Positions 1 through 33,489 of a stretch of 33,489 nucleotides of DNA are shown piece after piece. The stretch's first letter is position 1, and each line of letters opens with the position of its first letter. The stretch covers positions 1-33,489 of the forward strand of contig JAUWYR010000026.1 of assembly GCA_030615745.1 (NCBI GenBank), in the 5' to 3' direction. The notes under the pieces were generated by a model. That model saw only the letters and a list, made by a program, of their open reading frames with translations. It searched no databases and was not told the origin of the DNA. The stretch is from Candidatus Zixiibacteriota bacterium (GTDB lineage: Bacteria; Zixibacteria; MSB-5A5; SM23-73-2). A program made the position numbers and the translations under genes.

Positions 1-360
1 CCCTTCACGGGCATGGCTGAAGATTCCATAGGCGTCTTCTGGCGAGCCCATATCAAAAAGCTCAACTAAGATGGTTGGCTGCCTGTCTTTGACCAGACGG
101 AGCACCACCAACTTCTGGAAACCGTATGACCGATAGACCTCTCCAGCTCCGTCGATGTAATCGAAAATGGTCTCTCTATCATAAATTTCAACTTCACCTT
201 GCGCTTTCCAGCCGTGAACCTCATCAGGCACAAACTCTTGCATTCGCATTTTCTTTTTATCCTCAGTTATTGGCGTGCATGTTGTCAATATAGTTGCTAT
301 GGGAATCATAAAAAGAAAAACGCTTGTGAACATATATCTTGTAAGACATCTTGGTTTCAT
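1..360 (-). CDS. DUF6599-like lipoprotein, N-terminal part (runs off window)
   Basis: An open frame of 120 codons starts at an ATG at 358-360 and runs off the left edge without a stop, so the C-terminus is missing. A GGAG lies about 8 bases before the ATG. Residues 10-27 are hydrophobic and end in L-T-T-C at residues 25-28, an imperfect lipobox, so a lipoprotein or other exported protein is likely. Around residue 68 it reads DYIDGAGEVYRSYGF, followed by VELFDMGSPEDAYGIFSH, a pattern I associate with DUF6599 proteins of uncultivated FCB-group bacteria. Function is unknown. The gene lies downstream of the tRNA-Leu on the same strand. Confidence 0.6.
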   Translation of the reverse strand, partial: MKPRCLTRYMFTSVFLFMIPIATILTTCTPITEDKKKMRMQEFVPDEVHGWKAQGEVEIYDRETIFDYIDGAGEVYRSYGFQKLVVLRLVKDRQPTILVELFDMGSPEDAYGIFSHAREG

Positions 361-383
361 TAGTCATCTCCATTAACTAACTA

Positions 384-469
384 TGCCGGAGCCCGGAATC
401 GAACCGGGACGGATAAAAATATCCGAGGGATTTTAAGTCCCTTGCGTCTACCTGTTCCGCCACTCCGGC
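384..469 (-). tRNA. tRNA-Leu (anticodon TAA)
   Basis: Read on the minus strand, an acceptor stem GCCGGAG/CTCCGGC, a long variable arm (CGGAT/ATCCG) and a T-arm with GGTTCGATTCC are present. The anticodon stem AGGGA/TCCCT encloses loop CTTAAAA, giving anticodon TAA (Leu, UUA codons). The discriminator is A and no CCA is encoded. It is the last member of a Gly-Cys-Leu tRNA order, separated from the other two by the AlkD-like gene. Confidence 0.96.
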
Positions 470-477
470 ATTTAAGA

Positions 478-509
478 TAGTTTTTAGTTTATAGTTTTTA
501 GTTGTTAGT
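478..509. repeat. left arm of a 32-bp inverted repeat flanking the AlkD-like gene
   Basis: This TAGTTTTTAG-rich stretch is the reverse complement of 1312-1343 with 28 of 32 positions matching by eye. The two arms bracket the AlkD-like gene inside the tRNA series. Related TAGTTTTTAG/GG sequence sits at about 1450-1480 and just after tRNA-Leu(GAG) at 12516-12542. Confidence 0.7.
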
Positions 510-533
510 CCACACCTCACCACCCTAAAAACT

Positions 534-1265
534 TTATGAGCGTCTGAACCTTTTTCTTTTCTCCTTGGGTATCTTTTCAGTGGCATACTGAATTATAAGT
601 CGGGGCGCTTTATCTTTCCATCTGTATAAGAAATCCTCAACCTCTTTCGGGGCTTTTTTCCAGGTCTCCCTTAAAAGCCAGCCCACTCCCTGGTGCACTA
701 CCTTTTCAGGATCAAGGATCAACTGTTTTGCTGTTGTCAAACTCTCTTTGATTTTGTTCTGCTTGGATACAACTTTCACCATGGTTACCGGCATCGCCCT
801 TCTTTTCCATTTGTACGGTGATTTGGTCCATTCTGAGAATTCCTTGAGACTGACTATCTTATCTGTAATAAAATAGTAAAGAATGTCATGACAAGCCCAA
901 TCGCAATGAGCCCAGTTGTTGATATATCTTCCAAACCATTTCCCCATTGTGTTAAACAATTGTTTATTATACTGATCCTTCAACCTTATCATAAAATTTA
1001 TGGCTATAGATTTTTCCTCATACTTGCCCGATTTCAAAAGATTCTCGCAGAGGATGATAATTTCTTTAAGGGTGTAGTTGTCCTTGCAGAGTTTAAACCA
1101 TTCTTCTGTTTTCTTTTGAAGTTTTTCCCTGTCGATTCCATAGGCATCGTATCCTTCCTTGAAATATCGAGCATATTTTTTGACTATAGCATCATCCGCA
1201 TTCTTGGCAAGAAATTTTTTTATTTCTTGATGAAGTGTCTGAGTAAGTTTCCTCTGGTTTGACAT
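534..1265 (-). CDS. AlkD-like DNA alkylation repair protein
   Basis: This 243-aa, all-helical, basic protein resembles the HEAT-repeat DNA glycosylases of the AlkC/AlkD family, which excise alkylated (typically N3- or N7-alkyl) purines. The family-like blocks are NWAHCDWACHDIL (residues 117-129), WKRRAMPVTM (153-162), HQGVGWLLRETWKKAP (191-206) and PRLIIQYATEKIP (221-233). W118, D122, R155 or R156 and W196 are plausible counterparts of the AlkD substrate-contact residues, by motif position only. Length is normal for the family (about 220-240 aa). The ATG has only an AAGG right next to it, so translation may be weak. It sits between tRNA-Cys and tRNA-Leu within a 32-bp inverted repeat, suggesting insertion into a tRNA operon. 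Confidence 0.8.
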   Translation of the reverse strand: MSNQRKLTQTLHQEIKKFLAKNADDAIVKKYARYFKEGYDAYGIDREKLQKKTEEWFKLCKDNYTLKEIIILCENLLKSGKYEEKSIAINFMIRLKDQYNKQLFNTMGKWFGRYINNWAHCDWACHDILYYFITDKIVSLKEFSEWTKSPYKWKRRAMPVTMVKVVSKQNKIKESLTTAKQLILDPEKVVHQGVGWLLRETWKKAPKEVEDFLYRWKDKAPRLIIQYATEKIPKEKRKRFRRS

Positions 1266-1311
1266 CCTTGAACTTTGCTAATTAATTATTCGGTTCTCTT
1301 AATAGTTTTTA

Positions 1312-1343
1312 ACTAACAACTATTAACTAATAACTAAAAACTA
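1312..1343. repeat. right arm of the 32-bp inverted repeat flanking the AlkD-like gene
   Basis: Partner of 478-509 in inverted orientation, 28/32 matches. It starts 46 bases before the AlkD-like start codon and ends 8 bases from the 3' end of tRNA-Cys. Confidence 0.7.
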
Positions 1344-1351
1344 TTTAAGAA

Positions 1352-1423
1352 AGGCGGCTTCCGGATTCGAACCGGAGTATAGAGGTTTTGCAGACCTCCG
1401 CCTTACCACTTGGCTAAGCCGCC
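1352..1423 (-). tRNA. tRNA-Cys (anticodon GCA)
   Basis: On the minus strand the acceptor stem GGCGGCT pairs with AGCCGCC. The anticodon stem GAGGT/ACCTC encloses CTGCAAA (anticodon GCA), and the T-arm contains GGTTCGAATCC. The discriminator is T, as is usual for tRNA-Cys, and no CCA is encoded. An 11-bp hairpin lies directly before its 5' end. Confidence 0.96.
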
Positions 1424-1424
1424 G

Positions 1425-1451
1425 TACTCTCCCGCAATTTGCGGGGGAGTA
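1425..1451 (-). other. hairpin directly 5' of tRNA-Cys
   Basis: Positions 1425-1435 pair with 1441-1451 (11 bp, one G-T wobble) around the loop AATTT. The hairpin begins 2 bases upstream of the tRNA-Cys 5' end on the minus strand. There is no T-run, so a processing or spacer structure is more likely than a terminator. Confidence 0.55.
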
Positions 1452-1520
1452 GTTTTTGGTTTATAGTAGATAGTTTTTGGTAAAGCACTTCACTATAAAC
1501 TATTAACGATTAACTGTTGA

Positions 1521-1549
1521 CCAATTTTTGTCTGAAGGACAAAAATTGG
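1521..1549 (-). other. perfect 12-bp hairpin directly 3' of tRNA-Gly
   Basis: CCAATTTTTGTC (1521-1532) is a perfect reverse complement of 1538-1549, with a 5-nt loop. It begins on the base after the tRNA-Gly discriminator. No T-tract follows on the minus strand, so it could be a weak terminator, a 3'-processing signal or a mobile repeat. Confidence 0.55.
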
Positions 1550-1623
1550 AGCGGGAAACGGGATTCGAACCCGCGACATTCACCTTGGCAAGGTGACGCT
1601 CTAGCCAACTGAGCTATTCCCGC
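1550..1623 (-). tRNA. tRNA-Gly (anticodon GCC)
   Basis: On the minus strand the acceptor stem GCGGGAA pairs with TTCCCGC. The anticodon stem TCACC/GGTGA encloses TTGCCAA (anticodon GCC), and the T-arm contains GGTTCGAATCC. Discriminator T; no CCA encoded. First of the Gly-Cys-Leu series. Confidence 0.96.
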
Positions 1624-1939
1624 TTAAGCTTAACTTTCTTTCAAAATATATATACGCAAAAAAATTTGTCAATGATTTTTTGTTACCACTTTTTTAATCG
1701 GTCAAAAGATTTTAAATCTTATCTCTTGATCGATATCGATATTTTTTAAGTCGATTAAAAGCTTGTTGCTTATTATGATTTGGATTTTTCACTAAATGAT
1801 CAAGAAGGAAAAAATTTAAACAACTTTTTGTTTTAAGTCGTCTAAATATAAGAAATTTTAAAAAGATTTTTTCATTCGCAAAGAGGTGAAAATTTAAAGA
1901 AGGGAGAAATTAAAAATTTCGATTTTAAAGGAGACGACC
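1624..1939. other. AT-rich divergent intergenic region
   Basis: No gene seen. The spacer separates the leftward tRNA operon from the rightward cohesin-like gene and must hold both promoters. It contains small palindromes, AAGATTT-T-AAATCTT at 1706-1720 and ATCGATATCGAT at 1729-1740, and a strong Shine-Dalgarno AAAGGAG just before 1940. I cannot assign exact -10/-35 boxes with confidence. Confidence 0.5.
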
Positions 1940-2701
1940 TTGAAAAAGATTTTCTTTTTAACAGTTTTTTTTCTTTTTTTACTTTTTGTTTCAGCATGGT
2001 CTAATGAGATAACTTTAACCCGTTCTGGTGACTGGATCACTTTTAATCTTAATAATCAGCAAAGTCTGGGAGGAATTGCAATGGCTCTGGAATTCGCAGA
2101 TCCTGGTGATGATGTTTCCTGTGATTCTTTTTCTTTTGTTGATACAAGGTTAAGCTCTATTGCATTTAAGGATGTTATAATCGATAATGATGAGAAAACC
2201 GTTTTAATTTTTGCTGTTGTTTTAGATGAAGACTACATTCCTTCTGGAGAAGGAGCTTTGGTAAAATTGAAATTCAGCGGAGAAGATTCTGTGAAATTCG
2301 AGTCCACTACTATTTTTAAGCAAGAGGGAATTTCTGTTATCAGCTCAGATGCAGAAGAGCTTCCTTTTGAGTTCAACCCAGTTTATGTGAGTGTTGAAGA
2401 GGAAAAAAAGCCAGACCTACCAACCCAATTTGTCCTTTTTCAGAACCACCCAAATCCTTTTAATCCTTACACTGATATTAAATATGCTCTTCCAAAAGAT
2501 TCTTATGTGAATTTATCTGTGTACAACATCTTAGGCCAGAAGGTAAAAACTTTAGTGGATAGAAAAGAACTAAAAGGTTTTCATACTGTTCGCTGGGATG
2601 GAAAGGATGAACGAGGTCAAAATACCTCTACCGGGATTTATTTCTACAAGCTTAAGGCTGGAAAATATACCCAGACAAAAAAGATGCTTTTACTGAAATA
2701 G
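1940..2701 (+). CDS. secreted protein: cohesin-like domain plus T9SS C-terminal sorting domain
   Basis: A 253-aa exported protein starting at TTG, with AAAGGAG 7 bases upstream deciding the start. Residues 1-22 form a signal peptide. Residues about 24-150 look like a cohesin-type beta-sandwich: a glycine-containing early strand (SLGGIAMALEF), CDSFSFVDTRL, then PSGEGALVKLKFSG. Residues 160-253 form the sorting domain usual for type IX secretion cargo and related FlgD-Ig-like tails: QNHPNPFNP, a YNILGQKVKTLVD strand, GFHTVRWDG, then GIYFYKLKAG and the terminal KKMLLLK. The protein would be exported to the cell surface. Four dockerin proteins in the window make it a candidate dockerin partner, but that is inference; the cohesin assignment rests on pattern, not a search. 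It ends before a strong terminator, so it is probably monocistronic. Confidence 0.75.
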   Translation: MKKIFFLTVFFLFLLFVSAWSNEITLTRSGDWITFNLNNQQSLGGIAMALEFADPGDDVSCDSFSFVDTRLSSIAFKDVIIDNDEKTVLIFAVVLDEDYIPSGEGALVKLKFSGEDSVKFESTTIFKQEGISVISSDAEELPFEFNPVYVSVEEEKKPDLPTQFVLFQNHPNPFNPYTDIKYALPKDSYVNLSVYNILGQKVKTLVDRKELKGFHTVRWDGKDERGQNTSTGIYFYKLKAGKYTQTKKMLLLK

Positions 2702-2727
2702 TATCAAATGGCTTTCCCATTGAAAGA

Positions 2728-2761
2728 AGGCTGAGCTTTTCTCAAGTTCAGCCTCTTTTTT
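2728..2761 (+). terminator. intrinsic terminator after the cohesin-like gene
   Basis: AGGCTGAGCTT (2728-2738) pairs with 2744-2754 (11 bp, one G-T wobble) around loop TTCTC. It is followed by C and a run of Ts, 27 bases after the TAG stop. Confidence 0.85.
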
Positions 2762-2921
2762 GTGAAGATGGGATTTGTCTCCACTGAAGACTGTGACCAT
2801 AGAGGTCGCCCCTACTTTTTGAGAGAAACAATTTTACGGCCTACCTACTATTTTTTAGTCAATATGTGGATTTCCTCATTAACTACATCTATTGTAAAAC
2901 TTTCGTTTTACCAAATATAGC

Positions 2922-2959
2922 TTGACACAAAAATTTTCTTGAGTTTAATATTAACTTAA
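2922..2959 (+). promoter_or_regulatory. candidate sigma70 promoter and shared TTTAATATTAAC motif before the symporter
   Basis: TTGACA at 2922-2927 is followed after 18 bases by TAATAT (2946-2951). The overlapping 17-mer GTTTAATATTAACTTAA (2943-2959) is repeated exactly at 7302-7318 before the HAD hydrolase gene, suggesting a common regulator site or a common extended -10 region. Prediction by eye only. Confidence 0.4.
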
Positions 2960-3083
2960 TGTTAAAATATCTTAATAACATAAATGCAATCTTTAAGTGA
3001 GTTTCGAGAGTTTACAAGGAAGGTCTCATTAGTTTAGTAGTTTAATAGTTTAAAGGTTCAAAGGTTTAAAGTTTAAAGGTTCA

Positions 3084-4481
3084 ATGGTTTATTTTGGGGC
3101 AATTCTTTTTTATCTTTTGTTCCTCATCTTAGTTGGGACAACCAGAAGCAAATTAGTGAAGACCCAGGCTGATTTCATGGTTGCTGGAAGGAAACTTCCT
3201 GCAAATGTTTTAGTTGGAACCCTTTTAGCCACCTGGATTGGTTCGGGAAGTATTATCGCAGGGGCCGGGCTTGCTTATAGAAAAGGTTTTTCAGCTCTGT
3301 GGTTTGATGCTGGAGTCTGGATCGCAATAGTGATCTTGTATTTGATCGCCGGGAGGGTAAGAGCTTTTGCTCAGTACACTGTTCCTGATATTTTGGAGGC
3401 AAGGTATAACAAATATGCAAGAATCTTAGGAGCTTTAACTACCATAGTAGCTTATACAGCTATTGTGAGCTATCAATTCAAAGCCGGAGGGATGGTTTTA
3501 AACTTGGTTACAGGAATTTCTGTTTCTAATGGAATTATAATCACCGCTTTGTTTGTGATCACTTATACTTCCTTAGCCGGGATGATCTCAGTTGCCTATA
3601 CCGATTTGGTAAATGGCATTGTTATGACTTTAGGGATTTTTCTTGCCCTACCCTTTTTGATCTCTTTTGCTGGCGGATGGGAAAATGTTGTCTCAAATCT
3701 ACCTAAAGAGCATTTTCAGGTATTGGGGACGATGAGTATATGGGAAGCTTTAGGCTATTCACTTCCAACAATGCTACTTCTTTTAGGCGAATCGAATATG
3801 TATCAAAGATTTTTCTCAGCAAAAGATGAAAAAACTGCAAAAAGAGCTGTTATAGGTTGGATAGGCGGAACGGTGATTTTAGAGACAGCAATAGTTGTTT
3901 TAGCTATTGTTGGGAGTGCAATATTTTTTGATATAAACTCTGAATCGGTGATTCTTCACTCCGCTCGGTATGGGCTTCCTGTCTTTTTGGGTTGTGGACT
4001 TTTGGCTGCGATTGTTGCAGTAATTGTCTCAACCGCTGATTCATTTTTATTGGTTCCTTCTACAAATATCATCAGGGATATATATCAAAGATTTATAAAT
4101 CCTGGTGCATCCCAAAAAAAGATCATTTTTTATTCCCGTTTAGTTGTTATAGCACTCGGGAGTTTAGCTTACCTTCAGGTTCAATTTTTTACATCGGTTT
4201 TGAAGATGGCTTTGTATGCTTATACAATGTATGGTGTGGGGATAACTCCTGCTACCTTAGCCGCTTTTTTCTGGAAAAGGGCAACTCCCTGGGGTGGTGT
4301 ATCATCGATTTGTGCTGGGATGGTAACTACTATTTTGTGGGAGGTTTTGGGTCAGCCTAAAAACATTCCTACCGTTTATCCTGCCTTGATTATGTCACTC
4401 GGGTGTTTAATCATCATAAGTATTCTCACCCCTAAGCCAAGGCCTGAGAAATTGAGACCATTTTTCCCAAATAAAAATTAA
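3084..4481 (+). CDS. sodium:solute symporter family transporter
   Basis: A 465-aa integral membrane protein with about 12-13 hydrophobic segments, typical of the sodium:solute symporter (SSS) family, importing an organic solute with Na+ across the inner membrane. Family-type sequence includes FMVAGRKLPANVLVGTLLATWIGSGSI near residue 31, the IAGRVRAFAQYTVPDILEARYN region and the later ISTADSFLLVPSTNIIRDIYQRF segment. The substrate cannot be told; proline, sugars or carboxylates are all possible, and proline dehydrogenase at 31498 makes proline one option. The ATG and its weak SD (AAAGG, 4 bases away) lie inside a tandem GTTTAAAGGTTCA-like repeat (about 3030-3083), so an alternative start is possible. 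The gene ends before two competing hairpins. Confidence 0.85.
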   Translation: MVYFGAILFYLLFLILVGTTRSKLVKTQADFMVAGRKLPANVLVGTLLATWIGSGSIIAGAGLAYRKGFSALWFDAGVWIAIVILYLIAGRVRAFAQYTVPDILEARYNKYARILGALTTIVAYTAIVSYQFKAGGMVLNLVTGISVSNGIIITALFVITYTSLAGMISVAYTDLVNGIVMTLGIFLALPFLISFAGGWENVVSNLPKEHFQVLGTMSIWEALGYSLPTMLLLLGESNMYQRFFSAKDEKTAKRAVIGWIGGTVILETAIVVLAIVGSAIFFDINSESVILHSARYGLPVFLGCGLLAAIVAVIVSTADSFLLVPSTNIIRDIYQRFINPGASQKKIIFYSRLVVIALGSLAYLQVQFFTSVLKMALYAYTMYGVGITPATLAAFFWKRATPWGGVSSICAGMVTTILWEVLGQPKNIPTVYPALIMSLGCLIIISILTPKPRPEKLRPFFPNKN

Positions 4482-4517
4482 CCAAACCTGTTCGAAGAAT
4501 CCCTCGGATTATTTCCT

Positions 4518-4557
4518 AATTTTCGGTTAAGTATTTTGTTTCGGTTTTCCGAAAATT
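4518..4557 (+). other. competing inverted repeats between the symporter and the peptidase
   Basis: AATTTTCGG (4518-4526) is a perfect reverse complement of 4549-4557. TTTCGG at 4539-4544 can instead form a tight 6-bp, 4-nt-loop hairpin with 4549-4554. The two structures exclude each other. No T-run follows, so this is not a clean terminator. Confidence 0.4.
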
Positions 4558-4612
4558 ATAATGTATTAAAAAACAAAATAGTTTTTTCAAATAGAAGTTA
4601 AGGAGATTTTTC

Positions 4613-7216
4613 ATGCTAAGATTTTTTGCTTCAACATCTTTAGTTTTTCTGTTTTTGTTTAACTTAGGTTTTGCTTTTGACTCACTTAAAAAATCAGAAG
4701 AACAGGAGCTTGCAAAAGTTCAGCAGATGATCGAAAACAAAGGTTATCTGTGGATTGCTAAAAAGACCTCTTTATCCGGTCTTTCGGATGAGGAGTTTCA
4801 AAAGCTTTTGGGTGTTAAAGTTCCAAAAGGATATGAGGAAGAAGGAAAAGATAGGATTTTCAAATTGGAAAAGCCAATGAGTTTCCCTTCTGTTTTTGAC
4901 TGGAGGGACGAAAACGGGGTTACCCCAGTGAAAAATCAGGGTGGTTGTGGTTCCTGCTGGGCTTTTGCAGCCCAGGGCGCATTTGAGTCGATGATAAAAA
5001 TCTATGACTCCATAGAATATGATCTTTCCGAACAGCAGATTTTATCCTGTAACGTTTATGGTGCAGGATGTGATGGGGGCTGGATGGATTATGCATATGA
5101 GCTTTTCAGATCATACGGCTCTGTTTTGGAGTCTTGTATGCCCTACACTGCAACTGATACTGTAAGTTGTGATCAATTGAGTTGTGAGGTTGTTGACAGG
5201 ATTTTTGGGTGGACAAATGTTTCCGGTGATGTTAACTCTTTAAAAGCAGCAGTTCTGACCGGACCAGTTGCATGTGCTATGACTGTTTATGACGATTTCA
5301 AGCATTATAGTAGTGGGTGCTATGAGAACCCCGGCACAAACCCGGTTAATCATGCGGTTTTAATTGTGGGCTGGGATGACACCCAGTGCGCTGGAGACGG
5401 AGCCTGGATTATGAAAAATAGCTGGGGAGCTGGTTGGGGAATGAATGGATATTTTTATATTAAATATGGAACCTGTAACATTGGATATGGAGCAGATTTA
5501 TTAGATTATTCTCCATCCAATCCAATTCAGCTTGCTTATAAAAATTATGAATTTTCAGATTCAACCGGAAACAACGATGGAATAATTGACCCAAAAGAAA
5601 CGATCAGTTTGAAAATAACCTTAGAGAATGTATTTAAACAGGATGCCACAGGGGTTGGGGCTGTTTTGAGAACTTCTGTTTCTGGAATTGATATACTCGA
5701 TTCAGTTGCTCTCTATCCAGATATACCAAAAGGTGAAAGTAGAGCGTCTTTTCATCCACATTACACCTTCGAGGTGGATAGCTTGGTTAATTCAGGGACC
5801 AGAGTTGATTTCACTTTGAGCATTTGGTGTAATGAAGGAAGCTACCTCGATAGCTTTTATCTTTTTGTGGGCAGGCTTTTCACTATATTTTTCGATGATA
5901 TGGAGGGGGGTGAGGATGGCTGGACCCATGATGCTATTTTTAGTTACGATGACTGGGAGTATGGAATTCCCTTAGGAGGGTCAAGATCTGATCCAAAATT
6001 TGCCTTTTCCGGAAGCAAAATATGGGGAAACAATCTTAACAGTGAGTATCCTTTTAGTTCAACCAACTACCTCGAATCTCCAGAGATCGATTGTGAAGAA
6101 TATAAAAATGTTAGGTTACAGTATCGCCGCTTCTTAGGAGTGGAGAAAGGCATCTATGATCAGGCAGAGATTTTGGTGAATGGAAACTTAGTCTGGCAGA
6201 ACCAACTTTATTATGACCAGATCGATTATGAGTGGGAGTTTCACGATATAGATATTTCTTCTTTTGCTGATTTTAACTCTTCGGTGAAGATAAAATTTCA
6301 ATTGACCTCAGATGGGTGGGTCGAGTTTGGTGGATGGAATATAGATGATTTCAAAGTTGTTGGAGTCTACCCATTTTCTGCTCCTGGTGCTTTCTGTTTA
6401 ATCTTTCCATATGATAAAGATACTGTATGGGATTTAAGCTCCCATCTGTTCTGGCATGAAAGTTTTGACTTCGATCCAGATGATACAATTAAATATACTC
6501 TTTTTTTCTCAACTGACAGCTCTTTTTTCACCTTCGATTCAGTATTTACTTCAACTGACACAAATTATACTTTGTCTGGTTTGTTAGATGATACCAGATA
6601 TTTCTGGAAAGTTAAGGGGGTTAACACCTCTGGTCTTTACCGATGGTCTGATTCTACTTTTGATTTTTTGACATATCTTATTGAACCACCTTGTGATTTC
6701 AACTTGATTTTTCCTCCGGATGATACATTGATCTATGAGGATAGTTTAACTTTAATCTGGGAAGAAGTCTCTGACCCTGACCCTGATGACTCTGTGTTTT
6801 ATACTTTATATCTCAGCAGATCTCAAGTTTTCGATTTCGATTCCACTCAGCTATTCGATTCTTTGAGACAGAGTCAACAAAATGTTTCAGGGCTTTTTTC
6901 TGATACATCTTATTACTATTGGAAAGTTAAAGCATATGATCTTTGGGGAAGACAAAGATGGTCGGACCAAGTTAAAAGATTTACTGTTCAGTCATGGATG
7001 CGAGGGGATGTAAACACTGACAAATCTTTATCTTTAGCTGATGCAATCTATTTAGCTAATTTTCTCCTTAAAGGAGGTTCCTCACCTTTTCCTTTAGCTT
7101 CAGGAGATTGTGACTGTGATGGTTTTATAAAACTTTCAGATGTGATCTTTTTAGCCAATTATTTATTAAAGGATGGACCGAAACCGGGCTGTCCCTATAT
7201 TTTAGGGGAATGTTAA
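4613..7216 (+). CDS. secreted papain-family (C1A) cysteine peptidase with C-terminal dockerin
   Basis: An 867-aa exported protein, ATG behind AAGGAG. A signal peptide (1-21) is followed by a short propeptide-like region (22-90). The mature papain domain begins at VFDWRDENGVTPVKNQGGCGSCWAF. Catalytic residues are in place: oxyanion Gln109, nucleophile Cys115, His247 in NHAVLIVGW and Asn269 in KNSWGAGWG. After residue 300 come an Ig-like domain (GNNDGIIDPKETISL), a jelly-roll-like segment opening with MEGGEDGWTHD (about 430-590), two fibronectin-III-like repeats with D-x-D-P-D-D signatures (about 600-790) and a two-repeat type I dockerin (796-867) with calcium-loop patterns DVNTDKSLSLAD and DCDCDGFIKLSD. 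It should be an active extracellular endopeptidase tethered through its dockerin. Papain enzymes with dockerins are uncommon in well-studied cellulosomes. Confidence 0.93.
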   Translation: MLRFFASTSLVFLFLFNLGFAFDSLKKSEEQELAKVQQMIENKGYLWIAKKTSLSGLSDEEFQKLLGVKVPKGYEEEGKDRIFKLEKPMSFPSVFDWRDENGVTPVKNQGGCGSCWAFAAQGAFESMIKIYDSIEYDLSEQQILSCNVYGAGCDGGWMDYAYELFRSYGSVLESCMPYTATDTVSCDQLSCEVVDRIFGWTNVSGDVNSLKAAVLTGPVACAMTVYDDFKHYSSGCYENPGTNPVNHAVLIVGWDDTQCAGDGAWIMKNSWGAGWGMNGYFYIKYGTCNIGYGADLLDYSPSNPIQLAYKNYEFSDSTGNNDGIIDPKETISLKITLENVFKQDATGVGAVLRTSVSGIDILDSVALYPDIPKGESRASFHPHYTFEVDSLVNSGTRVDFTLSIWCNEGSYLDSFYLFVGRLFTIFFDDMEGGEDGWTHDAIFSYDDWEYGIPLGGSRSDPKFAFSGSKIWGNNLNSEYPFSSTNYLESPEIDCEEYKNVRLQYRRFLGVEKGIYDQAEILVNGNLVWQNQLYYDQIDYEWEFHDIDISSFADFNSSVKIKFQLTSDGWVEFGGWNIDDFKVVGVYPFSAPGAFCLIFPYDKDTVWDLSSHLFWHESFDFDPDDTIKYTLFFSTDSSFFTFDSVFTSTDTNYTLSGLLDDTRYFWKVKGVNTSGLYRWSDSTFDFLTYLIEPPCDFNLIFPPDDTLIYEDSLTLIWEEVSDPDPDDSVFYTLYLSRSQVFDFDSTQLFDSLRQSQQNVSGLFSDTSYYYWKVKAYDLWGRQRWSDQVKRFTVQSWMRGDVNTDKSLSLADAIYLANFLLKGGSSPFPLASGDCDCDGFIKLSDVIFLANYLLKDGPKPGCPYILGEC

Positions 7217-7266
7217 ACCCAAAAAGTTTTGATTTTTTATTATTTTAAAACTTACAATTTTTGTGC

Positions 7267-7318
7267 TTGACAGGACTATATTTTTTCCAATAATATAATC
7301 AGTTTAATATTAACTTAA
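7267..7318 (+). promoter_or_regulatory. candidate promoter of the HAD hydrolase gene
   Basis: TTGACA (7267-7272) is followed after 18 bases by TAATAT (7291-7296), or after 21 bases by TATAAT (7294-7299). Just downstream lies the 17-mer GTTTAATATTAACTTAA (7302-7318), shared with the symporter upstream region. Confidence 0.4.
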
Positions 7319-7326
7319 AAAATAAG

Positions 7327-8082
7327 ATGATAGATACCGTTACTTTCGATTTGTGGAATACTCTGGTTTGTAATACACCAAAAGATAGTATAAGATACAG
7401 GCAAATAAGATTGAAGGGGATTTACGATGCTTTTTTTGAATCGGATATCTTTGTAAAATATGAGGATTTGGAAAAAGCATATGATTTGAGTTTTGAAGAA
7501 TTTAAAAAGTTCTGGGACAAAAATATTGATATGGATTCAAAAGAACAGATAGATATTATGCTTCAAAATTTATCTGATTTGAGTTTAAAAAGACCGGACC
7601 AGGAAGTTTTAAAGAAAATAAGGAAAGCTTATGTTGAACCTGTGTTATATGATCCTCCTGATTTAGCTGAGAATACAAAAGAGATTTTAAGTTATTTAAA
7701 AAAGAAAAAATTTAGAATAGGCTTAATTTGTAACACCGGCAGGACCCCGGGAAATGTTGTGAGAAAACTTATGGAAGAGCTTGACATTTTAAAACATTTT
7801 GATGTTTTGTCTTTTTCAAATGAACTAAGGGTGCGGAAACCACATAAAAAGATTTTCCTTTATACCTTAAATGAGCTTAAAAGCTTGCCAAAATCTTCTT
7901 TTCATGTGGGAGATGAGCTTAGAACTGATATCTTAGGAGCAAAAAATGTGGGTATGACCACAGTTCATCTAAAGAGAAAAGATGAACAATGTAAATCTCT
8001 TGATGCATACGCAGATATTGTTCCGGACCACACCATTTTTAACTTAAATGAACTCAGAGGGGTTTTATTAGACTTGACATAA
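7327..8082 (+). CDS. HAD-superfamily hydrolase
   Basis: A 251-aa cytoplasmic protein with the haloacid-dehalogenase-fold motifs. Motif I is TFDLWNTL with nucleophile Asp8; the usual second Asp at +2 is Trp10. Motif II is LICNTG (Thr137), motif III is RVRKPHKKIF (Lys171) and motif IV is GDELRTDILGAK (Asp196, Asp201). A helical cap lies between motifs I and II (about 17-105), type C1. Loss of the +2 Asp is seen in dehalogenase-like and other non-classical members, so the reaction (phosphatase or other hydrolase) cannot be named. There is no clear Shine-Dalgarno before the ATG; the start rests on motif I at the very N-terminus. Confidence 0.85.
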   Translation: MIDTVTFDLWNTLVCNTPKDSIRYRQIRLKGIYDAFFESDIFVKYEDLEKAYDLSFEEFKKFWDKNIDMDSKEQIDIMLQNLSDLSLKRPDQEVLKKIRKAYVEPVLYDPPDLAENTKEILSYLKKKKFRIGLICNTGRTPGNVVRKLMEELDILKHFDVLSFSNELRVRKPHKKIFLYTLNELKSLPKSSFHVGDELRTDILGAKNVGMTTVHLKRKDEQCKSLDAYADIVPDHTIFNLNELRGVLLDLT

Positions 8083-8198
8083 AGGTTTAATTTCTTATAT
8101 TGAATCGATTTTTTAAAAGCTTTTCAAAAGCTAAAAAATGTTTCAACAAAGACGACCTATGTTATGAGATGATTTGCAAGATTATGACTCTTTTTCAG

Positions 8199-8858
8199 AT
8201 GGGGAAAAAAATTTATTTTTTTATCTTTTTAGCAGTTTTGGTTTTAAAATCCTCGCAGGTTTTTTCAGCTGATTTAAGCCATTACAATATGGTAGGTTTG
8301 AAAGGTGGGGTCTGGAGAGTTGATAATGCAAAGGATATGATATCAACTTCTGTATATAAAGCAAGTTCAAAGACCTATAGCCCATACCTTGAGCTTTATT
8401 TCTCCCTCGGGTTAAAAAAGGGATTTTGTTTAGAATTTTTCTTTGGCTCTTGCAGTCGGGGCGAGACAAAATTCGATGTGCCAGATGGATATTTCTGGGA
8501 GACTATCACAATAACCCCACTTTCTTTTGGGGCAAAATACTTTTTCCTTACAAAACCTAAAAGGAGCTGGCAACCCTATGCAGATCTTGGATTATCCTAT
8601 GTTATAGGGTCAAGTAAACTCGATTATGGCTCTTTTGGTTCAGGTGAGAAGTATTTTTTTGAGGGACTTGGAAAAAGCAGTTCGACCTTTGGTCTTTTCC
8701 TTGGAGGTGGGATCGAACATTCAATAAGTGAACTTTTATGGGTTAATTTTGACCTCAAGTATCAGTGGATAAAGTTTAGAAAAGAGGTGGGAGGATTAAA
8801 AGACTATAGGGGAACAAGATTGACTTTAGGTTTATCTTATGCTATAAAACAAAAGTGA
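8199..8858 (+). CDS. putative outer-membrane beta-barrel protein
   Basis: The frame is open from a TTG at 8100, but a signal peptide starts only at the ATG at 8199 (GKKIYFFIFLAVLVLK, cleavage near VFSA), so I choose that start. ATGs at 8169 and 8184 are alternatives and none has a good SD. The mature part of about 190 aa has alternating hydrophobic and polar strands rich in Gly and aromatics (YSPYLELYFSLGLKKGFCLEFFFG, WQPYADLGLSYVIG, TFGLFLGGGIEHSI, GTRLTLGLSYAIKQK), as in small outer-membrane porin-like barrels of the OmpW/OprF-like type. No specific family is recognised. It ends 24 bases before gap and may be cotranscribed with it. Confidence 0.6.
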   Translation: MGKKIYFFIFLAVLVLKSSQVFSADLSHYNMVGLKGGVWRVDNAKDMISTSVYKASSKTYSPYLELYFSLGLKKGFCLEFFFGSCSRGETKFDVPDGYFWETITITPLSFGAKYFFLTKPKRSWQPYADLGLSYVIGSSKLDYGSFGSGEKYFFEGLGKSSSTFGLFLGGGIEHSISELLWVNFDLKYQWIKFRKEVGGLKDYRGTRLTLGLSYAIKQK

Positions 8859-8867
8859 AACTTTTAA

Positions 8868-9893
<1,026 letters not shown>

Positions 9894-9909
9894 GTAGAGT
9901 TCAGTCCGA

Positions 9910-9940
9910 GTTAGAGCAGGGGTTTAACCCCTGCCCTAAC
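9910..9940 (+). other. hairpin between gap and pgk
   Basis: GTTAG (9910-9914) pairs with CTAAC (9936-9940) and, after one mismatch, 9916-9924 pairs with 9926-9934 (9 bp). There is no T-tract, so it may be an mRNA-stability or processing element, or a copy of the GCAGG...CCTGC repeat family seen elsewhere in the window. Confidence 0.5.
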
Positions 9941-9966
9941 AGGGAAGTTAAAAAAGGAGTTTAATT

Positions 9967-11154
9967 ATGCAAAAGTTGACCATCGATGATTTAGATTTAA
10001 AAGACAAAAGGGTATTGTTGAGGGTGGATTTCAACGTCCCCTTAGATGAACACCAGAATATAACCGATGACAAGCGCATAGTAGAGTCTTTGCCAACAAT
10101 TAAAAAGATTTTAGATGATGGTGCCAAGGCGATTTTGATCTCCCATCTTGGTCGACCTAAGGGGAAAAAGGTTTCTGAGATGAGCTTGAAACCAGTTGCT
10201 TTTAGGTTAGGAAATTTTTTAGGGAAACCGATAAAGTTCGTTGATGATTGCATTGGAGAAAAAGTTGAAAAAGAAATAAATCAGCTAAAATCAGGTGATT
10301 GTATTCTTTTGGAGAATTTAAGGTTTTATCCTGAGGAGGAGAAAAACGACCCTGAGTTTGCTAAAAAATTAGCAAGTTACGGAGAGCTTTATATAAATGA
10401 TGCATTTGGCACAGCACACCGTGCACATGCATCCACCGAAGGGGTAACAAAATATTTTGAAAAATGTGTGGCGGGGTATTTGATGAAAAAAGAGATAGAA
10501 TATCTGGGAAATGCTCTTTTAAATCCTTTACATCCTTTTGTTGCTCTTTTAGGAGGATCGAAAATTTCAGGGAAGATAGATGTGATAAAAAACTTAATGG
10601 ATAAAGTCGATATAATACTTATCGGTGGTGGAATGGCTTTTACATTTTATAAGGCTATGGGAATGGAGATTGGTTCGTCTCTTTTAGAGGAGGATAAGGT
10701 CAACTTAGCCAAAGAGATACTAACTAAGGCTAAAGTGGAACTTGACCTCCCATTAGATATTGTTGTGGCAAAAGAGATAACAAAAGATTCTGAGTCAAAA
10801 GTTGTTGATAAGGACAAGATTCCATCCGATTGGAAAGGAGTTGATATCGGTCCTAAGACAATCGAGCTTTTTTCAAAGAAAATCATGGGAGCCAAAACAG
10901 TTGTGTGGAACGGTCCTATGGGAATATTTGAGGTGGATAAATTCTCAAAAGGAACAGTTGAGTTAGCAAAAGCATTGTCTTTTGCAACAGAGAGAGGTGC
11001 AACAACTATAGTTGGAGGAGGAGATACCGCATCTGCTGTTGCTAAAGCCGGGATGGAGGATAAAATCTCCCACATATCAACTGGTGGTGGTGCCTCTCTG
11101 GAGCTTTTGGAAGGGAAAACTCTTCCTGGAATAAGAGCTTTGACGGATAAGTAG
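9967..11154 (+). CDS. pgk: phosphoglycerate kinase
   Basis: A 395-aa cytosolic enzyme that transfers phosphate from 1,3-bisphosphoglycerate to ADP. Signature blocks are RVDFNVP (19-25), SHLGRPKG (59-66), ENLRF, the [14 protein letters not shown] segment, the nucleotide site GGGDTA from residue 350 and the hinge [13 protein letters not shown] near 372. Length is standard. SD AAGGAG precedes the ATG. It follows gap by 73 bases containing a hairpin. Its TAG stop merges into a CAGTAGGCAGTAGACAG repeat that fills the gap to tpiA. Confidence 0.98.
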
Positions 11155-11215
11155 ACAGTATCCAGTAGGCAGTAGACAGAAAACGAGCAACGTGTCACGA
11201 GAAACGGGAAACGGA
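11152..11215 (+). repeat. degenerate short tandem repeat between pgk and tpiA
   Basis: Starting at the pgk stop codon, (C)AGTAGACAG-like units pass into GAAACGGGAAACGG-like units. The repeat resembles the heptamer array after the Spy-like gene at 13353. No coding potential seen. Confidence 0.5.
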
Positions 11216-11258
11216 ATTAAGATAGAGATTTGAGAGTTGAGAATTAGGAGAGTAAAAG

Positions 11259-12017
11259 ATGAGAATACCGATTATAGCTGGTAACTGGAAGATGTATAAA
11301 AATGAGGCTGAGGCTTTTGAGTTAGGAGCTGAATTGAAAAAAAGGCTTGAAGATGTCGTGTCTTTAAAGATTGTTCTTTGTCCTCCTTTTACCGCACTTT
11401 TTTCAGTAAAAAAAGCGATTGAAGGGTCAAATCTGTTTTTGGGTGCTCAGAACATGCACTGGGAAGACCAGGGCGCCTACACTGGAGAGATATCTGCAAA
11501 AATGCTTATGAGTTTAGGATGTAGTTTTGTTATATTAGGTCACTCTGAAAGAAGGATACATTTTGGCGAGACAAACGAGATGACAAACAAAAAGCTGAAA
11601 AAAGCTATAGAAATTGGACTTTCTCCTATACTCTGTGTTGGTGAGAAATTGGAGCAGAGAGAAACAGAGAAAACAGAGGAGGTGGTTGAGAAACAACTTG
11701 AGGGTGCATTTGAAGGTCTTAAAGAGATTGAAGCAGAAAAAGTGGTTATTGCTTACGAGCCGGTATGGGCTATAGGAACAGGGAAAACTGCTACTCCCAA
11801 ACAGGCGAACGAAGTTCATCGTTTTATAAGAGAAAAGCTTGGACTTTTATATAAGGACGAAATTGCTGAAAAGGTAAATATCTTATATGGAGGCTCAGTT
11901 AAACCGGAGAATTCAAATGAGCTTTTATCTGAGCCAGATATAGATGGAGCGTTAGTTGGTGGTGCGAGTCTTAAAGCAGATTCTTTTGAGAAGATAGTTA
12001 GGTCTAAATTGAGCTAA
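11259..12017 (+). CDS. tpiA: triose-phosphate isomerase
   Basis: A 252-aa TIM barrel interconverting dihydroxyacetone phosphate and glyceraldehyde 3-phosphate. All catalytic residues are visible: Asn9 and Lys11 in GNWKMYK, His95 in LGHSERR and Glu167 in AYEPVWAIGTGKTAT. The phosphate-binding LYGGSVKPEN and GALVGGASL motifs lie near the C-terminus. Length is standard. It completes the gap-pgk-tpiA set, with secG only 13 bases downstream. Confidence 0.98.
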   Translation: MRIPIIAGNWKMYKNEAEAFELGAELKKRLEDVVSLKIVLCPPFTALFSVKKAIEGSNLFLGAQNMHWEDQGAYTGEISAKMLMSLGCSFVILGHSERRIHFGETNEMTNKKLKKAIEIGLSPILCVGEKLEQRETEKTEEVVEKQLEGAFEGLKEIEAEKVVIAYEPVWAIGTGKTATPKQANEVHRFIREKLGLLYKDEIAEKVNILYGGSVKPENSNELLSEPDIDGALVGGASLKADSFEKIVRSKLS

Positions 12018-12030
12018 AAAGGAGGTTTTT

Positions 12031-12426
12031 TTGTATACTTTTTTGTTAATTATTCATGTTTTTGTTTGTATAGGTTTGATGATAACCATTCTTATGCAGT
12101 CAGCAAAGGGAGAGGGATTAGCTGGTGCTTTTGGTGGCTCAGGGATAACCGGGGCGGTGTTCGGTGGCAGGGGTGCAGCAACTTTTCTTTCAAAGGCTAC
12201 AACTGTTTTAGCGTTTGCATTCTTTTTGAGTGCTTTGACTTTGACTTTTTTGACTCCTCTTATTAGTGGCAGAGCTCCAATAAAAAGTGAGATTCAAGAG
12301 GAGGCAAGAAGAGAAGCTCAAGAAGGCCCTGTTCCAGCAACTGCGATTCCGACACCAGTGCCTCAGGAGGAAAAAGGGGAAACAGAACTTCCCCCGGTTC
12401 CGGAAGAGCAAGGTGAGGGTAAATAA
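12031..12426 (+). CDS. secG: preprotein translocase subunit SecG
   Basis: A 131-aa inner-membrane protein, auxiliary subunit of the SecYEG translocon. It begins at TTG, 4 bases after an AAAAAGGAGG-type SD and a T-run. Two membrane segments (about 2-22 and 53-77) enclose the SecG signature MQSAKGEGLAGAFGGSG. The tail from residue 83 is Glu/Pro-rich (EEARREAQEG, VPQEEKGETELPP), longer than in E. coli SecG but common in other lineages. secG after tpiA and before a tRNA-Leu is a widespread bacterial order. Confidence 0.93.
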   Translation: MYTFLLIIHVFVCIGLMITILMQSAKGEGLAGAFGGSGITGAVFGGRGAATFLSKATTVLAFAFFLSALTLTFLTPLISGRAPIKSEIQEEARREAQEGPVPATAIPTPVPQEEKGETELPPVPEEQGEGK

Positions 12427-12431
12427 TTTTT

Positions 12432-12513
12432 GCGGAAGTGGTGGAACTGGTAGACACACCATCTTGAGGGGGTGGCGGCGAAAGTCGTGGGGGTTCGAGT
12501 CCCCCCTTCCGCA
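12432..12513 (+). tRNA. tRNA-Leu (anticodon GAG)
   Basis: The acceptor stem GCGGAAG pairs with CTTCCGC (12506-12512), with discriminator A. A long variable arm and T-arm GGTTCGAGTCC are present. Anticodon loop TTGAGGG gives GAG (Leu, CUC/CUU). It starts 6 bases after the secG stop, so it is probably processed from the gap-pgk-tpiA-secG transcript. No CCA encoded. Confidence 0.95.
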
Positions 12514-12543
12514 GTTTAGTTTTTAGTTGTTAGTTTTTAGTAG

Positions 12544-12571
12544 GTCGGTTTTCCTAAATCGACTTTTCTTT
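12544..12571 (+). terminator. terminator after tRNA-Leu(GAG)
   Basis: GTCGGTTT (12544-12551) pairs with AAATCGAC (12556-12563), one G-T wobble, loop TCCT. It is followed by TTTTCTTT. Confidence 0.7.
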
Positions 12572-12606
12572 ATCAAAATTTTTGGAGTTAATCCTTTTAA
12601 TTAGTT

Positions 12607-12663
12607 GCGTCAGAAGCTCTACTCCTGACGCAGAAAAAGGTGTCAGGACTGAGGTCCTGACAC
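12607..12663. repeat. double hairpin element
   Basis: Two adjacent stem-loops: GCGTCAG (12607-12613) with CTGACGC (12625-12631), then GTGTCAGGAC (12640-12649) with a perfect 10-bp partner at 12654-12663. Both arms contain GTCAG/CTGAC, which suggests a repeat element made of related units rather than a terminator. Confidence 0.55.
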
Positions 12664-12795
12664 AACGCAAAAAATCGACCTTATTTTATTTGGATCTGGA
12701 ATCCGACATGTTAGAAGTTTTTAAATAGATAAAGTATAAAACAAATGTTTTTTATTGACAAAACGTAAAAGGTTTAAACAAAAAAAGGAGGAAGG

Positions 12796-13353
12796 ATGAA
12801 AAGGTTTTATTTTCTTGCTGTTTTACTCGTTTCGGTTGTCCTCTTATTCGGAGTTGCTTATGCCCAGATGGAGATGAAGTATGAGCAACATCAGGAAAAA
12901 ATGGGTAAGATGGGCACTGAGATGAAGTGTGTAAAAATGAGTACTGGTTGCTGTGAGATGGGTTCTGGAATGATGCATAAATGCATGAAGATGTGCGGAA
13001 TGAGTCAGATGATGGAAGAGGGAATGAGGTGCTGTAAGAAGGGCTTTTTCTTGTGCTGTAAGAAAGAAATGGATTTGACTGATGAGCAGGTTTTGTCTTT
13101 AAAGAAGATCAAGATGAACTTTGCTAAGGGTGATATTCAAAGAGACGCTGATTTGAAGATTGCTCATCTGGAGCTTAAGGAACTTCTTGGAGCAGATAAG
13201 GTTGACATTGACAAGGCGGGAAAAAAGATTAAATCCATTGCCAGTATGAAGGCGGAGAAAAAGATCGCTCATTTAAAGTCATTTGAGAAAGCTAAGCAGG
13301 TTCTGACTGAGGAGCAGTTGAGTAAGTTGAAGAAGTGCCCTAAGATGCAGTAG
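12796..13353 (+). CDS. Spy/CpxP-like periplasmic protein with Cys/Met-rich metal-binding segment
   Basis: A 185-aa exported protein behind a perfect AGGAGG SD. Signal peptide 1-23 (cleavage near AYA-Q). Residues 25-90 are extremely rich in Met and Cys, with Cys at 45, 52, 53, 63, 67, 79, 80, 87 and 88, including three CC pairs, plus several His. Residues 92-185 are helical and carry two LTxxQ-type motifs (LTDEQVLSLKKI and LTEEQLSKLKK), as in the Spy/CpxP/ZraP family of periplasmic chaperones and metal-stress sensors. I infer a periplasmic protein that binds a soft metal such as copper, silver or mercury. No metal-efflux genes adjoin it, and it appears to be monocistronic with its own terminator. 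Confidence 0.75.
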   Translation: MKRFYFLAVLLVSVVLLFGVAYAQMEMKYEQHQEKMGKMGTEMKCVKMSTGCCEMGSGMMHKCMKMCGMSQMMEEGMRCCKKGFFLCCKKEMDLTDEQVLSLKKIKMNFAKGDIQRDADLKIAHLELKELLGADKVDIDKAGKKIKSIASMKAEKKIAHLKSFEKAKQVLTEEQLSKLKKCPKMQ

Positions 13354-13361
13354 GTAGTAGG

Positions 13362-13406
13362 CAGTAAACAGTAAACAGTAAACAGTAAACGGTAAACAGT
13401 AAACAG
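13362..13406 (+). repeat. tandem heptamer array (CAGTAAA, six units)
   Basis: Six consecutive 7-bp units, CAGTAAA with one CGGTAAA, followed by a partial CAG. They start 8 bases after the TAG stop of the Spy-like gene. Arrays of this kind are prone to slippage. Confidence 0.85.
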
Positions 13407-13422
13407 AAAGAAATTGTTAGGG

Positions 13423-13451
13423 ACGCAGGTTCAAAAGAGCCTGCGTTTTTT
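13423..13451 (+). terminator. terminator after the Spy-like gene
   Basis: ACGCAGGTTC (13423-13432) pairs with GAGCCTGCGT (13437-13446), one G-T wobble, loop AAAA. It is followed by six Ts. Confidence 0.85.
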
Positions 13452-13549
13452 ATATATAAATTATCAAAATTTTTGAAGTTAATTCTTTTTCTTGTTAAAA
13501 AATAATGATAAACCTGCTTTTAAATTTCTTTAACCACTAATTATGTATT

Positions 13550-13855
13550 CCCACCTTGCCTCAAGGTGGGGTTTTTAACCCACGTTGCCTGCCCGGCCAG
13601 GGAGGGCAACGTGGGTCTACCGATATAATGGTTTCCAATTCATTCGCGTAGCGGAGGGTTTATCCCTGCGCAGAGCCGTAAAGGCTCTGCGGCTCTCTCT
13701 ATGATATAGGAGCCTCGATTATGGTCTCTTTATAGTGTTATTCCAATTAAATAATGCAAATTATTCTGCAAGGGAAGGGCTTGTTGAGCCTGGCGAAATC
13801 CCGATTTATCGGGGGTCCCCTCCCAACTACCAGCGGGAGACCACGAGGGTCTCCC
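13550..13855. repeat. cluster of hairpin elements
   Basis: Perfect stems follow one another in a gene-free stretch: 13550-13558 with 13562-13570 (followed by GTTTTT, terminator-like); 13579-13589 with 13605-13615 (11 bp, inner part GCCCGGCCAGGG); 13669-13677 with 13683-13691; CCCGAT-TT-ATCGGG at 13800-13813; and 13835-13842 with 13848-13855. The second resembles CCTGCCCAGCCAGGG near 25321. No ORF or known RNA family was recognised. This looks like an accumulation site for palindromic intergenic repeats. Confidence 0.6.
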
Positions 13856-13926
13856 CTACGCATTAGGTTTATTTTGTTGGATAAGCAATAGCATTACCAA
13901 AAAAGATTTGTCAAGGTATAATTGTG

Positions 13927-13954
13927 TTGACTTTTTAGAGGAAGATTCTATTTT
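13927..13954 (+). promoter_or_regulatory. candidate promoter of the citryl-CoA-lyase-like gene
   Basis: TTGACT (13927-13932), a 16-base spacer and TATTTT (13949-13954) stand 37 bases before the ATG. Weak match to the sigma70 consensus. Confidence 0.35.
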
Positions 13955-13990
13955 TGATTTCAAAAATAACCCTCAAAATCGGAGGTCGAA

Positions 13991-14764
13991 ATGAATCAAG
14001 AGAAATGGGTTACCAAGATTACAAAGATCGAAAAAGGGAAGATAAGTGTGAGGGGCTATGATATAAAAGAGATGATGGAGAAACTTTCCTTTGGGGGTGC
14101 TGTGTTTCTTCTTCTTAAAGGAGAACTTCCAACTGAGGCTGAGTCAAAAATGATGGAGGCGATTTTGGTCTCATCAATTGACCATGGGGTTACTCCACCG
14201 TCCTCTTTTGCCTCAAGATTGGTCATCTCCGGAGGAAATCCGATAAATTCAGCAGTTTCTGCTGGTGTTTTAACTATCGGAGATTTTCACGGAGGTGCGA
14301 TTGAACAGTGTGCGAAAATTTTACAGGAATGGGCTAAAAAAGAAGAAAATATCGAGAATTTGGGTAAATCTTTGGTGAAAGATTTCATCTCAAAGAAAAA
14401 AAGGATTTTAGGTTTTGGACATAGACTTCATGAAACTGACCCGAGAACAGTTAAGCTTTTCGAGATCGCTTGTAAATTGAATTTTTCAGGTAGACATATG
14501 GATTTAGCCAAAGCTGTTGAATCTGAGTTAGAAAGACAGACAAAAAAAAGATTGCCCATTAATGTGGATGGAGCTATTGGTGCGGTTATCTCTGATATGG
14601 GATTTGACTGGAGATTGGGCAAGGGATTTTTTATCATCTCAAGAGTTCCCGGGCTTATTGCCCATGCTTATGAGGAGTGGACTACCCAGAAGCCTATGAG
14701 AAGATTGGCGGATTTAAGCTACGAGTATGGGGGAGCAGAGGAGAGAAGGATTCACAGCAGATGA
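13991..14764 (+). CDS. citryl-CoA lyase / short citrate-synthase-family protein
   Basis: A 257-aa protein matching the core of citrate synthase but much shorter than the usual 370-430 aa, the length I recall for citryl-CoA lyase (Ccl) of Hydrogenobacter-type reductive TCA cycles. Ccl splits citryl-CoA into acetyl-CoA and oxaloacetate. The catalytic triad of the fold is kept: His65 in SSIDHGVTPPSSF, His144 in GFGHRLHETDPR and Asp193 in NVDGAIGAVI. FHGGAIEQ at 99-106 matches the citrate-synthase HGGA motif. SD GGAGG precedes the ATG. No citryl-CoA synthetase or other TCA gene adjoins it, so direction and pathway remain open. A stand-alone citrate-synthase-like activity is the alternative. Confidence 0.75.
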   Translation: MNQEKWVTKITKIEKGKISVRGYDIKEMMEKLSFGGAVFLLLKGELPTEAESKMMEAILVSSIDHGVTPPSSFASRLVISGGNPINSAVSAGVLTIGDFHGGAIEQCAKILQEWAKKEENIENLGKSLVKDFISKKKRILGFGHRLHETDPRTVKLFEIACKLNFSGRHMDLAKAVESELERQTKKRLPINVDGAIGAVISDMGFDWRLGKGFFIISRVPGLIAHAYEEWTTQKPMRRLADLSYEYGGAEERRIHSR

Positions 14765-14855
14765 AACGGATGGAGCAGATGATTCCCAACGGATTGAACG
14801 GATGATTCACAGAAGATTAAGCAGATTGAACAGATAAAGCAGATTAAGGGGATGA
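14749..14855. repeat. CAGATT/CGGATT repeat tract (minus-strand copy of the CTGTT repeat family)
   Basis: Irregular 10-14-bp units such as GCAGATTGAACAGAT and CCCAACGGATTGAACGGAT begin at the last codons of the preceding gene. The reverse complement matches the tract at 32470-32590 closely, including TGTTGGGAAT and ATCTGCTGTGAAT. Shorter copies are at 19590-19640 and 31298-31320. Confidence 0.65.
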
Positions 14856-14917
14856 ATTCCTTGTGAAAACAAGTGTTTGATTTTTTCTACTTTTTTTAAA
14901 AAAACTTCATTTTTTCC

Positions 14918-14946
14918 TTGACAACTGCACTAATGTGCAGTATATT
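14918..14946 (+). promoter_or_regulatory. lexA promoter with embedded LexA operator
   Basis: TTGACA (14918-14923), a spacer of exactly 17 bases and TATATT (14941-14946) form a near-consensus sigma70 promoter. The spacer is almost wholly the inverted repeat ACTGCACTAATGTGCAGT (14924-14941), with 7-bp arms around TAAT. Its core TGCAC-N4-GTGCA fits the Fibrobacter-type LexA box TGCNC-N4-GTGCA as I recall it. LexA bound here would block polymerase, so self-repression is very likely. Confidence 0.82.
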
Positions 14947-14979
14947 GTTTGCTAGACGATAATAAAAAAGGAGGATTTT

Positions 14980-15591
14980 ATGGGTGAAAAATTGACCAGG
15001 CGTCAAAGGCAGATTTTTGAGTTTATCTCTTTTACAATTGAGTCCAAAGGGACTGCTCCGACCATAAGGGAGATAGGAAAAAGATTTAAGATCGCATCTA
15101 CCAATGGGGTTAGAGCTGTCCTTTCAGGTTTGGTTAAAAAGGGTTATATAAGGCGCAAGCCTATGGTATCGAGAGGAATCGAGCTGGTAAGAGAAATGAA
15201 AAGCTCCTTTATTAATGTCCCTATCTTAGGGAGGATTTCAGCCGGGCTTCCGGTTTTAGCTGTGGAGAATATAGAGGGAACAATAGCCCTGGATAAAAAC
15301 TTCTTCTCTGGTGGAGATATATTCTCTTTGAAAGTTCAGGGGAATAGTATGAAAGATGCTGGAATATTTGATGGTGACTATGTGGTGGCTCGTCAACAGC
15401 CAACAGCTGATAAAGGAGACATAGTTATCGCCATTATTGGTGAGGAGGCCACAGTGAAAAAATATTTCCCGGAGAATGGCAAAGTGAGACTGGAGCCAGC
15501 TAATCCAGATTTCAAACCAATAGTTATCCAAAGAAAAAGCCCGGAATTTTTCATTGCTGGAAAGGTGATCGGGCTTTTGAGGAAATTATAA
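14980..15591 (+). CDS. lexA: LexA repressor
   Basis: A 203-aa SOS regulator. The N-terminal winged helix-turn-helix (1-72) starts with KLTRRQRQIFEFI and carries TAPTIREIGKRFKIAS (recognition region) and VLSGLVKKGYIRR. The C-terminal S24 self-cleavage domain has the scissile Ala88-Gly89 in GRISAGLPV, nucleophile Ser123 in VQGNSMKDAGI and Lys160 in EATVKKYF. It should repress DNA-damage genes until RecA-stimulated autocleavage. SD AAGGAGG. Recognition-helix residues may differ from the E. coli type to match the TGCAC-type operator upstream. dinB lies 2.7 kb downstream on the same strand. Confidence 0.96.
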   Translation: MGEKLTRRQRQIFEFISFTIESKGTAPTIREIGKRFKIASTNGVRAVLSGLVKKGYIRRKPMVSRGIELVREMKSSFINVPILGRISAGLPVLAVENIEGTIALDKNFFSGGDIFSLKVQGNSMKDAGIFDGDYVVARQQPTADKGDIVIAIIGEEATVKKYFPENGKVRLEPANPDFKPIVIQRKSPEFFIAGKVIGLLRKL

Positions 15592-15656
15592 ACAGCATAG
15601 GAGCCTGTCTTAAAATTATGATTTGTATAGCGGAAGTCGAAAATTGATACTCTATT

Positions 15657-15779
15657 GTAGTGTTTCACTAATAGCTTTACTATCCTGTCATTCTCAAGCT
15701 TTGCGAGGAATCTCGGTAAGAGATTGCTTCGTCCACGTGGACTCGCAATGACAGTGTAAAGAAATATTAGAGACACTAC
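15657..15779. mobile_element. MITE-like imperfect inverted-repeat element
   Basis: A 123-bp element with ends GTAGTGT (15657-15663) and ACACTAC (15773-15779) and imperfect arms extending inward to CTGTCATT (15685-15692) and AATGACAG (15747-15754). Inside is AATCTC-GGTAA-GAGATT. The inner sequence resembles the widespread TGTCATTGCGAG...AATCTC intergenic repeat that I recall from many bacterial genomes. GACTCGCAATGACAG (15740-15754) recurs at 29511-29525. No coding capacity. Confidence 0.65.
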
Positions 15780-15879
15780 ACTAGTTTTCGCCCCGCTTTT
15801 AGCGGGACGGCTACCATTGTTTTAATTCTTGAATAGTCTCTTAGACAAAAAGTAAAAAGTTGCATATGTATCAAGAGAT

Positions 15880-17730
15880 ATGAAGAGTAAGATAATTCTT
15901 TTGGTTCTTGTTTTAATTTTTGTGATTCATTCTTTGCATTTAGATTTCACTCAGGATGATGCTTTCATATCTTTCAGGTATATAAAGAATTTTCTTTCTG
16001 GTCATGGTTTGGTCTTCAATCCGGGGGAGAGGGTAGAGGGTTATACCAATTTTTTGTTGATAATTTTTCTTTCTATTCTGGTCAAATCTGGACTGGATGT
16101 GATCTTTCTTTCCAAGGTCTTAGGGATTTTATCAGGGGCAGGGGTGATAATATTACTTTATCTTATTTCTTTAAGATATGTGGAAAGAAAATACTGGTAT
16201 TTTGCCTTGTTTCCTTCGGCGTTTTTAGTAGCTAACTCATCTTTTGCTTATTGGAGCATCAGTGGCTTGGAGACATCATTTTTTGCCTTTGGAATTTTGC
16301 TAAGCATCTGGTCATACTTTTATGATAGGAGATTAACAGTCGCCCTGTTAGCCATATCGTCTTTGATCAGGCCTGAAGGTGTTCTGATCTTTTTTATATT
16401 CATACTTTACCAGATTTTTGGGGAGAAGGAAAACTTAAAAAGATGTGCTCTATTTTTGGGTGGATACCTTTTGCTTTTGTTTCCTTATGCCGTATTCAAG
16501 TATTTTTATTATGGTGATTTATTGCCCAATACCTTCTATGCTAAAGCCGGGGTATCTTTGGAGCATTTAAAGTCTGGATTGGAATATTTTTTTAGATTTT
16601 TAAAAAATTATGGCTTTTGGGGATTAGGGTATATCATACCTGTTTATCTATATAAAAGTTTAGATAGACCACTTAAGTTTTTAGTCTGGGTTTTATTCGG
16701 CTACACCTTTTACCTCATCTTAATAGGGGGTGATGTGTTAAAGGTTCACCGGTTTTTTGTTCCGATTTTGGGCTTGGTTTATCTTTTCTTGGGTATTGTG
16801 ATAAGGCACTTCCATACCAAATTAGTTCGGAAGCCTTTATTAAAAACAGCCTTATACTCTGTAGCTATTGTAGCTCTGATCTCTACCTTTGTTTTTCCGA
16901 GAGAATGGGTTTTAAAGGTGAGATTTTATGAACAGTCGCTGGTATCTAAAATGAAATTTGTAGGGATGAATTTAAATACATATTTTGGGTCAGATTTTAC
17001 CTTAGCTGCTACTACTATTGGTGTTCTATCCTATGTTACTCCTGGCAAAGTGATCGATATGTTAGGGCTTTGTGATAGACATATTTCCCATAATCCAGAA
17101 TATATCGAAGGAATACCGCCAAGCTGGAAGGAGAGAAAATACAATGCTTGCTATGTGCTGTCACAGGATCCAGATTTCATAGTCTTCTCCACTGGAATGA
17201 AACCCTCAGCTCCAGCTGAGAGGGCACTCTATTTGCACTCTGAGTTTCGGGAGAACTATTATGTTTTTTCATTTGTTTCGGGTACACGTTTGGTTTCAGT
17301 ATTTAAGAAAAAAAATAGATATGAAAAAGAAGATAAAATCTTTACATCTGCCAAATTCGTAAATCTATATAATGAGGGGGTAAATCTCTCCTTAAGCAGA
17401 GATTACTCTGCTATTGCTAAATTCAAAGAAGCAGTGGCAGTGGGTCCTGAAGATTTTGCCTGGGCTTATGAAGAAATAGGGAGATGTTACTATAATTTAA
17501 AAGACTATTCCAATAGCAAGATATATTTAAAAAAAGCGATTCAGTTGGATGATTATTGTGTAGCTGCTCATCTCCTTTTAGGAGACATTTTTATACTTGA
17601 GAAGGAGTATGCACTTGCCTTAGAACAATATCAAAAGGCTGAATTATATAATCCCGGGATATTAGATAAAAGGGAAATGGAGAGATTGAAACGATTGGTA
17701 AAGCAAAAAGAGAATGGAGGCAAACAGTAG
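15880..17730 (+). CDS. polytopic membrane glycosyltransferase-like protein with C-terminal TPRs
   Basis: A 616-aa protein with about 9-10 membrane segments over residues 1-350, then a soluble part. The first loop carries FTQDDAFISFRYIKNFLSGHGLVFNPGERVEGYTN, the Asp-Asp loop typical of GT-C fold lipid-phosphosugar glycosyltransferases (GT39/AftB-like). The soluble region 350-490 reads like the extracytoplasmic part of that family (TIGVLSYVTPGKVIDMLGLCD). Residues about 495-605 form tetratricopeptide repeats (YNEGVNLSLSRDYSAIAKFKEAV, YEEIGRCYYNLKDYSNSK, LLGDIFILEKEYALALEQYQKA). It probably transfers a sugar from a polyprenyl carrier on the outer face of the inner membrane. The SD is weak. A truncated paralogue follows directly. 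Confidence 0.75.
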   Translation: MKSKIILLVLVLIFVIHSLHLDFTQDDAFISFRYIKNFLSGHGLVFNPGERVEGYTNFLLIIFLSILVKSGLDVIFLSKVLGILSGAGVIILLYLISLRYVERKYWYFALFPSAFLVANSSFAYWSISGLETSFFAFGILLSIWSYFYDRRLTVALLAISSLIRPEGVLIFFIFILYQIFGEKENLKRCALFLGGYLLLLFPYAVFKYFYYGDLLPNTFYAKAGVSLEHLKSGLEYFFRFLKNYGFWGLGYIIPVYLYKSLDRPLKFLVWVLFGYTFYLILIGGDVLKVHRFFVPILGLVYLFLGIVIRHFHTKLVRKPLLKTALYSVAIVALISTFVFPREWVLKVRFYEQSLVSKMKFVGMNLNTYFGSDFTLAATTIGVLSYVTPGKVIDMLGLCDRHISHNPEYIEGIPPSWKERKYNACYVLSQDPDFIVFSTGMKPSAPAERALYLHSEFRENYYVFSFVSGTRLVSVFKKKNRYEKEDKIFTSAKFVNLYNEGVNLSLSRDYSAIAKFKEAVAVGPEDFAWAYEEIGRCYYNLKDYSNSKIYLKKAIQLDDYCVAAHLLLGDIFILEKEYALALEQYQKAELYNPGILDKREMERLKRLVKQKENGGKQ

Positions 17731-17749
17731 AAGGTAACTAAATGGAGAT

Positions 17750-17917
17750 ATGAAGGAAAAATTAGTCATCTTAGCGCTTTTGACGATTTTTGTTGTTCAC
17801 GCTTTGTGCTTGAACTTCACTCAGGATGATGCTTTCATATCTTTCAGGTATATAAAGAATTTTCTTTCTGATTATGAAGATCGGTTGTGCGCTGTGGTCG
17901 GCGGACATATTAGATGA
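17750..17917 (+). pseudogene. truncated copy of the upstream glycosyltransferase N-terminus
   Basis: An ATG-started frame of 55 codons whose first 41 residues match the start of the preceding gene, through FTQDDAFISFRYIKNFLS. It then diverges and stops after 14 unrelated residues. At DNA level 17816-17870 is identical to 15946-16000 over 55 bases, while the codons before it are diverged. It is what is left of a tandem paralogue whose body has been lost. Confidence 0.8.
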
Positions 17918-17923
17918 AGACTT

Positions 17924-18187
17924 ATGAGTAATCTATCCGAAAGTTTTTTGGAATTGGATGAAAGGATCGGGGCTGGAGTGGTTTTTGGTCCAAAGGTTAA
18001 AATAAAGCCTCTGTGGTTCTGGTGGAGAGGTAGAAAATATCAGGTTAAAAAGATAACTTATACCTGGAAAACCAAAAAGGGGAGGGCAACTTTATATCAC
18101 TTCGCAGTTATAGATGAAAATGATAACCTTTTTGAGCTTTGCTATAACAGTGAGAGCCTGGTGTGGAAAATTTTAAGCTCTGCGTAG
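17924..18187 (+). CDS. DUF6504-like small protein upstream of dinB
   Basis: An 87-aa soluble protein with central WFWWRGRKYQVKKITYTWKT and C-terminal AVIDENDNLFELCYNSESLVWKI. The pattern of a WRGR-Y-V strand, a W, and a final L-Y-x-x-x-x-W strand resembles DUF6504, a small beta domain I recall next to or fused to Y-family polymerases (ImuB/DinB). Function unknown; a nucleic-acid or polymerase accessory role is inferred from context. The SD is weak (GAAG). A 17-codon frame beginning at 17874 ends at 17927, overlapping this start in ATGA. dinB follows 143 bases later, after GC-rich hairpin repeats. Confidence 0.55.
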   Translation: MSNLSESFLELDERIGAGVVFGPKVKIKPLWFWWRGRKYQVKKITYTWKTKKGRATLYHFAVIDENDNLFELCYNSESLVWKILSSA

Positions 18188-18270
18188 GGGCGGGGCTTAT
18201 CTCAGACAAACCCGCGTAGGGGCAGGGTCGTCAAGATCCTTCGGACTTGTCCCCGCCCGAAGTATGATAG

Positions 18271-18289
18271 GCGGGGCACCTTGCCCCGC
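18271..18289. repeat. GC-rich hairpin before dinB
   Basis: GCGGGGCA (18271-18278) and TGCCCCGC (18282-18289) form a perfect 8-bp stem with loop CCT. The same spacer has two GCGTAGGGGC(G/A)GGG copies (18181-18195 and 18212-18226). No T-tract. Confidence 0.55.
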
Positions 18290-18330
18290 AATCCTCAAAT
18301 GCATAGGTGTAAGAAACTAAAGAAGTAAAG

Positions 18331-19578
18331 ATGAAAGATTCGAGGGGTCCTTTAAAAAGAGTGATAGCTCATGTGGATATGAATGCTTTTTTTGCCTCAG
18401 TGGAGCAAAAACATAATCCCCATCTAAAAGGGAAGCCGGTTTTGGTTTGTGGCAACCCGGATGGTAGATCAGTGGTTGCCACTGCTTCCTACGAAGCAAG
18501 AGCTTACGGGGTTAAAACAGGGATGAGTTTGTGGGAGGCAAAAAGACTTTGTCCTAATGCGGTTTTGGTGCAATGCGACCCTGAGAAATATGTCTACACC
18601 TCGATGAAGCTTTTGTCAATCTACAAAATCTTCACTCCGAAAGTCGAGGCTTTCTCTGTGGATGAAGCATTTTTAGACCTCACCGGAACTCAGAGGCTTT
18701 TCGGCTCACCTGAAGAGATTGCCAGAAAGATAAAAAAGAGGATAAAAAAAGAGCTTGGACTTTTATGCTCAATAGGGATTGGCTCTAACAAGCTTTTAGC
18801 AAAATTAGCCAGCGACCTAAAAAAACCAGATGGCCTGGTGTGTCTTTCAGATGAAGAAGTTCCTCAAATTTTTGAAAAGCTCTCTGTTTCTTCTTTGTGC
18901 GGGATCGGTCCAAAACTTTCCTCTTATTTGAATAAATTGGGCATTCACACCTGCGGTGACCTGAAAAGGTATCCAAAAGAGGTTTTGGAAAAAAAGTTCG
19001 GTAAGGTCGGTCTTTATCTTTCTAATATGGGAAAAGGGATAGGTGATGATGAGGTTTTATTCTACTATCAGTCCGAGCCTATAAAATCTGTTGGTCATTC
19101 ACAGACTCTAAATGAGGATGCTTATTCTTTCGATGTGATAGAGAAACTTATTTTTCAATTGTCTGAGCAGGTGGGAGAAAGGTTGAGACATTATGGTTAT
19201 AAGGGGAGGACTGTTTGTTTAACTTTACGCTATTCCGACTTCTCAACTTTTTCCAAACAGAAGACTTTAAAGAGGTTTATCTGGGATGGAAGGGATATTT
19301 ACAAAGAGGCAATGAAGATCTTCGGGGTGTTGTATAATGGTTTTTATGGGATCAGGTTAGCCGGAGTTAGTGTCTCCAACCTGGTAAAAGAGAGTTTTCA
19401 GTTAAGCTTATTTGAAAAGGAGAGAAAAAAAGAGAAATTGCTTAAGACCATCGACAGAATAAACCAAAGGTATGGTGATTTCACCATAACCTGGGCAAGG
19501 CTTTTGGAGAAATCAAAAGGTGGTAATGTGATTCCACCCTCCTGGAGGCCGACAAAAAATCTTGTGAGCGTAAATTAA
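18331..19578 (+). CDS. dinB: DNA polymerase IV (Y-family translesion polymerase)
   Basis: A 415-aa translesion polymerase. The catalytic metal ligands are visible: Asp16 in HVDMNAFFASVEQ and Asp111/Glu112 in FSVDEAFLDLTG. YEARAYGVKTGMSLWEAKRLCP is the standard palm/fingers segment, and SIGIGSNKLLAKLASDLKKPDGL with GIGPKLSSYLNKLGI gives the thumb helix-hairpin-helix. The little-finger domain spans about 240-350. QLSLF at residues 357-361 is a beta-clamp-binding motif, placed before a roughly 55-residue tail rather than at the very end. I see no TGCAC-N4-GTGCA box upstream, so direct LexA control is not evident. A diverged duplicate of its 3' end lies at 22024-22107. Confidence 0.96.
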   Translation: MKDSRGPLKRVIAHVDMNAFFASVEQKHNPHLKGKPVLVCGNPDGRSVVATASYEARAYGVKTGMSLWEAKRLCPNAVLVQCDPEKYVYTSMKLLSIYKIFTPKVEAFSVDEAFLDLTGTQRLFGSPEEIARKIKKRIKKELGLLCSIGIGSNKLLAKLASDLKKPDGLVCLSDEEVPQIFEKLSVSSLCGIGPKLSSYLNKLGIHTCGDLKRYPKEVLEKKFGKVGLYLSNMGKGIGDDEVLFYYQSEPIKSVGHSQTLNEDAYSFDVIEKLIFQLSEQVGERLRHYGYKGRTVCLTLRYSDFSTFSKQKTLKRFIWDGRDIYKEAMKIFGVLYNGFYGIRLAGVSVSNLVKESFQLSLFEKERKKEKLLKTIDRINQRYGDFTITWARLLEKSKGGNVIPPSWRPTKNLVSVN

Positions 19579-19835
19579 AAACTTACCTTATATCTGTTTA
19601 ATCTGTTGGGAAACATCTCTCTAATCTGTTGAAACTATTCAACCCTCGTATCATAGGTTGTCACTAACCTGTGATAACACACTTTGAGACAACGTGTGTT
19701 ACTGAGAAACTTCTTATCTCTTCTATCCGGTGACCAATCTATTAGGGAGAATAAAAGAGCCACCTCACACCATAGTAAAAAAGGTGCAGGCTCGAAAAGA
19801 ATCTATGCAGTAAGAATTTGCCCCAGCCATCAGGA
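19579..19835. other. convergent intergenic region with inverted repeats
   Basis: Between the stops of dinB and the M14 gene. It holds a CTGTTTAATCTGTTGGGAA repeat copy (about 19597-19640), an 11-bp near-perfect inverted repeat TATCATAGGTT/AACCTGTGATA and AACACAC/GTGTGTT. No clear T-tailed terminator for either gene. Confidence 0.5.
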
Positions 19836-21857
19836 CTAATATTCACATGGACATTCCTCAATAGGAACTGGAGGAGGACCACTTTTTAAAAGATAATTGG
19901 CTAGATATATCACATCTCCCAGATCGATTTCACAGTCGCAATTTACGTCGCCGGCTTCAAGTGGATCAGGAAAAGCACCGCCTTTCAAAAGATAATTAGC
20001 AAGATAAATCACATCTCCTAAGTCCACCTTCAAGTCAGCGTTTACATCCCCCGGAATAAATTCCGACACCTTGGGATGGGTGATTGCGTCAATATCACAA
20101 CCAGGATACCACTCGGTGGCGCTTCCATCATTATCATCTGTGATTTTGAGATATCTGATGGTATCTGTAGAGAGGGAGGAGATGTCAAATGAGGTGGTGC
20201 CATATCCATCACCTATATAGTACCAGCTTCCTCCATAGGGGAGGTTGCTCCAGTATACATAGTATCCATCAGAGGTGGGTCCAACCTCATGGACAGTAAA
20301 ATCTTCTCCGTCGATGTCCACTATGGGGGTGCTTTCACCCATATCCACCTCAATATGACCTCCTTTTCCTAAAGAGACGAAGATCCCATCCGGAAACCCT
20401 AAAACCGCGGAGGCGTTGGTAGGATTGTTTTGATATTGATAGGGCCAGTAATAAGGATCATAAAAATAGCAGGAGATAATATGTGTGGCAAAAAGCTCTA
20501 AAGCAGGTTTCAGGGCCACATTCAAGATGGTAGGGAAGCCCCCGTTTACCTTCACCTCGGAGATGGTGGTATCTTGATATCCGTTAGCAGAGAATTTTAA
20601 AGTATAGGTGCCTGACAGAAGATTCTTCTGATAGTCACCCACTATCGGATCGGTGAAAATCGGCTGTCCCAGTTCCATACACCTTATCATTGCTTTTAGA
20701 GGTTCTCCATTAGCGGCATCGGTTACTATTCCCCTGACTCCTTGATCTGTTCTCTCCATCATCGCCAATATGGCGTCTCTGTTCAAATTCCAGACATCGG
20801 GAATGTCGTAATTGTCGGTTTCAATGGTGGCATCTATGTCTCCCCTTGAGCCATAGCTCCAATCGTTACAATCTCCGTAGGTTTGATACCACTCATATCC
20901 TTCCACCACCCAATAGTTGTTATAAGAACCATATTCTTCAGAGATGTTCACAATAAAAGCACTATCTGCTACCGGGAAATCTTTGTAGTTCCATACGTGG
21001 TTTACTATGTCGCCAGAGGTGTGAAAGGATAAGGAAATAGAAAAGTTGTTTTTCATTGCATGTTCTCTGATGGTTTTTGTCTCAGGCTGAGAGAAAATAT
21101 CTGGCGTTATAAAATTCCACATGTAACCATAATCTCTGTTAAGGTCCACCCAATTAGCATTATATCTTGACCCGGCAGTCCTTCCATCTGGATTCATCAT
21201 TGGGATGATCCATATCTCAAGATCATTCACCAGATGCATTACCTGAGGATTAGAACCATAGTTATCTGTGAGATACTCAAGCATAAGGAGTGGTATCTCC
21301 ACGGACATAAATTCATTCCCATGATGACATCCGATAATCCTGAATTCCGGCTCGTCCTCCTCCAGAACTGGATTATCGCTTACCTTAGCTCCAAGAATCA
21401 TTCTTCCCAGAACTGAATAACCTAAGGTGTCTAAAATCAATATGTCAGGATGGTTCAGAGCTGCCTGTTCCATCTCCGCTACCATGTCGGAATAGGAGTG
21501 AAACTGACGGTCCCAATCCGTACCAAAAAGTGCAATGTTTCTCTCTTGGGGAGTCCAGAAGACAACCTCTACATTATACCCCTTTGCTAATAAATCATCC
21601 AATTGCTCAGAGTTGATGACCACATCCACCCAGTTGGGTCCAGTCGCATCGACATCCAGCCCCTTCTCTTTTAAAAGATTTCCCTTCTCCTGGATAGAGC
21701 TTACCCAAACACGAGCGTAAATCTCTTCAAAAGCCATTGCCTTAGAAGTTTGCCATAAAATAACCGAGCTTAGAACTAAACTGAAAATCAAAATAGATTT
21801 CAAGCTCATTGCGATTTTCCTTACAGGGATGATGAATAGTCGGACTAATTCCATCAT
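19836..21857 (-). CDS. secreted M14 zinc carboxypeptidase with dockerin
   Basis: A 673-aa exported metallopeptidase. The ATG at 21857 and the ATG at 21809 (Met17, which begins a cleaner signal peptide) both have AAGGA upstream; I keep the longer form. The M14 catalytic domain (about 115-375) shows zinc ligands His179 and Glu182 in CHHGNE and His279 in SLSFHTSG, substrate Arg226 in MNPDGR, the pair Asn240-Arg241 in DLNRDYG, and catalytic Glu346 in DATIETDN. A carboxypeptidase regulatory-like domain follows (RGIVTDAANGEPLKA, about 374-455), then a discoidin-like beta region (about 470-600). A two-repeat type I dockerin closes the protein (about 606-673; DVIYLANYLLKGG twice). It should trim peptides outside the cell. 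The gene is bracketed by dinB and a dinB 3'-end remnant. Confidence 0.93.
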   Translation of the reverse strand: MMELVRLFIIPVRKIAMSLKSILIFSLVLSSVILWQTSKAMAFEEIYARVWVSSIQEKGNLLKEKGLDVDATGPNWVDVVINSEQLDDLLAKGYNVEVVFWTPQERNIALFGTDWDRQFHSYSDMVAEMEQAALNHPDILILDTLGYSVLGRMILGAKVSDNPVLEEDEPEFRIIGCHHGNEFMSVEIPLLMLEYLTDNYGSNPQVMHLVNDLEIWIIPMMNPDGRTAGSRYNANWVDLNRDYGYMWNFITPDIFSQPETKTIREHAMKNNFSISLSFHTSGDIVNHVWNYKDFPVADSAFIVNISEEYGSYNNYWVVEGYEWYQTYGDCNDWSYGSRGDIDATIETDNYDIPDVWNLNRDAILAMMERTDQGVRGIVTDAANGEPLKAMIRCMELGQPIFTDPIVGDYQKNLLSGTYTLKFSANGYQDTTISEVKVNGGFPTILNVALKPALELFATHIISCYFYDPYYWPYQYQNNPTNASAVLGFPDGIFVSLGKGGHIEVDMGESTPIVDIDGEDFTVHEVGPTSDGYYVYWSNLPYGGSWYYIGDGYGTTSFDISSLSTDTIRYLKITDDNDGSATEWYPGCDIDAITHPKVSEFIPGDVNADLKVDLGDVIYLANYLLKGGAFPDPLEAGDVNCDCEIDLGDVIYLANYLLKSGPPPVPIEECPCEY

Positions 21858-21920
21858 AGACTATCCTTAGGTTTCAACTCGAGTTATCCTTACAGTCCTA
21901 TTAATTCTCTATCTAACTAT

Positions 21921-21948
21921 AAAATATGCAAAAAACCGCTTTTGTCAA
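21921..21948 (-). promoter_or_regulatory. promoter of the M14 carboxypeptidase gene
   Basis: On the minus strand TTGACA (21943-21948), a 16-base spacer and TATTTT (21921-21926) lie about 65 bases before the first ATG. Confidence 0.55.
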
Positions 21949-22023
21949 TTGTTTTTATAAGAAGGTTTCTGTGAAAAACAATAAAATTTTGCTGAGAGAG
22001 GTGTATGCACTATGAACTGGATA

Positions 22024-22107
22024 ATGGTTTTTAAAGTATATTTCTTTATCATAACCTGGGCAAGGCTTTTGGAAAAATCAAAAGGTGGAAATGTTATTCG
22101 ACCCTAG
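22024..22107 (+). pseudogene. remnant of a second dinB 3' end
   Basis: 22050-22105 matches dinB 19485-19540 at 52 of 56 positions, in the same reading frame (ITWARLLEKSKGGNV). Of the four differences, three are at third codon positions and silent. It then meets TAG at 22105-22107. Silent differences point to a paralogue that diverged under selection before being lost, not a recent copy. Confidence 0.75.
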
Positions 22108-22282
22108 CAAACATCTTTGTCCTCATCTTCTAATTTTTGGAGACAAATGTGGTCCCTCCTCACATAACTCTCTCAAAAATTACAAAAGTCTCAAAACCTA
22201 TCTACGCGAAAAATAGCGTTTTTTAAACTTTGTCAAGCCAAATTTTAGACAAATTCGCATTAAAAGTAGGTCAAGTTGAGCC

Positions 22283-22319
22283 AAAAAAGCTGGGGCAGGG
22301 GTCTAATACCTGCCCCAGC
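22283..22319 (-). terminator. terminator of the BNR-like dockerin gene
   Basis: A perfect 11-bp stem, 22289-22299 with 22309-22319, and a 9-nt loop. On the minus strand it is followed by six Ts (22283-22288). It lies 38 bases after the stop. Confidence 0.88.
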
Positions 22320-22356
22320 AAAAAATGTCCAAAGGTGTAACTATTGATTTTTGGTT

Positions 22357-24885
22357 TCAGTTACAAGGTGGTGGACCACCTTTAAGCAGATAGTTAGCTA
22401 AGTAAATGACGTCACCAAGATTTATCTTATCATCACAGTTCACATCTCCAGATTCTAAAGGCTGGGGCTCTGGTCCGCCTTTTAGCAAATAATTTGCCAG
22501 ATATATAACATCAGATAAGTTTATCTTCCAGTCGCCGTTAGCATCTCCTTTCAAATACTCGACAGAGTTATAGATGAAAGTATCAGGCTCATCTGGAGAA
22601 GGAGATGGTTGATTATCTGCCAAAAGTACCATGTCGCTCCCATCGATCCTTACCCCTAAGTCGTACTCACCGGTATCAGCTGGTTCAGCCACAACTTCAA
22701 TTAGATAATCACCAACTAAACGATTGGGCATAGTGACTAAGTCATCTAAATCTCCATCGTCGTTTAAATCTTGAGTGGTATCATAAGTTGCATCCGGGAT
22801 GGTGTTGAAATCTATACCAATGGAAGCACCAATTGGATCGATGATAATTAAATCTACTGGTGAGTAAGCTGCTACTACCAAGGTATCAGTCAAAAAGGAT
22901 TGATCAGAAACCATCACTTTGACAGGGATATAGACGCTATCGTTTCCTCCCTCATCATTCGACATGATTCGAATCGTGTCTACCAACAAAGTCTCAGCAT
23001 AAGTAAAAGCATCGATGGTCACCTCAATAAATTTCGGGCAAGCACCTTCTGGCAAAGAAAAACTGGTAGGCCGTAGATCAAGCCAATCAGCAGTTTCGAT
23101 CAAATTACCCATTAAGGTAGTAGTTCCAATATTTCTTATCCAAAAAGTCTCAACCGTTGTGCCACCGTTTTCAACAGCAAGCCAAAATTCCTTTGGAGCC
23201 CAATCGATTCGTGCTACAGCAGACACTGTAAGAGTATCCACCTTTTCTTTCTTATACATCACATAATTTTCTGTATAGATAACCCCCTGCTCCTCATCAA
23301 CTACACCTGCATCCCTGTCCAATATGTACTGGATATGCATAAAGCTGTCCACCCGGGTTGCTAAGGAGGGCCAGGCCTCGGAGTCACAATTACCAGCAGG
23401 GCACCCAGGAGACGGTGTTTGGGTAAGGTTTTTTGGCGTATGCCAGGTAAGACCGAGATTGGTGGAGAAGGAGAAATAAAGCTCCCCATTGCTATACCCA
23501 GAAGCTGATAGGTCATCATCGTCAAACTGTTGCCATACACAGAATAGCCAGCCCTGTTTTTCTGACCCAGGAATTCCAATACCTACACTCATCTTGGATA
23601 TAAGCCTGTTCCAAGCCCAGGGATTGGTGTGAGTTCCATCTGACTTGCGAGTCGCCACCACAGTATACCTCACTGTGTCATCGCCAGGACATACCAGCTC
23701 TATATTCGGGCTCCAGTGCATCAACTTAACATCATAGGGGTCATATTTTCCAATCGCCTCCCTCAGATAGTGAGCATTCCAGAAAATATGAAGATTGTGA
23801 TCTAAATCATAAACACCAGCAAGGTCACAATAAGTCCTGTAAGGGTCATTCGATTTCCATCTGGTGATATTGGTATAGGTAAAATCACCAAAGGTATCTG
23901 CATGAATCCAGTCATTCCCACAGCTATCCGACTCAATATACCAGACATCCTGGGCAATTTGGCACTGAGAAGTGTCGTCAGAAACAGGCCAGTTTTCAGT
24001 CCACTTTGTCCAGACCAGAGCTACTTTCTTGGAGTGTGGGTCTGTTGTTACAATATAGCTTTCACATGAAGTGTGGTCGAGATAAGAAACCAAAGAACCG
24101 GGTTGGCAGAACTGGTCTGCGGTAATATAATAAGGTCCTCTTCCTGGACCCTCACATCTTAAAAGGTTCCCTTCTGGAGTACAACGAACATAGCCTATAG
24201 GATATGTCCCATGTGCAATTATACCTTCAAGTGCCAGAACATGAATATTACCGCAGGAATCTATACCTCCGTGAGGCCACATCCCTGCTTCCTCCATCGT
24301 CTCAGTAGAGTCAGGTATATCATATAGCACAAATTCGCCTGCACCTGGAGTAGCAGATGTGTCTATGGCGATCATGGTTCTCCTGGGACTTGGCTCAGGA
24401 TATTTTGCTGCGGTGGTATGATAAATCACAGCAATATGACTGTCCAAGAAAATATCAAGACCAGCAAATCCAGTAGAAACACTATCAACTGCGACCTTAT
24501 TTTGCCAGCTACCACCTGTATCATTATATCTGTAATTTACATAACGCGAGACTGGAGGTTCAGCAGGCCATTCCGTCCAGCAGAAATGCTGTCCATTGAT
24601 TCCACCCTGGTAATCGTTGGCTATCATCTTCGGCATTGAGCAAGGTTGCTGAGGTTCATACCAAGTGGTGCCGACAATGGCATCCGCAGTAGGTCTGAAC
24701 GAACTCGGAACATAACCTGTTGGTGACTTTAACAAATATTGCGAAATATAATTCTCCGGTGTAGAGTCAATCGGCTTCAAAAGCTCAGATTTCCGAACAG
24801 TAGATTTCTCAGCAAAAGCAAAACCAAAAACCAGAACCGAAAATACCAAGAAGAAAGCAAAAACTAACAAAACTTTTCTTGACAT
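22357..24885 (-). CDS. large secreted BNR-propeller-like protein with BACON-like domain and dockerin
   Basis: An 842-aa exported protein. The frame is open 19 codons further upstream, but the ATG at 24885 has AGGAGG 6 bases before it and opens a clean signal peptide (MSRKVLLVFAFFLVFSVLVFGFAFA), so I take that start. Residues about 45-560 are rich in Trp, Asp and Gly and contain sialidase/BNR-type pieces (GELYFSFSTNLGLTWHTPKNLT, KVALVWTKWTENWP, NLHIFWNAHYLREA), suggesting a six-bladed propeller; catalytic sialidase arginines are not obvious. About 565-680 is a BACON/ASH-like beta domain (WLDLRPTSFSLPEG). A two-repeat dockerin (about 775-842) ends the protein. The substrate is unknown. It would be surface-exposed or released, possibly a binding or glycan-processing component. 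Confidence 0.8.
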   Translation of the reverse strand: MSRKVLLVFAFFLVFSVLVFGFAFAEKSTVRKSELLKPIDSTPENYISQYLLKSPTGYVPSSFRPTADAIVGTTWYEPQQPCSMPKMIANDYQGGINGQHFCWTEWPAEPPVSRYVNYRYNDTGGSWQNKVAVDSVSTGFAGLDIFLDSHIAVIYHTTAAKYPEPSPRRTMIAIDTSATPGAGEFVLYDIPDSTETMEEAGMWPHGGIDSCGNIHVLALEGIIAHGTYPIGYVRCTPEGNLLRCEGPGRGPYYITADQFCQPGSLVSYLDHTSCESYIVTTDPHSKKVALVWTKWTENWPVSDDTSQCQIAQDVWYIESDSCGNDWIHADTFGDFTYTNITRWKSNDPYRTYCDLAGVYDLDHNLHIFWNAHYLREAIGKYDPYDVKLMHWSPNIELVCPGDDTVRYTVVATRKSDGTHTNPWAWNRLISKMSVGIGIPGSEKQGWLFCVWQQFDDDDLSASGYSNGELYFSFSTNLGLTWHTPKNLTQTPSPGCPAGNCDSEAWPSLATRVDSFMHIQYILDRDAGVVDEEQGVIYTENYVMYKKEKVDTLTVSAVARIDWAPKEFWLAVENGGTTVETFWIRNIGTTTLMGNLIETADWLDLRPTSFSLPEGACPKFIEVTIDAFTYAETLLVDTIRIMSNDEGGNDSVYIPVKVMVSDQSFLTDTLVVAAYSPVDLIIIDPIGASIGIDFNTIPDATYDTTQDLNDDGDLDDLVTMPNRLVGDYLIEVVAEPADTGEYDLGVRIDGSDMVLLADNQPSPSPDEPDTFIYNSVEYLKGDANGDWKINLSDVIYLANYLLKGGPEPQPLESGDVNCDDKINLGDVIYLANYLLKGGPPPCN

Positions 24886-24900
24886 CTCTGCCTCCTCTCT

Positions 24901-24930
24901 GTTAGGTTGATATAAAAAGGTTAACCTAAC
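24901..24930 (-). promoter_or_regulatory. inverted repeat in the leader of the BNR-like gene
   Basis: GTTAGGTT (24901-24908) and AACCTAAC (24923-24930) form a perfect 8-bp inverted repeat with a 14-base centre, 16 bases before the chosen start codon. It could be an operator or an mRNA hairpin. Confidence 0.35.
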
Positions 24931-25098
24931 CCCATCCCGCATTCACTCTTTTCTACTCTTTTAACCTCACCTCCTTGTATTATAAATAAGGTTTTTGTTA
25001 ATAGAAAAAAAGGGTAAACATTGCCAAAAAAAACATAAAAAAGAGAAACAAAATTAGAACCCCTATGTTTACTCTTTAAGTTTTAAAAGACTCTTTTT

Positions 25099-25127
25099 AT
25101 AATAAAAAAATAAAAAACATTTGTCAA
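25099..25127 (-). promoter_or_regulatory. strong promoter of the BNR-like gene
   Basis: On the minus strand TTGACA (25122-25127), 17 bases and TATTAT (25099-25104) give a near-perfect sigma70 promoter. The leader would be about 205 bases and contains GTAAACAT/ATGTTTAC (25014-25021 with 25065-25072), followed on the minus strand by a T-run. Confidence 0.7.
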
Positions 25128-25261
25128 GAAGAAATTTAAGTCTTACTGCTATCTCTTTTTGTTTCAATAAAATAATTTCATTATTTAAGATTTTACTTTA
25201 AGAACTTTTAACACAGATTTTATCTCTGTAACATAAAATGGAAATACATAAAAGAATTTAT

Positions 25262-25280
25262 GCAGGGCTAAATGCCCTGC
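25262..25280. repeat. GCAGGGC-TAAAT-GCCCTGC hairpin
   Basis: A perfect 7-bp stem with TAAAT loop, sharing its design with hairpins at 9916-9934, 13669-13691 and 29425-29442. The rest of 24943-25494 shows no gene. Confidence 0.6.
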
Positions 25281-25494
25281 CTATTGAGTTGACTTTTTAT
25301 ATTTTCATTGTTTGGGTCAGCCTGCCCAGCCAGGGGGGACCCGACCAGCACAGAGGTTTTTTAAGAGTTATCTAAAGTCTTTTAAATAATTCTTGACATT
25401 CAAAAGATTGTAATACAAATTAGAAAAAAAACAGCCTACCGAGATTTGTTCTATGATTAAAAGAATTAAACCATAAAGAAGATAAGGAGAAAAA

Positions 25495-28400
25495 GTGCAG
25501 GAAAAACTTATCTCCAAAGATTTCAGGTTCATCTTTATCTGTGTTATCATCTGTGCGGTCTCCCTTTTGATAGGAATTAAGTATTTTTCCAAAGTATTTC
25601 CTGAGGCAACAATCGATTTCAAAATTACAAGAGAAGAATCTGTCCCTATAGCAGAAAATTTTATAAAGGAAAAGGGGTTGGATATATCTGGTTACCGGCA
25701 TGCTGTGATTTTTTCTCATGATGATATTGCCAAGGTATTTTTAGAAAAAGAATTAGGCTTGGAAAAAGCACAAGATATAATGGGGAAAAAAGTTAAACTC
25801 TGGAGGTGGAGCAACAGGTGGTTTAAGCCTCTAAAAAAAGAGGAGTTTAAAGTTTTTGTTTCCCCAGAAGGGGAGATAATAAGATTTGAGCATCTTTTAC
25901 CTGAAGAAGCTTCCGGTGAAGATCTTTTAAAAGAGGATGCACAAAAAGTCGCAGAAGATTTTCTGTCCAAGACTATGGGTAAAGATTTAGATAGCCTTGA
26001 GTTTGTTTCAGCCTCATCTGAGAAGCGTCCCAAAAGAACAGACCATACTTTCATCTGGAAAGAAAAAGGATTCGATATTAAGGATGCTACTTATAGATAT
26101 AAAGTCACTGTTTTAGGAGATAAAATCGGAGGTTACAAAGAATTTTTAAAAGTTCCTGATAAATGGAAAAGGTCTTATCATAAACTTCGTTCCCTGAATG
26201 AAACTACCTCACAGGTAGCAGCTTTCTTTCTTTTATTAACTATGTTAGCTTTAGTTTTTGTGTTTTTGGTCAGAGTTAGAAACAGGGATATAAAATGGAA
26301 GACCGCTTTAATCTTTGGAATTGTTGCTTTTATATTAACCTTCCTTTCACAATTAAATGCCCTACCTTTGACTGAGTTTGCCTACAAGACTACAGAATCT
26401 TATGGAAGCTTTTTGACAAAAAGTATTTTGATTGGTCTTTTAGCCTCCCTGGGTGTGGGGGTATTTATAATGTTTTTAACCGCAGGGGCTGAGCCTTTGT
26501 ATCGGCAACATTATAAAAAGAAAATATCTTTAACCAATCTTTTCAGATGGAGGGGAATAAGAACTAAAAAGTTCTTCTTAACTTTAATCTTAGGATTCAC
26601 CTTAACCTTTTTCTTTTTCGCTTACCAGATTATCTTTTACCTTATCGCAGGCAAATTCGGCGCCTGGGCACCGGCGGAGATACCATATTCGGATATGCTC
26701 AACACCGCCATCCCCTGGATTTTTGTTTTGTTGATAGGATTTTTTCCTGCGGTTTCAGAGGAATTTATCTCCAGGATGTTCTCCATTCCATTTTTCCAGA
26801 AATATTTAAAATTGGGCTGGCTTGGAATTGTTATTCCCGCTTTTATCTGGGGATTCGCTCATGCTAACTATCCTAATCAGCCTTTTTTCATTCGAGGATT
26901 GGAGGTTGGGTTTGCTGGAATAATAATTGGAATCATTATGATAAGGTATAATATCTTAGCACTTTTGGTCTGGCACTACACTGTGGATGCTTTATACACA
27001 GCCTTCCTTTTGTTCAGGTCAGGAAATTTATATTTTATGGTCTCAGCTGGAATAACAACCGGGATATTGCTTATTCCACTTGTGGTTGCTTTAGTCGCTT
27101 ATTTGAGAACAAAAAGATTTGAAAAAGAGGATGAGCTTTTAAATGAGGTTGAGGGGACCAAAGCTCCTTTAAAAGTTGAAGAAAAAGTAAAAGAGGAAAT
27201 TTTCGAGGTGCCTTATAAACCCTTGCCCAAAAAAAGGATTATTTTGGGCGTTGTTCTAATAGGTGCTTTGTTATGTTTATACTTTGTAAAAGCTGAGAGG
27301 TTTGGAGACTTCGTAGATTTTTCTATAACTAAAAATAAGGCAAAGTTGATTTCAGATGATTTTCTCAAAAACAAAGGGGTAAATCCGAATGAGTTCAGAA
27401 AAGTGACCATCACCAATAACATATTTAACAAATATAAGGGAAAATACATTCTCGAAAGAAAAGGGATTTTAGGTTTGAATCAGGTTTATGGGGAAAATCT
27501 TTCAGGATTTCGGTGGCTTACAAGATACTATAAGCCTCTAAAAAAGGAAGAATACAGGGTGTATATTGACCCTAAAAAAAGTGATGTTATATCCTTTGAG
27601 CATATCGTAGCAGAAGAAAAAGAGGGAGCCTTTAAAGATTTAGATTCTGCTTTGGTTATTGCCCAAAACTTTATCCAGAGCAAAGGAATCGATCTTGAAA
27701 GGTTTGAACTTAAAGAGTCCACATCAGAAAAAAGAAAGAATAGAGTTGATCACAAATTTGTCTGGGAAGCCAAAGAAGATGACTTAAGAAATGTCGATCA
27801 GGCTAAATTCAGGATAATATTAAATATTCAAGGAGATGAGGTCTCTTTCTTTAAAAAGAAAATGAAGATACCTGAGAAATGGAGACGGGAAAGAGAAAAA
27901 AGCACACTTTTAGGAGCGGTAAGGTTTGGGACAAAGATAGTTTTGATTGCACTCTTTGCAGGATACTCTGTTCTCTTTTTAGTGAGAAAGGTTAGAGCTG
28001 GAGAGATGAGGTGGAAAAAAATTATTCTTTTGAGCTTGATACCTGCTGGTTTGGTTTTACTCTCCTTTATAAATGAGTTCTCCTCTATCTATCAGTCATA
28101 TCCTACATCCATTCCTTTGAACGTTTTCACCATCTCAGCACTTGTTGGATTTTTAATCGGTATTATCGGTGTGTTTATTCTGTCTTCTTTTTCTTTTGGG
28201 GTTATATCATCGTTTTATCCGAACTGGTCATCTTTTTTCAAAAAAACTATCAAGAAAAAGTTAGCTTTAGATGCTCTGATCTGTGCAATCTTTTCAACAG
28301 GATTATTTTTGGGTATAACAAAGCTAACTAATATATTAGTATTCAAATTTAACACCATAGCTTTAATCTCTGCACTCTCAATTCCGGGGAATATCGATAC

Positions 28401-28842
28401 ATATCTCCCTTTTGTCTCCTATTTGAGCGATATTGTTTTCAAAAGCATTTTGCTTTTAGCTATAATCGGGGCTGTGGTTTTCTTTACAACAAATTATTTC
28501 AAAAAGTTCTGGCACTGGATTATCTTAGTTCCACTTATACTTTTTGCTTTTGTTTCCGGGGATGCCAAGACAACACCTGAATTTTTGTTCGATGCCATCA
28601 TTTTAGTGATCTGGATAGTTCCATTTTTCCTTTTGATCAAATGGTTTTTAAGAAATAATATATTAGCCTATTCGCTTTCTGTATTCTCCATCTTAAGTTT
28701 AAAAGGATTTTCAAACTTAGTTTCTCAGAAAGCAAGCTTTTATCAATTGAATGGTATTATATTGGGAATAGTGATTTTGATTCCTTTTATCTTGCTTTTG
28801 TTAGACTCACTTTCCCAAAAAGGTGAAGTTAAAAAGATATAA
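25495..28842 (+). CDS. internally duplicated CPBP-family (CAAX-like) membrane protease
   Basis: A 1115-aa polytopic inner-membrane protein starting at GTG behind AAGGAG. It is built from two homologous halves. Each has one N-terminal membrane segment (12-29; 581-599), a soluble PepSY-like extracytoplasmic module of about 200 aa (41-235; 608-805) and a bundle of membrane helices. The modules align clearly: WFKPLKKEEFKVFVSPEGEIIRFEH (110-133) with YYKPLKKEEYRVYIDPKKSDVISFEH, and SSEKRPKRTDHTFIWKEK with TSEKRKNRVDHKFVWEAK. The first half keeps CPBP catalytic motifs: Glu422-Glu423 with Arg427 (EEFISR), His456 in FAHANYP and His494 in WHYTVDAL. The second half has lost them and is probably regulatory. 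Substrate unknown. The LiaF-like gene follows 23 bases later, so an envelope-stress role is plausible. Confidence 0.85.
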   Translation: MQEKLISKDFRFIFICVIICAVSLLIGIKYFSKVFPEATIDFKITREESVPIAENFIKEKGLDISGYRHAVIFSHDDIAKVFLEKELGLEKAQDIMGKKVKLWRWSNRWFKPLKKEEFKVFVSPEGEIIRFEHLLPEEASGEDLLKEDAQKVAEDFLSKTMGKDLDSLEFVSASSEKRPKRTDHTFIWKEKGFDIKDATYRYKVTVLGDKIGGYKEFLKVPDKWKRSYHKLRSLNETTSQVAAFFLLLTMLALVFVFLVRVRNRDIKWKTALIFGIVAFILTFLSQLNALPLTEFAYKTTESYGSFLTKSILIGLLASLGVGVFIMFLTAGAEPLYRQHYKKKISLTNLFRWRGIRTKKFFLTLILGFTLTFFFFAYQIIFYLIAGKFGAWAPAEIPYSDMLNTAIPWIFVLLIGFFPAVSEEFISRMFSIPFFQKYLKLGWLGIVIPAFIWGFAHANYPNQPFFIRGLEVGFAGIIIGIIMIRYNILALLVWHYTVDALYTAFLLFRSGNLYFMVSAGITTGILLIPLVVALVAYLRTKRFEKEDELLNEVEGTKAPLKVEEKVKEEIFEVPYKPLPKKRIILGVVLIGALLCLYFVKAERFGDFVDFSITKNKAKLISDDFLKNKGVNPNEFRKVTITNNIFNKYKGKYILERKGILGLNQVYGENLSGFRWLTRYYKPLKKEEYRVYIDPKKSDVISFEHIVAEEKEGAFKDLDSALVIAQNFIQSKGIDLERFELKESTSEKRKNRVDHKFVWEAKEDDLRNVDQAKFRIILNIQGDEVSFFKKKMKIPEKWRREREKSTLLGAVRFGTKIVLIALFAGYSVLFLVRKVRAGEMRWKKIILLSLIPAGLVLLSFINEFSSIYQSYPTSIPLNVFTISALVGFLIGIIGVFILSSFSFGVISSFYPNWSSFFKKTIKKKLALDALICAIFSTGLFLGITKLTNILVFKFNTIALISALSIPGNIDTYLPFVSYLSDIVFKSILLLAIIGAVVFFTTNYFKKFWHWIILVPLILFAFVSGDAKTTPEFLFDAIILVIWIVPFFLLIKWFLRNNILAYSLSVFSILSLKGFSNLVSQKASFYQLNGIILGIVILIPFILLLLDSLSQKGEVKKI

Positions 28843-28865
28843 ATGAACTATACCAGGAGGATAAA

Positions 28866-29420
28866 ATGGGGAAAAATTTCGGCACTATAATTTTTGGTTT
28901 GATATTAGTTTTATTAGGAGGATTGATTCTTTTAGATAACTTAGGGGCTTTAGAATTCTGGAAGGTTTTAGGTAATATCTGGCCAATCATTCTCGTAATT
29001 TTAGGTGTATGGCTTATATTCCAGAGAGCACAGCCCGATTATGCTCAAGCCCCGGCAAAATTAAGCAAAGGTTTTGGAAATATTTTTTTAAATCCTAAAA
29101 GTATAGAGCCTGAAGGGTTGCTGGTCAACTCCGGCTTCGGGGACGTTGAAATCAATCTAACTAAAACTGGTCTTTTAGATAAAGAGAATTTGGTTAATAT
29201 AAATCTTGGTTTTGGAGACATAAAAGTTTTACTTCCTGAAGGCTTGCCTATTTTAGCTTCAGGTAATTCCTTTGCTGGAAAGATAGAGATTTTGGGTAAG
29301 ATGGCAGATGGTATAGGTAATAAAGTTGAGTATGAGGATGAGGGATACGGTTCTGCAACCAAAAAGCTAAAGATAGCCACAAAATTAGGATTCGGAGATA
29401 TAAGGATTTTTCGAGCTTGA
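28866..29420 (+). CDS. LiaF-like membrane protein (LiaI/LiaF TM region plus C-terminal beta domain)
   Basis: A 184-aa protein behind AGGAGG. Two hydrophobic segments (about 5-26 and 34-53) with LLGGLILLDNLG and WPIILVILGVWLIF are typical of the LiaI/LiaF-type transmembrane region (DUF5668-like). Residues 80-184 form a short repetitive beta domain with three GFGD signatures (SGFGDVEINL, LGFGDIKVLLPEG, LGFGDIRIF), as in the LiaF C-terminal domain, known from cell-envelope stress response systems where it inhibits a sensor kinase. No kinase or regulator adjoins it. Probably cotranscribed with the duplicated CPBP protease. Confidence 0.82.
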   Translation: MGKNFGTIIFGLILVLLGGLILLDNLGALEFWKVLGNIWPIILVILGVWLIFQRAQPDYAQAPAKLSKGFGNIFLNPKSIEPEGLLVNSGFGDVEINLTKTGLLDKENLVNINLGFGDIKVLLPEGLPILASGNSFAGKIEILGKMADGIGNKVEYEDEGYGSATKKLKIATKLGFGDIRIFRA

Positions 29421-29424
29421 TTTT

Positions 29425-29442
29425 CGCAGGCTAAAGCCTGCG
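29425..29442. repeat. CGCAGGC-TAAA-GCCTGCG hairpin
   Basis: A perfect 7-bp stem with loop TAAA, followed by CCTACC. Same design as 25262-25280. It has no T-tail, so it is not a terminator for the preceding gene. Confidence 0.6.
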
Positions 29443-29503
29443 CCTACCCACCAGTTATCTAGACATTGTTTCCTAAGTAATGTTACAATATCTGTTCCCG
29501 ATG

Positions 29504-29525
29504 TCATCGGGACTCGCAATGACAG
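29504..29525. repeat. partial copy of the GACTCGCAATGACAG repeat
   Basis: GACTCGCAATGACAG at 29511-29525 is identical to 15740-15754 in the MITE-like element. It is joined to CCCGATG-T-CATCGGG (29497-29511). The flanks (about 29470-29575) form a poor inverted repeat, suggesting a decayed member of the same element type. Confidence 0.5.
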
Positions 29526-29598
29526 GCTAAAATATGCGGAAGCATCAAGAGATAATGTTATTTTGGAAACATTCTACTATATTAAGAGGGAATTTTGA

Positions 29599-29627
29599 TT
29601 GACAAGTCTGTGTTCTGAGTTTAAATT
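29599..29627 (+). promoter_or_regulatory. candidate glyA promoter
   Basis: TTGACA (29599-29604), 17 bases and TAAATT (29622-29627). The leader then holds a bulged hairpin at 29650-29670 (GGTGG/CCACC with GTT loop), followed by TGTTTTTATT, which could act as an attenuator. Confidence 0.45.
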
Positions 29628-29734
29628 GGGATAGAGATAAAAGCACTAAGGTGGGGAACGTTGTTCCACCTGTTTTTATTAAGAGTAAGCCCTTTGGCTT
29701 TACTTTAGGGAATTATTTGAGGAGAAATGTGAAA

Positions 29735-30988
29735 ATGAGTAAATTAAAAGAAGTTGACCCAGAAGTTTATGAAGCTATTTTAGGGGAGACCAAAAGGGAG
29801 GCAAATAACTTAGAGTTGATCGCCTCGGAGAATTTTGTGAGTGAGGCTGTTCTGGAAGCGATGGGGAGTGTGATGACCAATAAGTATTCTGAGGGTTATC
29901 CTAAGAAAAGATATTATGGTGGGTGCGAGTTTATGGATGTGGTGGAAAACCTGGCAAGGGATAGAGCAAAGGAGCTTTTCGGATGCGAGCATGTGAATGT
30001 CCAGCCCCATTCAGGTTCTCAAGCTAATATGGGGGTCTATTTCTGCGTTTTAAAGCCTGGTGATACTATGTTAGGCTTGAACCTTTCGCACGGTGGTCAT
30101 CTGACTCATGGCCATCCGGTCAATTTCTCAGGAAAATTCTTCAATGTGGTTCCTTATGGAGTGAACAAGGAGACAGAGACAATAGATTACGATGAACTTG
30201 AAAAGATCGCAAAAGAGGCTAAACCTAAGATGATAGTTGCTGGAGCATCTGCATATCCCCGAGAGATAGATTTTGCTAAATTTAAAGAGGTCGCTGATGA
30301 GATGGGTGCATATCTCATGGTCGACATCGCTCATATAGCAGGACTTATCGTTGCGGGGATTCATCAGTCTCCTGTTCCTTATGCTGATTTTGTCACCACA
30401 ACCACTCATAAGACCTTAAGAGGACCACGCGGGGGGATGATAATGTGCAAAAAAAAATTCGCAAAAGAATTGGATAGAGAGATAATGCCCGGAATTCAAG
30501 GTGGACCTCTTATGCACATAATTTCTGCAAAAGCTGTTGCTTTTAAAGAAGCAAAAAAACCTGATTTCAAAGAATATCAACAGCAGATTGTAAGGAATGC
30601 AAAGGTATTAGCAAAAGAACTGGTCAATTTAGGTTATCATGTGGTCTCAGGTGGCACCGACACTCATCTTTTGTTGTTAAGCTTCATCGAAAGAAACTTA
30701 ACTGGAAAAGTTGTTGAGGAGGCTTTAGAAAAAGCAGGAATCACCGTCAACAAAAACACAGTTCCATTTGATCCACAAAAACCTTTTATCACCTCAGGAA
30801 TAAGAATTGGGACACCAGCCGTTACAACCAGAGGAATGAAAGAGCCGGAGATGGGAAAAATCGCCTACTGGATCGATAAAGTAATATCAAATCTCGGGGA
30901 TGAAAAGGTATATGAGAATATCAAAGGTGAGGTCTTAGAATTATGTAAAAAGTTTCCACTCTATAAGGAAAGAATAGAAGTGGGGTGA
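29735..30988 (+). CDS. glyA: serine hydroxymethyltransferase
   Basis: A 417-aa PLP enzyme interconverting serine and tetrahydrofolate with glycine and 5,10-methylene-THF. I choose the ATG at 29735 (GAGGAG about 10 bases before). A GTG at 29729 is closer to that SD and would add two residues. The frame is open back to 29651 but that GTG lies in a leader hairpin. The signature blocks are [44 protein letters not shown] (Asp197, His200) and [14 protein letters not shown] with the PLP lysine Lys226. Length is normal. It stands alone, with its own promoter candidate and a downstream terminator. Confidence 0.98.
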
Positions 30989-31118
30989 TGCTTTTAAAAT
31001 TCTTTTAGAGTGCGAACTAAAGTTTCCCCACAATGAAATTTAAAATTCATCAATGATATTTTGGACTGTAAACCTTTAGGTTTACTTGTTGTTGAAAAGA
31101 ATTAAGAAAACTTTTTAG

Positions 31119-31143
31119 GCACAGATTTTATCTGTGCTTTTTT
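31119..31143 (+). terminator. terminator after glyA
   Basis: GCACAGAT (31119-31126) and ATCTGTGC (31130-31137) form a perfect 8-bp stem with loop TTT, followed by six Ts. It lies 130 bases after the glyA stop. The remaining spacer to 31497 holds a CCCAACAGATTAAACAGATT repeat copy and a doubtful 40-codon frame, but no clear gene. Confidence 0.85.
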
Positions 31144-31497
31144 GCAGAAAAGAAATTATTTTGTGTTTGATGCAAATTCTTTGTTAGAAAAAATATTGAC
31201 TTTGTGAAAAAAATAACTAAGTTAAAACCAGTCTTGATAAGATGAGTGAGCCGATGTAATGAGTTGAAAAACATCTGATGATAACCGGTTGTATTATTCC
31301 CAACAGATTAAACAGATTTTAAAGGTTGAAGACAAACCTAAATTTGAGTTTTATTTCAATGGAAAAGAATATTATGCCTTTGAAAATGAGATGTTTTCAT
31401 ATGACTTTTAAAAAGTGAAAAATTTCACAAATCAGGACTTGACTCAAGGGGATTTCTCTGTAGTTTTATATCTGATTGTAAATCAAAAAGGCTGGTT

Positions 31498-32409
31498 ATG
31501 CTGAAAGCAATTCTTCTATATCTTTCCAGACAAAAAGGGATCCAGGATTTTATGATGAATTTCGGGGTTACCCGGAGGGTAGTAGACCGATTTGTATCCG
31601 GGGAACAACTGGAGGATGGCTTGAATGCGGTGAAGAAAGTAAACTCCGAAGGCGCTATTGCCACCTTAGATCATCTGGGCGAAGAGGTCACAGAACCAGA
31701 CGAGGCTGTGGCTGCTGCCGATGTTTATCTTGATGCCTTAGATCAGATCAATTTTAACCATGTTGATACCAACGTCTCGGTCAAACCCACTCAGCTCGGG
31801 TTGAAAATAGATAAAAAGCTATGTGAAAAGAACTTTACCAAAATCATCGAAAGGGCAAAAGAATATGATAACTTCGTCAGGATGGATATGGAAGATTCTG
31901 ATTGCACCCAGGACACCCTTGATGTTTTCAAGAGCTTGAGAAAAAAATATGATAATGTGGGGATTGTGATCCAGACTTATCTTTATAGAAGTGAAAAGGA
32001 CCTTGACGAAATCTTGGAATTAGAAGGTAGAATCAGGCTCTGCAAGGGTGCCTACAAAGAACCCAAAGAGGTCGCCTTCCCTAAAATACAGCAGGTGGAT
32101 GAGAATTTCGTGAAATTGATGCAGAAGATGCTTTTAAGCGGAATCTATCACGGAATAGCTACTCACGATGAGAAGATAATAGAGATAACAAAAGAGTTTG
32201 CCCAGAAAAACAATATCCCCAAAGATAGCTTCGAGTTTCAGCTCCTTTACGGGATCCGCACAGAGCTTCAACATAGGTTGGTCAAGGAGGGTTACAATGT
32301 GCGTATCTATATCCCCTTTGGAAGGGAATGGTATCCCTATTTTACGCGGCGTTTAGCTGAAAGACCAGCCAATCTATTCTTCTTTTTAAAGAATTTCTTC
32401 CGGGCATAA
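31498..32409 (+). CDS. proline dehydrogenase (monofunctional, FAD-dependent)
   Basis: A 303-aa enzyme of the PutA/PRODH barrel family that oxidises proline to 1-pyrroline-5-carboxylate and passes electrons to the quinone pool. Length fits monofunctional bacterial PRODH. Family blocks are NVSVKPTQLGL, VRMDMEDSDCTQDTLD, GIVIQTYLYRSEKDL, RLCKGAYKEP, GIATHDEKII, FEFQLLYGIR and the C-terminal RIYIPFGREWYPYFTRRLAERPAN, whose paired arginines bind the proline carboxylate. SD AAGG lies 6 bases before the ATG. No P5C dehydrogenase adjoins. It fits use of peptides released by the secreted peptidases encoded nearby. Confidence 0.93.
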   Translation: MLKAILLYLSRQKGIQDFMMNFGVTRRVVDRFVSGEQLEDGLNAVKKVNSEGAIATLDHLGEEVTEPDEAVAAADVYLDALDQINFNHVDTNVSVKPTQLGLKIDKKLCEKNFTKIIERAKEYDNFVRMDMEDSDCTQDTLDVFKSLRKKYDNVGIVIQTYLYRSEKDLDEILELEGRIRLCKGAYKEPKEVAFPKIQQVDENFVKLMQKMLLSGIYHGIATHDEKIIEITKEFAQKNNIPKDSFEFQLLYGIRTELQHRLVKEGYNVRIYIPFGREWYPYFTRRLAERPANLFFFLKNFFRA

Positions 32410-32469
32410 AAACCTTTATAACTAAAAATTTATCGTCTACGCATTTAAAATTGCCTCAAAGATTTTAAA

Positions 32470-32592
32470 ATAAATCCGCTTTATCTGTTCAATCCGTTTC
32501 ATCTGTTGGGAATTATCTGCTGTGAATCATCCGCTTAATCCGCTCAACCCGTTGACCAATCCGCAGACCCATCTGTTTAATCTGTTGGGAAT
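32470..32592. repeat. CTGTT/CCGTT repeat tract
   Basis: Repeated units such as TCTGTTCAATCCGTTTCATC, CTGTTGGGAA (twice) and CCGCTTAATCCGCTCAACCCG. The tract matches the reverse complement of 14749-14855 over about 100 bases with scattered differences. It is non-coding and lies between the PRODH gene and the terminator of the last gene. Confidence 0.65.
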
Positions 32593-32599
32593 AAACAAT

Positions 32600-32640
32600 A
32601 AAAAAACCCTCCCTCCGCCAAAGGCGGGGGAAGGGTTTTC
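32600..32640 (-). terminator. terminator of the last dockerin gene (probably bidirectional)
   Basis: 32605-32619 pairs with 32623-32637 over 15 positions with two mismatches, loop AAA. It is flanked by seven As (32600-32606; Ts for the minus strand) and by TTTT on the plus side. It sits 23 bases after the minus-strand stop. Confidence 0.85.
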
Positions 32641-32662
32641 TATCTCCGTAAGAGGTTTCAGA

Positions 32663-33250
32663 TTACTTGCAAAGGTCCTTGAATCCATCCACTGTGAACA
32701 TGCTCGGCTGATCCGGGAACGGAATCTCATTCGGGAAGCGTGCATAATCGTCCGGTGGAGGTCCACTCTTGAGCTTGTAGTTGGCAATATAGATAGCATC
32801 AGCAATATCACAATCACCATCTTTACTCAGATCCACATCACCCTGGTCTCTGAAAGGCATAGGCTTAGGTCCACTCTTGAGCTTGTAGTTGGAAATATAG
32901 ATTGCATCAGAAACATCGCACTCACCATCGTCGTTCGGATCTCCTCTGTAGAAGCCTGCGAACTTCAGAGCATCACACATAAACGCGTCCATAGGTGGAG
33001 GTGCAGGATCACCAGTTATGGTAACAATGGTCTGAGTTGATCCAGGAAGAAGAATGAATGCATTGGTGGTGTGAAGTAGAGACATATCATTTGGACCCTG
33101 TGTAGTATCATAGATATCCCAATCAGTTCCATACATCAGATTGAATAAGCTGTCTCTGTCCAGACCCCATCCACCAAAAGGATGCACATAAATGGTGTTA
33201 TCCAGACCCTTGAATCTCTCTTGCACAATTCCATGAACCGGCAAGAACAT
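32663..33250 (-). CDS. dockerin-containing secreted protein, C-terminal part (frame interrupted upstream)
   Basis: The listed start is simply the first ATG after an in-frame TAG at 33305-33307. No Shine-Dalgarno precedes it, and the coding sequence clearly continues upstream past the TAG to the window edge. The visible 195 residues hold a beta-rich region (residues 1-100) and a two-repeat type I dockerin with calcium loops DPNDDGECDVSD and a second built on DLSKDGDCDIAD, each followed by AIYI(S/A)NYKLKSGP. Unlike the other dockerins here it reads NYKLKSGP instead of NYLLKGGP, and about 30 residues follow it (ending FKDLCK). The GC content looks higher than in neighbouring genes. The catalytic role is unknown. 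Confidence 0.75.
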   Translation of the reverse strand: MFLPVHGIVQERFKGLDNTIYVHPFGGWGLDRDSLFNLMYGTDWDIYDTTQGPNDMSLLHTTNAFILLPGSTQTIVTITGDPAPPPMDAFMCDALKFAGFYRGDPNDDGECDVSDAIYISNYKLKSGPKPMPFRDQGDVDLSKDGDCDIADAIYIANYKLKSGPPPDDYARFPNEIPFPDQPSMFTVDGFKDLCK

Positions 33251-33489
33251 GGTTCCGAAAGGTGTGGGATCATCGAGGTTATACTGCCAGCCTAAGTTCA
33301 GATCCTAATCTCCACCACTCTTATCCCGATACAGATCAGGCATAAGGTCCCAATCCATCCAGATTGCAAACTTCAGGTCAGCTATCACTTCTTTATCAGT
33401 TGAAGTGTTGGTGATCACAAAGATCTGGAACATAAGATTGTGAGCATTGTAGTAAGGATCATCAAAACCGATCGCAGTCTGGTCAATAT
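33251..33489 (-). pseudogene. upstream part of the same dockerin gene, carrying an in-frame TAG, partial at window edge
   Basis: Continuing the frame of the dockerin protein upstream gives NLGWQYNLDDPTPFGT, then one TAG (33305-33307), then DKSGGD and about 55 further sensible residues (NAHNLMFQIFVITNTST, ADLKFAIWMDWDLMPDLYRD) to the window edge. Everything but the single stop looks coding. It is a nonsense mutation, an assembly error or a readthrough site. TAG is an ordinary stop in other genes of the window, so genome-wide recoding is unlikely. Confidence 0.65.

Follow-up and report, generated by a model that had tools for sequence, protein, structure and literature searches.

The repressor LexA has changed its operator many times between bacterial phyla, and two of the known forms serve as points of reference here, the Fibrobacter LexA box, with the consensus TGCNC-N4-GTGCA, and the Gram-positive box, GAAC-N4-GTTC. 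A further form is that of E. coli, CTGT-N8-ACAG (PMC8565304); compared with it, the Zixibacteria box described below keeps the outer CTG-N10-CAG frame and differs in its inner bases.

The window, that is, the whole stretch of 33,489 nucleotides that was analysed (contig C38 of a 2.28-Mb, 98.6% complete genome, hereafter the source genome), carries a lexA gene preceded by the palindrome ACTGCACTAATGTGCAGT. We consider it about 93% probable that this palindrome is the operator of the LexA encoded downstream, which would bind there and repress both its own gene and that of a Hel308-type helicase until induction. In the literature searched, from which subscription journals are mostly absent, no relevant report was found on Zixibacteria and LexA, nor on LexA together with Hel308 or HelQ. 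What would be new, then, is not the operator type, which is a known one, but its apparent use in a lineage for which no report was found, with a helicase as the commonest predicted target. Genomes, contigs, loci and families are given below by our own handles (G, C, L and f numbers).

Anatomy of the lexA promoter

The predicted operator consists of two perfect 7-bp arms, ACTGCAC and GTGCAGT, around the centre TAAT (Table 1), and lies in a promoter with 11 of the 12 consensus bases and a 17-base spacer, the top promoter match within 14700-18700. The initial annotation had described a near-consensus promoter with just this spacer in front of lexA, and had placed the operator exactly between -35 and -10. 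Promoter and gene are as described there, and reading confirms the placement except at its very end: since the palindrome has 18 bases and the spacer 17, the last T doubles as the first base of the -10 hexamer, and the spacer proper corresponds to the first 17 bases of the palindrome.

Table 1. Coordinates of the lexA promoter region, lexA and dinB in the window
Feature	Position	Strand	Basis
-35 hexamer TTGACA, lexA promoter	14918..14923	+	direct sequence reading
LexA operator (predicted) ACTGCAC-TAAT-GTGCAGT	14924..14941	+	sequence reading, genome scans, class comparison
-10 hexamer TATATT	14941..14946	+	direct sequence reading
Ribosome-binding site GGAGG	14970..14974	+	direct sequence reading
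lexA, 203 aa, winged-helix DNA-binding domain and S24 autoprotease	14980..15591	+	TIGR00498, PF01726, PF00717
dinB (DNA polymerase IV)	18331..19578	+	best family 366 bits

The product of the gene matches TIGR00498 over the whole protein with 212.5 bits against a curated cut-off of 110.95, and both the winged-helix (PF01726) and the S24 (PF00717) domain are present. The cleavage site A88-G89 and the S123/K160 dyad align with the E. coli LexA chains and are invariant in 18 LexAs of the class; judged by these features the protein is a complete LexA. Its closest named relatives in the genome collection, at 68% and 67% identity, both belong to candidate division Zixibacteria MAGs, and on this basis the uncultured source bacterium is assigned to Zixibacteria. 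As a separate observation, a second, divergent LexA (36-41% identity) occurs at G007:C1:139938-140510, G024:C41, G042:C60, G047:C7, G014:C235 and G023:C64, the first of these adjoining a RecA-like match (C1:139420-139773), which may be imuA of a mutagenesis cassette.

The register of box and promoter is conserved beyond the window: of 49 lexA promoters of the class, 35 have a -35 element with at least five of six consensus bases immediately in front of the box. The other 14 lack this exact combination of register and good -35, and they include the seven f4 promoters and the two of f16; for G009, the read-out of the promoter-locked sites considered below placed the lexA box further upstream.

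An inverted repeat in this position could, in principle, be a hairpin that terminates transcription of the citryl-CoA lyase gene upstream (13991-14764) as an intrinsic terminator, and a terminator scan does list 14924-14941 as a 7-pair stem. The tail, ATATTGTTTG, is however no T run. Moreover, just 13 of the 48 lexA boxes of the class are able to pair at all seven arm positions, whereas individual letters hardly vary (G12 and T18 in 93 of 93 boxes, C15 in 92 of 93), and the palindrome is locked to TTGACA/TAT ahead of several different genes. What is conserved is thus the letters rather than the pairing, and a hairpin function is exceedingly improbable; instead LexA very probably shuts off its own gene from this palindrome between the promoter halves.

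Rarity of the site

TGCAC-N4-GTGCA occurs a single time in the window, where 0.22 occurrences would be expected by chance at one mismatch allowed. Throughout the source genome the 10-base core alone is seen at two places with approximately 1.06 expected from base composition, and for this reason the core alone was not taken as proof. The promoter-locked pattern TTGACNNNTGNNCNNNNGNNCANTAT is far more discriminating: it is found at two places against 0.019 expected from base composition, namely lexA and the Hel308-type helicase gene and no others. Allowing one mismatch adds no place and a second one brings in 11, where the reversed control has three places altogether at up to two mismatches. Extended to 59 genomes (the source genome and 58 others of its class), the locked pattern yields 64 sites in 42 genomes, compared with none for the reversed control in all 59, and this rules out a chance origin of the box.

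Without the promoter, CTGCAC-N4-GTGCAG is present at 45 sites in 30 of the 59 genomes versus four control sites, and ACTGCAC-N4-GTGCAGT, at up to three mismatches, at 26 places in the source genome versus eight for the control. Among the 15 of these 26 places that were read in context only lexA and the helicase gene have the promoter lock, and the remaining 11 contain no match to the locked pattern at zero or one mismatch. TGCNC-N4-GTGCA is found at nine places in the source genome, the other seven being internal to long frames and lacking a promoter lock.

Comparison with the Fibrobacter box

The Fibrobacter consensus was tested in the lexA promoters of the phylum of a named Fibrobacteria MAG, nGRbin1 (60 genomes, 50 of them with LexA), where the best 30 loci were read. 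In 27 of these 30 promoters TTGACA directly precedes the box, and in 14 of the 30 an exact TGCNC-N4-GTGCA stands in that register, a typical promoter being TTGACA-ATTGCCC-AATT-GTGCATT-ATATTT; two of the remaining three have a locked site before lexA in the locked-pattern scan (L369, L372). The window operator satisfies the same consensus at 14926-14939, in the same register between TTGACA and TATATT, and the recognition helices are near-identical, SSTNGVRSILAALIKKG being the commonest in the nGRbin1 phylum and ASTNGVRAVLSGLVKKG that of the window LexA, with STNGVR common to both and followed by a small residue and V/I-L. Both the Fibrobacter-type label of the initial annotation and the helix comparison that it proposed are therefore borne out. 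The two forms are not the same in every respect, the window and its order having the fully symmetric ACTGCAC-N4-GTGCAGT or a form near to it where the nGRbin1 phylum mostly has TGCCC-N4-GTGCA. More distant helices differ further: in the alignment E. coli LexA has E, E and H where the window LexA has R45, A46 and V47, and the Bacillota helix reads SSSTVH.. in contrast to STNGVR.. in Zixibacteria.

The locked pattern is present once each in 24 of the 60 genomes of the nGRbin1 phylum, with three places for the reversed control. Nineteen of these sites precede lexA, two a uvrA-like gene and three appear chance-like, and no helicase lies downstream of any of the 24. The site before the uvrA-like gene (L364, L382) is TTGACTNTTGTTCATTTGTTCACTAT. 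Among named relatives, GCAC-N4-GTGC also occurs in lexA promoters of Eisenbacteria (L186, L212), and an Omnitrophota MAG (L213) has the variant CGCAC-N4-GTGCG; the lexA boxes of the Fibrobacteria MAG itself (L145) and of one from Latescibacterota (L146) are GAAC/GTGC hybrids.

A Hel308-type helicase as the commonest predicted target

The second locked site of the source genome, TTGACA-TCTGCACAAATGTGCAG-TATATT, lies on contig C41 directly 5' of the gene for a 908-aa helicase. Most of the length of this protein aligns with archaeal Hel308 structures (2zj2, 6.7e-56; 2p6r) and its first half with the DNA polymerase theta helicase, a likeness which places it near the archaeal Hel308, HelQ and Pol theta family. 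It scores 320 bits with NF002654 and 242.7 bits with the Hel308 model NF040935, for which the cut-off is 1200, and falls below every curated Hel308-type cut-off, so that we call it Hel308-type rather than Hel308. From the archaeal family it differs also in being bacterial and LexA-boxed.

Sorted by the downstream gene, the 64 locked sites of the 59 genomes comprise 36 before the helicase, 18 before lexA (16, together with L007 and L012, where dinB follows lexA and had given the script label dinB), five before dinB and five before other genes or nothing recognisable; 59 of the 64 thus precede one of these three genes. The helicase itself is present in 53 of the 59 genomes and is boxed in 46 of the 48 with a readable upstream region, 45 of these having at least 12 of the 14 locked positions and G001 a 16-base spacing. 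Not counted were G046 (72 bp upstream), G058 and the second G014 piece (no upstream region) and G053 (N-terminus missing). The only unboxed helicases are those of G018 and G033, both of family f11, in which no LexA was found although these genomes are 99% and 93% complete; a second helicase copy of G033 (L324) is likewise unboxed. In f11 (L321, L323, L324) the repressor and its operator hence seem to have been lost together.

Two further observations concern the neighbourhood of such boxes. In families f4, f5, f7, f8, f10, f12, f13 and f16 the LexA box and the helicase gene are separated by a small cysteine-rich, zinc-ribbon-like reading frame of some 55-90 aa (L292, L293, L300, L306, L307, L320, L264, L289, L296, L266 and L265, among others); this frame is absent from the order of the source genome, and two examples gave no Pfam family above cut-off. 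In addition, a LexA-like box precedes a protein with an FRDPIHG or IRDPVHG start and an HD-like stretch in two phyla (L102 in G005, L259 in G004, and L316 in the Latescibacterota genome G062).

recA, dinB and the size of the regulon

The canonical SOS arrangement, in which recA is under LexA control, is not found in the source genome: the 300 bp upstream of recA contain no box, nor is there a full-box site at up to three mismatches near the gene on its contig. Among 30 recA loci that were read, a clear, Gram-positive-like box is present in three f4 loci only (L067, L073, L074), with weak boxes in L065 (f12) and L051 (f15). The dinB gene of the window similarly has no box upstream, though dinB carries a locked box in five other genomes of the class. 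In several other families dinB follows shortly after lexA on the same strand; in the window the two are separated by a 616-aa TPR-repeat gene and a copied fragment of its beginning, and consequently dinB may either be transcribed from the lexA promoter or have departed from the regulon. The intervening stretch (15880-18331), with the 616-aa gene and a second copy of its 5' part (~15947 and ~17817), is likely an insertion with partial duplication.

With both recA and the window dinB unboxed, the regulon seems much reduced in comparison with that of textbooks. The initial annotation had offered the box as a seed motif for the SOS regulon, and had noted that absence of the motif from all other DNA-damage genes would speak against it; as a seed it led to the Hel308-type helicase gene but not to recA or to the window dinB, and with the source genome's helicase and dinB in five other genomes the motif does recur before such genes. 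The same data raise the question of whether the autoregulation of lexA alone is real and the helicase stands outside the damage response. An unboxed recA, which leaves no full SOS circuit visible, would be compatible with this, and the response of the helicase gene is read here from its promoter sequence. Against it, the helicase promoter of the source genome matches the pattern as well as the lexA promoter does, and the frequency with which helicase genes are boxed across the class exceeds that of any other gene found. A switch confined to lexA is accordingly very unlikely, and control of both genes by LexA remains our reading.

Drift of the operator within the class

The box is by no means uniform within the class. 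At lexA the form GCAC-N4-GTGC is found in f1, f2, f5, f7 and most of f8 and f13, GCAC-N4-GRGC in f3 and much of f10, GAAC-N4-GAGC in f15, and GAAC-N4-GAAC in f12; in f6 and f9 GTGC is combined with a degenerate left half. Families f4, f14 and f16 approach the Gram-positive box: their lexA boxes join AAC- or GAAC-like left halves to N4-GTTC, and their helicase boxes mostly read ACTGAAC-N4-GTTCAGT. The Gram-positive form is separated from the window box by a single base in each half-site (A to C). Both box types mostly retain the outer CTG-N10-CAG frame. The proposal that the Fibrobacter-type operator extends to the present lineage thus stands for the box at lexA in the window, but not as a fixed trait, given the GAAC-N4-GTTC and hybrid boxes in parts of the class.

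The lexA and helicase operators, which are unlinked, co-vary. The helicase box type tracks the lexA box type over 43 genomes (Spearman 0.86), and the means of 15 families give 0.87 with a permutation p of 0.00025, in which kinship is still included. In a tree built from LexA C-terminal domains (where G055 was omitted as partial, and G027, with its frame broken, forms a very long branch) the lexA box type changes five times and the helicase box type four times. Independent pairs number one on starred branches and five on all, too few for a sign test, such that, with regard to cause, the co-variation is no more than suggestive. Within Zixibacteria the box thus drifts towards the Gram-positive GAAC-N4-GTTC by way of hybrids, at lexA and the helicase in step, but with few independent switches. 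A comparison of A-type and C-type LexAs revealed no one residue that sets the box type; E occupies position 52 in 14 of the 16 A-type proteins and in three of the 32 C-type ones, and position 47 is I, V, H or L in 32 of 32 C-type and A, S, T or M in 12 of 16 A-type proteins.

This pattern also bears on whether the site could be used by a palindrome-binding regulator other than the window LexA. Binding by LexA is deduced from sequence, and boxed helicases persist in three genomes in which no LexA was found, G022 (92% complete), G034 (96%) and G001 (86%), as another regulator would allow. Yet the site stands at lexA itself across the lexA-bearing families, its type changes together with the LexA family, the helicase box is missing in the two f11 genomes without LexA, and in the nGRbin1 phylum, too, lexA is preceded by a box of this kind in the same register. 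Another regulator is on these grounds highly improbable, and we retain LexA as the protein that would occupy the site.

A putative helicase-centred switch

Judging from the family and from the anatomy of the promoter, a LexA dimer on the palindrome would fill the spacer and hide the face bearing -35 and -10 from RNA polymerase, thereby repressing lexA itself and, via the near-identical promoter-operator on another contig, the helicase gene. On DNA damage, RecA filaments would trigger self-cleavage of LexA, the residues for which are present, and both genes would be turned on; elsewhere in Zixibacteria the same switch would also drive dinB. Such a helicase-centred switch points to a small and unusual damage response.

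More broadly, we think it rather probable that Zixibacteria possess a minimal SOS response, of which the core effector is neither recA nor a mutagenic polymerase but a LexA-controlled helicase of the Hel308/HelQ/Pol-theta type (forming in many families one unit with the small zinc-ribbon protein), and that the operator has moved between Fibrobacter and Gram-positive forms through surviving hybrids while the regulon was kept, so that intermediates of a change in the repressor code are preserved. If so, the helicase as the commonest LexA target would widen the purpose of SOS, towards stalled forks rather than lesion bypass. The forms GCAC-N4-GTGC, GCAC-N4-GRGC, GAAC-N4-GAGC and GAAC-N4-GTTC coexist within a single class, each genome having the box at two unlinked genes, and alongside them the recognition helix shows a definite set of changes. 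The transition that links the Gram-positive box to that of Fibrobacter is thereby amenable to testing with purified proteins.

A further feature of the window concerns several large, exported-looking proteins (4613-7216, 19836-21857, 22357-24942 and 32663-33250), which carry near their C-termini paired dockerin-like repeats of the type GDVN.D..I.L.D.IYLANYLLK.G..P.

Follow-up and report, generated by a model that had tools for sequence, protein, structure and literature searches.

Why does a single membrane protein carry two halves built like an intramembrane protease, only one of which has the residues expected of an enzyme? The question is raised by a long gene in the window (the whole stretch of 33,489 nucleotides that was analysed), taken in a preliminary description for a giant CPBP protease made by internal duplication. 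By hydropathy, each half begins with one transmembrane (TM) segment, followed by a soluble module of about 200 aa and then by roughly nine hydrophobic segments that make up a helix bundle (Table 1). Because basic residues flank the TM segments, as in positive-inside loops, both modules are predicted to lie outside the membrane, and the inter-half linker (and the phosphatase in the fusion relatives described below) in the cytoplasm. The full-length AlphaFold model, built with three sequences, had a pLDDT of 38.6 and was too poor to use, and the AF2 model of half 2 (overall pLDDT 58.7) was usable for the soluble module only. The Pfam scan of the window protein found no PP2C/SpoIIE domain, and a plasmid search gave no match.

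Table 1. Features of the two-half gene and its downstream neighbour, with positions in the window.
Feature	Position	Strand	Evidence or remark
Whole gene, 1115-aa two-half membrane protein	25495..28842	+	GTG start at 25495; RBS AAGGAG at 25484-25489
Half 1 TM1 (aa 10-28)	25522..25578	+	Hydropathy
Half 1 tandem module, likely PepSY-like, predicted extracytoplasmic (aa 38-235; DUF4901/PF16244 at aa 104-196)	25606..26199	+	Pfam, alignment; outside location predicted
Half 1 TM2-TM4 (aa 236-344)	26200..26526	+	Hydropathy; homologous to half 2
Half 1 intact CPBP/Rce1 core (aa 345-540; PF02517 at aa 407-499)	26527..27114	+	Pfam E=1.5e-9
Half 1 motif 1, EExxxR (E422, E423, R427)	26758..26775	+	Kept in 18/18
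Half 1 motif 2 His (H456)	26860..26862	+	Kept in 18/18
Half 1 motif 3, HxxxD (H494, D498)	26974..26988	+	Kept in 18/18
Inter-half linker, predicted cytoplasmic (aa 541-578)	27115..27228	+	Charged, flanked by TM segments
Half 2 TM1' (aa 582-600)	27238..27294	+	Hydropathy
Half 2 second tandem module, likely PepSY-like (aa 606-800)	27310..27894	+	Alignments; AF2 blocks mostly pLDDT 67-89; Foldseek to YpeB
Half 2 TM2'-TM4' (aa 801-909)	27895..28221	+	Hydropathy; matches the half 1 profile at 98.1%
Half 2 degenerate core, catalytic residues absent (aa 910-1115)	28222..28839	+	No motif in 17/17; least conserved region; weak CPBP homology
LiaF-like gene (184 aa)	28866..29420	+	LiaF-like_C E=2e-20; own RBS at 28855-28860; 23-nt gap

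Residues 1-590 and 591-1115 align with each other over 451 aa at 28% identity (BLASTP, 142 bits, E=9e-41), and a half 1 profile of five proteins matches a half 2 profile of four with 100% probability (E=3e-48, 466 columns). In a region-by-region comparison, for which each half was aligned independently with about 16 proteins, the soluble modules matched at 100% (5e-42) and the TM2-4 regions at 98.1% (8e-14); the similarity is not confined to the soluble module, and the internal duplication proposed earlier is borne out. The direct comparison of the two CPBP cores (the last ~200 aa) is weak (24.8%, 8e-4), and several half 2 matches to the half 1 profile end near position 320-340, as would be expected if the duplication were limited to TM1, the PepSY-like module and TM2-4 and half 2 ended in ~200 aa of unrelated helix bundle, not strictly a dead protease half. 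However, five proteins match up to profile position 523-534, the two cores agree in size and helix count, and the core of related proteins fused to a SpoIIE domain (see below) matches both the half 1 core (98.9%, 2e-17) and the half 2 core (84%, 7e-6). We regard so limited a duplication as improbable; on these profile matches the C-terminal ~200 aa of half 2 are probably homologous to the CPBP core, and most likely the whole unit was duplicated and the second core then decayed. All second halves group together in the tree (support 77), and separate duplications in the two clades described below were not rejected by the AU test (p 0.295 and 0.427). An old, internal duplication is the best explanation of the two halves. 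A recent assembly duplication, a chimera or another assembly or annotation artefact would account for the internal repeat itself and for nothing else; it is refuted, and can practically be dismissed, since the halves are so dissimilar, the identical architecture recurs in independent assemblies (14 complete and 4 partial independent genes) and both halves are under purifying selection.

Whole-genome scans identified the gene in an SM23_73_2 Zixibacteria genome of the window's own genus (L002, 77% identical) and in a record labelled Actinomycetota (L003, JAACEJ010000233.1, 47% identical). The latter label fits poorly, as the entire phylum of L003's genome comprises only 82 genomes in the collection; 45 of these contain relatives. 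The home phylum has relatives in 4 of 132 genomes: two belong to the window's genus, one (G076) has its gene split over two contigs and one (G097) has a single half. The two-half gene itself was found in 18 genomes of two phyla, the complete copies measuring 1099-1154 aa and the other four being partial or split, so that the architecture extends to a second phylum; its genes form two deep clades (I and II) in the tree. No NCBIfam model matches above cut-off, in keeping with the earlier view that the architecture is not a textbook one. One copy (L059, G212:C106) shows an apparent frameshift near its start, with overlapping frames of 1052 and 193 aa. Upstream of the two-half gene in L046-L049 lie conserved genes for a CHASE2-nucleotide cyclase (L048:10052-12250), a SpoU-type rRNA methylase and a D-Ala-D-Ala-ligase-like protein, the last assigned by sequence reading only. 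Two stand-alone halves (L057 and L065) have intact catalytic motifs. At L065:1373-6449 (= L005), the live stand-alone half lies between radical-SAM and ABC transporter genes on one strand, a locus that looks like a peptide-maturation (RiPP) operon.

The contrast between the two halves is sharpest in their cores. Scanned alone, half 1 scored 38.5 bits against PF02517 (cut-off 22.4), and the window protein scored 43.6 bits in the genome scan, whereas half 2 gave no PF02517 match at E<=1. The preliminary description held that only the first half keeps EExxxR, FxxxH and the third-motif His; this is correct for E422/E423/R427, H456 and H494, and the second motif needs correction, reading WGFAH (WxxxH) in the window and FxxxH in the second clade. 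In 18/18 two-half genes the first half keeps EExxxR, the motif-2 His and HxxxD, and in 17/17 the second half lacks the catalytic residues, which agrees with the proposed pairing of an apparently active with an apparently inactive half. As this pattern is constant across all 18 relatives, the idea of a live and a dead half is stronger than the single sequence allowed. Conservation is inverted between the halves: within clade I, mean pairwise identity rises along half 1 from 55% in the module and 57% in TM2-4 to 70% in the core, and falls along half 2 from 49% to 39% and 33%. Clade II shows the same inversion (half 1 core 62%, half 2 core 29%), while the half 2 outside module still retains 48-49% mean pairwise identity within the clades. 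Purifying selection acts on half 2, at a dN/dS of 0.10-0.18 compared with 0.06-0.12 for half 1, and because its dN/dS is low and its core conservation is inverted relative to half 1, it appears to be selected, though not for catalysis. A conserved outside module joined to a decayed core is the pattern expected of a retained pseudoenzyme. Catalysis by half 1 is indicated by the full set of catalytic residues in all 18 genes and by a core that is the most conserved region of that half.

The half 1 module matches DUF4901 (the YcdB/YcdC repeated domain) in Pfam with 34 bits against a cut-off of 27 (E=3.7e-8), and the half 2 module stays below that cut-off at 12.9 bits. The model of the half 2 module, in which most 10-residue blocks have a pLDDT of 67-89, falling to about 50 around residues 60-80, contains two helix-plus-sheet repeats. 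For this module Foldseek ranks the YpeB PepSY domain 5boi first (probability 1.00, E=0.017, TMt 0.46) and YpmB lower, whereas a search of solved structures by sequence, run with the profiles of the two halves, gave no match. Because the YpeB PepSY domain tops the Foldseek results for the modelled half 2 module, the modules are likely PepSY-like. The twin PepSY-like extracytoplasmic modules described earlier are thus supported by DUF4901 in half 1, by the YpeB-like predicted fold in half 2 and by the close profile match between the two.

The downstream LiaF-like gene, in which a clue to function had been seen, is real and probably forms an operon with the two-half gene. Its presence beside that gene is confined to the window and the same-genus L002, and none of the other mapped loci gave a match. 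We therefore rejected this neighbour as a functional clue and treat it as a local association within the window's genus. On the other side, divergent to the two-half gene, window positions 22357-24942 (minus strand) encode an 861-aa secreted-looking protein that ends in two dockerin-like repeats (GDANGDWKINLSDVIYLANYLLKGG).

The recurring partner of the two-half gene is instead a SpoIIE-type PP2C phosphatase, both by adjacency and, in a sister subfamily, by fusion. In the second phylum, proteins of ~815-880 aa combine one half with a SpoIIE PP2C domain at the C-terminus (Pfam E~1e-50 in four). A local profile placed such SpoIIE-fused single halves in at least 12 genomes, and both motif histidines are lost in every protein aligned. 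The fusion loci (L026-L038 and L062-L064, e.g. L062:5724-8177, minus strand) are widespread in the phylum of L003's genome; the copy in L033 has an in-frame TGA. Behind the fusion gene of L062 come genes for a STAS protein, an RsbW-like HATPase and two more SpoIIE proteins, and HATPase genes also adjoin the fusions in L063 and L036. In L003, L048, L049 and L058, the two-half gene is immediately followed on the same strand by a SpoIIE phosphatase gene of ~400 aa; these are 4 of the 8 clade I loci with a visible downstream gene, and no clade II locus shows the arrangement. A full-length counterpart of this phosphatase, at 39% identity, is encoded on another contig of the window's genome. Among the 132 genomes of the home phylum, the phosphatase is present only in the two with a clade I two-half gene (G000 and G109), a co-occurrence that rests on one genus; in the other phylum it is found in about 60 of the 82 genomes, whether or not the two-half gene is present. 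In the phosphatase tree, the copies of the window's genus do not nest among those adjacent to two-half genes; for this reason co-evolution of the two genes was dropped and co-occurrence alone is claimed.

To our knowledge, the regulation of prokaryotic CPBP proteases is largely unknown. We tentatively read the window protein as a signal-gated CPBP/Rce1 intramembrane glutamic protease with a built-in pseudoprotease, which would feed or run parallel to SpoIIE/RsbU-type partner switching; that the protein is a signal-gated protease, as proposed earlier, is a reasonable inference. Half 1 would be the enzyme and half 2 a catalytically dead copy kept as its pseudoprotease partner. The two tandem PepSY-like modules may detect or bind a peptide or a component of the envelope outside the cell, and the paired halves could control access to the half 1 active site, with the dead half restraining or positioning the live one. 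Coupling to SpoIIE-type partner switching would then come from cleavage of a substrate in the membrane or from a conformational signal, so that the output might feed, or parallel, a SpoIIE/RsbU-type phosphatase pathway. This link is suggested by the sister proteins, in which a dead half-module is the putative membrane sensor fused to SpoIIE phosphatases, and by the relatives whose two-half gene has a SpoIIE phosphatase gene immediately behind it. Counting against the pathway are the partial adjacency, the frequency of the phosphatase in the other phylum irrespective of the two-half gene, the phosphatase tree, and the L065 half, which is found in a RiPP-like operon instead. More broadly, and with greater reserve, one may envisage an envelope-sensor family with three forms of a PepSY-CPBP module: live on its own, a live and a dead copy in a single chain, or dead and joined to SpoIIE. 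A protease architecture would here have become a partner-switching input, and the two-half protein would be gated by its own pseudoprotease half.

As the main alternative, the same anatomy could belong to a processing or sorting protease of the myxosortase or bacteriocin/RiPP type, in which half 2 and the PepSY-like modules recruit or present membrane-anchored or secreted substrates, as proposed for APH-1 with presenilin, and no signalling is involved. There is precedent for both components of this reading, given that MrtX, the prokaryotic CPBP protease known from experiment, acts in sorting (PMC11980579), and that APH-1 and LnsB, which have the CPBP fold without catalytic residues, are discussed as partners of other enzymes (PMC7387801); the radical-SAM and ABC transporter genes flanking the live half of L065 would suit it as well. 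We nevertheless consider it rather unlikely, as no conserved substrate-like gene adjoins the two-half gene in the mapped loci, the sisters use the same half, with catalysis lost, as the apparent input domain of a signalling phosphatase, and no NCBIfam equivalog matches above cut-off, the only match being a core-only one, far below cut-off, to an ABC permease/CPBP fusion. A mainly non-proteolytic envelope regulator or chaperone, with PepSY-like modules that hold or inhibit a cell-wall enzyme and membrane parts that serve as a scaffold, would agree with the nearest predicted fold of the module and with the precedents of YpeB, which stabilises SleB and whose N-terminal part inhibits SleB in vitro (PMC6660665), and of SpdC/LyrA, a CPBP relative regarded in the literature as almost certainly no protease (PMC7387801). 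This reading has little probability in our view, because the complete catalytic residues of half 1 in 18/18 genes, and a core that is the best conserved region of that half, point to catalysis. The signal-gated protease thus remains our preferred, though tentative, reading. An enzyme and its pseudoenzyme partner in one chain, with the same module wired to a phosphatase elsewhere, would make the roles of the dead half and of the PepSY-like modules testable by mutation and domain swap; if the proposal is true, it would also suggest that RsbU/SpoIIE phosphatases of little-studied phyla have an input domain of a new class.

The fold and the catalytic family are already known, whereas the tandem chain of a seemingly live and a seemingly dead half with PepSY-like modules, together with its dead SpoIIE-fused sisters, is unmatched by any NCBIfam model. 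An open-literature search, with most subscription papers outside its scope, found no report joining CPBP and SpoIIE and none naming CPBP, intramembrane protease and PepSY together. Half 1 shares its profile, EExxxR, [FW]xxxH and the third-motif His with the CPBP/type II CAAX proteases (Rce1-like, PF02517; MmRce1, MrtX), with a third motif that reads HxxxD and not HxxxN; the named characterised members MmRce1 and MrtX are single bundles without a PepSY-like module, whereas the window protein is doubled and its second copy apparently dead. The ABC permease/CPBP fusions (NF041647) likewise end a larger membrane protein in a CPBP core, to which their match is limited (32.9 bits against a cut-off of 435). 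YpeB/YpmB-type PepSY proteins (the Foldseek match being to the C-terminal domain of YpeB) and DUF4901 proteins (YcdB/YcdC) probably share with the window protein the tandem alpha/beta PepSY-like repeats outside the membrane but lack the protease bundle, and the window modules have no sequence-level match to any solved chain. In the CPBP-fold pseudoenzymes SpdC/LyrA and LnsB of S. aureus and APH-1 of gamma-secretase, a catalysis-free bundle is likewise kept as a partner or regulator; these are separate polypeptides, whereas here the live and the dead copy share a single chain, or else a dead copy carries SpoIIE as a fusion. With SpoIIE/RsbU/SiaA-type PP2C phosphatases the likeness lies in the sister proteins, which carry the SpoIIE domain behind the half, some beside STAS and HATPase genes; the window protein differs in having no phosphatase domain, and the sensor of its sisters would be a CPBP-like pseudoprotease module.
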